A DNA stretch of 64,000 nucleotides from Auriscalpium vulgare. Its lineage: Eukaryota; Basidiomycota; Agaricomycetes; Russulales; Auriscalpiaceae. Each line of letters begins with the position of its first letter. The stretch's first letter is position 1. Of the stretch, positions 1 through 64,000 are shown piece by piece. Location: positions 372,001 to 436,000 of the forward strand of contig JAHBBC010000027.1 in NCBI GenBank assembly GCA_019915015.1, in the 5' to 3' direction. Under the pieces are notes generated by a model that had not been told where the DNA came from, made no database searches, and saw only the letters and a program-made list of their open reading frames with translations. The position numbers and the translations under genes were made by a program.

Positions 1-789
1 GCCCTCATACCCGCCTGCCCATCCGTAGTGGATTCCCGGCACTTTGCGATACGGAGCGACGGCTCACGACCCCCGGCTGGCTTGGGACGTTGGCAGAAGA
101 CTGACTGTACCCTCCACAGCATGTACTTCGGTTTCTCCTTGACACCGTGCGCTCGCCGCGGACCGGCGGACCCTCGACGCTGCGATAACTCGGTGTCCGA
201 TCGACGAATGTATGTCCGAGCGACGCTTTGTGCATCTCGTGTATGCCAATACATATATTTGGTGTCTTTTCTGGAGAAGTAGAGCGCGCAGATGTGGCTG
301 CTGTATTGTGAGCGGTTTGAGGCCTACGTTGTGATCGACTGCCTGCAATGGCTGCAGGATATAGTTCATGGGATATGCATCAACTTTGCTCGCTGAAATG
401 CAGATACAATTGCATGGGAAAGATACATCCCACATTCGAGAGCGGCAGACTACATGAACTCCACATGTCCCATTCTTCCGCCCTGCGATGATACGAGAAT
501 ACGAAAGCGCAAGCTTGACAAGTTACAGAAGATGGTCAAACTGCACAACCAATCCAAAATGCGAGCAAATGTCAGCGCGCAATAAACACGAAAGAAAGCT
601 ATATGCGATAGGTACTTGCTGACCAGGCGGACTCCAAGGCAATCCGACATGCCTTGACTGGGAACCGACTCGGAGGACACACTGAAGAATGACCCCCATC
701 AACGACAACACTGGCAGACGGTAACGCTTCTGTGGTGCGCACCAAGGCCGCCATGGCTCGGGTTCCGCGCGCTTTCAAACGATGAGCTA
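1..789. other. No confident gene
   Basis: Several short ORFs are present on both strands, but none shows a recognisable domain or a convincing exon chain. The stretch around 480-620 holds a phrase (a 'tgatacgagaatacg'-like core) that recurs near 23,860, 40,530 and 55,350. It is therefore probably the distal part of the dispersed locus whose start-proximal part lies at 790-1020. Confidence 0.4.
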
Positions 790-1020
790 CTAGTAGGGAG
801 GGGTAAAAGGCCATGGTGAGGAGGTGTGTGCGCGACGCGAGGCAGCGACATGGGGGAGGGTGGGCAAGACAGGATGGGTCTGAGAGCAAATGCGGCGTGG
901 TTTATATGTGCGCAGCGTGTTTGTGTCATGCCTCAAAGCCAAACAGAGATAGCACACGTCGGCGCGTCGGCCGCACGTGACGTGGCGGCACAAGGGAACG
1001 AAAAAAGACGACCTGGCCAA
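790..1020 (-). repeat. Dispersed promoter/start-exon repeat, copy 1
   Basis: Read on the minus strand, this matches a unit seen again near 7628, 21,500, 23,370, 40,790 and 55,664. The unit contains an E-box-like CACGTG or CACGTGA, a TATA-like ATATAA sequence about 50-60 bp before the start codon, and a short first exon encoding a Pro/His-rich peptide. In the better copies that peptide contains RPAPHHGL. This copy retains the promoter part and a degraded exon. The function of the encoded peptide is unknown. Confidence 0.55.
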
Positions 1021-1205
1021 ACTCATGCACGATACTTTTGACTGAGTGTAAGATCATACATGGGCGGAGTAATGATAGCCCGTGAGCTTTGAACTCCACG
1101 CGAGAGCGAGGTAGGCCGGAACGAAGCCGCGGACGTATTCATTCATCTGCAATTCCACCCGACTGACATTACATTGACAGCAAGCGAGTGCTAGAGAGAA
1201 CACGC

Positions 1206-1517
1206 ATGGACCGTGACTCAAACTTTCGTGGAATGTTGGACAGTTCGTTTCTGACCACCGATATGCATGGTGAAGAGTTTTTTGCCTCCCGGTCTAGAGC
1301 TTATAACAGCTTTCGTGCCCTGATTACGACGCCTCAGCACATAGGAAAAACACTGGATCAGCAACGCACCTTAGACTGGTACCACATATATCGAGTCTTT
1401 GACGGAGCTCCAGAATTCCGAGACTGGCTGAGGGCATACAGAGCAGAAATGAACGTTACGCAAAGATGCGCGCAAGCGATGAGCACAGCGTCGGCAATGA
1501 GCACCTCAATCATATAA
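1206..1517 (+). CDS. Unrecognised small ORF
   Basis: The ORF reads from the ATG at 1206 through a mixed hydrophilic and aromatic sequence with phrases such as NSFRALITTP and YHIYRVFDGAPEF, which look more protein-like than the surrounding frames. No family is recognised. There is no clear promoter and no downstream exon could be joined. It may be an exon of a decayed gene or a chance ORF. Confidence 0.25.
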   Translation: MDRDSNFRGMLDSSFLTTDMHGEEFFASRSRAYNSFRALITTPQHIGKTLDQQRTLDWYHIYRVFDGAPEFRDWLRAYRAEMNVTQRCAQAMSTASAMSTSII

Positions 1518-1519
1518 CC

Positions 1520-3290
1520 GTCATTCCAAAGATTACAAGAGTGTTTCGGATTGACGACGACTTGATCTTTGCACGCTGTGTAGAGCTCTGTTGGCGCTGG
1601 TCAGATGGAATCCATATAAAAGTCTCCGGATGCGTACGGAACAAAAGCAAGGCGGCCAGCTCACAGACGAACTGCAAGAACATTGGCAGACGCATGGTAA
1701 GAGAGGAGAGCTGGCGAGGAGCCGGGAGATATTTGTGTGGGTTTTTATACAGAACCTATATCGCGAATACAAGGCAGTGTGACAATTATGCGCTCGCCAC
1801 ACCACGCAACAACCACGCACCGCAGCCGACTCCCACGTTCAACTCGGCGACAGCCTCGTTCGTTTTTTTTTTTCATTTTGGTCGACAGCAATCACGACGC
1901 GCTGAGCACGAGCAAACTAGACATTGTGGGGGCATCAGATAGAAGCCCACGGTGTTGTGCTGCATGTACGGGGTGATGAGGCGACGCGGTGTCGCGGTCG
2001 TGTGGCTACCCGAAGCGCCACCCGCCAGCGGCGCAACCGTCGCCACAAGGTCCCCGTTGCCCCGTCGCCGCACCGCAAGTGCCGTCAATCTTCGTCCGTC
2101 GATACTTCGTCTTCAACTCGCTCATGAATCCTGCTGAGAATTGGCGGGAGCTCGAGGTATGTGCCACGTCGCAGTTGACCGGCCGTGTGCGTGCTTCATC
2201 ACCTAGCTGTATCGCGTCTTTTCGACGATCATTGTCATTTCTGCTGGTTGGGGGCACGAGAAATCGGTAGAAAAAAAGAATGGTTCGATTGAAAGGTACG
2301 AGGCAAGCATCTGCTGTGACATACGCCCGATGCTAACATCGGATGCTACCGCCCCAGGCTCGCCCCTTCACCTACGCACATCTCCCGCTTCTATCCTTCT
2401 CACTTGATCACCGTGCGTCTCACCCACCCTGACGCTGCGTACGTCGTGCTGCTGTGCCTCTGTACCGCACGAATAGGCCACTTTTTATGGTGCATACGCG
2501 ATATCCGGACGATGCTGTTGAAGGCCACGTCTCGCGCAGCACTTAACTTGAACAGCGCTCATCGGGGTACGTAGGCCTTCTATGACCCGCTTCAGCTGTC
2601 TGACATCGTCATGCTATGCTCCTCTTCGTCAAATGCGCAGAGCTGACGCATGCGTTGATAGATCGACTCCCAGCAGAGTGGCTCCACCCTGTCCTGCTAG
2701 CGCATAGGCTCGCTAGTCTCCTGCCTGCCGGACGCGGGTATACGTGTGACACATCGTCGGCCAGGATTTGTTCCCCGCGTCTGTCAATAGCTCCACGAGC
2801 CCTGTGTGGCGACTGTCTTTGCGCCTTGTATATCTCTTCGAAATATACTTCTTGTTCTTGTGATTGGCCAACGACGTCGTTGCGTTACGTGCTCTAGTCG
2901 GCGCTTCCTCCTCTTTGGGCGCACGCTACAGAATGATACCAAACAAATAATATGGAAGCATACGAAAGGGATAAAAGGCACACACGCAGTACATTGAACT
3001 ACGCAATTGTGACTCAGACCGTTGCTACGACCCTCGCGGAACAAGGCCCAATTAGTGGGACAGGTCCGTATGGCCCAAGATTCAGAGAACAAACAGTAAA
3101 TTTGATCTAGTCCCTCTGTCGCCGCGAAGACCATCGAATAGAACTGCTGGCATTGCCCGGCTTGGGCCGCTTGAACTCTCCGCTACAACAATAAACGCTA
3201 CAACAATACTAGGTCCGAAAGCGGCTTTCAATTTGTAATTGTGTTACCATGTTGTACCTTGTATTTGACAGCGATGCCGCCGCCGTCACA
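1520..3290. other. Region without a supported gene
   Basis: A TATA-like ATATAAAAG lies near 1613 and short ORFs occur on both strands, but no domain or splice chain could be supported. There is a short T-tract near 1865. The segment before 3290 is the likely upstream region of the F-box gene. Confidence 0.4.
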
Positions 3291-3400
3291 TATAACAGTA
3301 TTTCCGCATGTGCCACATGGACGGTCTTTCCCATCTTCCATCCCACACACGAATCCAAAAAGCCCCTCCCCTTCCGAGTTGCACACCCTCTCGCCGTCAA

Positions 3401-5573
3401 ATGTTTACCTCAATTATTCAAAGATTTCGTTCAATGTTGACACGAAAGCGTAGGTCCGCTGTCCCCTCCGTTCGGAGCGGGCTCAGTACCGACAGGTTGT
3501 GGTCGTCCGAGGGCGAACACCACTCTGTGGAGAACATCCCTGACGAACACAGCGCCGACGCCCCCCAAGCATCCGTACAAGTGGATTACAGCTCCACGGA
3601 CAGCATCCCCGATTACCCTGCGGCCCCCAGCGCCAACGTTCTGTCAGCAGCATCCCAGGATGGCAGTCATCCTCGTCCAGGTTCAATCAACAGCACGGCC
3701 TGCTCCATTCACTCCTATGCGCTCTTACGGGACGACGCTATACGCCAGCACAAAAACTTGCTGGCGGAATTTTGCCGCCTCCGCAACTACTTTTGGATCT
3801 CCGCCTGCGGCCTGCCCGACGAAATCCTAATACACATCTTCTCCTTCTGTTCCGACGAACGAAAGAAGGCGGTCCGTGGCTGCCAGCACCGTGTGTGGCA
3901 CTGGTTCCAAGTCACACATGTGTGCAACCGCTGGCGGAAGGCGGCGCTACAACCATGCGAGCTGTGGCGCACGATCGACATGTCATGGGGACAGGATTGG
4001 TTGCGGCTGGCCGCCAGCCGGGCAAAAGGGCCGCTGACTATACATCCTGGTGTCGGCCCCGCAAGGCTGCGATGTCAGGTCCTGGATGAACACTTCGACA
4101 GGATCGTGCAGCTACACATCACGGTTAGTCCTGAAGAAGTTTCCACGATGAGTTCTCGCGGCGCACCAAAGCTGGAGGACTTGACACTGGTCGTGCGGGG
4201 AGAAGGTGGCCCCTCATGGACAGAAGCACCTTTCGGAGGATACGCACCAAATCTGCGCAAGCTCACCCTCGATGGCACATGGTTCTACAAGTGGGATAAT
4301 CGTGTGTGGAGCAAAATTGGGAGCATTTGCCTGCGCCACCTGCCGACTCGGAGGCACCTGGATCAGTCGGAGGTTACTTCGCGTCTTCGCACAAATGCCC
4401 CAGCTGAAGAACATCGAAATGGAATTGGTACCAGAGCTCAGGAATGCCAAGGATCTCTTACGCGTCAAATTGCCAGTACTGGAACGTTTGAAGCTAGACG
4501 GTTATGCCCAATGGATTGCAGCAATGCTTGAATCCCTGGACCCTGATCCGGCGCAGACAAACATCTACCTGAACGCGGAATACGATCCGAATCGCCCACG
4601 CAATCGCATTCACGGGAACTTCACCGCCTACTCCATTTTCCCTATTGTTGCCCACCTTATTCAAAAGTCGACCGCTCGGTTCCAGCACTCAGACTTGAGA
4701 GTCCATTCCGCCTACCATAGCGAGACGGATTCATACAAGGTTGTAGAATTCAAAGCACATACCAAAAATCCCCATCGCAATTTCTCCCTCACGTTGAAGG
4801 TCAGCCCCTTTGAGGAATTCTACGCCAGCAAAGCGATATTCAACTTCATGGATACCATACCAAAAGCGCTGGACGATCTGTTCCGGATGGACGTGCATAT
4901 GGACCACAGATGGGGACAGAAGCACTGGCGTAGTCTTTTCAAGCGTGCAGGTGGAGTCCAGGAGATTGACATCAAGTCAGACCTGAAGAACATGGAGAAT
5001 CTGGTGGCAGGCCTCCAATCCTCGCGACTTGCCGCCGATGGTATGCTAGAGGATGACCACATGCTCCCATGTCCACAACTGCGGAAACTCCTGTTTACTG
5101 AATGGCAAGAATTGGTCGATGAGCACTTCGATCCAGATGATGTGCTGCATCCTCTGGCAGCTGGTGGACAAGAGGAAGGTGAAGGAGGTGACGGTGTGGG
5201 ATTGGAAGCTATCACACCGGACGGTACAGGAGACAACGAAGACACTGATCCTCCCGAGGATAGTGAGGAAGGCAGCGACGTGGACACCGAATCTGTCGCA
5301 TCGTATGATGCAGGATTTTTTGAAGGAGGTTCAATCGTGCCCGACGAGCACAGCGGGGTGACGGAAGCGACTCCCGGAGGCCATAGCAGCATGCTCCAGA
5401 GCAACCAGTATGCAGACGACCTCCGACTTGTCGAGAGACGAAGGGTGTTGGGAAGGGAAATTGACGCGATTTTAGAACAGCGCGAGCAGACTGGTTTGCT
5501 CTCAGAGTACAGATACTGGATATGTCGCCAGCGCGAAGATGGGAACTTTGTACTTGTAGAGACAAAATTGTGA
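3401..5573 (+). CDS. F-box protein with frame break near 4310-4395
   Basis: This is a probable F-box substrate adaptor for an SCF ubiquitin ligase. The ATG at 3401 opens a Ser/Pro-rich N-terminus. An F-box-like motif follows, beginning LPDEILIHIFSFC at about residue 144, with the typical later pattern WFQVTHVCNRWRKAAL and LWRTIDMS. Leucine-rich-repeat-like stretches such as PNLRKLTLDG come next. The C-terminal half (frame 3, to 5573) holds more repeat-like segments and an acidic tail. The two halves lie in different frames. Either a 61-bp GT-AG interval at 4306-4366 is an intron, which would restore a 703-residue product, or there are two single-base deletions. The second option is suggested because frame 1 briefly reads EAPGSVGGYFAS between the halves. 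Fungal F-box proteins of this size are common and usually of unknown substrate. Confidence 0.8.
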
Positions 5574-5579
5574 CAATGT

Positions 5580-6125
5580 GGGGCTGTAATTTCGTGGGGA
5601 CTTCAATACTAAGTGGCAGTCAGAACGATATCCACGTACCGGCACAGATAAAAACCAGACCGCGAAAGTCATGACGCCGCATTGACGTTCACAATGCACC
5701 GGACCGTCATAGATAGGCTGATCTGCTGTATAACTTCAGTATAGCGGAGTCCTGGATTATAATCTCCATTCAAACAGTTGTCCCTCGCGGAGAGGCATGT
5801 TCAGGACCTGGCGAGTATGCCGTGTCCCCGTCAAGCTGCGCGTAACTGATGGATTTTGAGGTTCACAGGCACGTCGTACTTCAATTAATTATACTGATGC
5901 ACCACTGGTAGTATGACACGGTCAAAAAAGTGCCCTGGGATCGTATTCGCCTCGGCACGCACCTACTAAACCCTAGTAGGGTTGTTCTGAAGAGTTGTCT
6001 CAGTGTTGATGCCAGGCTCGTTCGGCACCCAGTGAGCTCGCGACGAACTTCCAAGTCCAAAATGTTCGGTAATGAGAGATTCATCGCGGATAAGACGTCA
6101 GTACCATCCGGAAGTAGGACTTTCG
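5580..6125. other. F-box 3' flank, no gene seen
   Basis: This AT-richer stretch follows the F-box stop codon. It contains no supported ORF chain, RNA gene or repeat that I could identify. Confidence 0.4.
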
Positions 6126-6129
6126 GACG

Positions 6130-7200
6130 CAGAGTGCGGGCAGGTGGTAGTATGTGGCGAGAGAGCCCGGAGTTTGCCGGTCCTACGTCGCGTTGAGCGC
6201 TCGACAGGCCCTTCGTCTTGCTTCACTCTCCTACATCCACTGAACCCCAGCTATTCTATCTTCTCACCGCGACAACTTTATCAGACGAGCATCGACTCTC
6301 CCATGGTCGCTGGAGAGGCAGTTTCTGGATACAGATGCAAGTCGAGTGCGCCAAAGTGATATCGGTGAAGCACACTGATCGGGCGACAATCGACTCCACA
6401 GACAGCCTCGACAACCGGAAGGGATGATGTAGGTGCGCTCACAGAACACTCTACCCCACTCGATTGCTTATCGCTTGTCTTAAATGTTGTTTTCGGTGCC
6501 ATGTCCGTCATGTGCCGTTGCTCGCCACACGTACGTCCCTCATATTCTAGTTGTCTCCCCACCACAATCCCAAGTGTTTCTGTGTATGTGGCACGCCGCA
6601 TGTGTAAGAATGGGCGCCGGGTGCCCGACGGTCGGTCGCTTCGTTTGCTATCGGGGTACACCTAGCGTCTGATCTATCAGCTCTGGTAGCCCATCCTCTG
6701 CGCAGGTGCCCTCGCGAGCTTTCTGAACCGTTGACATTCCGAGAACTCGCAGTGACGTCTGATGTTGAGGCTGCGGCACTCCAGCAAATGCTCGGCCGCG
6801 CGCTGGCCTTGTGACTAATTCATCATTGACTGTTCAAATTGTAGGAGAGTAATCACTCTGCTGGACCAGGAGCCAGGCGCCTCGATTATCTGCCCACGCG
6901 GTCGACCGCAATTTCTATGAGAAGAGGCCGTTGAGCTAAATGCGAGTGAATTGCAGCCCACGCGGACTACTGAAAAGCTATTAACTCGTCCCTTTGTTCT
7001 ACAGCATCATGCACTGTCCCGTTGGGCCATCAGTAGGACTGTCTGGCCGACTTATCTCGTCATCAAATCATCTCGAGAGCGGCGGTCATGTCTTTCTTGG
7101 CCTGCGCAGAGGTTGATGCGGGGAGAGGTAGGCATCAGCGCGCGCTTTGGTAGAACTCGCCACGGCGGCAGCGTTTCCTCGCCAGACTCGATTCGCATAG
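6130..7200 (+). repeat. Dispersed repeat family E, copy 1
   Basis: This segment is clearly similar to 38,290-39,700 and 62,585-63,960. Shared landmarks in the same order are a phrase ending 'cggagtttgccg', a 'gaagcacactgat...gactccacagacagcctcgac' block, a 'gccatgtccgt...gtacgtccctcat' block, a 'cttcgtttgctatcgggg' block, and a putative intron ending in 'caaattgtag'. The spacing suggests a spliced ancestral gene. All three copies are broken by stops in every frame, so they look like decayed members of a multicopy family. The product could not be identified. Confidence 0.65.
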
Positions 7201-7627
7201 AGGTCCGTCCCCATGATCTGTTTTGCTGCCCAGGCGCATCGCATCAGGTGTTTCCCATAGTCCTTGTCGTACGAGAGAAAAGGGAGGTGTCCATGCGGCG
7301 TGCGCGGCAGCAAGCCTACAATCTCGGTGCGTACTGTAAATTCTCTCCCATTCTCGATACTTGCCTGACACCGCCCCCAGCTTTCCCGGCGCCGACAGCG
7401 CATATGAGGCGCCTACATCGCTAGTGCCTTCTGCGAGGCGATGGTACGCAAATCGTGTTTGTGATAGACCCCTACATCGTAGAACTAACTGCCCCGCCGT
7501 TCGCGCTAGCTTCAGCATGGATACCACGAAGGGCGACCTCCATAGTTGACGTGGATTGCACCATCGACAACGTTGCCCTTCCTGCCGCGTGGGCTGCTGA
7601 GTCAGGCAGGGTAGGATGTCTGGGCAC

Positions 7628-7760
7628 GAGGCGAAGATAGCAGCGACATGAGGGCGAGGAGACAACAGCGGATGGCTCTGAGTTCAAATGCGACGTGGTT
7701 TATATGTGCTCAGCGTGTTTGTGTGATGGCTCGAAGCCTAACAGAGTCGCACCTTTCTGT
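7628..7760 (-). repeat. Dispersed promoter repeat, copy 2 (partial)
   Basis: On the minus strand this matches the promoter part of the unit at 790-1020, including the 'gcgtggtttatatgtg' TATA region and the 'cagcgtgtttgtgt' block. The start exon is degraded. Confidence 0.55.
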
Positions 7761-8206
7761 GGAAGTCGTGGGGAAACTGGAAGTGCTTCAGCCCGAGAGA
7801 GTACTCGCAGACTTAAAAGAGAATTCTTAATCCCAAGCCCATATGTCGTGTTCCTCGGATTGATGCCAATGTGAGAAACACGGGATGACTGGATCACCGC
7901 CTCCGAAAACGCTGGGCTGCGCGAGGAAATGTACGCGGAACAGCGCCACCTCGCCACCTCGCCACCCTTGACGTGGTGGGAACCGTCAACAGATGGTGCG
8001 CTTCTACACCAATCACCTCGTATAGCGAACGGTATTCACCTTATTAGATGGACGCGATGTTGTGTTGAGCGTCTGCTGGCGTGGTTCATGGTTCTACCCG
8101 TGTCACCCTCAATAGGCAAAAAACACGCACCATGTATGGTGTATCCCCTAGCTTGGGAGGACGCTGCGGTGACCACGTCAAGGTGCCCGAGGAGAGGATT
8201 GCAGGC

Positions 8207-8212
8207 ATATAA
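8207..8212 (+). promoter_or_regulatory. TATA box of zinc-finger gene
   Basis: TATAAG lies about 50 bp upstream of the ATG at 8257, a plausible spacing for a fungal core promoter. It is preceded by GC-rich sequence with no competing ATG between it and the chosen start. Confidence 0.5.
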
Positions 8213-8256
8213 GAAAAGCTTCATACGCCCCAGTCAGTCCATCGCTCACCGCAATA

Positions 8257-8941
8257 ATGCAGGCACCCACCGATTACTCCTCGTCCGCATCGTCCTTCGG
8301 AGAACCGTTGCAGCCATTCCTTGGCCACCAGTGGCATGCATTGGGCGCGGTCGTCTTCCCGGACTTCGCATACACATCGATCGTGCCATCCAACGGTGTC
8401 GACCTCGGTTTATCCGAGTGGTTTCCATGGGCCGCCAACCCGGCAGGACACAATGCGAATGCCATGCTGGATGGCGGGTCAGGGTATGCAAGCATGGCGC
8501 TGACAGGGGCTTCGGAGCAGCACCTGTACCCGTACGTCAGCCTCCTCCCAGCGACAGAACCGCCGATGCAAACCTGACAAGCCTATCAGACGTCAGGAAG
8601 CAGCACTCCCACGGGCATTCGAACCGCTCGCCACCATCGGACCGCCTCCCTCGTTTGACCGCGATATATATCCCGCCCCCGCTGATCTGTCCACCTGGCA
8701 GTGCCCGCACTGCCCGTGGGTCCAGCGCAACCAGCGCGCGTACGACCTGCGGCGCCACGTCCGCACGCACGAGGCGCCACGCTGGGCGTGCGCAGCATGC
8801 GGGCGGGCATTTGCCCGCCGCGACGGGCTCGCAAGGCATGAGGGCCCGAAGGGTGGGCTTTGTGCGGGGCGCAGGGGCCGGTGCTGCGGGCGGAAGGGGA
8901 GGGCGGGGAGGGCGGGGGGTGTGGGCGTCGATGCGGAATGA
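8257..8941 (+). CDS. Small C2H2 zinc-finger protein (two exons)
   Basis: Exons 8257-8531 and 8590-8941 join across a 58-bp intron with donor GTACGT, branch CTGAC at 8574 and acceptor CAG. The product is 208 residues. The N-terminal 125 residues are rich in Ser, Pro and Gly and look like an activation or disordered region. The first finger (from about residue 130, CPHCPWVQRNQRAYDLRRHV) has the spacing C-x2-C-x14-H-x3-H. The second, starting CAACGRAFARRDGLARH, has C-x2-C-x12-H and then a distant Cys, so it is atypical (C2HC-like). The tail is Arg/Gly-rich and basic. The layout fits a nuclear DNA-binding transcription factor. Target genes cannot be read from the sequence. The intron phase and frame match exactly, so the model is good. 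Confidence 0.85.
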
Positions 8942-9755
8942 ACGAATGATGGTGGATCACCGAGAGTATATGCGTTGCCGCGCGGCTCATGCTGATAGGC
9001 ATTGGCCGGCGTCTGGCGAGGACAGTCCGGAATGTTGAACGTTAGTAAGCATGTAATGAGTTTGGATGCATATCTCACCGAAAGCACAGTGTATTCATGT
9101 TTCTCTCTGACGCCTTCAGCCGACTAGCATCATGACGCCCGATCGGATTGGTAGTGCAGAGGCCGTGGACTCATACAATATGCCCCGGGCATGATGCTCA
9201 TTAGCTTATATTCAACGCAGACGCCGACCATGGCGATTCTCATTTCTCTGAAATATTCACCGTGATCTTGAGACCCTTCGTGCAGATATGAGCTTGGATG
9301 GGTGCTGAGTCCGACTGCTGGCGATGCTGGAGACGGGTGAAAAAGATCAACAATCCGATTTGACAAAGCAGACTTCTTGGAAAACGCACCTATCGCACCT
9401 CTGCTGCACATCTAGCTCGCTTAGACGCGTAAATGGTCGCAGAATGGCCTGTACCAAGGCAAGACGTCTCCGCCTTGGCGATTGTATGGCCTGCCAACAC
9501 CGGGACACGTCGCCTTGTCGACGGACTGGCGGCCAGAAACACGGAGTTGCTGACGACCAGACAGCATATACACTTGCTGTGTGACAAGATAGTAGCGATG
9601 GAGGCGGCTTCAGTGGAATGTCGGTGTCGTCGAAGAGCAACGCGTCACCTGCCCGCCACCCGGGCGGCACAACGGCCGGTGGCGCGGTGGCGTTCGACAG
9701 ATCATCGCCATTCGCGAGCTTCAAACTCTACTCGCCTTGAACTCAAACCACCACC
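8942..9755. other. Intergenic region
   Basis: No gene is supported. A minus-strand ORF at 9347-9724 would start only 32 bp from the next gene's ATG and has no recognisable domain. The final 100-200 bp before 9756 are GC-rich and presumably contain the promoter of the HNH-like gene. No clear TATA box was found. Confidence 0.4.
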
Positions 9756-10883
9756 ATGGCCGTCGACCCGCAGCCGTTCATCATCCCCCTCGCCCCGTGC
9801 GCTCTCCCGCCCAGCCCCGCGCTCTTCCACGACATCCGCCTCACCAATGACCACAAGCGCGCGTACGCCACCGCGCGCATGCTTGAGGCGCTCACAGCGT
9901 GGCCGGGCCCCACCCCCAGCTGGCGGCGCCCCGTATTTACGCCCACCATCGCCGGGCGTGTTCTCGGACGACTCCTGTGCGAGGTTCCGGGGGTGCAGGG
10001 CGTCGACGCCGTCGCGCGCGAGATCAACGGCTGCACGCAGCCAAACGGGGCGGAGACGTTGCGCGCGCTCGCAGATCTCGCGGCGTACTATATGGACTGT
10101 CTGTTAGAGCCATGTGAGTATATCACGCAGGTCATGCATGAAGTATCGCTCATTTTTTCCGCGCAGTTCTCCAGGATGCGTATTTCGTTGAAGAGGAGGG
10201 GAAAGCCGCGGACGGCGGCCTTTACACGACTTCTATCGTGCCCCACGAATTAGGCGTATATGCACGTCAGGGAAGCGACAGGGTGTGTTTCTCATTGCTT
10301 TCTTGACTGTTTGCGTGATCTGATTTCGTCTGCCTCAGACCCAGCTCGTTTGGGATATACTCGAAAGACGGAACGAGTGCAACGTCGGCGGAGAAGAACA
10401 GCTCGAATGTTCGCAAAACAAGATCCCACTCATCTACATGGCACACAATCTGTTTCAGAAAATGGATATCTGGTTCACTGCCGTTGAGGTCCGCACTACT
10501 GTGCTGTCTTCTGTGTCGCGATCCCTGTTGACGTCGACTTACCACAGGGTTCCCCGAATATGTATACCCTCGAGAGCCGAATCCCCAAAGATCTATTCGC
10601 TGTCATGGAAGAGAATCCCGTGACGTTCAAGTCGAAAGACCCAGCTCGTCTGCCTCTACCCGATCCGCTTTACATCAGCTTCCACCGCGCTGTCGCTCGT
10701 GTTCTCCATCTGTCCGGCGCAGGACAATACATTACTCTCCAACTCTCCTTGCGTCGTGCCCGCGAGCTGTCAGGGATAACAGAGCGCCTGGGGACTCGGC
10801 TGGACCATCGTGATGATCTGGAAGCCCAGGCGGTGGCGCTGAAGATGCTGAGAATGCTTGGGGTGGTCGCAGAGCCTGAGTAG
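9756..10883 (+). CDS. HNH-nuclease-family protein, divergent (four exons)
   Basis: Exons are 9756-10113, 10167-10282, 10339-10488 and 10548-10883. The introns are 53-59 bp, all GT-AG, and the phases are consistent, giving 319 residues. The C-terminal half resembles a large Agaricomycete family annotated as HNH nuclease domain proteins (HNH_2-like). It has the pattern N-x-IPL...H-x-LFQK-x-DIWF followed by an xPNMYTL strand, a VTFKSKDPARLPLPDP stretch, and a helix containing ARVLHLSGAGQYI. The usual first His-containing motif (A/T-H-I-I-P) appears here as TSIVPHELG, so the conserved His is replaced by Ser. Catalysis may therefore be lost, or the following His may substitute. The family's cellular role is unknown. 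Family assignment is from recalled patterns. Confidence 0.75.
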
Positions 10884-13109
10884 GCTGGGTGGACTACGGT
10901 GCATATGCATCCGTCAATATCACACAGCAAACATCTGACGTCTTCCGCAATAGGTCCCCCGCCCAGTAACAGCGTCTTCAAAAGAGTGAGATTCCCAATT
11001 CCAAATACTCGAAGTCTAAACCATGCTCTTCTTCTGTCCCATCATTCTTGCCGCTCGTCGTGTATATGTATTCAACCTGCAAAATTGCATCAGCACCACT
11101 GTCTTGTGCCGAGCCCGCGTACACCGCACCCATTGCCTCGCAGTCCATTCAAATGCGCCTACACATTTACTTTATGTCGGCTCTGAGCCACGGCGTTGAC
11201 GCTCATCACATGTATGCATGTCAACAGTTATTTCTAGGGAGAGATGGGACAAGCTCCGCCTATCAAAAGCCTTACAATTGGCAACAGCCCATGTGTATCT
11301 CACCGGCAGATGTAGCTTCCAGTGAAATATATGCGCTGTGCATTGCATCGCCTGGAACACGCGATACGTCGAATGGAGGCCAATGGCATTGGGCGTGTAC
11401 GCGTACGACAGAATAGCCAGTACTCGCGAATCGCAGCCTGGCTGCCCAGATAAGCCGCGCATATAGTCACTCTCCTCTCTCGCTGCGCCCGTCAAGGCGG
11501 TCCGTACGACGCAAGAGACACACTCTTTTCCGCCGTCGACCAGGGCGCGCGAGCGGCAGGCGTTGCGTCTTCATCAAGACGAACACGTTGATATCCCGAC
11601 ACGCCCGAGGTGCACGCCCGATTGGCTGTGCGAGATTTCAAGGAGGGAATGTATCAGAACGCCGAGCACGGGGATTCATCATGCGACATACCGGTATAGT
11701 CGTTCCGCTCGCTGCTGTCGAGGTCCAAGAGATCGAACCGGCCAGAAAATAAATCCTGCGTGCATTCTCTGTGCGCCTGGACAGCACCTGTGAACCAGAG
11801 CCGCGCCACCGACCACTGCTCGGGCAGCGGGTGCTCGCACGTAGGCGCACGAGACACCACCGTTAACACGCGTGAGCCTGCGCGGGACTCCCGCAGACAC
11901 CTGCGAGGACGGACGGGGGAGCAGCCGGCTCGCACAATAGCAGCGATGAAGGCCCCGGTAGGCTGCCATGGGATCCTGCATGAGCATGGTATGCGTGAAG
12001 GGCAGTCGCTGCCACGCACCCGTGCAACTATCAACTGCTGCCCCAGGCTGGTCGCCTTTGCGAAAGCAGACGGCGATGCGTCCGTCAGACAACAAGACAA
12101 ACCGGCGCGGTACATAGCCTCTGTTAGAGTGCACATTTACTGGGCTGGCATCAAGGGTAGAAGAATCAGAATCAGTACGGCTCGGAATTCAGCACAAGAC
12201 GACTAGAATCTCGAAAACGCGATGGATGTGATATATTCATTGCGAGGACTACGTCTCCAGCCACAGTCCTACCCAAGGGGGCTGGCAGAGTGCGTATCGC
12301 GGCAGCGTCCATGAGCATGGGCGCACGCGAAGCTCGTGCGGGCCCATGCTAGGAAGGAGAAAGAGTCTTGCGATGATGCGAGGAGCGGGGTACAGGTGAT
12401 GACGGCGATCGCACCTCCGGGGCGACAAAAACGGGGAATAGGGAGAGAAAAGGATCACTTAAAGAACGTACTTCTGGTGGACGACGATTTGATCGAGGAC
12501 GGGGCACTAGAACGACAATTTGAGACACCATTAGCAATCGAATAGGCAGACAGATACTGCGGGCGTACCGCAATCCATCTGCTACAAGTCCAGAGTCGTC
12601 GGCTGCGTAGATCGTCGAGTGTCCCGTGTCTCGAGCACCACACCATTGATCTGTGCATCAGCCGGTCCGCGCCATCGTGACCTCAAATGGTGTTCGCTCC
12701 TTGGACGACGGGAGAAGAACGGCTTCAATGGATGATGAGCTTGGTGTCGCGAGGATGGCCGTGGACGAGGTCTTCGCAGTCGAGGGAAAACAAGTGAATT
12801 GAACGCGACTGGCGTTCGCCACGTAGGCTCTTCGGCAAACGCCGATCTCCGCGTCTCCCCTCCCGAGGCCATCTCTATGGTCCTTCCACTCAGCTCTACG
12901 TTGCGGGTAAACGGTCAGTGCATGACTGAAACGGTTCTGTGCTCACGGTTAATCTAGTATTAGCAGATAAAGAGCAGTCTGCAACAGGAAACGACTCTTG
13001 ACACGGCACTGATCTGCCCACCGCGCGCCGACTACCTTAGCTCCGTCACAGTCGGAAGTCACCCGCTGATTGGAGGCGTGTCCCTGACCCAGCCCGCCAT
13101 GGCGCAGGC
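10884..13109. other. 2.2-kb interval without a supported gene
   Basis: ORFs of 130-160 codons occur on the minus strand (11,654-12,136) but show no domain or codon pattern that convinces me. The interval ends at the left terminus of the CACTA element. No tRNA or simple repeat was recognised. Confidence 0.4.
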
Positions 13110-13133
13110 CACTGCGGGTTGCCCCAAATCGCT
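13110..13133 (+). repeat. Left TIR of CACTA element
   Basis: 24-bp terminal inverted repeat beginning CACTG. It pairs with 20,786-20,809 with one mismatch at position 17 (A here, G on the right). It is preceded by the TSD copy GGC. TAGAT-like motifs follow within 50 bp and may act as subterminal transposase-binding repeats. Confidence 0.93.
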
Positions 13134-13469
13134 GCCAGATAGATACACAGTAGATACCAGATCTACACTACTTATCCGCTAAATCTGAGCACCATGCGTT
13201 TTACACCACATCTGTGCTCGGCATAGATCTTCCACGTGATGTGAAGACCTAATCCGCGTGTATGATATTGCATCGACGCGACTTGGCCAAAATCGCTAAG
13301 TCCGTCCTGCGCGCGCGCATATACTCACCTCTGTACCTCGTCCCCGTCCTCGTCCCTTACGTCTTCTCCTTGCGCTCTCATCTCAACGTCTTAAAGCGCG
13401 CCCTCTCATCGCCTCACAGGTTTCCCGATTCAGCTGCCTGACTTGCTGCTGTCACGAGCAACACCGACG

Positions 13470-16400
13470 ATGCCTACCGACTGGTGCAAGTGTTCTGTCT
13501 GCAGAACGGGTCCAATGGGGATGGCGGAGCAGGTTACAGACATCATCAGGAAGCACAGGCTGGCGGACGAGGTGAGAAAGCGTAGCAGACCTCAGGCACC
13601 ATCCCTCCCTCCTCCTCCCTCGCACTCAACTCCCAGCGCGGCGGCGCCCCAACGCAGAAGCCCCACTACTGATTTAGACCCACCCCTCTATGTCTATGAT
13701 CCACTTCTCGACGCTTCGTACCCTGGTTTCGACTTGCCTGACGACAACGACGACGACCCGGCGCAACCTGCGTCTCCGGCTTACTCTCTGGATGCTGAAC
13801 TCGACGACAACAGAGACTACGATCCCATACGACTTCAAGATGACGACTTTGACCCCGATGTCATGGAGGTTGATGCCGATGAGCGTCGACCTCCGGAAGA
13901 AGTCATTGAGGACGATCCCTTTGCTGCTCGTCTATTTGCTACCCGGGCAGAAGTCTTCGAGGCCGCCAACTCTCGTGCTGTTGAGACTCTGGACGACTCT
14001 GACGACGACGACAACCCAACGCCTGCGTTCCTCGATGATGATCCAGCAGTTCGCAGCGCATACATTCGCATATATGTCGCCGGCGCGTTCCAAGGCGCTA
14101 CACGCCCAATCGTGCATTCCATGCTTGAATCTTCCTACGCGCTCCTGAGCTCCGTGTCTCGGCGGTCTGGGCTGGAGATCCGCGGGCTCGAGAGGTTTGC
14201 GAGGACGCAGCGGACGTTGGAGAGACGCCTGGGCGTCAACACGGACGACATCATCCAGACATTCTACATTTGCGACACCTGCTGGCGCATGCACACTCAC
14301 GAGCAAGTCAGCAAGATGGACTCATCCGCGTGCACAAATGACGACTGCGAAGGCAAGGTCTACACCATCAAGCGCATGCAGGACGGCTCCGAGAAGCGAA
14401 CACCCATCAAGATCGTGTCGTACGTCTCACCGGTCACTGCGGTCAAGTTGATGCTTGCGCGGCGTGGTAAATACGATCAGCTTCAGCACTGGCGACGGGC
14501 AGGCGACGAACCTGGGCCAGGTCCCCCTTCCATGGATCGCGGCGAGTCTCTCCAGCTCAACCCCGACCGACCCATGACCGATATCTACGATGGCTGGGGC
14601 TGGCGTTCGATCCAGGCAGGCTTGGTCCGTCAGAAAGGAGGTGAATGGGGCCTGCCGGAGGACGTCGACATTCACAACATCAATCAGAGCTTCACCAAGC
14701 TCGAAGCCGGGCTTGTTTTTCAGAAGAACACTGATTGGTGCGTCATATCACATCACAACGCACAGCGCTAACCTATTGAATGTTCCTGACCTAGGTTCCA
14801 ATCCATCAAAGGCACATACTCAACGGGCGCCATGTATCTGTCCTGTCTCAACAACCCCCGAAGTGTTCGCTACCTACGCGAGGAAACACCCCTCATCTAC
14901 GTTCTACCGGGCGCACATGAACCGACCACCGAGCAACTCAACGAGGTCTGCAAGCCATTTGTAGGAGACTTCTTGGAACTCGGAAGAGGTGAGTTCCTCC
15001 ACCGGCTAGCGCTAATCAATTTGATTCATTTGTCTCAGGGCTGGACTTCCGTGTGCGCGACCGACCTGGGAAGACAGTCGTTCACGGCATGGTCGACCAT
15101 GAAGTGTCAGATCTTCCGGCCATCCGGAAGGTTCAGGGCCTCGCGTCATGCACGTCAAAGTTCTTCATGTGCCCTGAAGATACCACGGAGTCGTTTGCCC
15201 TCGTTGACCCATCCGCATTTGATCCTTCGAGCACGTCCCCTCCTTACAATCTTTGTGTCGCGTACGCTAACCTGTTTGCTAGAGTACACGCCTCGCTCCG
15301 ACTTGCGCTATCGCAAGTACGCATATGCCCATGCGACCGCCGACGCTGAGCATCAAGAAGCAATCTTCGATCGGCGAGGGGTACGCTGGTCTGTCCTCAA
15401 CTTGTGGCCCGGTTGGATGGCCGCTGGCTCTGCGCCGAAGGACTACATGCATGGAATGTTTCTAGGTGCGCTGTCAAGCCATCGCCTTTGTCTCCCAGAT
15501 CCTGACCTGAAGTCCTGGAGGTGCATGCAAGCACGTCACGCGCACAATTTTATATGCCAGCGGCATGTTCAACGGCGTAGATGCGCGCTCCGCGCGGCAA
15601 CCCCTCAAGATCGTCAATGACACCTTCGACTCAATCTGGTGGCCACCAAACATCGGCCGAGTGCCTAACAATGTGAGTGCACTACCAAATATTTCCTTGG
15701 GAGCCCGCTGAATAATTTCTCGCTACAGCTTGTGAGCGCCGGCTCTGGCAAGGCCGACGAATGGCGCTCCCTTATGAGCGTGCTCTTCATCCCCGTCTTT
15801 GCAGCCTGGAACGTTGACGGAGCAATCCCAGACGCAGATGCCCCACAGTCCGCCAGCAATACGAACGCAGCAAAGTCTCAAAAGGCGACTAATAATCGCT
15901 TACGTGCACGTCGTGTCGAATTTCTCGAGGCAAGAGTCGAGAACCCGACAGAAGAAGAATACGAACAAGCACGCTCGAAGAAGACGAGCCGCAACTACCG
16001 AGAGCACTACGACGCCCTTCTCAAGTTCACCGTGGCCGTCCGCATCCTGTCAGCTGAGTCGATCTCCGTTGCCGATGTTGAACGCGGGACGCAGCTCCTC
16101 TGCGAGGCCTTTCAGCAGTGGGCGGCGATGGGCTGCTCACTCACGCCCTACTGTCACCTTATGACCCACATCAAGTCACAGTATCTTCGACTGGGGCCCA
16201 TCGCGTACACGACTGCGGCGTGGGCTTACGAGCGCAACAACGGCGACCTCAAGCACGTCCACCATAATGGACACACGGGTGGGGAGTTAGAGGCGACCAT
16301 GATGCGTGCTTGGTGGAAGCGCGTGCGCATTGTTGATCTCGTGAGTTGCCAGTGCTGTCCTATGATTGCGTGGTCCTAACCTCCACTTATCAGATCAATA

Positions 16401-17450
16401 ACCTTGAATCTCTACCGCGCCCGTGGACTGTAGAAGACGCCGAGTCCATCGAGTTGCTTCATCGATGCATGAAGGGCGATATGAAGGCGACCCGAGGGAC
16501 ACTGGAGACATATATGGACCGCTATAATGCGGCTGCAAATGCCACTCGTATGTCTCCTCCCTGCGCTTTAACTGTCTGATGACCGTGACTTACCATTATC
16601 TCGAGCTCGGATTGAGCTCCCACGTCAGTCGCAAGAAGTCCAGCTGCGCACCTTCGGCGTCTCAGAGGGTCAGCAGCTGTACGGGCTCACACTCCGGTTC
16701 CTGCGCGATCTTTGGGCGCCGCACATGGACCTTGTCGCGGATGTCTCCATGGCTGCCAATGCAACGCGTTATTCCGGCCAGGCGCGAACCTTCTCTAATG
16801 TTATTGTTGGCAGGCGGCGCTTCGGCGTATCAACCCGTTCTCGAGGCGTGGCTGCGTGCTACGGTTATATTGATGTCCGCATACCCGTTCGAATCGACTA
16901 TCTCATCACAACATCCCAGAAAGCTCCCGATGGCACCACATACAGCACTGATATTGCTTTCGTGCGGCGCTTTGCCCGCCGTGCGGATAATATGATGCGT
17001 GATATTGATTGGGCATTCTGGTAAGTGATATCAGTCAGTGCTTCTGTCGTTGCTAACCGCGTGCTCCAGGGCTACGTATCTTGGCACAGAGATCTGGCAC
17101 GCGGAGGAGCTGGGTCAACTCGAACCCGTTGCGATGGAGCGACTGTCCGGCCAGTTCATACGCTGCTCGCTCAACATACGCCGTGCGTACTGGACAACTA
17201 CCGCGCACGATCACGTTGAGCTTCCTTCTCTACCCGCCCGTGCAATGCTGACGCGCTGTCTACAGGAGGGACAGGAACCTGATGTCTTGGATGAATGTGA
17301 GTCACCTAATTCTTTTGGGATAACCTCGCTAACAAACTGCCAAGAACTTCTCTCTTTTACGTGTATGATGTAGGTTACAAAGCGTTCAGTATCATTCTGC
17401 GCGCGGGGCCGATGTGCCTGCCGTCGTTGCTATCCGAGTCACCCGTCTGA
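13470..17450 (+). CDS. CACTA/Plavaka-type transposase (Tnp2-like), ten exons
   Basis: Exons: 13470-14737, 14795-14988, 15039-15230, 15283-15465, 15521-15672, 15729-16340, 16394-16547, 16606-17020, 17070-17296 and 17374-17450, giving about 1157 residues. All introns are GT-AG except the third, best read as GC-AG at 15231-15282. The N-terminus has a Cys cluster (WCKCSVC), then a long acidic Pro-rich linker. A second Cys/His cluster, CDTCWRMHTH...CTNDDC, follows near residues 268-290. The Tnp2-like core contains HEVSDLPAIRKVQG, a GVRWS motif and YMHGMFLGA. A conserved C-terminal region (TYLGTEIWHAEELG) completes it. The protein would cut and paste the surrounding element in the nucleus. ATG 13470 was chosen because the upstream in-frame sequence lacks an ATG. 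No premature stop was found. The exact acidic catalytic triad could not be assigned by eye. Confidence 0.87.
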
Positions 17451-20370
17451 AGCGTACAAGTCTTCTTCCTCATCCTCGGTCAAGCCCGTCGCAGGTGCGC
17501 CCCAGGTCTCCTCACCAGCGTCACCCGGATAATACTGACCATCCGCATTGTACCCATATCCATCTTCACCCTGGTCTGCGCGCTCGTGGTCTGCGCGCTC
17601 CTCGGGCGCCGATGTCATCGCGTAATTGAAGCCGTCCTCGGACATCAAAGTTTCAGAGCTGTCTCCGGGCATCGCGTCTTCAGCTCCTTCAGGCGTCGCA
17701 TCTTCAGCTCCTTCGGGCGTTGCATCTTCAGCGGCTGCGTTGCCATACCCCTGCGGAACTGGAGCCGCCATGTCAAGCAAGCTCCAGTTTACGCTGTCCT
17801 GAACCTCATCGAGCCATCCGACATCGACAGCCCAACCTGGAATCTTCACTGTACCCTTTGCGAGCACGGGGATGGGCCGCTCGACCATCTCCCCTCGTTT
17901 CCTACGGTGTGTACTTTTTCGACCCTCCTTGACCTCGTGCCTGATGCGAATGCTGGCTAGGTCCGATAATTCGTCGATTTTACCCTGCACCTGGCGAACG
18001 GAGTCAGGATATAGTAAGTCATGTATCAATTAGCTTGCTTACGAGTGCTGAGCGGTGTGCTGGCGCGTGTGAGATCCATGGCTTGACAAGGCCCGGGCCA
18101 TCATTTTCCTCGTCTGTGTTTGGATCGACAGCGTCGTCGAACCCGTCCGAACTTGCGTCGGTCGACTGGTAGCCCGGCATGAACAGGAAATCCCATTCCT
18201 CGTGCTCAAGACCCGCGTCCGTGCGGTGAACGCTGCGGTCAACCGATTTCTGGCAAGGTATAAGGTGCGTGCCAAATGGGATAAGCGACAACTCACTCCA
18301 GCCTTGCGCGCCTTACGTCGGAACGTCGAAAGCTTCGTCTTCTTCAGGCCGGCGTCCATTCCCTGCCTCTTCCACTCACTTTTCGCCGATTTGAACAGGT
18401 CCTTCAGTCGGTTCAAGATCACCTCTCGACCCTTCTCTTCAAGCAACTCAGGCCGCAGGTAGGGATTAAACACGACGTTCCCCTGTATGATCATGGTGAC
18501 AGCCCACTCGTGCCACCCCGCATTTGCCTTCCATGACTGGCCAAAGTCTGGGCGCAGGAACACGCTATCTGCCTGGGGATTCTCTTCGTCAACCGCGAAG
18601 AACCCGTCTTCCATGGCCGGCTGAATATTCTGCATAGAAGATATGCCCATGATACGACAAAACGCCTTTCTCATGGCCGTCTAGCGGCTGCAGGGTCAAT
18701 ATTGCTGTCGCAGATGTCAATATATTATTACGTACGTTCCATCTATTATCGCGTGCGGGCTTGGTTGCTTGGGCAGCCGCCGTCTTGTCCGCCTGTGACA
18801 ACCCTTCGGCTCCCTTGATGGCTAGGTCGAGTGCCATCAAAGCCTCACTCGTTGCCGCCGCTAACTCCTTCACTTCCCCTAGCTCCGCTTTCAGTTCGCC
18901 ATAGGACTTCCTCAAGGCAATATTATCCTGCTCCAGCACCGCAACTCTCTGCTCCTCCGCCTTCAGCTTCTTCGTGAGTTCTGCTGTCTCATTCTTGAGC
19001 GCGCAGATATCTCCCTGCGCCTGGTTCACCTTGATCGAGAACGCTTTAGGAATTCCGTCTGACTTCATTGCAGGCTCGGCTGGTGGACGCATAGATGCGC
19101 CAGGACCGGATGAGAGCACCTTTGGCCTATTCGGTATGCTCCATTCACTGCCTCCGGCATCAGGCGCCTGTGACTGTGCTCGACTGCGCTGACCTGATCC
19201 CGTTGCAGAGCCGACGGTGCTGTTGACAGGCGGCACGAAGCCTCGGCCAACCGACGCAGTGCTCGGAGTGGTGCCTCGAGACTGACCGGTCGCGCGATTG
19301 GCTGACAGAACTGCAGGATGAACGGGCGCGCCGACGGCGCCGTTGCCGGGCGTCACAGAGCGTCGACCAGCCGACGCCGTGCTCGGAGTTGTTCCCCGGA
19401 ACTGAGCGGCTGCCATGCGATTGGCCGACGCGACCGCAGGATGAACGGGGGGCCGCTGGGAAGGGATAACCAGAGTTTTGGGCACAGAGGTACGCATTGA
19501 TGGTTCGTTGCTGCGGACCTGACGCTGATCCAAATACTGTAGTATTGGATCTACAACGGGTACAACGGGTGCGTGCCCTTCTGGTGCCTCATACTCTCCA
19601 AAGCTAAATTGGCTGGGCTCTGACGACCCCCGCAGCTGCGGCGCCGCGTATCCAAGCGTCTCGGAAGGTGGCGTGATCGGAGGATAGGGAGGAAGGGAAG
19701 GGAGGACTGGCTGGAACGCAGGGACCGGAGTGTCGGCTCCACCTTCGCGCGCAGGGTTCGCCCATGCAGAAGTCGTGGGCATACGGAACGGGTGCAGGGC
19801 TGGCGCAGGTACGCCTGCAGCTTTTTTTGTCTTCTTTGCCTTCTCAGGGTTGGGTGATCTTTCATCGTTGACCTTCCGCTTGCTAGGTACAGTGCGTGCC
19901 GCCTTGTTGTCGGCAGTTGTCCCTTCACCTGGATATGAGTCGTAAGTCTTTGCGATGACCTGATAGCTTCGTCCACACTCACCTTCGTCGGCCACATTAT
20001 TCCCAGGTTTCCTAGCACCGACACCCCGTCCACCGCCGCGTCCATCACCTCCACCGCCGCGTGCCGTACCGCGCGGCAGACCGCGTGCGCGGCCGCGTCC
20101 CCCACCACGCGCTGCCCCACGACCACGGCCCTTACTGTCTTCTTTACTTGGCTCCCCGCCCTTAGGAGCATCTACAGCACCTAACGCGGCGGATGGAGTG
20201 GCTGGCTGACTGTTCTGTTCTGCCTCGCGGCGCGAGTGGCTTCTCGTGACGCGCTGGCTTCCATCTCTAGATCCACGCGTTTTCGTGCCTCCTTTGTTGC
20301 CCTGATTGCCTGCTTGAGTACCTCGGGCCCTATCCGACAGTGAGTTTAGGTTTTTCCACGGTGGAGACAT
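17439..20370 (-). CDS. Companion ORF of CACTA element (RGG-rich, coiled-coil protein)
   Basis: Minus-strand exons 20370-18736, 18680-18297, 18249-18043 and 17990-17439 join in phase 0 throughout, giving about 925 residues. A further possible 54-bp in-frame intron near 19,929-19,982 has perfect splice signals. The N-terminal 150 residues are strongly Arg/Gly-rich with RGG-type repeats, as in nucleic-acid-binding proteins. A basic KRK-containing stretch and a long Ser/Pro-rich disordered segment with two related blocks (each containing RGTTPSTAS) follow. Next is a Leu/Glu/Lys coiled coil around residues 450-520, then a folded C-terminal part with Trp-rich motifs and a very acidic tail with ATPEGAED repeats. 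Its last 12 bases overlap the transposase 3' end. It probably corresponds functionally to the second (TNPA-like) protein of plant CACTA elements, but this is inference from position and composition. Confidence 0.72.
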
Positions 20371-20785
20371 TTACTGACGACGGATCGTTTGATTCGCCTG
20401 CAGTCGACATTGCAGGGCCGCTCTCGACGTTGGTGACGGGCCCGCCGGACTGTTGTTCGACACGGTGGACGATCCTCATGCCCCGGAGACTGTGGAACGC
20501 GCGGCGCGGCGCTGTGGCCGCTGAGGAAGTGCGGAAGGCAGGCTGCATTCACTGGAGAACTGGGGGCGTATGGTACATATGATCACGTGACATTAATCAA
20601 ATCAATTTCCTGCCCGGGTGGCTGCCTTGGGTCCTGAATCTACGAAATGCGCAGATATGGCGCAAATTTGGGACAGAAATGGCGGCGATCCCAGTTCGCC
20701 GCTACTTCTGCGCGCCGCGGCGATTCCGCGTGTAAATGGCGTAGATGCGGGATAGATCCCACATCCCCGCCACCTCTACTCGAGG

Positions 20786-20809
20786 AGCGATTCGGGGCAA
20801 CCCGCAGTG
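20786..20809 (-). repeat. Right TIR of CACTA element
   Basis: Inverted partner of 13,110-13,133 ending CAGTG, followed directly by TSD copy GGC. The 150 bp inside it contain several ATGGCG and TAGAT-like words that could be subterminal repeats. Confidence 0.93.
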
Positions 20810-20812
20810 GGC

Positions 20813-21490
20813 ACGCTTAGCTGACAAGAGCACGGTACGCGCATGTCTGCAGGCTCCTCTTATAACTATGTGCCACACGAAATGCCGCCGGCAAGATCGC
20901 GCAGATGCGTATCGGCGAAATCTCGTTACATGCTACTGAGTGCATTGTGCACTCCCTGCAATTAATATTTTGCTTGGGGGCGACGGACGTGCATGCGCCT
21001 CACCATGATGAGTGTTACGGCGCGCAATCCCGCTGCGCACAATCGTTGCTTTCCGAGCAACACACTCGGTGGGCCTCTGCCCGAGCCTCTCGGAGATCCT
21101 TGGTGCGTGGCCGGCGAGCACGTCGGTCTTCACTTCACGATCGTCTTACTGAGATTACCAATATAAGACAGCAGGCATTTAGAGTGTCTACTACGAGCCC
21201 ACATGAGCACCACCCTCTGTCTATTTTGATATTCGAATCCTGCCCCTCCCAGAATTTCGGAGGCATTATAAATCGATATCTGAGCTGCTGGAAAGAGAGG
21301 CTACAACGCACCTGCTGCCCAGAATCCCGGACCCAACACGACCGAGCCATTGAAACAACCGCGCCCGTCTTCCTCTTGAAGTCGTGAAGCTTTGAACCCA
21401 GTGGGGAGCCCTAACAGAGCTAGGGCTTACAAGACGTCGATTCTCGTCGCAGCGATGGTGGTACCGAACCAACAAAGGCCGCGCAATCCG
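20813..21490. other. CACTA flank, no gene seen
   Basis: Apart from scattered short ORFs I see no gene, RNA or recognisable repeat here. The end of the segment leads into another dispersed promoter copy. Confidence 0.35.
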
Positions 21491-21499
21491 GCGACTGCC

Positions 21500-21745
21500 G
21501 GGGAGCCGGCAGGCCGACAAAGCCAGTGACTCGGACACGAACGCGTCAACGCGTCGCACCTCCGTGTTTGGCTTCGTCGAGACACGCATTGCATATATAT
21601 AGCACGTCCCTGCTCAGAACGCGCTCTTCTCATCCTGCTCTCTACTCCATCATATCCGGACGCCCGCATCGACGCTGCTCTACATCCCTCGACTCCTCGC
21701 CATGGTCTTTTGGAGTTCTGCCTACGACGTCCTACCCACACACAG
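21500..21745 (+). repeat. Dispersed promoter/start-exon repeat, copy 3
   Basis: Plus-strand copy of the family best preserved near 23,370. It includes an 'aacgcgtc...gcacc' block, a TATATATA box at about 21,590-21,600 and a degraded first exon around the 'ccatggtcttttgg' phrase at 21,700. The Pro/His peptide frame is not maintained. Confidence 0.5.
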
Positions 21746-22559
21746 CCAGCTTTGAGCTTCCGTGCGTATCACCCATCGCTGTGATGTTATACTCGGATCT
21801 GAGGCAGATATCCATGAAGGACTGCTGTGTCTAGGATGCCCGCGTGTCCCCGACAAGAGTCGGGGTTTAGCCCGGTATGCGACAAGTGCTGCGAGGTAGG
21901 TGCATATCCTCACACCTGACGACGTAGCCACTAACAATATACCTCAATGATACTTCGTGGTAGATTCCACACAGAAGTGCGTCGACATCTTCTCCGTCCC
22001 AGCTCATAGGGCCGGTCGGGCACACAGTAGGCTCAGCATGTCCTTATCCATGCGGAACTGGCACTCATTTAGTGCGTCATAGTACAAGAACACAACATAC
22101 CTGCCACGTACCAGGCAGGTATTCTCGAGTCATCAGCATGTATTCAGATTTCTGTTGTACCGAGTCTTGTAGCTATGAATGCCGGTCATTGTCGAGCACA
22201 TTACGATGCAATGAAAGACGACGAGTTCGTGCGCTCATATGGTACAAAACAACGCATATATGTCACTACATAACGAGTGCCTAGCTGTGGACAGCTAGCC
22301 AGGTCCCGCGCATGCGTCTCCGGGACACAAATGCTGCCTTCGCTACGTGCGTTGAGAATCAAAACGGCCAAACCATGCGCCGGCACGGCGCGCGCATACA
22401 CCCTGCGCAGGATATAGCAGGCGCTATGGAGTATTGGCCCCGCAGAGACGCATCGACCGCGATGTGACAGATGGCTGAAATCCAGGACGCTCGCGCCTGA
22501 CGACATGCGACCGTGGAGGCTTAGAGTATCCTGAGAGCCGGGCAGGTAGGGCGCGCGCG

Positions 22560-22790
22560 CTGCGCGGGTTTTGGTTTGTCGAGCGAGAGATTTGCCTCCG
22601 AAGGTGAGTAGGGTCGGCGCTAGCATGCGAGCGAAGGGAGAGGGTCTGCAAGGCCCTCGAGGTTAGTATGTAATGGTAAAGAGTTGGGAGTATGCACCGT
22701 GCGCACCACGTAGCCCAGGACCACCGACCGTCTCGTCCTCCAGCATTTCTCCAAGCACTAGTCTCAATCTCCATCTAGACAGAACAGTGG
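22560..22790 (-). repeat. Dispersed fragment similar to 61,640-61,930
   Basis: Shares with 61,700-61,930 a run of landmarks in the same order: a 'gtctgcaag' word, 'tcgaggttagtatg', 'gtatgcaccgtgcgcaccacgtagcc', and a 'cgtctcgtcctccagcat'-type block. It is probably the exon-intron remnant of a multicopy gene on the minus strand. No product was identified. Confidence 0.45.
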
Positions 22791-22949
22791 TATCGCTGTT
22801 CCGCGCCATAAGCGGGGAGAAGGACTGATCAGAGTCCTGAGCGAAGTTGAAACGGGGCGCGCAGGGCGAGCTAGGCGGGAAGACGACCGACAAAGACTGG
22901 GCCATAAAATGGAATCCAAGGGGACGCACAAGGCTCCAGTGTTGCATGA

Positions 22950-23345
22950 GCTGGGCTCTGGGAATGTGGTCAGCGCGCACATACAGACTAAGGGAACATA
23001 TAACGCACCAAGAGACCGGAGTAAGAAATGTCGGTCAAGGCGGCCATGTAAAACCGGCTGCACCTCTGCCAGGCTCGACTGTTATTCTACCAGCAGAAGA
23101 AGCAGCGCGTAATTCTTCCAGTGCATCTAGCGCAAGAACGGCTCAGACGAGTCCCGCACAGCGCACATACCGCTCGGGGCACGACTGCTGGCTGGCAGAG
23201 GTGGCCTGCATTTGCCAGTGGGGGCGCGCACTTGGAGCTAGGCAAAGTTTGCGGACCGCCGTCGACGTCAACGCTGAGATCGACGCAGACCTGGACGAGG
23301 AAATGCTTGCGGACCAGACATCGCAGTAGAGGAAGAGCAGGTAGC
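22950..23345 (-). repeat. Cys-rich multicopy gene remnant, copy 1
   Basis: Reverse complement of 50,870-51,270. On the minus strand the best frame gives a Cys-rich peptide containing VVPRAVCALCG and then spaced CARC and CFFC pairs, suggesting a small zinc-binding fold. It is interrupted by stops. It lies head-to-head with the start exon at 23,521, so the two may share a bidirectional promoter. The pairing is preserved, though split by the MULE insertion, at 40.8 and 50.9 kb. Confidence 0.5.
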
Positions 23346-23520
23346 GGAGTAGTCAGAGGGCTGCTGGCGCCACGCGATTGGCCGCCGCAGCGCACGTGAG
23401 GCCAACGCGTCGACGCGCACAGACCATGTTTGGCTTCTCGACTGGGGACAAACACGCAGCGCGTATATGAATCGTGCCCGCCCCGCTTGCAGACCCATCC
23501 CCTCTTGTTCTGCACCCACC
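23345..23520. promoter_or_regulatory. Putative bidirectional promoter (unoccupied paralogue of MULE target)
   Basis: The segment contains an inverted CCAAT box (GATTGG near 23,378), an E-box-like CACGTGA near 23,393, and CGTATATGAATC acting as a TATA element about 60 bp before the ATG at 23,521. Its sequence aligns with the left flank (before 40,994) plus the right flank (after 50,850) of the MULE element. It therefore shows the pre-insertion structure, with CCAATCGCG here where the TSD is CCAATTGGG. Confidence 0.65.
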
Positions 23521-23592
23521 ATGTCGACGCTGCTCGCCTGCCTCGCGCGTCCGGCTCCTCACCACGGTCTTTTGCATTCACTGCCAGCTAGC
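23521..23592 (+). CDS. Start exon of RPAPHHGL multicopy family
   Basis: ATG 23521 opens a first exon encoding MSTLLACLARPAPHHGLLHS and a few more residues, ending near a GTAAGG splice donor. The same exon on the minus strand at 40,845 encodes nearly the same peptide, so this frame is conserved between paralogues. The downstream exons could not be chained. The Leu-rich start could be a short signal-like segment, but the function is unknown. Confidence 0.45.
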
Positions 23593-23929
23593 GTAAGGTA
23601 CGCACAGAAAGTCCCTCCATTGACGCATGGGTATCCTGACAACTCGGACGTCTTCCATCAGGCGTGTGCCTATGCCCGGTGATAACGCGGGATAAATGGC
23701 CACCACGGTGTTCTCCGACCACCCACTCCAACTGGTATGTCTCCTGGACCTCTTGCTCGTAAATTGTGCACTCACAACAGACAGGACATAGCTCTGTGGC
23801 GCTTCCCGTGATTGGATGCCCGAGGTGTACTTGCGTGTACATTTCCGGGATCTCCCGCTTGTATTCTCGTATCATCGTAGGAGGTAGTGCCATCGTGATT
23901 GAACTCTTTGTATCCCTACGATAGCTTCA

Positions 23930-25620
23930 TAAGGCCATGGAACAGGTTCCATGTACGCACATAGCCAGTAATATGTAAAGCATTAGCTTCATTTGTACAC
24001 GGGCAGTTCAGTGGGTAACAAGCACATATCGGTCGGGCAGACAAGCGCGAAAGCCATAACGTGGCAGCCACTTCATGCAAGCGACAATGAGGATGTATTG
24101 TGTACCGCGCGTGGCTATTACAGCTGATTGTCTGCACCCCGCTACACTCTTGCGAGCCCGATGCGTCGGTTTGCCACGCACATACGATGCGAGTATGCAG
24201 ACGAGCGACATGAAAAAGAAGGCCGAGAGAGCAATGCGCGGCTTGGTCGTCCGTCGGCACCTGCTTCCGTCGACGCTGAATACGAGCTGCATGCCCGCGG
24301 CAGAGAATGATCGAGCTGCAAACTGTGTAATGGTCAATTGTCAGAGATTCCAAAGGCCATTTCAAAGCGGACCGAGACCGAGCTGGACTGCTACACCGGC
24401 GTGAAGCGCGGCAGCACTGGACATCCGACAGAGTCATCCAAAATTCAGCGCGCGCACCGCCAGAGCCGGAGCAAATGGCATACGCACGCGGAAGAGCATA
24501 TAGCTGGGGGCACATCGAACACCATCTCACAAAATGGCGGTATGACAGGACAGCTACATCACGCGGCAGTACTCCTGCTCGAGGTCGTCGAGCCGCGCGG
24601 GGAATCTTCCTGGTCGTTTTATCCATGATACGTTCCGCTGGCTTCTGGTTCCCCGGAAGCTTGCGGTCGCCGTGCGTCGCAGACTGACACGCGCTCGTTG
24701 GTAGGTGACCAGCATGAATACAATGCCGAAATGGCACGCACCGGGCTTCTCAGCCAGCGTAGAGAGCTCCTGGTGCGAAGAATAGATGAAGCAGAAGGCC
24801 TGAGTGGAATGAAGAGGTGGTCGTAGCGCGGAATCGCGTGCTGAATTTGCTCTCGTTGAGCAGATGGTGTTGGCTGCGAGATCCGCGTATTGATTTGATC
24901 GAATCCCGTGATGTCGCAAGAAAGCACATACCAAAGGCCGCATACCGACCGCCAACCATATCGCCAGTATTAACGTATCCACAGAGAGCCACTGAGCCCG
25001 TGAGCGTCTTCATCGAGAGCAAAGTGAAGTAATGCAACGTCTCAAACACTGGGATCTTGAAGAAGAGCGGTGTACTGAGACGAAGCTGCAGACGCGGCGA
25101 GGGATGAGTGGCTCGCGCGTGGAGAAGATGGATACATACCGAGTTACTCAGAGGTCAAGCGACGCTGGCAAGAGTGAGGAACACTAGACACCGACGAAAA
25201 AGAGAAGTACATTTTATCGTCTGGAGGTGCTGCCTGGACCTACTCGGCGCGGGTAAAAGAAGGCCAAATTGCCTCAGCCTGTGGTGGTGTCGATGGTGCG
25301 TGTCTTGCAGGGAGTGCTGAACTGGAGTCTGCGCTGTACCAGAGCATGAGAAAGAGAGAACGCAAACAGATCGAGCAAGACGACATACGGGTAGGCTGTT
25401 ACCGTTGGTCGTGAGCTGGCGACCTGCAGTGGTGTCAGCGCGGTATTCGTCGTGCACAGGAATTGGATACGTACCTTGAATCAGTCCTCGCGTCCCCATC
25501 TCTGGAATACCGCCCGATGAATCATGAAAGATTCTAAGAGAGGGCGCGCTTTTTTGATGGAACCTGGGCCAAAGAAAAGTCAACAAAAAGTGCGGCGCTG
25601 GCGATGCGGGTATACAAATG
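23930..25620 (-). repeat. Dispersed repeat family F, copy 1 (decayed spliced gene)
   Basis: Matches 57,750-59,160 over several blocks. Examples are a 'catacgatgcgagt...gcagacgagcg' block, a 'cgtcgacgctga...tacgagctg' block, the 'gagaccgag...ccggcgtgaa' block and the 'gtgcacgacgaat' block near 25,450. Parts recur on the opposite strand at 39,700-40,380. On the minus strand a conserved peptide with the pattern LYxGWSPTExRVS appears in all three, but each copy has stops and frame changes. The ancestral gene may encode a membrane protein, but I could not confirm a family. Confidence 0.55.
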
Positions 25621-26500
25621 ACGCGGGTTACAGAGAAGCGGAATGTAAATCAACGATTGCTCACTCAAGTCTCACAGGCGTGGCTGAGATGAATCGAAAG
25701 CCGCTCCCGTGGGCGCGAGTGCGGTGGAATGGCGTCCAGAATCCTCATCTAGCGATGGATAGCAGACGGGGTGGGTAGATAACACTCCGTCCGAACAGCC
25801 AGGCGTCTGGAATCGAGGCAGAACCGACATTATACCGCACGCAGCGCGCGACACTGTTGGAAAGGAAGTTCATGAAAGATAAGGCGCGGGGTGTAATACT
25901 AGAAAAGCTAAATAGTAATCAGGAATCAGACAGAATGGAATGACACGATGAGCGCACCTATTTCCACCATGCTGCGCGTCGGAGTCATCTGATACTACGC
26001 TGATCTTCTTCCTAAGCTTACGAGCCAGAGCCCGCTTGAGCGATTCTTCCATGTCTTGCGCTTTTTCTTTGTCGATGAAGCGAGCATAGCATTTTGTGGC
26101 ATAGCATCATTCACGAAATGAGGATGGAGCGACTCGGGCATGAGGCGGCCTCAAGGCGAAATTGAGCGCAAGCGCCGCCGACACGTGGGATCTTCGGCAT
26201 CCTCCGAGTTCTCCTCCGTTCTGACTCTCTTTCTCGGTCATTGACCTTGTCTCGTGGCTTCTCCTCTCAAAGTCTTTGCTGTCGTACACAACTCACTCAG
26301 ACGGCAGACGCTAACTGTACCCCTGCAGTGTGTCTCCCCGACATCTCAACGCACCGCACCCGTGAACACAGCCTGCAGGCGTCTATGGCGCCTCGTGGTA
26401 TCAGTGCCGTAGCGGGCAGCTCCCTCGCGCAGAAACGCTCTTAACACCCACTCTCAGCACGCCAGTTTTACGACCTCTCTTCCTCCTGCACTCTTCCGAG
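25620..26500. other. No supported gene
   Basis: Short ORFs only. No recognisable repeat block, RNA gene or splice chain was found between the repeat copy and the WD40 fragment. Confidence 0.35.
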
Positions 26501-26507
26501 GACACGT

Positions 26508-26861
26508 ATGGATCATCCACCCGATAAGTCCTATCTCGACAGACTCTCTTTGCATCGTAGAGCAGGGTATGAAGCGGGCTATGCGCAGATAACACTCGTC
26601 AGCCCATCTCGCCAAGACCAACCCCCGCACAGGAATGATTACTCCCCTGAAGCATCAGGTTCATACGATAGTACCATACGCATCTGGGATGCCCACACAG
26701 GCCAACCTGCGGTTATACCTTTTGAGGGGCACAAGGGCTCAGTTCAATCTGTGGCTTTTTCACCAGATGGGCAGCACATTCTATCTGGCCGAATTGATAC
26801 CACCGCCCGCACCAGGGCTTACAGAACAGGCCAAACTGTTTCTGTTCATGATGGTGTGTAA
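26508..26861 (+). pseudogene. WD40-repeat fragment
   Basis: The ORF includes a canonical WD40 blade, SGSYDSTIRIWDAHTGQP, followed by EGHKGSVQSVAFSPDGQHIL. This is the consensus of the tandem repeats at the C-terminus of fungal NACHT-WD40 (HET-E-like) proteins. Only about one and a half repeats are intact. After that the sequence degenerates and terminates, and no NACHT or other effector domain lies upstream. It is best read as a leftover of a larger NLR-like gene placed just before the next gene. Confidence 0.75.
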
Positions 26862-26903
26862 CCATTTCCCAGAAATTTCACGGAGCTCAACCATGAATGT
26901 TGC

Positions 26904-28587
26904 ATGACTCTAGATTACGAAGTTATTGGGCTCGATGAGGTTTGGACTCCCGGTGATGGGTACGCCATTGGCGACGTAAGCAAACTAGCACATCCATCTG
27001 ATGCTCGTGTTTGATGTTGGAATTGCAGGAGTTGTACGGACTCGTGGTGTCTAGCAACGCAGCGACGTTTGAGGTGCGTTTCTTGTACTTTATCGGTCAT
27101 GCAAATGGCTCGGCATGACGTCTTTATCCTCACAGAATACAGCATCATCGAGGACCGATACGTCAACGCCCATTCTTCACCACGCCCCACGCAGGAGGCC
27201 CCTCGATTCCACACTATCCTCGTGGAAGAAGCTCATGACCCGACTCGCCACCGCCATCGACCACGTCGAGGATCTCGCCCGCAGCGCGCCGGCAGACCAC
27301 CAGGGCTCTCTCACTTCCCAAGTCATCGAGCTGCGCGAAACACTGCAGACGCACCGCGACCGGTTCAAGCAATTCGTCACGCTGTCGAAGGAGTATGCAG
27401 ATCAATATCTGCGCGATATATCCGACGAGATACGTTCTCAGAGCGCGTGGCTGGAGCTACTGGAGCGACGCCTTGCTCTGGCAAAGACGTTGCGAAGCGA
27501 GGTAGTCGATCTTAAGACGTCGTTTGAGCATGGCGTGCAGAAGGAGCTGAAGAGTGTCCGTGCGGCGGGTGAGTCTTTGTACGACTGCTTGACTGTTGAC
27601 GTTGCTCACTGTTGCTCACGCAAGTGCGCGCCTTCCCACTGGCCGAAGAAGAAGAGCTGTTCCAGGAGCTCGACACGCTCATCGGCGCTATCAAGGCATG
27701 TTACGTCGAGCTAGACAAATTTTGGGCGGACGAGGTCCGCCATGTTACTCAGGCGTTGAAGGAGCGTCGCGTAGAGAGGCGCGAACGCGATCGGTGGCGC
27801 AACATCGGTAGTGCATTACAAGATGTTGTCGACGAAAGTGTAAGTGACATCGTTCTTCGCTCCAAACTCTGCTTGATGTCAAAGATGCTAGAAGAACGCG
27901 CCCGCATCGGGCACCTATACATCGTATATTCGTCCCGACGTCTTGTCACTGCCCAAAGTACGACCCTCTGCTCATCTCCATCCTGCTCATCCTGACTTGG
28001 AACAAGAGTGATCTCCCCAGGATTGCCTCCGCACTGATCCCGACGCTTCAAGCGACGCGGACCGCGCTGTATTCCGCGCGTGGCTTCCAGCGGGAAAGCT
28101 TCTCCGTCTTGAAGGGCATCCACTTCCAGCGCATCGAGAGGGCGAATTCCAGCGTCGAGCGCAACACGCAGTGCTGTCTGCGATTCTTCGAACGCTGCAT
28201 TGGATATGCGCAGAAGGTCGCCGAGTACGCAGGCTCCGCTGCAAAACAGACGAGTCTTGGCCGTGGACTGCGCGAGAGGGCGGTGACGCTGCTACATGCT
28301 GGCCCTCTTGCTGGGAGCATTGATGTGCTCATGCGTGTTCCCGACACTGGTGCGTGCTCCTCTGTAGTGATGTATCTATCTTGCTTGAATCTCTACGATG
28401 TTTTGCAGCCAGCAAGAAGGTTAGGAAAGCGCTTCAAGAGGTCGCGGTCAAACTGCGCGAAAGCGAGCGCATTTGGGGTTCGATTGCGGGCGCAGATACC
28501 CATATTTTTGCCGCGCTGTTGAGAGACGATTTGGGGAGGCGTTTGATGGCTGCACCGCGAGGCAGCTCAAGAAGGTGCTGTGCTTAA
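26904..28587 (+). CDS. Uncharacterised helical protein, about seven exons
   Basis: Exons 26904-26975, 27029-27073, 27136-27568, 27625-27839, 27885-27923, 28007-28349 and 28409-28587 give about 441 residues with consistent phases. The 39-bp fifth exon is optional, because skipping it also keeps frame. The N-terminus (MTLDYEVIGLDEVWTPGDGY) is a short structured segment. The rest is rich in Leu, Glu, Arg and Ala with heptad-like spacing, for example residues 70-180 and 185-255, suggesting long helices or coiled coils. No catalytic motif is visible and no family is recognised. The C-terminus ends at TAA 28,585. The gene is intact, unlike most neighbours, so it may be a real host gene. Confidence 0.65.
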
Positions 28588-28779
28588 TTAACAAGGAGAA
28601 ATTGGTCCTGGACCGCTTGTCGACGTAGAGTCTGTGATCTGTCTGAAAGTCATTGTGCTCTGATTCTGTATGATTATCCTAGTACTCCGAGCTCTTTTCT
28701 GAATCGTCCGCAAATGACCACTAGCTCGAAGAGAGCCAATGCTCAAGCATGGCAATACGATTCCGTTCAGTAACATGAC

Positions 28780-29000
28780 TTACGCTATTTCGGAGTTTGC
28801 CTTAAGGATTGAGGTGTAATTGGTGCGTAATTCAAAAGTGATATTGGATTGATCCATGTAATTAATCACACTAATCAAAAGTGAAATTCATTTACATGTC
28901 CACCTAGTTTTACTATGCCAGCTATATACCACCGCAGACCACCTTGCAATGTCCATTTACTCATATTTTCTTTTCTCTTTCATTTTAATGTAATTTTTAT
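28780..29000. other. AT-rich spacer inside E1
   Basis: AT-rich sequence with an 'aattNNtgcgtaattcaaaagtga' phrase and T-runs, very different from the GC-rich block that follows. No gene was found. Confidence 0.4.
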
Positions 29001-29460
29001 TTTATTTTTTCTTTCATACAAAGTACATACTGAGGCGCACGGGCGCGCAAACGCGAGCACATGCGTCACGGCGGGGGTGCGCATTATGAGGAGTGGTGGG
29101 TGCTGGCGTGGGCGGGTGAGCGAGGTGTGTGAGGGCGAGATGTACGAGGGCGGCGGCAACGAGACCGGCCAGCGGCCGTGCGTAGAGAGCGGGCGCGAGT
29201 GACGTGGCGGTGCGGGTGGGGGGCGAGGGGTCGAGAGGGGGTGTGAGGATATTGGAAGTGGGTGCTTGGCGTGCGACGGAAGTACGCGCAGGCGTGCAGG
29301 GCGTGAGCGCTGGTGGAGAGCTTGAGGCGCACAAAGTGCAGGAATGACAATATACGCGAAGGGCGGTGGTGACGTGGCGCGCGGGCGGCGGGAGCAATGT
29401 TGAGTGGAAGTGGGTTCAAGCACGGGAGGAGTATGCATTGGCGTGAGGGAAGGGTGGAGA
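29000..29460. repeat. GC-rich GTGACGTGG repeat, copy 1
   Basis: G-rich on the plus strand, with repeated 'gtgacgtggcg' and 'gcgagtgacgtgg' words. The block 'gtggaagtgggt...ggcgtgagggaagggtgg' is shared with 35,400-35,500, and the 'gcgagtgaYgtggc' boundary word recurs at 31,550 and 35,500. In each case coding homology ends at or beside this repeat, so it looks like a spacer introduced between captured gene fragments. Confidence 0.5.
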
Positions 29461-31640
29461 AAGCTCTTCCGCCGGCCAGGCGTCGCGGGCACCTGGTACA
29501 CCTGCTCCTCCATAACATGGCGCAGCTCCTCATCCAGCATGTGCCGGCGCTCACCTCTGCTCGCCGCAGCGCGCGTCGGGATCCATGATGGCGACGGGCG
29601 CGTGCGCACGACCTGCGGCGGCGACGGTGACTCGGACCGGTCGTGCTCCAGCAGCTCATCGCCCTCGTCGTTCACGATGTCAACCGGCAGCAGCGCGCGC
29701 GATGGCGTCGTGCGCTCAGGCCGCGGCGGCCAGCGCGGCGTCGTCGACGCGAGCCTGTCGAACTGCACGCCCGGCGAGATCAGGTTCGTGTCGCACGGGG
29801 CGGCCTGCTTCTTCTGCGGCGACGCCATGTGCACGTCGTCGTCCGCCGCGATCACGCTGTGCCCCGCCTCAATCTGCACGACTATCGCTGGCCCGTGCGT
29901 GTCGCTCACGGGCACCGTTGGCGGCGTCGGCGGCAGCACCCTGTCATCCGGGCTCGTGTCGTCATTGTCTGACGCAAGCGACGGCGTCGTCCCGTCCACC
30001 GAGCTCGACGGCCACGCGCGCAGCGCGGTCGGGTGCGAGACCGAAGCGCGTCGCGGAGGCCGTATGCCGTGAGGCAGCGTTGCTGGTTTGGGAGATGGCA
30101 TCCAGCGACACGTTGCCCACCGAGTCGACGCGCTTACGCTTCTCGCGCAGGTCTGCGAGCGTGCTCAGGTCCAATGGAGGGGCGCGCGGAGGCTCTGGCC
30201 GCTTAAAATCGGGCGGCGTCTGGGCAACCTTGCGAAGGCGCAGGAACGCGGCCATTTATCTGATGGGACGTTGATCGCGGGCTGGCTTGTGTGTTTCGTG
30301 CGCGCGGGGGCATTGATTAGGGCTTCCTGGGGGTGCGACATCGGCCCCAGGCTCGCGCGCATGTTATTGGAGAGTGCGCTTGTTTTGCTGGCTGTGGGCA
30401 CGCGCGTTGTCGCAGTTGGCAGGGGCGGCGGCGGTGGTGGTGGTGGCGGGAGCATGTGTAACCAGGCGCTCTGCGTAGACGGTGCAGGCTGTTTTGACAG
30501 CTAGCATAGACAAATGTCAAGGCAAGCAGACTGGAGCAATGGCTAAGACAAACCTCATTGCCCGCCGCGCTTTGTGCTCTAGACTATTGATCCGCGCCTC
30601 ATACTCATCGCGCTCCTCTTGCACACACGTCTTATCCGCATCGTCCTCCCAATGTTGTGCACGCTCCATCTGCTCCTCGCGGATGGCGACGAGCTCCTGC
30701 TCCTTCCCGAGCACTCTGATTTCGCCCGACGTGTCCGCTTGCAGGGGCCTCTCGACTGCGCGTTGCTTGCCCCTCGCCTTCTCCGACATCGACAATTCAG
30801 AGTAGCCGTGCGCGGCAGCCGAGAAGCGCCTGCTCAGCGAAGACTGTGGCGACGGCAGCACCGCGTCGCTTGCGGGCGCCGTTCCCGAGCCCGAATTTGA
30901 GCGGGGGCGCGCAGGCGTGGCGCATGCGCCTGCTGCGGTCGCTCCGGGATGTTCGACGGCCCCGCGAGCGGGACCTCGTACACGACGTAACCTCCGCACC
31001 ATGTCCAGACTCGCCTCCGCTTCAGAACCAGGAGATGGATGCAGAGACGCGAAGCGCACCCTGCGCGATTCGTCATGGTCCTCGGGGTCGAGCGAGCGCG
31101 AGCGTGGAAAGAGCAAGCCAGGCATGGTGATGGAGGGCCGGCGCTTCATGCGCGTGGCGGCGGCGGCGGGGAGGGCGAGGGCGTTGCGCGACGGTCTGCA
31201 CGGTTGAGAGTGGAGTTGGAGGCTAGAGCATCTATGGAGTGGATGAGCAGCCTGCATGGGCAGCGTAGCTAGCTGTCAGACGCACCTTCTTGCTAGGCAA
31301 TGCCGTGTGGGCCCCGCGCAACTGCCCGCAGTGTGAAGGCGACGTAGGCCGTTCATCAGGAAGCTGGGGATATATCTGTCGAGGTGGGGAGGGTTTTGTC
31401 TGTCGTGGACGGCTCAGATGGCGGCGTTGTCTCCGCTCTTCCTCGTCCTCTTCCTCGTCCTCGTTGCTGGACACAGCACGGTGCACCCGCTCCTTACGCG
31501 CCCTTCTCGAGGCCTCCCTCAGGCTCTTCGAGCGCAGCGGCGCGCGCGAGTGATGTGGCAGCGCGGGCGGGTGACGTGGCGGTGCGGGTGGACGACGTAG
31601 AGTCTCGGGCGGCGGGCGCGGGGTGTGGGACAACAGTGGG
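29460..31640 (-). pseudogene. Disrupted gene for a disordered Ser/Pro-rich protein
   Basis: Reading right to left, blocks that look truly coding are separated by frame changes. They are: a basic/acidic block (VHRAVSSNEDEEEDEEE) at about 31,500; a block starting MPGLLFPRSRSLDPEDHDES near 31,130; SEKARGKQRAVE plus a Glu/Arg helix to about 30,545; INVPSDK then MAAFLRLRKVAQTPPDF near 30,255, where one missing A shifts the frame; and VDSVGNVSLDAISQ near 30,120, after which the frame shifts back to a Pro-rich region ending near 29,460. SEKARGKQRAVE is a common motif in Agaricomycete low-complexity proteins. At least two frameshifts exist, and both ends run into the GC-rich repeat. No enzymatic domain was recognised. 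Confidence 0.5.
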
Positions 31641-32000
31641 ATGCGGGCGAGGGCGCGCAGCGTGTGAGGACGGTTGCGGGGTGCGAACAGGGTGCACGGC
31701 AAGCTTGTGCGTGCAGCGGGCGAGATGGGTCGAGTGTCGGTGTGCGGAGTGTGCGAGCGGCATGTCGAGAGGCAGCTGCGGCGTGACGAGGCCGTGGTCG
31801 ACGTGGTTGTGCTGCGGCGAGGTGAACGGGTGTGCTAGGAGGGTGCCGGCGTGCGAGGAAGGATGAGAGCAAGAGTGTCGAGAGGACGTGTCGCGCGACG
31901 GTGTTGCCATGGCAATGCCGATGCGGGCCGGTGGACTTGAGCGGGGCGATGTGCGCAGCGGAGAGTCGGTGTGGGCATGGTGGGGCGCGGTGAGGGATGT
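31540..32000. repeat. GC-rich GTGACGTGG repeat, copy 2
   Basis: Contains 'gcgagtgatgtggc' and 'gggtgacgtggcggtgcgggtgg', also found near 29,200. Only short shadow ORFs occur. It lies at the 5' end of the disrupted gene. Confidence 0.45.
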
Positions 32001-32479
32001 GATCACAGAGACAGCACTTACCTGTGCTTTTTGCTCGAGTCGCCCTGTCTCCCTGCCGCCAACTCATATGTTCCGTCTCATCTCCTCGTCTCCTTGGCAT
32101 GCAGATCGCAACTAGCTTTTAGAGAGCCATCGCTGAGCATGGCAGTACGATTCCGACTGAATAGTAGGCACCAAGAGAAGATTTAACCTGTTGCGCACAA
32201 TGAGGGACACCTGCCACTGGGTGCTTACGGCCTTCTCGTTCACGGCCAGGAAGCTGCACACAAGGAGCAGTCACTAGTCACTGCTTGGTCCGCGCCGGAG
32301 ACTCGGACGCGTTCAAGCGGGAGACCTCAAACACTGGTCATTGCTATGATTTTGCAGAATTTGTTGTACTTATTTTATATGTATGTACTCTGCAAGTCTA
32401 TACGAAGAAGTAGCATTTACTGCTGAGCAGCTATTCACAGGTGGCGCTTGGTTAGACACACTGCAAGCAAATAGCTGCT

Positions 32480-34330
32480 GAACAAGACCCGCAGTGTATT
32501 GAGGATGAGGGTGGGTCGATCCGTGCGCGCCCCGTCCAAGGGTTTCGAGAAGCGCCGTTGCTGGGTAACTGCACGGCCTGCGAGGCGTCCACCGTGGTCG
32601 TGCGCGCCCGTCGATCTTGAGGACTTCGAGGCGCGTCAACGCGCCGACGTCCAGAGGAGCTGCAGGGGCGGCGTCCGCCCCTACTCCGCGTCCGGCGATG
32701 ACGTGGTGCCTGGTACCGTGGTCGTCTCGACGTCGTGTAAGTTGACCGCCTCGCCCACGGCGAGCAGCCTCGTCCAGCCCCTGGCCAGCGATGTGCGTGA
32801 GCTACGTCGTGAGCGCGGCTGTTCGAGCTGCGCGCGTCCGTGGGTGTCGCCGCAAGAGCCATGTCCATGGCGGTCCGCAGACTCGTCCAGATGCGTCGAG
32901 GCGCTGGGGTCGTCCAGGAAGGCCGCAGGCCCTGCGCGGGCGCCCCGCGTATTATGCGCCACGTCCACGTCCATGCCGCATGCGCCACGTCCAGCCCGAC
33001 GACGTTCTTGAATGCGACCGACGTGCGTCCGCGCGTGTCGTCCAGGCAGCTGCTTGGCGAAGGCCATCTTGATGCCCGCGTTCGCGGTGAGCACGTCTTG
33101 GCGCGGTCGTGCGTGTCGTCCAGGTGCGTCAAGGAGTTGGTGCCTCGGCCAGGAAGGCCGCAGGCGCTGCCGCGCTGGTGGGTGCGTGAGCCTTGAAGTT
33201 GAGTGTTGGCGGCGGCCGGCGTCAGGCGGATGACGTGGCCAGCGGCGGGAGCACATCATCTAAAGATCAAGTAGGTGAGTCCAATCAATTATACACAACG
33301 CGACGAGGTACGTACCTACGCGCAGCGTCGATACGCGGTCGTCGCGCAGTGTTGCCCGCGTCGTCGCGCAGTGTTGCCCGCGTCGTCCTGTACTTTTGAG
33401 CCGTGAGCGCCGTCGCGTGGCTGCATGGACCACGAGGCGTCCCGGGTATTTGTGCGCGCCCGGCAATCTTGAAGATGTCCAGACGTGCGCGTCCACGGGA
33501 TGGACGCGCACTTGGGAAACTCCTCCAGCGCAGTCGTGCGCAGACTATGCCGCGCCCTGGGTGCCCTTGAGATTATGCGCCACGTCGTGATTTTTTGAGA
33601 TTTTAGGACATCCCACGGCCCCAAAACAGCGGCGTCGCTGCTGCCAGAAAATGGGCCGGCGCCGAGGAGAAGGGTCCTCGTCCAGGGAGGATGACGAGTT
33701 GGCGCTCGGCCAGCACAACGCGTCGGCGTCCGTTGAAGTGGCGCACGGCCACCACGCTTAAGTTGAGCGTGCGCGGGCGTCCAGCGTGCTTTTGGTGCGG
33801 CGGGACGACGTCGCAAGCTCGGCTTTGGCCCCTGTCCGCGCGTCGTGCGCTACCATGATCGTCTTGACGTCGTGCAGACGAGTAAGCATGCGCCGGATGA
33901 CGCGTCCAGGGGCGGCACCCGCACGTCTGAATATTATGAAAGAGATGAGGTAGGTAAGCCAAAGAAATCGAAGACAAAGTTGACAGCGGACGTACCTAGG
34001 CGCAGCGCGCCCGCTCCAGCTTCCATGTCCGGCGTGATGGGAGTTGTACGGCGATCGCCACATCGCGACGCATCCAGCGGTCCGGTGGTATCTTGGCAGG
34101 ATGCAAAGATGGCGGGATGCAAAGATGGCCGCGACGATGCGCGGAGGTCGCACAGTGTCGTAGGGCGCCTCGTCCAGAGGTTTCGAGTCGTGAGCGCAGT
34201 CACCGTCGGGTGGCTGCATGGCCTGCGAAGGCGTCCGACGTGTATTTGCGTGCCAGTGGTCTTCATTGTCGCGAAATCTCGTTGTCCAGCGGAGTTGTGA
34301 CAAGTTCGAAGTAGGTGGCTAAGAGCAAAG
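32480..34330. repeat. Degenerate tandem repeat array (about 0.8-kb units)
   Basis: Recurring landmarks appear in order. One is a 'gcatgg(a/c)c...cgaggcgtcc' phrase with a nearby 'gtgcgcgcccg(t/g)c(g/a)atctt' at 32,560-32,640, 33,420-33,480 and 34,200-34,260. Another is an 'attatgcgccacgtc' word at 32,950 and 33,575. A third is a 'gtaggt(g/a)ag...gtacctacgcgcagcg' block at 33,270-33,330 and 33,950-34,000. GTCGTCCAGG words are frequent. Minus-strand frames show a matching recurring peptide pattern (DAS-x-x-MQPPDG-like), so the unit may once have been coding. Confidence 0.5.
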
Positions 34331-35330
34331 ACGTTAGTGAAATCGTAACAAAGGGGTCGGCGCGATGACGACGTACCCGTGCAGCCTAGTCATCGCCAAC
34401 GCAGAACCGCATGGGCGAGTACGCACGGGCGCGGTACAAGGGGCGGACGAGGGTGATCACGTCGATCAGCGCGGCTTGCCTGCAACGCGGATTTCTGAGG
34501 CACGCGCGGCCGGACTTGTGCAACGACAGCGCGGTCGGGCTTGTCCACGTTCATTGAACTAAGGTGAGGTTGCACCGTGCCAGTACGCAGGATGCCGGAC
34601 GACGTCAAGGCGACAAGTGAGCGGAGCGGCAGGCTTTAGCGTCAAAGTGAGTGTTAGTGATCGAAAAGGGAAAATAGACGCGCGTACCTCGTGTGCTTGA
34701 CCATGACGAGTAAGTGAGTACAACTGCGTGCACGGCTTGTCGCTGCTGATCGCCGTCTGCTCAGCCGCAGGCGTGTCTTCTCATTCAGCGCAGGAGGCCC
34801 AAATCCCACTGCGCGGGCCTTTGACACTGGGAGTCACTAGTCACTGCGCGCGGCGCGTCTTGTCATCCAGCGCGCCTCACGCGGCGTCGCTGTGCATTGG
34901 CGAATGCGCAGGCTGGCAAGCGAGGGGCGGTAGTGAAGGCCCGCGGCACTTTGCGGCACGTCGGACGACGAGGGCGAGGCGCGGCGTGCAGGTGCGGCGT
35001 GCGGGGCTGGTGGATGACTTGTCGGGCATCGTGCTCGCAAGTGGCAATTACGGTGTGCGGCGTGCGGACACTGTGTGTGGGGTGACTCAAGGTCATCGTG
35101 CGGGGTTGACGAGGTGCGTGTTGATAGACATGAAGAGCAACGTGCCTGCGGCGTCCAAGGTGGAGGCCGGAGTCTTCGAGCGCCGCGGGTGAATGAAGGA
35201 TAAGCTGACGGGGGCGAGGGGTGATCATGAGACGTGCGCCAAATCTCTGACGAGCTGCTAAACTTACCGCGGAGCTGTCACTCTGCGAGTCGGGGCCGGG
35301 AAGACGCTAGGGGGCGCGGAATGTCAATGT
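34330..35330. other. GC-rich interval, no supported gene
   Basis: Short GC-rich ORFs on both strands. A minus-strand frame near 34,400-34,490 reads LVRPLYRARAYSPMRF, which may be a small coding scrap. Nothing could be chained or named. Confidence 0.35.
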
Positions 35331-35339
35331 TGGATGGTT

Positions 35340-35509
35340 GTCACGCCGGGCTGGGCGGTAGGTAACGAGGCGCACGAAGGGCGGAAGGGTAGGGATGACG
35401 AGCGCGGGGGTGACGTGGTGTGGAAGTGGGTGCGAGTACGGAAGGGCGCGCGTTGGCGACTTGGCGTAAGGGAAGGGTGGAATAGCAGCGCGTGCGAGTG
35501 ATGTGGCAT
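35340..35509. repeat. GC-rich GTGACGTGG repeat, copy 3
   Basis: Shares 'gtgacgtgg', 'gaagtgggt(g/t)c' and 'ggcg(t/-)aagggaagggtgg' with 29,370-29,450, and ends at 'gcgagtgatgtggc' (about 35,493-35,507) exactly where the DUF2009 coding similarity stops. Confidence 0.55.
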
Positions 35510-36312
35510 GTACAGCGCCTGCTGCACCGTGTCCTTGGACAGGTCCACCGACACCCAACATGAAGAGAGCGTCTCGATCGCGCGCTCCTTCGCCTTGATG
35601 TCGCGCTGGATCTCGCATTGGCCGCGGTTGATCGAGGTGAGTTCTTGCGTCGCGACAATGATGAGCGGGGAGTCGTGCAGCATGTCCAGCGCTCCGTGCA
35701 CGTAGAGGAGCGTGTAGACGGTGTTGATGGGGGCGACGCAAGGGAAACCGAGGATGTCCTTGACTTCTGGTGTTTGACTGTCCTACGGCGCGCGTCAATA
35801 TTGTCGGCCCACACGAGACTGTCGATGTAGACGCACCTGCAGCAGGTATATGAGCTTCCCATATGTAATACGCATCTTGTCCGGGTTCGTAATCTTGTAG
35901 CGCCGCCCTAGCTCGAATATCCGTTGATAGAACTCCTCGTTCCCGTGGACGTCGCGCTCCGCGAACAGCTCTTGGCCCTGCTTGTAGTCTGCCGCGAGCA
36001 TAAGCCCCGACAGAATCGCGCACAGCTCGCGAATCTGGTACACAACGCGCTTCGCCTTGCTCAGCCCGAGTCCGATGGTGTCGATCTTGTCTGGGTACTC
36101 GGACACCTGGAGTGCCGCATCGAGCAGCCGCAGGAACTTGCGCTCGCTGAGGGTGAGGTGCGTCGGGATGTACTGCGCGCGGTGGACGAACCACCCGCCC
36201 GGGTCCGTGCCGATCTCGGGCTGCGAGATGAGCTCAAGGTTGGGACGGGGGGCCGGCGCCTTCACGATGAGCAAGTCGAGCTCGTCGGCTCTCGTCTCAA
36301 GCCACAAATACC
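35510..36312 (-). pseudogene. DUF2009-family protein, truncated at both ends
   Basis: Minus-strand exons 36312-35837 and 35782-35510 join across a 54-bp GT-AG intron. The text matches the conserved eukaryotic DUF2009 (PF09418) family, including SERKFLRLLDAALQVSEYPD, QIRELCAILSGL, ELGRRYKITNPDKMR, TYGKLIYLLQ, a VKDILGF-type segment and EIQRDIKAKERAIETL. Matching stops after VQQALY, where family members continue for roughly 200 more residues. Instead the sequence enters the GC-rich repeat. The 5' side also begins at an acceptor with no preceding exon found. The internal reading frame is intact, so capture or truncation was recent. The family's molecular function is not established. Confidence 0.85.
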
Positions 36313-36508
36313 CTAGTCGACTTGGGATCAGAAGATACATCCCACAAGACGAACGAAGAACTCACCCCCATGTCCCGAGCGAACGCGCGCACGGCGCCAC
36401 GCATCGCACGCCGACGCATCCCGCAGGTCCTCATGTGTGTTGAACGAGCACGGGACTGTGCACGCGGCGTCACCGACAATGCGGCGCACATACGAGGGGA
36501 ATACGCAC

Positions 36509-37169
36509 TGCTGTAGAGGCAGGTGCCGAGAGAGTCATCCTCTTGGGCGGCGCTGATCTGCGCGTAGAGTGCCGCGATGGCGGTGGAGGAGTGCGTGGTG
36601 CCGGTGTCGATGATGGCCGCGGTGCTGTCCACGACCTGCTGGCCGTTGACAGAGATGCTGTCGAAGGTCGTCTGCCAGTACCTGCGCAGCGACCGCATAA
36701 GCATCAGCATCACGATCACATTCGCGTGGCGAAATACTGACCGCCGTGGAGACGTCGATGGTGGTGAAGTCTCCGGAGTACAGCTGGTCGTTGACGCCGC
36801 CGATACCCACCGCGATGAGCGATTGGAAGAGCGGGTTGGTGTTGTAGTCCGAGAGCGACTGGAACGTCATGCCGAGCAGCCCATCCGCAGGGAACTGGGA
36901 GCTATCGAAGCCCGTAGAAAACGTCTTCGCGGAGCCGAGGGTCTGACCCGTGGCCTACAGCAGAAAACAATGCGTCAGATAGACTCTCAGCAAGCAAAGA
37001 GCTGCGAACGTACGGTCAAGCCAGCAATGGACACGGTGTCTGTGTACCGCTCGCCAGTGACGGACGATCTGTGGAATTCCCGACACGCGTCCCGCACAGT
37101 GCTGGTGTCGGCCGCGGAGGACAGGGCGCGCGCTGTGCTGATTGCGCAGATGCATGACGCGTCGTCCAA
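36509..37169 (-). pseudogene. A1 aspartic protease, internal fragment
   Basis: Three minus-strand exons (about 37169-37014, 36954-36742 and 36681-36509) match the middle of pepsin-like secreted fungal proteases. They read YTDTVSIAGLT, then ATGQTLGSAKTFSTGF and ADGLLGMTFQSL, then YWQTTFDSISVNG and the second catalytic motif IIDTGTT. The first catalytic Asp (DTGSS-type) region, the signal peptide and propeptide are absent upstream, and the C-terminal third is missing downstream. It is therefore a non-functional fragment. It sits directly before the DUF2009 fragment in the same orientation with no natural intergenic region. Confidence 0.85.
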
Positions 37170-37349
37170 CAGCGCAAGGTTTGTGAGCTCGGTGAGCGCA
37201 GGTGGGGAGGCTAGCGAGGTGCGCGTGCTGCGGGGGAAGGAGGCGCAGGGGTATCGAGTGCTGGAGCGTCGGGTGGAAGACGAAGCGCAGATGCGCGGCG
37301 AGAGTGGACGCGTCGACGAGCGGGTCGGACCCGTTGTCTGCGTCCAGCA

Positions 37350-37950
37350 AGGCTAGGCTAGAGCAGCGTAAGCTTGATTGCACAGCCAACTGCGCACTAA
37401 TATGACGCACCAAATCCGACCCAAGCAGGTGCAGGAGGGTGTCCCGCAGCCCGCTGGTTTGTCGCGCCCACCCCCGACGGTGCGCAGGGCGCCAATCATG
37501 GCTGTGCCGCAGAATGCTTGGTCGACGGCGCGCAGACTGCAGCAGTGCATGGTGATGCGCTGGGACTTAATGGCAGGTGCGCGAGACGTCGAGGAGATGG
37601 GATGTGGAGCGACGTGGACGCGAGTCGTGGGCGAGAGGGACAACTCGAAGGGGACGCGCGAGCCTGTTGGCAAGGCATCGGCAGGGGGCCGAACGAGCGG
37701 GCCGGGCGTAGCCACCGGAAGACGCCGAAGGTGTGTCACAGAAAACTTCCCATCAGCTCGCTCGTCGCTGCGATTTTGCAGCTGGTCACCAGTCTATCCA
37801 TAGATAATAATTGCTGTAGGTGCTGAACAGAGCATAGACAAGGGACGGGACTTGTGCTGGTGCTGGTGGAAGTCAGGATGAATGAACCAAGTGTGATAGA
37901 TTATAAGATAGTCAATAAGCAAATCCGAAAGGCAACGGCGATCAAACCGG
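37350..37950. other. Interval before E2/E1 right ends
   Basis: Minus-strand ORF 37,353-37,739 has some protein-like text (LRAVDQAFCGTAMIGALRTV) and may be another captured scrap. The remainder shifts to AT-richer sequence leading into the right end of E2. No gene could be named. Confidence 0.3.
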
Positions 37951-38283
37951 GGATCAAACCGGCACCCGGCGACCATGACCGAATAGATGCAGGCACGACC
38001 CCGAAAAACACCCTAGTAAACGATTCAACTTCGTAAACTCAGGGAATCGTAACGGCGGCGGCGGCGCGGGGGTGGGGGACGTCTGCGTGAGGGGGACATG
38101 GCGGTGGTCGAGGTACTAGCAGCTGAACGTGCGAGTAGTGTAAGATAGATTTGATAAGCAGGACCGGCAGTCAAACCGGGGATCAAACCGGCACCCGGCG
38201 ACCATGACCGAATAGATGCAGGCACCAGCCCGAAAAACCCCCTAGTAAACGATTCTACTTCGTACCTCAGGGAATCGTAATGC
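37950..38283. repeat. Two copies of the E-family right end
   Basis: Segments 37,950-38,051 and 38,163-38,279 share about 110 bp, including ACCGGCACCCGGCGACCATG, ATAGATGCAGGCAC, CCTAGTAAACGATTC and the terminal CTCAGGGAATCGTAA. They are separated by about 110 bp of unrelated GC-rich sequence. Each ends in a palindrome ACGATTC...GAATCGT, a probable terminal hairpin. Confidence 0.75.
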
Positions 38284-38289
38284 TCATGA

Positions 38290-39700
38290 GGTCGAGAACT
38301 GACTACAGGTGGCGAAACATACCTAGTCCTGTATATGCACGAATCACCATGACAGATTGGAAGATGGAGGATGTGAGGAGTGTGATTGAGGTAGATGTCG
38401 ACGGCAGTTTGACAGCTTCGACGGTGACCGCGTGCGGCCGGTGCTGCTCTTCATACATTCATGCTTCAGTCGACTGGAGATATAGTATGCCCACCAGAGC
38501 TGCCGATCTGGCAACAAATGATAGAGCCAGCGCTGAGAAGATAAGCTCGATGTCGCGGTGGAGGTTAGCTCGGTGGTGGTATGTCGCAGTGCGGGCAAGA
38601 GAGCTCGGAGTTTGCCGAGGACCTTACGTGTCGACTTCAACGGCCTCTTTGACTGCAACGTCTTGCTTCACTATAGGACCACCCAGAATCCACTGGACGC
38701 ACGTCGACCACTGTCATACGCACACCGCCACGAGTCGATCAGTCGAGCACTTGCTCTCCCATAATCGCAAGAACCACGGTTTCTGGGGCCACGATGCACG
38801 CAAAAGCGATGTCGGTCAAGCACACTGATCATGCAACGATCGACTCAACAGATTGCCTCGACGCCCAGCAGAGAACATCTCGGTGCGCTCGCAGCATTAT
38901 CTACCCCAGTAGATTTCTGATTGCTCGTCTTTCAGGTTGTTTTTCAGCGCCATGTGATGTACTGTCGCTCGCCATCCGTACGTCCCTCATGTTCTGGCTC
39001 TATCCCCACAACAATTCCGAAGAGTCTTAGTGCTTGCGCCGCGCCGCGTGTAGCAGCATGGGCGCTGGATGCACGGCGGTTCGTCACTTCGTTTGCTATC
39101 GGGGTGCACAGCACCTCGTCCGTTGCTTAGCGCCTGAGCTGCCAGCTCAGGTAGCCCATTCTTCTGTGCACGCGCCGTCGTGCGCTTGCTGCATCATGGA
39201 TGCGCTACTTGGTATCAACTCTCCGATATCCCATGTACGATGTATGATGCTGCGCAGCTCCCGCGAGGACTTGGCCGCGCACTGGCATTGAGACTAATTA
39301 CAGATTGGCTATCTCACATTGCAGGATTCATTACTCTACTAGATGAGGGGCGAGTCGCATCAATTATAGCTAGATATAGTCGGCCACGATTGCGACGAGA
39401 AGAGGTCATTGGGCGCAGGGTGAGTGAATAGCAGCCCACACGTACTGAAAAGCTATTAACCCTTCGGTTCGTTCGACAGCATCACCCACTGTCATGTTAG
39501 ACCACATGGTAGGGCTACGCGGCCAATTTATAGTGTCGTAAAACTCACTTGAGAGACGAGTCCATTTTCCCCTTTCCAGAGGTTGACACTGGTCCCGCTA
39601 GTAGGCGCACCTTTGGAAGACCTCGCCACGGCCATTCAACGCAACAGAGCTACCGCACGAGACTCGACACGCATCGTTCGTCCGCGACGCGCCTTCAACC
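38290..39700 (+). repeat. Dispersed repeat family E, copy 2
   Basis: The longest copy of the family also seen at 6,130 and 62,585. It adds an upstream block starting 'acctagtcctgtat' and 'gaggtagatgtcgacggcagtt' shared with 62,590-62,680. A CTGAGCTGCCAGCTCAG palindrome near 39,137 is also present at 63,482. Intron-like boundaries remain (for example before 'gattcattactcta' at 39,325) but all frames are interrupted. Confidence 0.65.
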
Positions 39701-40380
39701 TCAACAACGCGGTCTTTCACCCAGCTAAAAATCCCGTGGTTGGTATATCGGACAGGGAGCTGTGTACGTTTGGAGGCCCGGTGTGTGCCATCTTGCTCTT
39801 GTATGCAGGCTGGTCATGGACTGAAGAGCGCGTGTCAGCTTGTGAAGCGCAACGAACACAGGCTTCTAGTGGACCAGAAACCGAAAGATCTCTTGCGCGT
39901 CTCGAGGGCCCCCAGCCGGAGTACTGCCGCGTAATGAATCTGTCCTGCCATACCCCATTTTGCGAAATGGTCTTTCCCGTGCCGGCAGCTAATGATATGC
40001 CGCGTGCGTGTGCCAATTTGCTTCGGCGGTGCGCGCGTTAATCTTGGGAGTGCTATGTCGCAGGCCGTCAGCACTGTGCTGCCATGCTTCACGCTGGTGC
40101 ACGATTCGGGCTCACGCTCATATCGGCCTTCCTTTGGCACCTCCCTGTCTGCCATGACGTCTTCGCAGCTCGACAAACCTCGGCTTCTGGCGTGCGGCTC
40201 GTAGCCAGCGTCGACGGCCGTTCACCATGCTCATTCCGACGGAGGAAGCGTACCTCTCGGGCCTCTGTTCAGCGTCCGGCTTGCCCTTTGCGTTGTATTG
40301 CTCGCCTACCACCTCGCCCTCCCCCAGAGTCTATGCGTCTTCTCGTCGGTGTATGCAGCCTTTGAAACCGTAGAAGCTCG
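39700..40380 (+). repeat. Dispersed repeat family F, copy 2
   Basis: Opposite-strand relative of 23,930-25,620 and 57,750-59,160. The plus-strand frame reads LYAGWSWTEERVSACEAQR and then a block ending EYCRVMNLSCHT that is also seen on the minus strand near 24,560. Frames are interrupted. Confidence 0.5.
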
Positions 40381-40789
40381 CAGCGTATTTTATTTTTGGA
40401 ATATAGCATTGATTTCGCAAAGAAGTGGGTATATGCGCGGACGATGAGATGTAATAAAGCTACGCGCGTCGCAATACAAGCTAATCGTGGGTTGCATGAA
40501 CTGGCTGCCGAACTCCTTCCTACAATGATGCGAGAATACGTCTCGAAAGACTGGTGAATGTTGGCAGGCTACAAGGACCAGTCCTGTCTGTTGTCAGCGA
40601 AGAATCACACGAGAAAGCAATTCTAGGAGACATACCTAGCAGCGCGGTTTTTGGGACATTGGCGGTGGCTGACCGTCATCGCGCCTCAGAACGGCACACA
40701 TACACACGACTGTTGGAGGACATCCGCTAAGTCTGGTTATGTACGCGTAAACGGGACTTCTGCGCTTACCCAGGACAGCTGGCAGTGAA

Positions 40790-40993
40790 TGAAAAAGACC
40801 ATGGTGAGGTGCTGGACGAGTGAGGCCAGCGAGCAGCGTCGACATGGTGGATGGAGCATGAGAGGGGATGGGTTTGCGAGACGCGCTGGCGCGGCTTTTA
40901 TGCGCGCGGCGTGTTTGTCCCCCGTCTCAAAGCCAAACATGGCGTGTGCACGTCGACGCGTTGGCATCACGTGTGCTGCGGCGACCAATTGGG
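40790..40993 (-). repeat. Dispersed promoter/start-exon repeat, copy 5 (split by MULE)
   Basis: Minus-strand ATG at 40,845 opens MSTLLAGLTRPAPHHGLFHS, nearly the same as the copy at 23,521. Upstream are the TATA-like and CACGTG elements. The locus is cut at the CCAAT box (40,985-40,993) by the MULE insertion. Its continuation resumes at 50,851. Confidence 0.7.
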
Positions 40994-41021
40994 GGATAAC
41001 CAACGTGCCCACAGAGTGACG
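40994..41021 (+). repeat. Left TIR of MULE element
   Basis: The outer 12 bp are variable (6 of 12 shared with the right end) and the inner 16 bp, TGCCCACAGAGTGACG, are identical. It is preceded by TSD CCAATTGGG. Because CCAATTGG is itself palindromic, the exact outer boundary could also be placed a few bases outward, but the unoccupied paralogue supports the TSD reading. Confidence 0.85.
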
Positions 41022-41670
41022 CAATGCGAAGCACACACGCTTGACAGCGAATTTGATGGGGCAGGCGGCAGGAGTCGGCAGAAGTCGCCGGCAAGCTCCG
41101 AGGCAAGAAGTTGATGCGCACGCCTTCGAACCCATCATCCCGACGCAGCCCAAAGCGCATTGCCCGCCGTCCACCTGTCCGCTGATCCACCAGCCCCATC
41201 TCCCGACCAAACTCATGGCCATCAGCAGCGATCAGCAGCACGCTGTTTGGAGCATAGGCCAGTCAAATGGCAAGGCCTCCTCTTGCCTATTCATGCAAGC
41301 TTGCCTCCCACGTCGGCCAGCACGCTCCACGACGCCAACCACATGCAGCGCTTGGCACCGGCGTTGTCTGAACCTCCGCGCCCCAAGTTCCAACCCTGAG
41401 TGAGTGTACTGCTACTTGCAGAGCGTTCTCAAAGTCCTGACTGATGTGGGGCCTTGCATCACTGCGCACCTGGTCTCTAGGAATGTGATAGATGGTCTCA
41501 TGCCTGCGCACCTGCCGGTGTCGCACATGGAAAATGACAGTGCTTAGGTGCGTGGCTGGTCAAATCTTTGCATAGCGCATGGCTCATAGGTGAGCGTACA
41601 GTCAATATGGAACGTCTATGGACACACTCTCCAGCCCATTGCCCGGTCGCTCAACGCGAACGGCAACTAG
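41022..41670. other. MULE 5' region upstream of transposase
   Basis: No supported exon. It presumably contains the transposase promoter. No clear TATA box. The start codon of the transposase is uncertain, so part of this stretch could be 5' UTR. Confidence 0.4.
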
Positions 41671-44600
41671 GTGCGTCTCCCGCGGATGAATCCTTTGCGA
41701 GGGTCATTTCATGGCACTCGCGCTTCAGTTGCTCAACCAACACCCCAGGCACCTCCCCGAGCATTCGCCCATTCCCTACCGCTGCGCGTTCATCCCCGTC
41801 CCGCTGCGCGAGCACCTTTGTTCTTCGCCCCTGCCGCCACGCACCTCAATCTGACCAGCATCGCGACCGGGCTGTTGGCGTTCATGCCGAAGCTCTTCCA
41901 CCTGGAGGAACAAGTAGTACGTCACATTGCACTTACATGTCATTTTGACTAACGCTCCGATGAAATAGCCGCAACAAGGACATGCGCAAGGTAGTACAGC
42001 GGACGCCGATCCGTTCACTGACGTGTCCGTGAACTATGGCGATGCCCGCTTGTTGCGAGTTGTGGTAAGTCCCTCCAGCGATGACACCCTACGCAAACGC
42101 TGACGCCTTGACTCAGGTCCCTCTGGACAAGCTTCACAGTCCAGCAGACGTCCTCATCTCCATCAAGGGCATCTATACTGCCCAACAGGAAGTACGTCGC
42201 CTGTTCAAGGATACTCCGGCCGATCAGGCGGTGGCCCCGCCACTTCTCAAGGATGCCGGCCTCGACGTTTCGTCTCGGGAGCAGTTGGAGAATCGCTGGA
42301 ATGTTGTGTGGACAAACGGAGAGGCTGTGGGGCAGAGCGCGCGCAGGATCCTAGTACAGTGGTATATATCTTACGCATGTATCTACCTCACACTTGCGTC
42401 CCATACCTGAATTTTAGTGGATGTGGGTACAGCAACGAAGCACGACAACAAAGAGAGAACAAGCTACGCGCGAAGAAGGGTGAAACCGTCAAGGACAAAC
42501 CGTCCACACGGTTTGCGCCCTTCGACTACACTGGGTGTATGGCCCACGCAGATATCACATTTGCTCCGGGCTCCAGCGATCGCATCACACGTCTAGTGGG
42601 ATATCTTGAGCACAACGAAGCCTGCCAACACGCATTCATTCGGCGCGTACCTGCGGTTCCCCTGCATGCGCACGTCGTCGAGATTGCACTGGCCCAGCTG
42701 TCCGAAGGCGCAAGGTACGTTCAGGCCCTGCTTCGCCTTTTGCACAACGCTGATTCTCTTTTGTAGCCTGCAGATGATTCAGGCGCGGAATGCAGACAAG
42801 GCGTACCGAGGGCAGAGAGACTGGGACCCCCTGCGAGCGAATGTACGCTACGAATTGCTGGGGAGCGACGTAGGCGGCCTGTACCGCCGCCATCACAAAG
42901 CCAACGGCATCGACATACAGAGGGCACCGGAACTGAACGTCGAAGACTGGTTGACAGCGGGTTCTCGAGGCTTCAACCAGACGATCTACGATGCTGTCTT
43001 TCACTACGCGGCTCGGACCAAGAAGGACGAGCGTTTCATCGCCTGCATTTCGACCCCCGAGATGGACGAGGCGGCCTGGAAGTACGTCCACGGGTCCCAG
43101 CTCATCCTCGACGGCACGTTCGGACTATCGACAAGTCGCATTCTCACCTGGATTGCCATGGGGGTAGACGATACAGGAAAGGGCGTCCCGGTCACGATCT
43201 TCCTCTTCTCCGCACCCACCGGCAGTCGCGCGACCCATGCTGGGTACAACACCAAGATCATCACGGAGCTGCTGGCGCAATGGAATGCGCACCTTAACAA
43301 GAGCCCATTTGCGCGGCAGAGGACCTTCGCGCCGGGCCTGGGCATCACGGACACAGATGCGGACACAGATGCAAAGGAGCGTGGTGCTCTGCTTGTCGTT
43401 TGGCCGTTCATTGTCCTCCTCCTGTGCAAATTCCATGTTCGCCAGTGCTGGACCAACAAGCGCAACTCCCTGTTGGGCAGCGGCAGTCGGGACAAAGACG
43501 ATCAACCTTCGTATGCAAAGGTGATCGTTCGCGAGAGGGCTCGCATGATGGAAAACATGTGCGCACCTTCGCTGCAGTTGTTTCAATGTATTAATCCTGA
43601 CTACGTGGCAGTCTGATAGAGTCCATTGATCGCGCGGATGCACAGGCCTTGCTCGATGTTGAAAAGAGGTACCTGGATGTCTTTGGAAAGACGCCGGCCA
43701 ATCAGGCAGCAAGCAAGGCAGGTGCAGAGTTCATCTCGTACCTGGAGAAGACCTGGATGCCAGAAGCTCTCTGGGCCGGGTGGTCTCGGGGCGGACGTAT
43801 GCTGGCGGCTCAGCGTCTGAATGTGCCTGTCGAGCGCATTCTTCCTACAACCAACCATCTCGAGTCATTCAACAACGCCTTGAAGAATCGATACATTCCT
43901 CAGTGGCAGCACTCCGGACATCGCTTGCGGTTTGACGTACTCATTTGCCATCTCGTCACCCACATTCTGCCCCGAATTTTCGCCCAACAGCGCCTTCGAC
44001 TTCAATATGCCCTTTGGAAAGCAAACCGTTTCCTAGGAGCGGCGGGAGGCCCTGCGCCCGCCAGTGCAGCTTCAGCAAGAATTAGGGTGGAAAAAGAGCG
44101 ACGCGTTGTCGCCTGGTACGAGCCCGACGGTCGGAGAGATGTTCTTGCCGCCGAGATTGCGTCGAGCGGAAGTATCTCCTTTCTTTCTGCAGCGCGGCCC
44201 TTTGAGCTATGGGCAACATGCGCATCATCCAAAGCCACACTCACGGACGCAGAATATCCCCGTTATTGGCTCACGCTCCATTCCTCTGGCTTGGCGACTT
44301 GCTCCTGTCCCGACTGGATTCAGCGTGGTTGTGCGTGCAAGCATATGCGCGCACTCTGCATAGTCATCCAGCTATCTCGCCCGAACTTGACGACATACCA
44401 GTTGCCCAAATCTTGTGAAGACGCTGGCCGTTTATTCGCAGAAACACAGGCCTGGTATGGTGCTGGCTTTGGTGAAGCGGTAACAGCCGCATTGTCACCG
44501 GTTGCATATCCGCAAGGGTATTGCTCACCTCTCGCTCCACCGAACATGCAACTCGTCGGCACGCCCACCAATGTCCTGCCGCCAGTCCGTCTTGCGGAGA

Positions 44601-45208
44601 TCATGCCGTCGACGGAGGTCATGGAATCTTTGCCAGAGAGCGTCAGCGATTTCGAAGCCGACGACTGTAATGTGCGTACCGTCAGTGCTCTGTATATCCG
44701 AAACACTCAGCAGCTCACCCGGCGCGCCTTAGATGGATGTTGACCCAGATGATGCACCGCAAAACAACACACCGCAAGGCCGCCAATCCGACCAGGACAT
44801 CCACCAGGCCAACGTCAGCGCGATCCAATCTCAGATGCAGCAACGCGTGGAGCACGACACAGCGTACGTTCTGCCAAAGCTCCACGGTCTGTTGACTGCG
44901 CTTCAAGATGCAGCGTACATCAGTTCCTCATCAGAACTACTGGAGATGAAAGACCTACTGGGAGCCCTAAGCGACGAGCTTGCGCTCAAGCTCGCAGATA
45001 CATCTGCAATGGACGGCGACGGCAATCCGAAGCGCGTGGACCGCACAACAAAAATAAAGTTACCAGGTAAACACAGAGCTCTTGAAATGCACACTGTCCT
45101 CACCCGCGTTTCTTAGCTACACGCACGGCCAACACGCCCAGGTCTGAGCTGATGCCCCCGTCCCCTGAACGTGCACAAAAAAGATTCAAGTCGTATGGCG
45201 TCTTGTAA
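41671..45208 (+). CDS. MULE transposase with SWIM zinc finger (eight exons)
   Basis: Exons 41671-41913, 41969-42064, 42117-42361, 42418-42714, 42767-43558, 43612-44671, 44733-45066 and 45117-45208 are all GT-AG with consistent phases, giving about 1052 residues. An N-terminal Cys/His region (around CGCGYSNEARQQR, TGCMAHADITF and GYLEHNEACQ) resembles FLYWCH/FAR1-type DNA-binding modules. The DDE core has Asp near 409 in LILDGTFG, Asp near 489 in ITDTD followed by KERGAL, a Cys-x2-His pair in CKFHVRQCW near 514-517, and Glu near 643 in NHLESFNNALK. A SWIM finger CSCPDWIQRGCACKH lies near 789-803. The C-terminus ends SPERAQKRFKSYGVL, a tail I recall from related Agaricomycete proteins. No premature stop was found, so it is likely functional or recently so. 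The start ATG is the least certain part. Confidence 0.88.
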
Positions 45209-47163
45209 TACCTAGAACTTCATTAATATCTATCAACTACTGCGATTCCTGCCTTTGCTGGACCCTAAGTCTCGTCTTGGTCTCATCTACGTCTTGCGGT
45301 GGAGCGCTGCTAGCGGAAGTACATGACCTGCGTGGGCGGCGGTGCGGTTGCGGGCGCGGTGGGAGAGGCGAGACCACTGGGAGTGGCGAGACGGCTGCGT
45401 GGTACAGGCGGGGGCGGCAGCATACGATGGCGTGTCTCCTGGAGAGCTGGATTTACGGACGTGGTGGTGTTTGAACAGGGTTGAACAGGTGCGATGACGC
45501 GCACGCAGAGACGTAGGCCATGGCGCCAACCCTACGTGGCACGCGGGCAGCGATGGGGCGCATCTTCGCTGTTGCGTCGACCCTCTTCGCTGTTGCGTCG
45601 ACCCATAGCATGCGCACTCGCGTCGCAATACAGCTTCTGGCATGAAAGATTATGCATTGCCGGCCATCCGAGAGTACTAGTAACGAATGAACAGGCCGCT
45701 CAACTCGCGCGCGCTCCTCTGCACGCCGCGCCGGTACAAAACGGGCATCCTCCTCCTCTCATGCTCCCGCTCCTCCAATACGCCGTCAGCTGCGGCCACG
45801 CGACGCCTGCCTCCATGCCGCTGTTCACAGACTGTGTGCACGACGACGCGCCACACGGTGCCACCACCCCGACATCGGTGCTCGCTCGATCCGTGCGCCG
45901 ATTCCTGGGGGCGGGTGCGCGCACGGCGAGGGCGGCCACACGCGGATGCGCGCAGGGCGGGTGCGGGTGCACACGAGGCCGAGGGCGGGTACGCGCACGG
46001 TGAGCATGGGTGCACGCGAGGTGACGGTGGGTGCGCGTGGGCGGTGAACGCGAGGCGAGCATGGGTGCGCACGACGGTGGGTGCACAGCGAGGGCGGGTG
46101 CGCGGCGAGGGCGGGTGCGCGGCGACGGCGAGGGCGGGTGCGCGGCGACGGCGAGGGCGGGTGCGTGGCGACGGCGGGTGCGTGGCGACGGCGAGGGCGG
46201 GTGCGCGCGCGGTGACGGTGGGTGCGCGTGGGCGGTGAACGATCAGTGTGGGCACACTGGGAGTTGCGGACCACAGCGACTTGAGCGGGGTGGAGACGAG
46301 AGCCATGCAAGGACGGCGCGCGGAGTTACTGCAGCAGTGGAGCACGCGTTGGGGCGACGGCGAGCGAGCTGCGGTGCTGCTGGGCAATAAGGCGGCGGGC
46401 GTACTGCGGTGGAGACCTGGCAAGATGGGCGCACACGCTGGAGTGTCTCCGACGTTGCTGAAGGGACCGCGCGCGCCATCGCGCCATGGAATTGCGAGGC
46501 TGTTGCTAAGGCGACCACAGACGCGGCTGGAGAGTTGTTGGGCAGCGGGCTCGCACTGGGACGATGGGGCGCAAGCTGGGGTGCTGGTGCGGGAGTTGTG
46601 ATGTCGCGCTCTGTCAAATAATGCTGATGAGGACCCTGCAACAACAAAGACGGCGTAGAACATACCTCTGCTGGTGGCATGAGCACTGTGACGTGGCGCC
46701 GACATGACGACGCGCAGCACGTCTTTCGACCCTTCAACGAGACTCCGGTGTGTGTCGGACGGCAGAGCCAGACGTATTGGAAGGGAAAGGGTGGGGTAGG
46801 GTGCGGCGGGACCAAAAAGAATTTAAAAGGACGGGTGGGGAGGGTGGTTGGAGACGACAGCGAAGTAAGGAGGGTGGTTGGCGACGACAGCTTTCTGCAG
46901 CAACCCCGCGGTCCAGAACCAGCAAAGGGCGCGCTTCACGTCGAACGGCAGTCCAGAACTAGCCGTGTGTCCGACGCAAAGGGCAGTAGGCCGTGGGGTG
47001 CAAGTCGTGCTGGTGGTGGTGGTGGGGTGGAAGGAACAGCGAAGCGACGCGACGCGACTTGAACTTGCCAGCGCATCAGCGCCGCACTGCCACACGCATC
47101 AGCGCATCACTCGGCCGCGCTTCTGCTTCTTCCCATCACCTTCTCTCTTTCCGCACTGTCTCG
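45209..47163. other. GC-rich spacer between MULE transposase and TET/JBP gene
   Basis: Nearly 2 kb without a supported gene. It contains the minisatellite at 45,930-46,245 and long shadow ORFs on the minus strand caused by skewed G content. The last 300 bp have purine-rich repeats such as 'gggtggttgg(a/c)gacgaca' (46,835 and 46,870) and probably hold the promoter of the dioxygenase gene. Confidence 0.45.
45930..46245. repeat. G-rich minisatellite
   Basis: Imperfect tandem array built from GGCGAGGGCGGGTGCGCGGC-type and GCGACGGCGAGGGCGGGTGC-type units, plus flanking 'gaggtgacggtgggtgcgcgtgggcggtgaac' which occurs twice (about 46,015 and 46,210). Runs of GGG separated by short loops could form G-quadruplexes on the plus strand. 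It lies inside the MULE element. Confidence 0.8.
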
Positions 47164-48577
47164 ATGACTGGGCACACGAAAGCCCCCTCAAGGGGCAGGA
47201 AGAAGACCCGCGGGCGACTGCGGCTCCCCGGTGAGGTGCCATCGTCTGGCCCCGGCGTCCTCAGGGCACCCGTGCCTGCGCGCAAGCCTACTCGCGAGCG
47301 CGAGTCTACGAGACTACGGCGCCCAAACATGAACGGTACGTCTCGCTCACACACTTGTTTACTCATATATCTACAGCTGAGCATTATAGATGCAACTCCG
47401 TCTACAGACAAAAGGAGCCTCGAAAAACAGCTGGACCAATTCGAGAGTCTCAATAGGCGCAAGTTGAAGGAAGCGCTTGACAACGCAGGTACGCTGCCTT
47501 GCGTGCATCCTCTCCTTTGCACTGAGTTTATCTTTGCAGTCCAAATTGATGTGGACCTCCGTGAGCTTGCGGCAATTGCGTGCGAGCTGACGGAGGATGG
47601 CGTCAATGACCTGTTGGAATATTTGCCCGCCTTCCAACGCCTTAAGCCGCAGAGCTTCACGGACGGGAAATCGCGTTCCTTCTTCGACCGCAATGGCCTG
47701 CTCATTGCGTTTCATTTTCCTGGGTACCTCTCAGAGCAAGTCAGCGTACGTTTTCAGTCTATATCACTCCGGCGTTGGCTCATTCTCAGCGTCTTCCTCA
47801 AGCGGAACCATGCGCACTACCTCGACGAATACGCCGCCGAATTCAAACCCAAGATGTCTGCTGACAAGCTTGGCCGCGGTGCTGCGGACGGTTACCGTGC
47901 CGAAGGAGAGAACAAGATAGGATGCACGCACGTCTCGCCAGGCTGGCACGAGATCGGCCGTCCTGTGCGTGTCTTGTTCATCTTTGAGGGCCCGCAGATG
48001 CTGACTTGGGACACAGAACGCTCCGTTGAGGCCCAGCCTCTCGTTATCGGGCACCAAGCCTCACGCGGATGCTACACAGAAGTTGCTTTCGCGGCTCCAG
48101 GTGTTCCAGCTGCGACTTGAGCACATGCTGAAGATTGCTGCGCCGGACCCTCAGCGCGCGTATGCCAAAGCGATAGACCATCTGCGCAAGGAATACCGCA
48201 CCGCGGCGCATGCAAAGGGCTGGCCATCGTCGTTCCAGGGTATTTCGATCATATACAACCGCGAGACGCCAGCCCATCGCGACGACAAGGGCTGCCTTGC
48301 TGGTGTTGACGCGCTGTTGAGCGTAGGCCCCTACTCTGGCTGCATGCTAGAGATGCCCATTTTCCGTACGGGCCTTGGTTATGACTCCGGTACGCTTATC
48401 TTCATACTGGGTTGCATTGTGCCTCACAAGGTATCGGGCTGGAGCGCGGGAGGCCAGCGCACATGCCTTGTTCACTTTACGCACAAAGATATCCTCAAGG
48501 ACTTTAATATCACGGAGCCTCAGTTCACTACTTACGAAGGCCTTCTTGAGGCGTATCCATGGAAGCCTAAAGACTGA
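47164..48577 (+). CDS. TET/JBP-family 2-oxoglutarate/Fe(II) dioxygenase (four exons)
   Basis: Exons 47164-47335, 47390-47488, 47540-47964 and 48017-48577 give 418 residues with consistent phases. The family oxidises 5-methylcytosine or thymine in DNA using Fe(II), O2 and 2-oxoglutarate. The N-terminus is basic with an AT-hook-like stretch (SRGRKKTRGR). The C-terminal double-stranded beta-helix core shows the iron ligands His319-x-Asp321 in YNRETPAHRDDKG, His369 in GCIVPHKVSGW and the 2-oxoglutarate Arg380 in GGQRTCLVHF, with GWPSSFQGISI before them, as in fungal TET/JBP proteins. All ligands are present. Fungal family members are known from KDZ transposons. This one lies inside a MULE, between the transposase and a convergent GRF gene (118 bp between stop codons). 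The substrate base is not predictable from the sequence. Confidence 0.88.
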
Positions 48578-48695
48578 GTAGCAGTACTGTTTTACTTTCA
48601 TTTACTTTCAAAGGCAATCAGGATGTTTATACCATTGCGTGCAGTCACTAAGTACATGTTACAACAAGAAAGAGACAGCGCAAGCGTAAGCTACA
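48578..48695. terminator. Shared 3' intergenic region of convergent genes
   Basis: The 118 bp between the TET/JBP stop (48,577) and the GRF gene stop (48,696) must contain 3' processing signals for both strands. A TTTTACTTTCATTTACTTTC tract lies at about 48,590-48,610, with A-rich sequence after it. No canonical AATAAA was seen, which is usual for fungi. Confidence 0.4.
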
Positions 48696-50198
48696 CTAGG
48701 CAGAGCCGTACTCGGAGGAGTCAGAGGTCATGTACCGAGGGTCAAAGAAATCAACGGGGCCAACAACGGTACGGAGGAGCTCGGCCTTCTCTGCCTTGCG
48801 CTTCTCCTTAGCGACAATGTGCGGGAGCTGGTTGAGCTTCCTCATCTTCGACGGGCCCGCCTTCGCATTCGGCGCCGCCTTACGCTTGCCCTTCCCCTTC
48901 GTATCACCTCCCTTCGCCTCGCTGCTGACCGCCTTGGTCTTGGTCTTGGCCTCTGCGGTGGAGGTGTCCTTCTTTGCGAGGGTGTAGTCGTTGATGAGGC
49001 GCATGCCAGCAAGGTGGCAGCGGTGCGTGCGAAGGGCGGCGGCGGTCATGATGAGCTGGCACGACTCACACCTGGCTAGCAAGCGGATGAGGTCGTCGAT
49101 GCGCAGGCCTGGGTTGTTGACGTCGCCGAGGGAAAAGAGCATGCGGATGCACTCGAAGTCGGGCAGAGGGACGTCGCCGTCGCGGTTGGGAATGACAATG
49201 GGGATGTTGGCGTCGTTGCCCCAGCCAAGCTGAAGGTCGACTAAGAAGTCGTCTGCATCTGAGTAGTTGCGCGTCAGGTATGTTCAAAAATATATGATGG
49301 AACGGCGCACCATTCTGTGACTGCGTGGCGGGCGCGAACGATGCGCTGACGCCGCGCTTCGCGGTTGCCTCGGGGGTGTTAGGTTCTGTCGTCCCCTCGA
49401 AGGGTGCCGCTCCGGGTTCGATCTTGACGTGCTTTGGCGTGTCCGCGTCACTATTTCCAGTGAAGAGTGCTCCAGCGCGAACTGTGAGTAGGAGGGTCAG
49501 TGCTTTTCAGTCGCTTGTCATCAAGAGACGAACGTACCGAGGGGCCTCTGCACAGGCGTACGCACAGGCGATACGAACCGTCCTGTTGCCAGGTCGATCT
49601 CTGTGCAAAGCACACCGCATCAGCGTGAGGTAGACGACGAGGGGAAAGACTAGCTTGCCTTCGGGTGAAAGAGCGTCATAGATTGCAGTGGGGAGGTTCG
49701 GACTTTTGGCAATAACGATATGGGTGTCCTCTGTGCAAGCGTCAGTCATAGGTAGAAAGAATTCAGGAAAAGAGGACTTACGCCACCAGCCGCAGGTCAT
49801 CGTAGCGCACGCAAAGCAGACATGCCCGAAATTCTGGTTGCCCTCGGTGCGCGGAACGACTATCTTGACTTGGTGATTGTAACCGGTCTTCAGGCCGCAG
49901 AAGCAATGAGGCTTGGTGAACTTGTGCGTTGCGATGTACGACTCGAGCTCGTCGACTGCGACCAGCGTGCGGTTGGGCCACTCGGGGCTACGCGCAGGTG
50001 CCTAGGTGTCAGAAAAGTAAAGAGGTTGAAAGACTTGTAGAAAACTCACTATGGGATAGCGCGGAGCGGTCTATCAGGCCCGTCGTATGATGCAATGAAG
50101 GGGCACGCATTGAGCCGAGCCTTCCAGGGCACAAAGACCTCGTCGATGGGCGGGTACGTAGGCGACCGCTGGACCTTAGAGGGTGTAGACGGACCCAT
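48696..50198 (-). CDS. GRF-type zinc-finger protein (six exons)
   Basis: Minus-strand exons 50198-50050, 49987-49782, 49730-49651, 49598-49538, 49481-49311 and 49258-48696 give 409 residues. The 52-bp intron at 49,599-49,650 has a weak GTCTTT donor and is the least certain. A GRF-like zinc finger spans residues 78-119: CFCGLKTG, then KIVVPRTEGNQNFGHVCFAC and TCGWW. These match the pattern of single-stranded nucleic-acid-binding GRF domains (Cys78, 80, 107, 110 or 115). A linker with acidic and Thr-rich text, a second Cys pair in CESCQLI, and a Lys-rich basic segment (near residues 320-370) follow. It is convergent with the dioxygenase within the MULE. It might guide the enzyme or transposase to DNA, but that is inference from position. 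Confidence 0.8.
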
Positions 50199-50850
50199 AG
50201 CTCAGAGATGCAGCACGAGTGAGAAAGGCGGAAAAACTGTGCGCAAAACGACGAGAGATGGGCAAGGCGACGAGCGACCGTGCGCAGAGCGACGGCAAGA
50301 TGGGCAAGGCGACGAGCGACCGTGATGGGATGAGGCCGACGAGGGCAGCGGGTAAGACGGGGGAATTGGCAAGACTACGAGGGCAGGAGTGAGGCGGCGG
50401 CGGCAATGTCAGAGGTCAGCCAGCACAGAGCAAGCTTATATACGTGGCCGCGCTGTCACTAATCATGGTGCTGCCGAGTCGCGGTTCTGACGAGTCGCAG
50501 ACGTCGAGCGTCGAGCTGAGGGATGTATGAGCACCGCCAGACGGTGGGGAACAAGAGCGCATGGACGAACCTCGATGCTAAGAAAATCAGCGAATCTCGA
50601 AGGCGAAGGGCTCCTTGGGAAGTTGCCAAGTAAAGAGTCGCCAGTGACAAGTCGTCCGGTAGGAAAGAAGAGAGGGCGGGGCGACGATCAGGCGTCGGGC
50701 TGCACCCCAACTGGGACAGTGATGGCGGGAGGCGGAAGCCGGGAAGCAGAAGAAGCGGCTGACGGGAGCTGCCAGCTGGCTGGCGAGGAAGCATGATGGT
50801 GAATTTGATGGCTCACACGCTACGTCACTCTGTGGGCACAGTTAGTATAC
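50199..50850. other. MULE right subterminal region with GRF promoter
   Basis: Upstream of the GRF gene (minus strand). It contains a short tandem repeat (GATGGGCAAGGCGACGAGCG, twice at 50,259-50,321) and a TATATAAG box on the minus strand at 50,434-50,441, about 240 bp from the ATG. No other gene is supported. Confidence 0.5.
50823..50850 (-). repeat. Right TIR of MULE element
   Basis: Inverted partner of 40,994-41,021, with the identical 16-bp block at 50,823-50,838. It is followed by TSD CCAATTGGG at 50,851-50,859. Confidence 0.85.
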
Positions 50851-50859
50851 CCAATTGGG

Positions 50860-51275
50860 TGGCGCCAGCCAGCCCTCTGACTACTCCGCCACCTGCTCTC
50901 CCTCTACTTCCACTGCGATGCGTGTCCCGCAAGGCTTTCTCAGGATAGCTCTGCATCGCTCTCGGCGTCGACGACGGTCAGCAACTTGCGCCTAGCTCCA
51001 AGTGCGCGCTCCCACTGGCAAAGACAGGCCACCTCTGCGAGCTCGGCCGTCGTGCCCCGCGCGGTATGTGCGTCGTGCGGGTCTTGCCCGAGATGCTCTT
51101 GTGTTGGACACATTCGAGGGACTGGGCGGTATCTTCCTTGCTGGAGGAAGAAGAGTCGAGCCAGTAATAGATGCAGCGGGTCTTACATGGCCGCGTTTAC
51201 TGTTATCTCGTAACGCGTGCACCCGGTGTGTATGTGCCTGCTGGTCTCTCTGTGAGCCCGCTGACAGGTTTTACA
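50860..51275 (+). repeat. Cys-rich multicopy gene remnant, copy 2
   Basis: Continuation of the locus interrupted by the MULE. It matches the reverse complement of 22,950-23,370 through 'tggcgccag...ccctctgactactccgccacctgctct', the Cys-rich block containing VVPRAVCASCG, and the 'gtcttacatggccgc' block. Frames are broken here too. Confidence 0.6.
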
Positions 51276-51529
51276 GCGTACGCATGCCGCAATTTTGTAT
51301 TGATTTATTTGCAATTCAAGACCCAACCGTCGTCCGCCACCTTCCTGCATCGCTCTCCGCACGCCCTCCATGTCAAACCCGCCCAAGAGCGTCTTCGTCT
51401 TCGGTCGTCGCTCGCATATGACGTTCACACTTGAAGTAATATTACCAATCTGTCGACTGGATGGACGTTGAGGCGATAGATCCTTAGCGGAGGATGAGAT
51501 AACCGAGGCCCCCGACTACTTCGCGCTGC

Positions 51530-51765
51530 ATGGGGCGTACTCACAATTCTTCAGCACCATTTACTGACCTCGAGCTTCTTGCAGACCTCCAATCTGCCAC
51601 GCACGTCTCCACCGATCCTTCTCTCTCCCTCTGCTCGCGGGATTGCGCGAATCCTTCTGCCTTCGGAAGTGCTCGACGGACCCAAACCCGGGCTGCGCCC
51701 GCATTTTGCGCGGACTCCCAGGATTACCGGCCGTCATCTCCGCGCCCTCCGAATGCTGCCTGGCA
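51530..51765 (+). repeat. Dispersed fragment similar to 61,640-61,890
   Basis: The reverse complement of 61,640-61,890 matches closely, with the shared peptide frame TDLELLADL followed by LSLCSR. The TTGCAGACCTCC junction looks like an intron-exon boundary. Probable remnant of a multicopy spliced gene. Confidence 0.6.
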
Positions 51766-53579
51766 ATTGCACGCCGTTATTGGCATCCCCTGGCGTGCTG
51801 AGATCTTCGCGCTCAACGGACGGCGGACAAGTTTAGCGGTGTCGGGTGGCAGGAGTCGCTGCGAGCAGCTTGGGCGCGCGCCACGTGTGGTCGGGACCCG
51901 GTAGAAGCACACAGCGTCAGCCATTCCATGCATATATCCCCCGCCATGGGCGTCACGTCAATGTCATCGACTCGCTGTTTGCGCCGGAAAACAACGACTT
52001 GCTGGTAGTGGGCCGGTGCTAAGCACGGCAGGTACGATTCCATTTCTAATGGTTTGTGAATATCATTATGTAGTTAATGTTAGTATCCATTTGCTGCGGC
52101 TACAACCTCTACTTGATGTGAGTTTGAAATGCAGTAGAGAGTCTGCATGTACTGAGAATAGTGAATGGTGTTGAAGGTAGTGATATGCAAGTGAAAGATT
52201 GACCTGTCTCAGTCATATCTAAAGTTCAATCTGTGGCATCATGGGTAGCCCTGATACTCCTCGCTCTGCGCTACGAGGCAATCGTTCGCCAATCTTCGCA
52301 CTTTTGACAAGTCAACATTCACACAATTTCAGAGTCGCAGCATCGCACAGCAGTGTTCCGACCATCCGATTAGTCTCTCCAAATGCTCGCAAGCTTGGAC
52401 CAGAGTTCCAACCACTTGTCACAGATGTCGTGAGATTGGATGGAACATAGAGCCGTCCAAGTGAGCAACTGGGGGCGTTGGGGTCACCTATTCAGTGACG
52501 CGACATGTCGTCTGTTGAGGATCGGGTCCACGCACAAGGACGATGAGGGACAACGAAGGATATTTGAATTAGCGCCGGTAGCGTATACGAAGCTGGGCGT
52601 AATCCGTAAGGGATATCGTAGCAAAAGAGCTAGCTACATGTCCACGGAATAAGGTTCGTATGTACTGTACAGTACCCGGAAGATGCCGGTGCAGCGTTGA
52701 GCTCGACATGCACGTGATATTCCAACATCGTCCGGGCAAGGCAACATGTAGCTGTCCGGGAGTCGTCCTTTTAGAACGACGGGATGTGTGAGTGGTACGA
52801 GAGACAGGCGTTGTCTCTCGAGGAAGCTGGGTCCTATGCCTAATCCCTCATGTGTACTTTCGGAGTGTCTCGATGAAGTACGCTGGGTAAGGGTGTAAGG
52901 CAAGAAGGATGATATTAAGTAAGCAACCGCGGTGCGTAAATACAAATACAGACTAAGGAACCAGTAACACTGTGGGGTTGCAATCAAAGGTATTCAAAGG
53001 TATCACAAGAGTAGGAAGAGAACAATATAAGTAGGATATCCAACATGTCAGTGACACAACTGTCACAGTTGTCTCACAGTCAGCTTATTATTCTCCCGGG
53101 TCTCATCTTGTCCCATCGTCATCCCATTAGCCGTTGTGCGAGCTCTACGTTGCTCTGACTGTCTTGCGACACCGGCTATTACAGTTGCATTGCTCTCGTC
53201 CCGCAGTGATTGCACCCTCGCTTGTGTCGCACTACTCATCCTAGTCTTCCAACCATTGCCCTTGCTCTTCTGACTAGTCACATGAGTGCAATGGTTCAGT
53301 GTTGTTGTCTGCACTCCTCTCTGTTGTTCTGACCATATTTCGATGATTGTGCACACAGTGCAGTGTGCAGTCGTTCCAGTTGCTTGCAACACACATCCTC
53401 TCCTCCAACCCCTCGTTGATGATTCTCCGACTGATCACGCATTCCAACCATCACCTCTGATTGCACACCTCCCTACTCTCATCGGAGACGCGCTCTGATC
53501 ATCTTCGGGAGCCTGGCACTCGCTCGCACACATTGCAGTACCCTCTTCAGCGCTCAAGGGATCGGTGTAAGGTAGACGG

Positions 53580-53870
53580 TCATCGCACAAGTGCGATGAC
53601 CTTCGAACGTTGAACACACGAGCTGGCGCTGGCGCCTGTAAAGCTCGGGCCGGGGGAGATGGACCGGTTGATCCGCATCGCGGATCAACCACGGATCAGT
53701 GTCACGTGGATGGCAGTAGTTAGGGCTCGCTCGTCGTCGACGAGCGGGCAGCACTCCTTTGTATATTACATCCACTCACGCCTTCGTGAATCCATCCCCC
53801 CACGTCTCTATACGTGGATTCGATTCATTACGCGTGAGCCGTAAGCTACAAGGGCGTTCTCATTACAATC
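53580..53870. other. Cluster of short hairpins inside E3
   Basis: Several perfect or near-perfect short inverted repeats occur in succession: GGTCATCGCACAAGTGCGATGACC at 53,577-53,600, a GGTTGATCCGC...GCGGATCAACC palindrome at about 53,670-53,691, a CTCGTCGTCGACGAG palindrome near 53,732, and CACGTCTCTATACGTG near 53,800. They may be protein-binding or structural sites. Confidence 0.6.
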
Positions 53871-53987
53871 TGGTACTATCTGACACATTACCACTATACT
53901 ACATGTGGGTGCCCATCATCGCTGTGCATGAACTTGCTCAGCAACATTGTGCACTTGCTGGGAGTGGGCCGACGTGTAGCGCGGCAG

Positions 53988-54513
53988 TACGATTCCGTTC
54001 AAAGTGGTTTCTGATTACATAATCAAATATATAACACAACTGGGTGGCCCTAGGGGTACCAAACAACGGTGGGCAATAATGTGCACCATTGGGCGACACC
54101 GGAGGGCATGAAATTGGGCGTGCAGTTGCAGCCTGAGGTGGTCATTGTGGGATCAAGGGCAATGACATCATTCCGGGTTCTAAATGTAATTCAAAACCCC
54201 GGAGTGATGTCATCGTATTTCTGCCCATGTGTTTTTTTTTTTTTTTTTTTTTTGGAATCATGTTTTTGTCTGGTGCTGCTTAGTTCTTCCAACATTACTG
54301 TTCTGCAACTTCTGTATGTGTTGCATGGTCTAATAAATGGTGTATGTAGGCAATCATTTGTGTATGTTGTGTGGAGTGAAAGTGAGGAGGGGTAAAGCAT
54401 GAGTAGACGTAGCGTGGGAGTATTCTTCCAAAAAAGGCGACACAGACTGTCGTTGCATGGGTCAAAAAAATGCTGTATGTAGATGACATAAGCAACGATT
54501 CGTAGGAATCGTA
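53988..54513. mobile_element. Candidate MITE-like element E4, nested in E3
   Basis: A 526-bp segment bounded by TACGATTCC and GGAATCGTA, the right end again with the palindrome ACGATTCGTAGGAATCGT. It contains a hairpin at 54,160-54,216 and a 23-bp T-run near 54,231-54,253. It is too short to code, and is typical in size for a non-autonomous miniature element. Confidence 0.55.
54160..54216. other. Strong hairpin
   Basis: The arms pair as inverted repeats: AATGACATCATTCCGGGTT on the left and AACCCCGGAGTGATGTCATC on the right, separated by about 16 bp. A stem of roughly 20 bp with few mismatches can form. Confidence 0.75.
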
Positions 54514-54538
54514 ATTGCTCCGTGAAACATGGACTCAA

Positions 54539-54614
54539 CCATGCCCCAATTAATACCTGGCCGGCCTCACTCGCATGCTTGCACAGGCCGCCAGGTATTG
54601 ATCAGGGGCATGGT
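54539..54614. other. Interrupted palindrome
   Basis: CATGCCCC at 54,540 pairs with GGGGCATG at 54,606-54,613. Inside these, AATACCTGGCCGGCCT pairs with AGGCCGCCAGGTATT. The structure is about 75 bp long and ends directly before a SINE-like segment. Confidence 0.75.
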
Positions 54615-54725
54615 CTGCAGTTCAATTTCTGATAGAAACACTTATATGTACTTCACTCCGCATAGTACTTTGGCTAGAGCTCAGACATGACATGATTTCT
54701 GGATGCACGAATGGGGAGGTGACAG
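54612..54725 (+). repeat. SINE-like copy (3' part)
   Basis: Begins with a B-box-like TGCAGTTCAATTTCTG and continues with a body similar to that following the better B box at 54,845: 'tccgcatagtac...gagctcagacatgac...gatttctggatgcacgaa' against 'tccgggtagtac...gagtagagaggaatgac...gtttccgagtgcacaag'. The A box is not seen, so it is 5' truncated. Confidence 0.55.
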
Positions 54726-54792
54726 ACTTAGATGCTTTGAAAAGCCTAGAGGAATAGTCTATAACATATGTATTGATGTATATATTGTCAAT

Positions 54793-54985
54793 AGCTCTGT
54801 AGTCTAGTGGTATCTGCACTGTATAGTCTTCAAAACTTGGAGGTTTGCAGTTCAATTCCTGTTATAAACAGTTTTGAAAAGATTGGTAATTGAGTCCGGG
54901 TAGTACAGTAGCCGGAGTAGAGAGGAATGACGTAGTTTCCGAGTGCACAAGTGCTGTGCATCCGAGACTGACGTCATGGGATCAA
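54793..54985 (+). repeat. tRNA-derived SINE-like sequence
   Basis: An A-box-like TAGTCTAGTGG at 54,803-54,813 and a B-box-like AGTTCAATTCC at 54,849-54,859 have the spacing expected of an RNA polymerase III promoter, followed by a non-tRNA body shared with 54,612-54,725. The tRNA fold is degenerate, so it is a SINE head rather than a working tRNA gene. Confidence 0.6.
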
Positions 54986-55663
54986 GCGTGGGAATTACTT
55001 ACCGGAAATGGCAATTATGGAGCATTTTCTTCTGACTTCAGAGCCACTGAAATTATGTGCATATCTATTCTAGTTAGCTTAAAAAATGCGAAATACTGTC
55101 TGAAACGGGAGTCTTTTGAAGTGCGAAGAGGGGGAGTTGTGTTTGCTAGGGAAATTGGACCGTGTGAACAAATAGCTATATATGGGGGGGAAGATGAAAG
55201 TTGCATGGGGGTCCAAAACCGCGACTGGTGCTTACATAAGAAACGATTCAAGGGAATCGTAAAGCAAGCCGTTTGAGCGCATATATTTTGCCCAGATGTC
55301 ACATGAGAGTCAAGACAATATCAGAGACTTAGACTACCCGCGCTACATTCGATGATGCGAGAATCCGCTGTGTGAAACACTTGGAGAGCCCTGAGCAGCG
55401 TAGGGCTATACCTCCCAGGGATTGTTCCTCAGCCTTCTTGAGGTAAAGACGAAGCCCTCTCAGCGCACGAGAATAGGCAGACCGAGCGACGTCTACTCAC
55501 CTGCGAGCCTCTATATTTCCCGTGCGTACCAAGCATTCGTACACAAAGCGTTGACATACTGGCTCTACACACAGCACAGTCAGATGTGGACCGCAAATAT
55601 GGACGGCTGGGCTCGGCGTACTATAGGGATAACTCCCAGAAGCAGTACGGATAGGTGCATGCA

Positions 55664-55885
55664 AAAGACCATGACGAGGAGGCGTGGGGATTGAGCTTGG
55701 TCGCTGGCATGGGCACCATCGTCGCGGGAGGGAAGGAGGAGTTGGACGGCCATCAGCTGGGAGCGGGCTTATATGCGCGCGGGATGTTTGGCTGCGCTCT
55801 TGAAGCCAAACATGCTAGTGGGGCGCGTTGTCGCGTTCGAGGCACGTGCGGGCGGCGGCCAATCGGAGCGCGCCAGCAGCAGCAC
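55664..55885 (-). repeat. Dispersed promoter/start-exon repeat, copy 6
   Basis: Minus-strand copy with the 'cgtcatggtctttt' exon phrase, the 'ggcttatatgcgcgcggg' TATA region, 'tgtttggct' and a CACGTG-containing block with CCAAT. The exon frame is not conserved. Confidence 0.55.
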
Positions 55886-55889
55886 TCGT

Positions 55890-57745
55890 ACGTCGCTCTG
55901 ACCACGACCACGACGACGACGACCGCGACAGCTTTTGGCCTGCTCTGCGCAGGATCTCTTGCCGATGAGCTCTGTGAATGGGTACGGAAATCGTAGGTGA
56001 GGTTCCTCAATGTCAGGCCCACTACACTGACGGGCCACGGCTTTCCATTTACCTCGATGCTCGCAGCGTCGGTAACGATCTGGATCCCTTGGCTGTCGAT
56101 TGGACCACCGCCTACGTCTGGCTCGAGTTCAGGCGCTGTTAAACATCATTTCCATTGTCGAGGGCACGATTGCTCTCGCGCGTCCACCGTGCGCTTCGAC
56201 GAAACGCAGGTACTTGCAGGCATAATTCTCTATTCGCAATCTGAAGCGCTACCCAGCAGCGTCTCCTCCATCGCTTTGAGTATAGACTCATTGCCCTTGA
56301 AAGGTGGAAATTGGCTGCATAGGTGCGTCTGTTTTTCAGGCATAGCTCTCCCTTCTCCCTGCAGCATTCCGCATCCGACCGCATATACACATCGCTCAGC
56401 GCTTAATCCTTCACGTTGCCACTGCTTCCCGGTAGTCGAAGGCCATCTGCATGCATCGTTCTCAGTGCTCTTGTTCTAATGCGCTGGAGGTCTCACGAGC
56501 ACGGGCTTGTTGACCGGCATCTACTGCTCCTCCTGCGCACCAATCCCACACTATCCCCCGAGTACTTGGGAAAGAGGATGCGCCGTGTAGGCCCCCGTAA
56601 TGGAGCGCTACGGTTGTCTTTCGCGATGGCAACTGCCCTGCCCGACTACGCTGACAGTTACCTCGGACGGACTGCTCAGGGATTCCTGCAGCCGCAATGC
56701 CTGTGCGTTTCTTCTCTCCGAGATGTATGCAGGCACTGCTGACGCTTTTCTTCGGGTCGTCCTAGGCTCATGCAAGAGTCGCCGTCGGGTGCCTCCGAGT
56801 CGTCGTTACACAGGGAGGCCCCCACATCCCCGCATACAGCTGCAACAAAATACCGCCGCGCGGCGATGTTGGTCGTCAGGCGTCGAGGAGAAACCGCCGA
56901 GAGGTCTTGTCGCCGAGCATTCTCATGTGTGCATGCCGTGCGGCGGACGCAGGTGCGAGAGGGAAACTGGCAGTACTATCGATGTAGTCGTGCACGGTGG
57001 CGTCATACATTTATCAGAACAAAATTCCACAAATTATTCCCACTCTCTTCGTGCACAATTGTCAGCCGGAATATATGCACCATTGATCAAGTAAACTACG
57101 CATGGTTTAGCGAAGGATTTGTATTACAGTGGAAGGCAAGGTAGCACGCACGATGCCCTGGTGCAGTTCGCGTGCGATGCACGCATACTACGACGCTCTG
57201 CAGCGAGGTGAGCGGACGCTGTTGCGGCATGTCACGCAGGCCGGAATTTTGAACTAAGGTTGCACGAATAGTCCTTCGTGTCCTGACGTGGCATACGGTT
57301 CTGAGTCAGAGAAGGAAATCAATATGATGGAATAATGCATACGTACCGAATCTCGCATCGCGTGGCTCGACTGCATCTTTTGGCAGCAATGTGCCCCGGT
57401 GTGCAGACTACAGAATTTCTGCAATCGAGACGGTGAACTACGGACAGCGCTGGCCACCGTATGCGCAGGCGTAAACCGCACGGAACGAGGCAGACATGCA
57501 ACGCGTAGCCTGAGATCGACCACGGTATCAACAATGCAACAGCGCACGGGCGTGGACGGTGAATGGGCACAAAGCTCAGGCTCCCTGATGCGCTGAGCAG
57601 ACGACCGACACAACACCCCGGACGTAAACGAAGCGCGAAAGGAGACCAGAATGCGGAAAATACTTTCAGGGAGGGTCGTGGGGATAGAATAAAACGATGG
57701 GAACGTACATGTGCGTGACGAGGGCCAGAAAACTGGACTGTAAGA
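55890..57745. other. Long interval with unresolved ORFs
   Basis: Plus-strand ORFs at 55,997-56,479 and 56,416-57,094 and minus-strand ORFs at 57,254-57,816 overlap but show no domain. A (CGA)-rich simple stretch lies near 55,905-55,930. Some phrases (for example VDWTTAYVWLEFRR in one plus frame near 56,095) look protein-like, so a decayed spliced gene is possible. I could not chain or name it. Confidence 0.3.
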
Positions 57746-57749
57746 AACA

Positions 57750-59160
57750 CGATGAGCGATCGAAGGTTTGACAGCAAACACCTATCCGTCGATCGAAAGC
57801 CAGCCTCTTCATGCAACCGACAACAAACATGTATTCACCGCGCGCAGGTATTACACTGTACAGACCATCGTATGCGCATATCCTCCCTGTACCCGTGCTA
57901 TACCAATGCGCTGGTTCACAAATAGCATACGATGCGAGTCCGCAGACGAGCGGGATGAAACACCGAGGCCCCAAGAGGAAAGCGCGGTTCTTGTCCTCCG
58001 GCGGCAGTTTGATAATAGTCCGTCGACGCTGATTACGAGCTGAAATCCTCTGGCCGAGGGTTGCTGAGCTGCGAAGGCACATCATGGTCAATGTGTCAGA
58101 CATTCTGGAGGCCCTTTCCAAGGCCGAGACCGAGGCCAAGCCGGACTGGTGCACAGGCGTGAATGGCGGAAGCAAGACAGAGAATTCTTACAGTCAGCGC
58201 GCGCACAGCCGTAGTAAGAGACATACGCACGCGCAATTGCATCCAGCTGCCGGCGCGGTGAGCGCCTCTCAGGCGGCTTCGTCACTTGGCGGTGCGCACC
58301 ATCGAGATTCTAGAACCGCGCGGGGCGTCTTCCAGGTCGTCTTATACTCCGCTGGTATCTGGTCTGCCAGAAAGCCTTTTTTTGCTGCCCTTCGCGAGCA
58401 GACAAGCTGTGTTCAGTTGGTGACCACCCGCATACAAGCCAAATGACGCGCACAGGGCATCCAGGCATGTAGAGCGCCGAGTACGGAATATGATTGACGC
58501 GGTGTTTCAGTTGTTTGGTGTTGGGCTTGAATGTTCCGCGGACGAGCGATGCGCCCGCCGATCGTGCTCTCGTATCAAGCGACGTCGACAAGAGCGAGAC
58601 ACATCAGACGCTGAGAGGATGGAAGCAGCGTGGACGACACGTACGTTGGCTTGAATGTGGGTCTGCACCTAAGCGCCTGCATCATTTGGCACGTCTTTCC
58701 GGCCTGCAGCATGCAGCATGTCCTCTGGAGGCGCTGCCTGGGACGAGTCGGAACAGCGGAGCCGAACAAGGAAGGCAACTTGGTCGTGACTGATTCCGCC
58801 TGAGGGGAAAGTTGGTCGTGCATGCGTTGCGGGGAGTTCAGAGTGGGAATCTGCAAGAGGATGAGAAGCAGTGAACAGCAGATTGAGCAAGACGACATAC
58901 CGGTAGGCCGTGACCGTTGACTAACATGGAGAAGAGCTGGAAAGCAGCGGCGTCAGCTGTGTATTCGTCGTGCACAGACGCTGGATACGCACCTTGCGTC
59001 GAATTCCGCGTCCTCGTCTCTGGCATAAACTAGCCGCTTTTGTAGTGTAACCTAGGCCCAAATTAAGATCAAATTTCAATCGCGGGACTGACGAGGTCGG
59101 GAAACGTACCTTGTACTGTCGCTGCACGCTGCACCATGGCAACGAAGAGCGTCATATAAA
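57750..59160 (-). repeat. Dispersed repeat family F, copy 3
   Basis: Minus-strand relative of 23,930-25,620. The minus frames read CGWSPTEHSLSAREGQQ near 58,430 and PASVHDEYTAD...NGHGLPVCRLA near 58,960, matching PIPVHDEYRAD...NGNSLPVCRLA near 25,440. Stops and frame changes interrupt it. Confidence 0.6.
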
Positions 59161-59164
59161 TCGC

Positions 59165-59920
59165 AGGAGTGGAATTGAGCCCTGCGGCACTTTCGACAAC
59201 GTCCAGCGCCGACTTCGCGCGCGTAGCGGGCACTGCTGCACATCCGATCAGTCATCAGTAAGAGAAATTCCGGCGTACCACAGCTGCGAATCGTGCGATA
59301 TGTGATAGAGCGCTGAGCAGACAAGGCAAATGCCGGTTGAAGGCCGGGTGGCACGAGGTGGCGCCAGTTCAAACGCCGCTTGTATCGTCGGATTTCGCCT
59401 TCGACCTCCGACACGTACTTTTTGTAGGAGCGAGGTGTCATATTGAACCACGAGCAGATATTTCCAGCACAAAATTTCCAGGCAGCCATAGAAGAGCGAC
59501 CAGCCCCATTTATACGGGTGAGGTTGTTGTCGCATTTGGGGAACAAGGGCTACTACGCACAGGCCACGGGTGGCGAGACACGTATCTAGTCGATCACGCC
59601 AATTGTGATATCCAACGTGAGTTGCGCTTGTGCTCTTCTACTATAGTGCGCTTTTGTTCTTCTTCTTTTGGGTGCTCTCTGCGGTGTGACCTGTGATTGT
59701 ACGATGTTGCAGCACAAGGGAGTTATTGTCAATTCGGCCACGTGCACAGATGCGGCACTGCTCACGAATCACATAAAAGCCCGTCGTTCTACCAGGATTT
59801 TCCCCACCAAATCACCCACTCGTCCTTCTCTCGCGGCTCCCTCAAGCGCCTCTTGATTGATTCTAGTAAGTGGCCTCCACCCACACATGCCGGATTTGAC
59901 ATATAACGCGCGTAGGCAAC
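59165..59920. other. Upstream region of F-box pseudogene
   Basis: No supported gene. A frame near 59,780-59,860 reads YQDFPHQITHSSFSRGSL and then reaches a GTAAGT donor at about 59,867, with an acceptor TAG near 59,913. A 5' exon of the following gene may therefore lie here. Confidence 0.4.
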
Positions 59921-61019
59921 ATGGCATCCGACAGCAGCACCGCGCACGGGTTCGCTGACCAGATCAGAGCTTTAAAAAATTGCAACGTCAGAATCGCCAT
60001 CAATGGGGATTATCTTACCCCCTCTTCCCGCTTTGACAAAACTTCTCCACTCGAAACATTGTCTTTGACAGGCCACGTCCCACACACTCAGGCTATCTGG
60101 ACCCACATCAAGGCCTCCATGAACAGCCTGAACGAGCTGAATATATACTACCCTCTCGGAATCACAGTGGAGTATAATCCCTCGTTGACCGACTGTCTAT
60201 CCCGGTCGCAAAACCTTCACTTTCTTTGTCTTTCGAATGCGATCCCACAAGTGGGCCACTTGCACTACCCAATCAAATTGCCGACGCTCCAACTGCTGAC
60301 GCTTCGTGGGCCACCCGGAGCCGCGGCAAATTTCCTGCGGCTTCTGCATGTGGAGGCCCATACGCGCTTTGTGCTTGAGCTCAAAGCGGAGGAGGCTCGG
60401 GACTGTCACCAGATTTTCAAGCACTCAAAGATATTCACTGGGCAAAATCTCCAGACAGCGCATTCAGGCTGGTCCACTTCTATAAACCGACCACTCTCAG
60501 CGCATCCGGCGTCGCACCCACTCTCTGCGTGCAGATCTGCCCCACTACCAATGTCACGGGCTCAGTGAAGATATCTTTCTTCCTCAGCAAGTCTCAGGAC
60601 CTCATTTCGATTGTCGAAGCCGTTATAACCAGTTTGGACGGGCGCAAGCTCACACGCCTTGAGCTCAACGTGCCCATCGAAAGCAGGCATTGGGGACCCA
60701 CCTACTGGACACGCATACTCGGGGGCATGCGCTGTGTGCAGAGCGTGCGTTTGTCTGGCGACGCTGCGGAGGCTTTGATCAGTTCCCTGAGGCACCGCCT
60801 GTACCATTATGACATCGGACATACAGAGTGGGCTTCGTCTGAGTCGTCGCTGATGTACCACGGGAATTCTGGTTTACCCTCGCCACTTCGAAGGAGGTCT
60901 TCTTGCCGGAGTTGGAGTTTGTGGAGATATTCGATGCGCCGAAGCCGTCGAAGGAGCTGGCGCAAAAATTGCGAGAACTGGAACCATCGCGTCGGAAGTT
61001 GGGTCCGAGAAGTTGTTGA
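59921..61019 (+). pseudogene. F-box/LRR-family protein, frame-disrupted
   Basis: Three frames in series give the repeat-rich C-terminal part typical of Agaricomycete F-box proteins. Frame 2 (59,921-60,455) contains SPLETLSLTGHVPH and LPTLQLLTLRGPPGAAANFL. Frame 1 (60,456-60,865) contains CVQICPTTNVTGSVKI and LTRLELNVPIE. Frame 3 (60,866-61,019) contains FTLATSKEVFLPELEFVEIF and ends at TGA 61,017. No F-box motif is visible upstream. The two frame changes lack good splice signals, so this is most likely a decaying paralogue. Compared with the gene at 3.4 kb it shares family style, not close sequence. Confidence 0.65.
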
Positions 61020-61024
61020 AATAT

Positions 61025-61635
61025 TTATTCAGCAAGGATACCATACATACTTTACTGTAAGTGCAACGAACTCACGCGCACGGGGTCAAGATGTCAATGC
61101 GTGCTCTGTGCTTCATCGTATATCCTGCATTGATAAAAGGAATTTGACAACACATACATGAGCGATACGGTACTACAACGGTTCTAGTCGACGGTAGGTA
61201 GACACGGTCAAAAGGGAGACATGCTCACGAGGTTGACGCCAACTACTGCCGCGCATGCTAGCCCATTGCGCCGGAGCTATGAGTAGATATCGCGCTCAGC
61301 ATTGTCGATTCGTATCCACGGTAATTTGTGCGCAATGTGGTGCTGGACGAGATGCTGTAGGTTGCATAGGGTGCGAAGAGGGACGTGGTGCTCACCTTGG
61401 ACAAGTCGATGTGCGTAACGAGGCCCTCCTTGAAGAATCCCTACAGGACATCTATGTATCCTGGATTGGGCGGAGCAGGTGTTCTGTGCTGGAAGGGGTA
61501 GGCGTAACTGTAGAGAACTTGAACAGGTATACCGAGTGAACAAATGGGCGCATACGCCAATCAAACGGATCAAAGAAGGTAAATGGACAGCGACACGTAC
61601 GAGCTTGGCTTCAACTGTAGGACATCTTTGAGTCA
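61025..61635. other. No supported gene
   Basis: Short ORFs only, with no recognisable repeat or RNA gene. Confidence 0.35.
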
Positions 61636-61639
61636 AGAG

Positions 61640-61930
61640 TGACTCAGAGACATATGCGTGATAGCGACACGCGGACGGCATCCGATCGGGGAGGCTTGGA
61701 TTATACTAGGAGTCGTCGCAAACTGCGGGCGCAGCGCGGTTTTCGGTCCGTCGAGCGCCTTCGAAGGGTTGGCGCGAGCCCGCGAGCAAAGGGAGAGAGA
61801 AGAACCCATGTCGAGGTGCGTGGCGATAGGGAGGTCTGCAAGAAGCTCGAAGTTAGTATGCGGCAGTAAAGATTTGGAAGTACGCACAACGTAGTCCGGG
61901 ACCCTCGGTCGCGGTCGTCTTCTCCAGGCT
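61640..61930 (-). repeat. Dispersed fragment (partner of 51,530 and 22,560)
   Basis: The minus-strand frame reads TNFELLADLPIATHLDMGSS, followed by LSLCSRARANPS, matching 51,560-51,680 on the plus strand. Its 5' part also resembles 22,560-22,790. Confidence 0.55.
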
Positions 61931-62584
61931 CCTTCACCACGTTCCTATCGCCTGAAATCCCCATCCCGCGAACCGAGCAGTCGCATAATTCCAGAAAGCC
62001 TACGATATTCCAGGACAGGAGAAAATATGTCACAGTGACATAACGGGGTGCACGATACGAACGAGGCAGGAGGCCAGCCGCTTGTTTATCAGCCGTCAAT
62101 GGTTGTCGAGCTGCATGCTAGGCGGCATAGCTGGTGGGTCGGGAATTTCCGATACCGGTGGTGAAAAGCGTGGCAGCACTCGGTAGACGGCCCTGCGACG
62201 GAGCACTCGTACACGCATCGGAGTAAAATAGTGTACGCACCATGCAATGGCATCACGCTGCGGTCACCATCTCGCAAAAGCTAGACGACACTCTTTGGTA
62301 TTTTGTTGCGTTTCCTCTTCATTATAAGCTTCAGATCGCCGTCATTTCTGGTTGAAGTTTCCGAGCTCGGCGAGCTGGAAAATTCTCGTCAGTCGATGAC
62401 CAGCCCTGCATACAAGAGCAAAGTGACTCGCCTCGGCTTCCCAGCTAGTGTACAGAGCTCTCAGTCCAATATACGGTCGCCGAGGATTAAAGTGGAGTGG
62501 AGGATCTGGACGTTGGAGCTCGAAAGAGCGATTTGCGCTGGGAGAGAACGAAAGATTAGCGAACAAGCGCGGGACTGAAGAGGT

Positions 62585-63960
62585 GGGGACATCTACCTAG
62601 TCCTGTATCCGCACGAAGCACCATGGCAAATCGGCAGATGTAGGATGTGAGGAGTGTAATTGAGGTAGATGTCGACGGCAGTTGGACAGCTTCAACGGTG
62701 ACCGCGTGCGACCGACGCTGCTGTTCATACGGTCAGGCTTCAGTCGACTGGAGATACTTATACTATGTCGGCACCACACTCCAGAGCTGACGATCGTGCA
62801 GTAGATGATAGAGCCAGCGCTGAGAAGATCGCTCGTGAAAAGAAAAGGCCGATGTTGTGGTGGACGTTGAGGGCATGCAGCAAGAGCAGAACGCAGGGGA
62901 GTCGGGTCACGTATGTCGCTGCGGGCAAGAGAGCTCGGAGTTTGCCGAACACCCCAAGGTGGCGTTTGGTTCGACTTGACGGGCTCCTTGACTCTCCTTG
63001 ACTGCAATGTTTTGCGTCACTACCCAGCATCAACATCGACCAATCAATCCGCACACTTCAAGACGCCCATAAATTGAGCACTCGCTCTTTCATAATCGCA
63101 AGAACAACGGTCTCCGGCCACGATGCAGTCAAAGCGCGCAGAAGCGATGTCAGTCAAGCACACTATTCAGGCAACGATCGGCTCAACAGATAGCCTCGAC
63201 GCCTAGAAGATAACATCTAGGTGCGCTCGCTGCGCTCTCAAAGTCAGTGGATGACTGATCGTCCGTCATTCAGGTCGTTTTTCAGTGCCATGTCCGTGAT
63301 GTGCCGTCGCTCCTCGCCACCCGTACGTCCCTCATCTTCTGGTTCTATCCCCACCACAATCCCGAACAGTCTCTGTGCATGCGGCGCGCCGCGCGTGGCA
63401 CTGGGCGCCGAATGCTCGGCGGTTCTTAGCTTCGTTTGCTATCGAGATGCATGCACCTCCGAGTCGTCCGCTGCTTAGCGCCTGAGCTGCCAGCTCAGGT
63501 AGCCCATCCTCTGCGCGCGCGCCGTCATACGCTTGCTGCATCGTGGACTCGCCACTTATTTGAAAATCTGCGATATCCGATGCTGCACAGCTCCGCGAAT
63601 ACTTGGCCGTACGCTGGCATTGAGACTATTCCCAGATTGACTGTTTCAAATTGTAGGATCCATTACTCTGTTTGATGAGCAGCGAACATTGTAAGTACAT
63701 AGCACCTCCTGCTTAATGCAAAGCTAATATATCTCTCTTTGGTTCGTTCTATAGTGACATCCATCGTGCCGGACCACAATTTTGGACTGCCCGTCCAGTT
63801 AGTACTCGCTTCGTTAAATGGACTGGAGCCCGTTGGCCTCACCCTGTGCGGAGGGTCGGTGCTGGCACAGACGGCTCACGCTCGGAGGCCATCCTCTGGC
63901 AGACCTCGCCACATTCATTCGAAGCAGCAGCGCGACCGAGCGAGATTCAACATGCCTAGA
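62585..63960 (+). repeat. Dispersed repeat family E, copy 3
   Basis: Matches 38,320-39,700 along most of its length and 6,130-7,200 in its central part. Shared blocks include 'acctagtcctgtat', 'gaggtagatgtcgacggcagtt', 'gccatgtccgtgatgtgccg', 'cttcgtttgctatcg' and the CTGAGCTGCCAGCTCAG palindrome at about 63,482. It runs to near the window edge. Confidence 0.65.
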
Positions 63961-64000
63961 TGTACGTCCACATTAGCTGTTTCGACGGCCAAGCTGACGC

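What the first reader, a model, noticed from the sequence alone, without database searches (positions are those of the whole stretch)
40994..50850. A MULE transposon that carries a TET/JBP DNA dioxygenase and a GRF zinc-finger gene
Seen directly: 28-bp terminal inverted repeats with a perfect 16-bp block, a 9-bp direct duplication CCAATTGGG at both ends, and three spliceable genes inside. From knowledge: fungal TET/JBP genes are best known as passengers of KDZ-type transposons. Here the transposase is clearly Mutator-like (DDE with C-x2-H and a SWIM finger). Inference: the dioxygenase and GRF protein are element-encoded factors that may alter methylation of the element or its target, or help it escape silencing. 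All three genes look intact.
Basis: partly seen in the sequence, partly recalled or inferred. Interest (0 to 1): 0.95.

Follow-up and report, generated by a model that had tools for sequence, protein, structure and literature searches.

The report
Jumping gene carrying DNA-demethylating-type enzyme
A mushroom-forming fungus carries a family of Mutator-type jumping genes that bring along an oxygenase gene, here one of the TET type that can erase DNA methylation, plus a third gene of their own, which suggests that these elements carry tools to escape the host's silencing.

Summary
Window 40994-50850 is a Mutator-like element with 28-bp TIRs (22 of 28 matching, inner 17 perfect), an exact 9-bp duplication, and three genes that splice without a stop: a SWIM-type MULE transposase, a TET/JBP dioxygenase and a convergent cysteine-finger gene. 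The label "GRF" is not supported: the Pfam GRF model misses the gene.

It is not a lone capture. The same genome (probably Auriscalpium vulgare) holds four diverged MULEs with the same order and orientation: transposase, oxygenase, finger gene. All four elements with both ends readable, window included, have exact 9-bp duplications. Two copies with unrelated left flanks share an identical oxygenase gene. In the four relatives the oxygenase is another 2OG-oxygenase-like family, not shown to be TET; the window copy holds a PF12851 enzyme related to CcTET. Relatives of both enzymes elsewhere in the genome often lie near KDZ transposases.

One dead fragment of the same element shows CpG-specific C-to-T decay that the intact copy lacks; other elements sampled show none. 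Anti-silencing is the best explanation, but no activity was tested. A 2025 survey of TET-bearing fungal transposons names ten carrier lineages, not MULEs. New variant of a known kind.

The parts
40985..40993 (.). 9-bp target-site duplication, left (CCAATTGGG)
   Evidence: read; exact copy at 50851-50859; other elements have exact 9-bp duplications
40994..41021 (+). left TIR, 28 bp
   Evidence: perfect 16-mer core occurs only twice in the genome
41884..45208 (+). MULE transposase, 8 exons, 981 aa (exons 41884-41913, 41969-42064, 42117-42361, 42418-42714, 42767-43558, 43612-44671, 44733-45066, 45117-45208)
   Evidence: SWIM PF04434 E=5.8e-4, MULE PF10551 E=0.033; 48 protein homologues, up to 47% identity
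46055..46228 (.). GC-rich tandem repeat array in the non-coding gap between transposase and TET gene (units about 17-40 bp)
   Evidence: function unknown
47164..48577 (+). TET/JBP dioxygenase, 5 exons, 399 aa (exons 47164-47335, 47390-47488, 47540-47745, 47803-47964, 48017-48577)
   Evidence: PF12851 E=6e-13 (model before the intron correction); CcTET structure 7vpn E=6e-14 with HxD, +5 Gly, +11 Asp, distal His and Arg aligned
48696..50198 (-). third gene, cysteine-finger protein (GRF-like by eye only), 6 exons, 407 aa (exons 50198-50050, 49987-49782, 49730-49659, 49600-49538, 49481-49311, 49258-48696)
   Evidence: paralogues in four other MULE elements; PF06839 does not match
50823..50850 (-). 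right TIR, 28 bp
50851..50859 (.). 9-bp target-site duplication, right (CCAATTGGG)
   Evidence: read

Best explanation
The window holds a complete-looking autonomous Mutator-like transposon of a lineage that carries three genes of its own: a transposase that acts on the TIRs and leaves 9-bp duplications, an oxygenase in a fixed slot between transposase and third gene, and a convergent cysteine-finger gene. In this copy the slot holds a TET/JBP enzyme related to CcTET. Most likely the enzyme oxidises methylated bases on the element's own DNA, so that the element stays expressed and escapes methylation-driven silencing and CpG decay; the finger protein may bind DNA and direct the enzyme or the transposase. 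Shown: ends, duplications, gene content, recurrence of the three-gene order, copies of one element in two places, conserved catalytic residues, low amino-acid divergence relative to silent divergence. Inferred: expression, 5mC oxidation, self-targeting, the role of the finger protein.
For: Ends and 9-bp duplications in 4 of 4 elements with both ends readable: window, C2 CATTGGAAC, C9 CCGGACCGT and C13 TCAGATATG; for the last two the right flank was in hand before the left end was fetched and found to match. Same order and orientation MULE, oxygenase, finger gene at window, C2, C9, C10, C13. The C9/C13-type TIR occurs exactly 4 times in the genome (reversed-pattern control 0), as two inverted pairs, both enclosing all three genes. 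C2 and C10 copies: left 1047 bp 99.9% identical with unrelated left flanks, oxygenase stretch 1176 of 1176 identical. TET/JBP assignment and CcTET-like residues. Constraint, pN/pS: TET 0.295 over 305 codons, relatives' oxygenase 0.248 over 181, finger 0.123 over 53. Premise of silencing: in a dead 5' fragment of the same family 79 of 366 CpG cytosines of the window copy read T, against 61 of 907 in other contexts; in reverse 19 of 244 CpG and 41 of 952 others. In A. vulgare proteins, a MULE (P0012) and the best TET homologue (P0001) both come from a contig listed as 4,236 bp, so probably linked in a second element.
Against: No expression, enzyme or methylation data. The dead fragment is one independent case (C53 duplicates C6), and the other five transposon stretches sampled (C13, C9, two KDZ-linked TET loci, the insert at C10) show no CpG depletion (observed/expected 1.04-1.41). 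[quoted passage not shown] The oxygenase of the four relatives could not be shown to be TET/JBP: profile comparison not significant, only a weak 2OG-FeII_Oxy_3 match in 3 of 3 sequences scanned (best E 0.012). So TET as such is shown in one MULE of this genome, plus a 185-bp remnant at C8 (80% identical). Structure prediction of the TET exon failed (pLDDT 35.6). The decayed MULE at C18 has no listed oxygenase or finger match within tens of kilobases. In the transposase tree the window MULE is unresolved and P0012 groups with an Artomyces protein (87/95), so the two TET-linked MULEs are not shown to be sisters.
Confidence: 0.66

Rival explanations
1. The TET gene is the remnant of a KDZ (Kyakuja-type) transposon that inserted into a MULE, a passenger by nesting.
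For: The closest sizeable TET relatives in this genome (67-72% identical, C10, C18, C6, C53) lie 11-24 kb from listed KDZ transposases, and six further near-identical copies within 5 kb; the window TET groups with a KDZ-linked one (80/87, five-row tree).
Against: No KDZ transposase match is listed inside the element. DNA similarity to the KDZ-linked TET at C10 is confined to pieces within 46904-48560. Four other elements hold an oxygenase at the same place and in the same orientation, 92-192 kb from any listed KDZ. Synonymous sites are nearly saturated (pS 0.64), so the separation is old. KDZ ends around the TET gene were not searched for.
Confidence: 0.08
2. Pack-MULE style capture: the element picked up host genes, and the oxygenase and finger gene do nothing for it.
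For: MULEs are known for acquiring host gene fragments (PMC6446971, abstract in the listing). No function was tested here.
Against: The cargo is whole, spliced without stops in the window copy, shows fewer amino-acid than silent changes and recurs in order and orientation beside transposases 44-56% identical to this one.
Confidence: 0.14
3. The enzyme acts on 6-methyladenine or on target-site DNA, helping transposition or target choice rather than undoing 5mC silencing.
For: CcTET oxidises 6mA as well as 5mC, and the residues reported for this (Gly at +5, Asp at +11 from the first His) are present (PMC12730594 section 3.4).
Against: The Asp is reported as essential for 5mC activity and not for 6mA (same section); one dead relative shows CpG-specific decay, which points to 5mC as the silencing mark.
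Confidence: 0.1

Closest known systems
TET+ DNA transposons of fungi (Kyakuja, Zisupton, Dileera, Plavaka, EnSpm, hAT, Harbinger, IS3EU, ESTA, Helitron; Kojima 2025, PMC12730594)
   Same: transposase plus a TET/JBP gene between the ends; some also a further gene in opposite orientation (IS3EU with an alpha-kinase); same proposed role
   Different: None of the ten lineages named in its abstract is MULE/MuDR (find in main text: MULE 0, Mutator 0, MuDR 2 in one place of the introduction; supplements not read). Russulales were reported with TET+ Kyakuja only.
Arabidopsis VANDAL elements with VANC anti-silencing proteins (PMC5735166, passages seen; PMC10398659, listing only)
   Same: Mutator-like elements that encode their own factor against DNA methylation; repeat arrays in non-coding parts
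   Different: VANC is described as a sequence-specific anti-silencing protein; here the factor is a predicted oxidising enzyme; no sequence relation was tested.
CcTET of Coprinopsis cinerea (PDB 7vpn, 8jkk)
   Same: catalytic domain homologous (E=6e-14), HxD, Gly, Asp, distal His and Arg kept
   Different: the window protein sits in a MULE; activity untested.
Fungal MULEs such as Mutyl (table row in PMC6446971, passage seen)
   Same: 9-10 bp duplications, short TIRs, a second antisense ORF
   Different: no TET/JBP gene reported: 'dioxygenase' and 'TET' occur 0 times in that paper's main text.

Membership tests
Mutator-like element (MULE) | related transposase with DDE core and SWIM finger | tested here: met
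   SWIM over cut-off; MULE domain below cut-off in the window protein but over it in homologue P0007; 48 homologues. The DDE and C-x2-H reading is by eye from recalled motifs.
Mutator-like element (MULE) | 9-bp target-site duplication and TIRs | tested here: met
   4 of 4 elements with both ends readable
TET/JBP dioxygenase | PF12851 over cut-off, HxD...H...R | tested here: met
   48.8 bits against 34.9; residues aligned to CcTET
TET/JBP dioxygenase | oxidation of 5-methylcytosine | not testable with these tools
   needs an enzyme assay
TET/JBP dioxygenase (oxygenase of the four relatives) | detectable relation to TET/JBP | tested here: not met
   no PF12851 match in the sequences scanned; hhalign probability 0.1%. 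HxD...H...R by eye, weak 2OG-FeII_Oxy_3
GRF zinc finger (PF06839) | match to the family model | tested here: not met
   no PDB match for a 3-sequence finger profile. The cysteine pattern is kept in the three paralogues aligned.
Kyakuja / KDZ TET+ transposon | KDZ transposase (PF18758) in the element | tested here: not met
   the only listed matches on C27 are at 344-345 kb, outside the element at 412.99-422.85 kb (150 of 168 matches listed)
VANDAL anti-silencing MULE | demethylates its own family | not testable with these tools
   needs methylation data

The most novel reading that the evidence does not exclude
A MULE lineage of mushroom-forming fungi has a standing three-gene plan with a module slot for an anti-silencing oxygenase. 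The slot has been refilled by unrelated or very distant oxygenase families taken from, or given to, KDZ transposons, while the transposase and a lineage-specific cysteine-finger protein stayed. The finger protein would be the constant partner that ties whichever oxygenase is present to the element.
Probability: 0.35. Interest if true: 0.78.

Novelty: new variant of a known kind. Interest (0 to 1): 0.64.

Why it matters
Whether transposon-borne TET enzymes really free their element from silencing is open. This lineage offers a comparison within one genome: comparable elements with a TET, with another oxygenase, and a dead, CpG-decayed fragment with neither. It also adds MULEs to the carriers of TET genes and shows a fixed gene order that argues against random capture.

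Tried and rejected
GRF label: not supported by Pfam on the protein and exon, a genome scan with the model, or a finger profile against PDB sequences. Link of the relatives' oxygenase to TET/JBP by profile comparison: not significant twice; PDB sequence searches gave no TET or other oxygenase. Structure prediction: finger exon pLDDT 59.8, TET exon 35.6; no fold search was run on either. Protein search with the third gene: none of 5232 candidates reached the threshold. First intron model of the TET gene kept 57 bp as coding; replaced after comparison with P0001; searches used the longer model. C10 right end: thought by eye to be a retrotransposon, Pfam found nothing. Idea that TET-linked MULEs form one clade: not supported (24 of 48 homologues used). 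CpG comparison of the window TET with the KDZ-linked TET: no asymmetry (23 of 215 against 22 of 227).

Full report
What was checked. The element is window 40994-50850, 9,857 bp. The two 28-bp arms match at 22 of 28 positions, and the innermost 17 bp are perfect. The core 16-mer occurs without mismatch at exactly two places in the 51.6-Mb genome, these two, in inverted orientation. With up to two mismatches there are 31 sites against 26 for the reversed control, so weaker matches mean nothing. The 9-bp duplication CCAATTGGG lies within a palindrome, so the boundary needed outside support, given below.

Genes. Splicing models with short introns (50-62 bp) give a 981-aa transposase and a 407-aa third protein without stops and a 399-aa TET/JBP protein. 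The third intron of the TET gene was corrected by comparison with P0001 of Auriscalpium vulgare. Pfam: SWIM E=5.8e-4 over cut-off, MULE E=0.033 under cut-off, Tet_JBP E=6e-13. The MULE assignment also rests on 48 homologues, many with the MULE domain precomputed. The TET protein matches the CcTET structures (7vpn E=6e-14), with the HxD motif, the Gly at +5 and the Asp at +11, and the distal His and Arg aligned. PMC12730594 (read: abstract, methods, sections 3.2 and 3.4, first part of section 4; passages by find) reports those Gly and Asp residues as important for 6mA and 5mC activity. The GRF label failed every test made.

Which organism. Six near-identical KDZ-linked TET copies have the same match score here; one of them matches A. 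vulgare protein P0002 at 171 of 173 residues compared. The assembly, 51.63 Mb in 96 contigs, is close to that published for A. vulgare CBS 236.39, 51.68 Mb in 104 contigs (table passage of PMC8401616). The identity is inferred. The window transposase has no homologue above 47% in a protein search whose hits include an A. vulgare strain (the 7995 best word-sharing candidates were scored), and P0012 and P0001 of that strain have no close match here. The two strains therefore seem to hold different elements, though unannotated genes would be missed.

The element is one of a lineage. A search of the own genome with the three proteins found MULE relatives at C2, C9, C10, C13 and C18 and a duplicated 5' fragment at C6/C53, finger-gene relatives at C2, C9, C10, C13 and C3, and an oxygenase gene between the two at C2, C9, C10 and C13. 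So 5 of the 8 MULE loci listed, window included, carry transposase, oxygenase and convergent finger gene in one order and orientation. The other three are the decayed C18 copy, with 5 TGA stops in its best match, and the C6/C53 fragment. C6 and C53 are 99.5% identical over 14.9 kb, including 1 kb of left flank, and count as one. These searches score best candidates only, so the counts are lower bounds.

Ends of the relatives. C2: CATTGGAAC on both sides, element 1226403-1270440; it is 44 kb long, with 35 kb between transposase and oxygenase. C9: the right flank read CCGGACCGT; the left end was then fetched and showed the same 9 bp next to a matching TIR; element 1517419-1532511, 15.1 kb. C13: the right flank read TCAGATATG, and the left end, fetched afterwards, showed the same; element 711081-736184. 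The C13 transposase gene appears interrupted by a Copia-type insert (RVT_2; position) and has an in-frame stop besides. All four elements with both ends readable thus have exact 9-bp duplications. C10 lost its right end. The C9/C13 TIR pattern occurs exactly four times in the genome, control 0, as two inverted pairs around all three genes.

Joint movement. The C2 and C10 copies share 99.9% of their left 1047 bp, starting exactly at the TIR, with unrelated left flanks. Their oxygenase stretch is identical at 1176 of 1176 positions. Transposase end and oxygenase therefore sit in the same moved unit. The finger gene is present in both, but similarity stops within it because C10 is cut there.

Two oxygenases in one slot. 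The oxygenase of the four relatives is not detectably TET/JBP; it shows a weak 2OG-FeII_Oxy_3 match in 3 of 3 sequences scanned and an HxD...H...R pattern by eye. Of the TET matches outside the window, ten loci with the catalytic part all lie within 25 kb of a listed KDZ transposase, six of them within 5 kb. Left out of that count: short pieces at C18:894279 and C6:182401 near two of the ten, and a 42-residue fragment at C8:473993, which has no listed KDZ within 400 kb and resembles the window copy most (80% over 185 bp that run past the TET stop), so it looks like a remnant of the same MULE. For the other oxygenase, of the 26 best loci (the four MULE-borne ones included) 10 lie within 10 kb of KDZ, and of 94 loci 26 do, while about 4% of the genome lies that near. 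The 94 loci are the 124 listed rows without second-exon rows and about eight weak loci; 150 of 168 KDZ matches were listed and used. The four MULE-borne ones lie 92-192 kb from KDZ. Both oxygenase kinds are thus shared between KDZ neighbourhoods and MULEs. The window TET groups with a KDZ-linked one, with modest support in a five-row tree (80/87).

Constraint and decay. pN/pS is 0.295 between the window TET and the KDZ-linked one, 0.248 for the relatives' oxygenase and 0.123 for the finger. In the dead C6 fragment 79 of 366 window CpG cytosines read T, against 61 of 907 in CpA, CpC and CpT; the reverse direction gives 19 of 244 CpG and 41 of 952 others. CpG observed/expected over the 2.1-kb stretch is 0.747 in C6 and 0.988 in the window copy. 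This suggests CpG methylation of a dead MULE copy and its absence, or recent escape, in the intact one. [quoted passage not shown] Selection and recency would also keep an active copy clean.

Second element with TET. P0012 (MULE, partial) and P0001 (TET) of A. vulgare both come from a contig listed as 4,236 bp. Their coding lengths fit together on one such piece. The contig could not be read, so the linkage is an inference. In a tree of 26 transposases (24 of the 48 homologues) the window MULE lies in a Russulales-rich group of ten (99/98) without a resolved sister, and P0012 groups with an Artomyces protein.

Literature. Kojima 2025 names ten carrier lineages without MULE (supplements not read). 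The other searches (titles and abstract openings of the listed papers only, between 10 and 20 of the 14 to 254 found) showed no paper on a MULE with a TET gene. Several listed papers that mention TET/JBP were not opened. The founding PNAS 2014 paper is not held, so its text was not checked. VANDAL elements (passages of PMC5735166) show that Mutator-like elements can carry anti-silencing factors of another kind.

Verdict. A real three-gene MULE; a new carrier of a TET/JBP gene as far as these searches show; function inferred.

Noticed in passing
L071 (C13) 4658-5446, minus strand: A cyclin-like ORF (Cyclin_N E=3.4e-11) lies inside the C13 element between transposase and oxygenase; not known whether it is cargo or came with an insert.
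   Followed up: no
L005/L006 (C6) against L007/L008 (C53): 14.9 kb at 99.5% identity between two contigs; possibly an unmerged haplotype or a segmental duplication.
   Followed up: no
L005 1126-3409: The 5' MULE fragment at C6 is split by a 2.28-kb insert that matches its own reverse complement at about 89%, so a large fold-back type element.
   Followed up: no
own genome: About 94 loci of an unnamed 2OG-oxygenase-like family, several about 6.4 kb from a KDZ transposase; no Pfam family matches the members scanned above cut-off.
   Followed up: partly
C3:948574 and C3:952444: A finger-gene match and an oxygenase fragment 4 kb apart without a listed MULE match, perhaps a remnant of one more element.
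   Followed up: no
L060 (C8:473993): A 185-bp stretch 80% identical to window 48444-48628, crossing the TET stop codon: probably a remnant of another copy of this element.
   Followed up: partly
window 41049-41059 and 50801-50811: An 11-bp stretch (gaatttgatgg) occurs in the window only at these two places, just inside both ends and in the same orientation; possible subterminal transposase site.
   Followed up: no
P0007, Stereum hirsutum: A protein model that joins a MULE transposase to a Mug190 C2 domain, either a fusion or a gene-model error.
   Followed up: no
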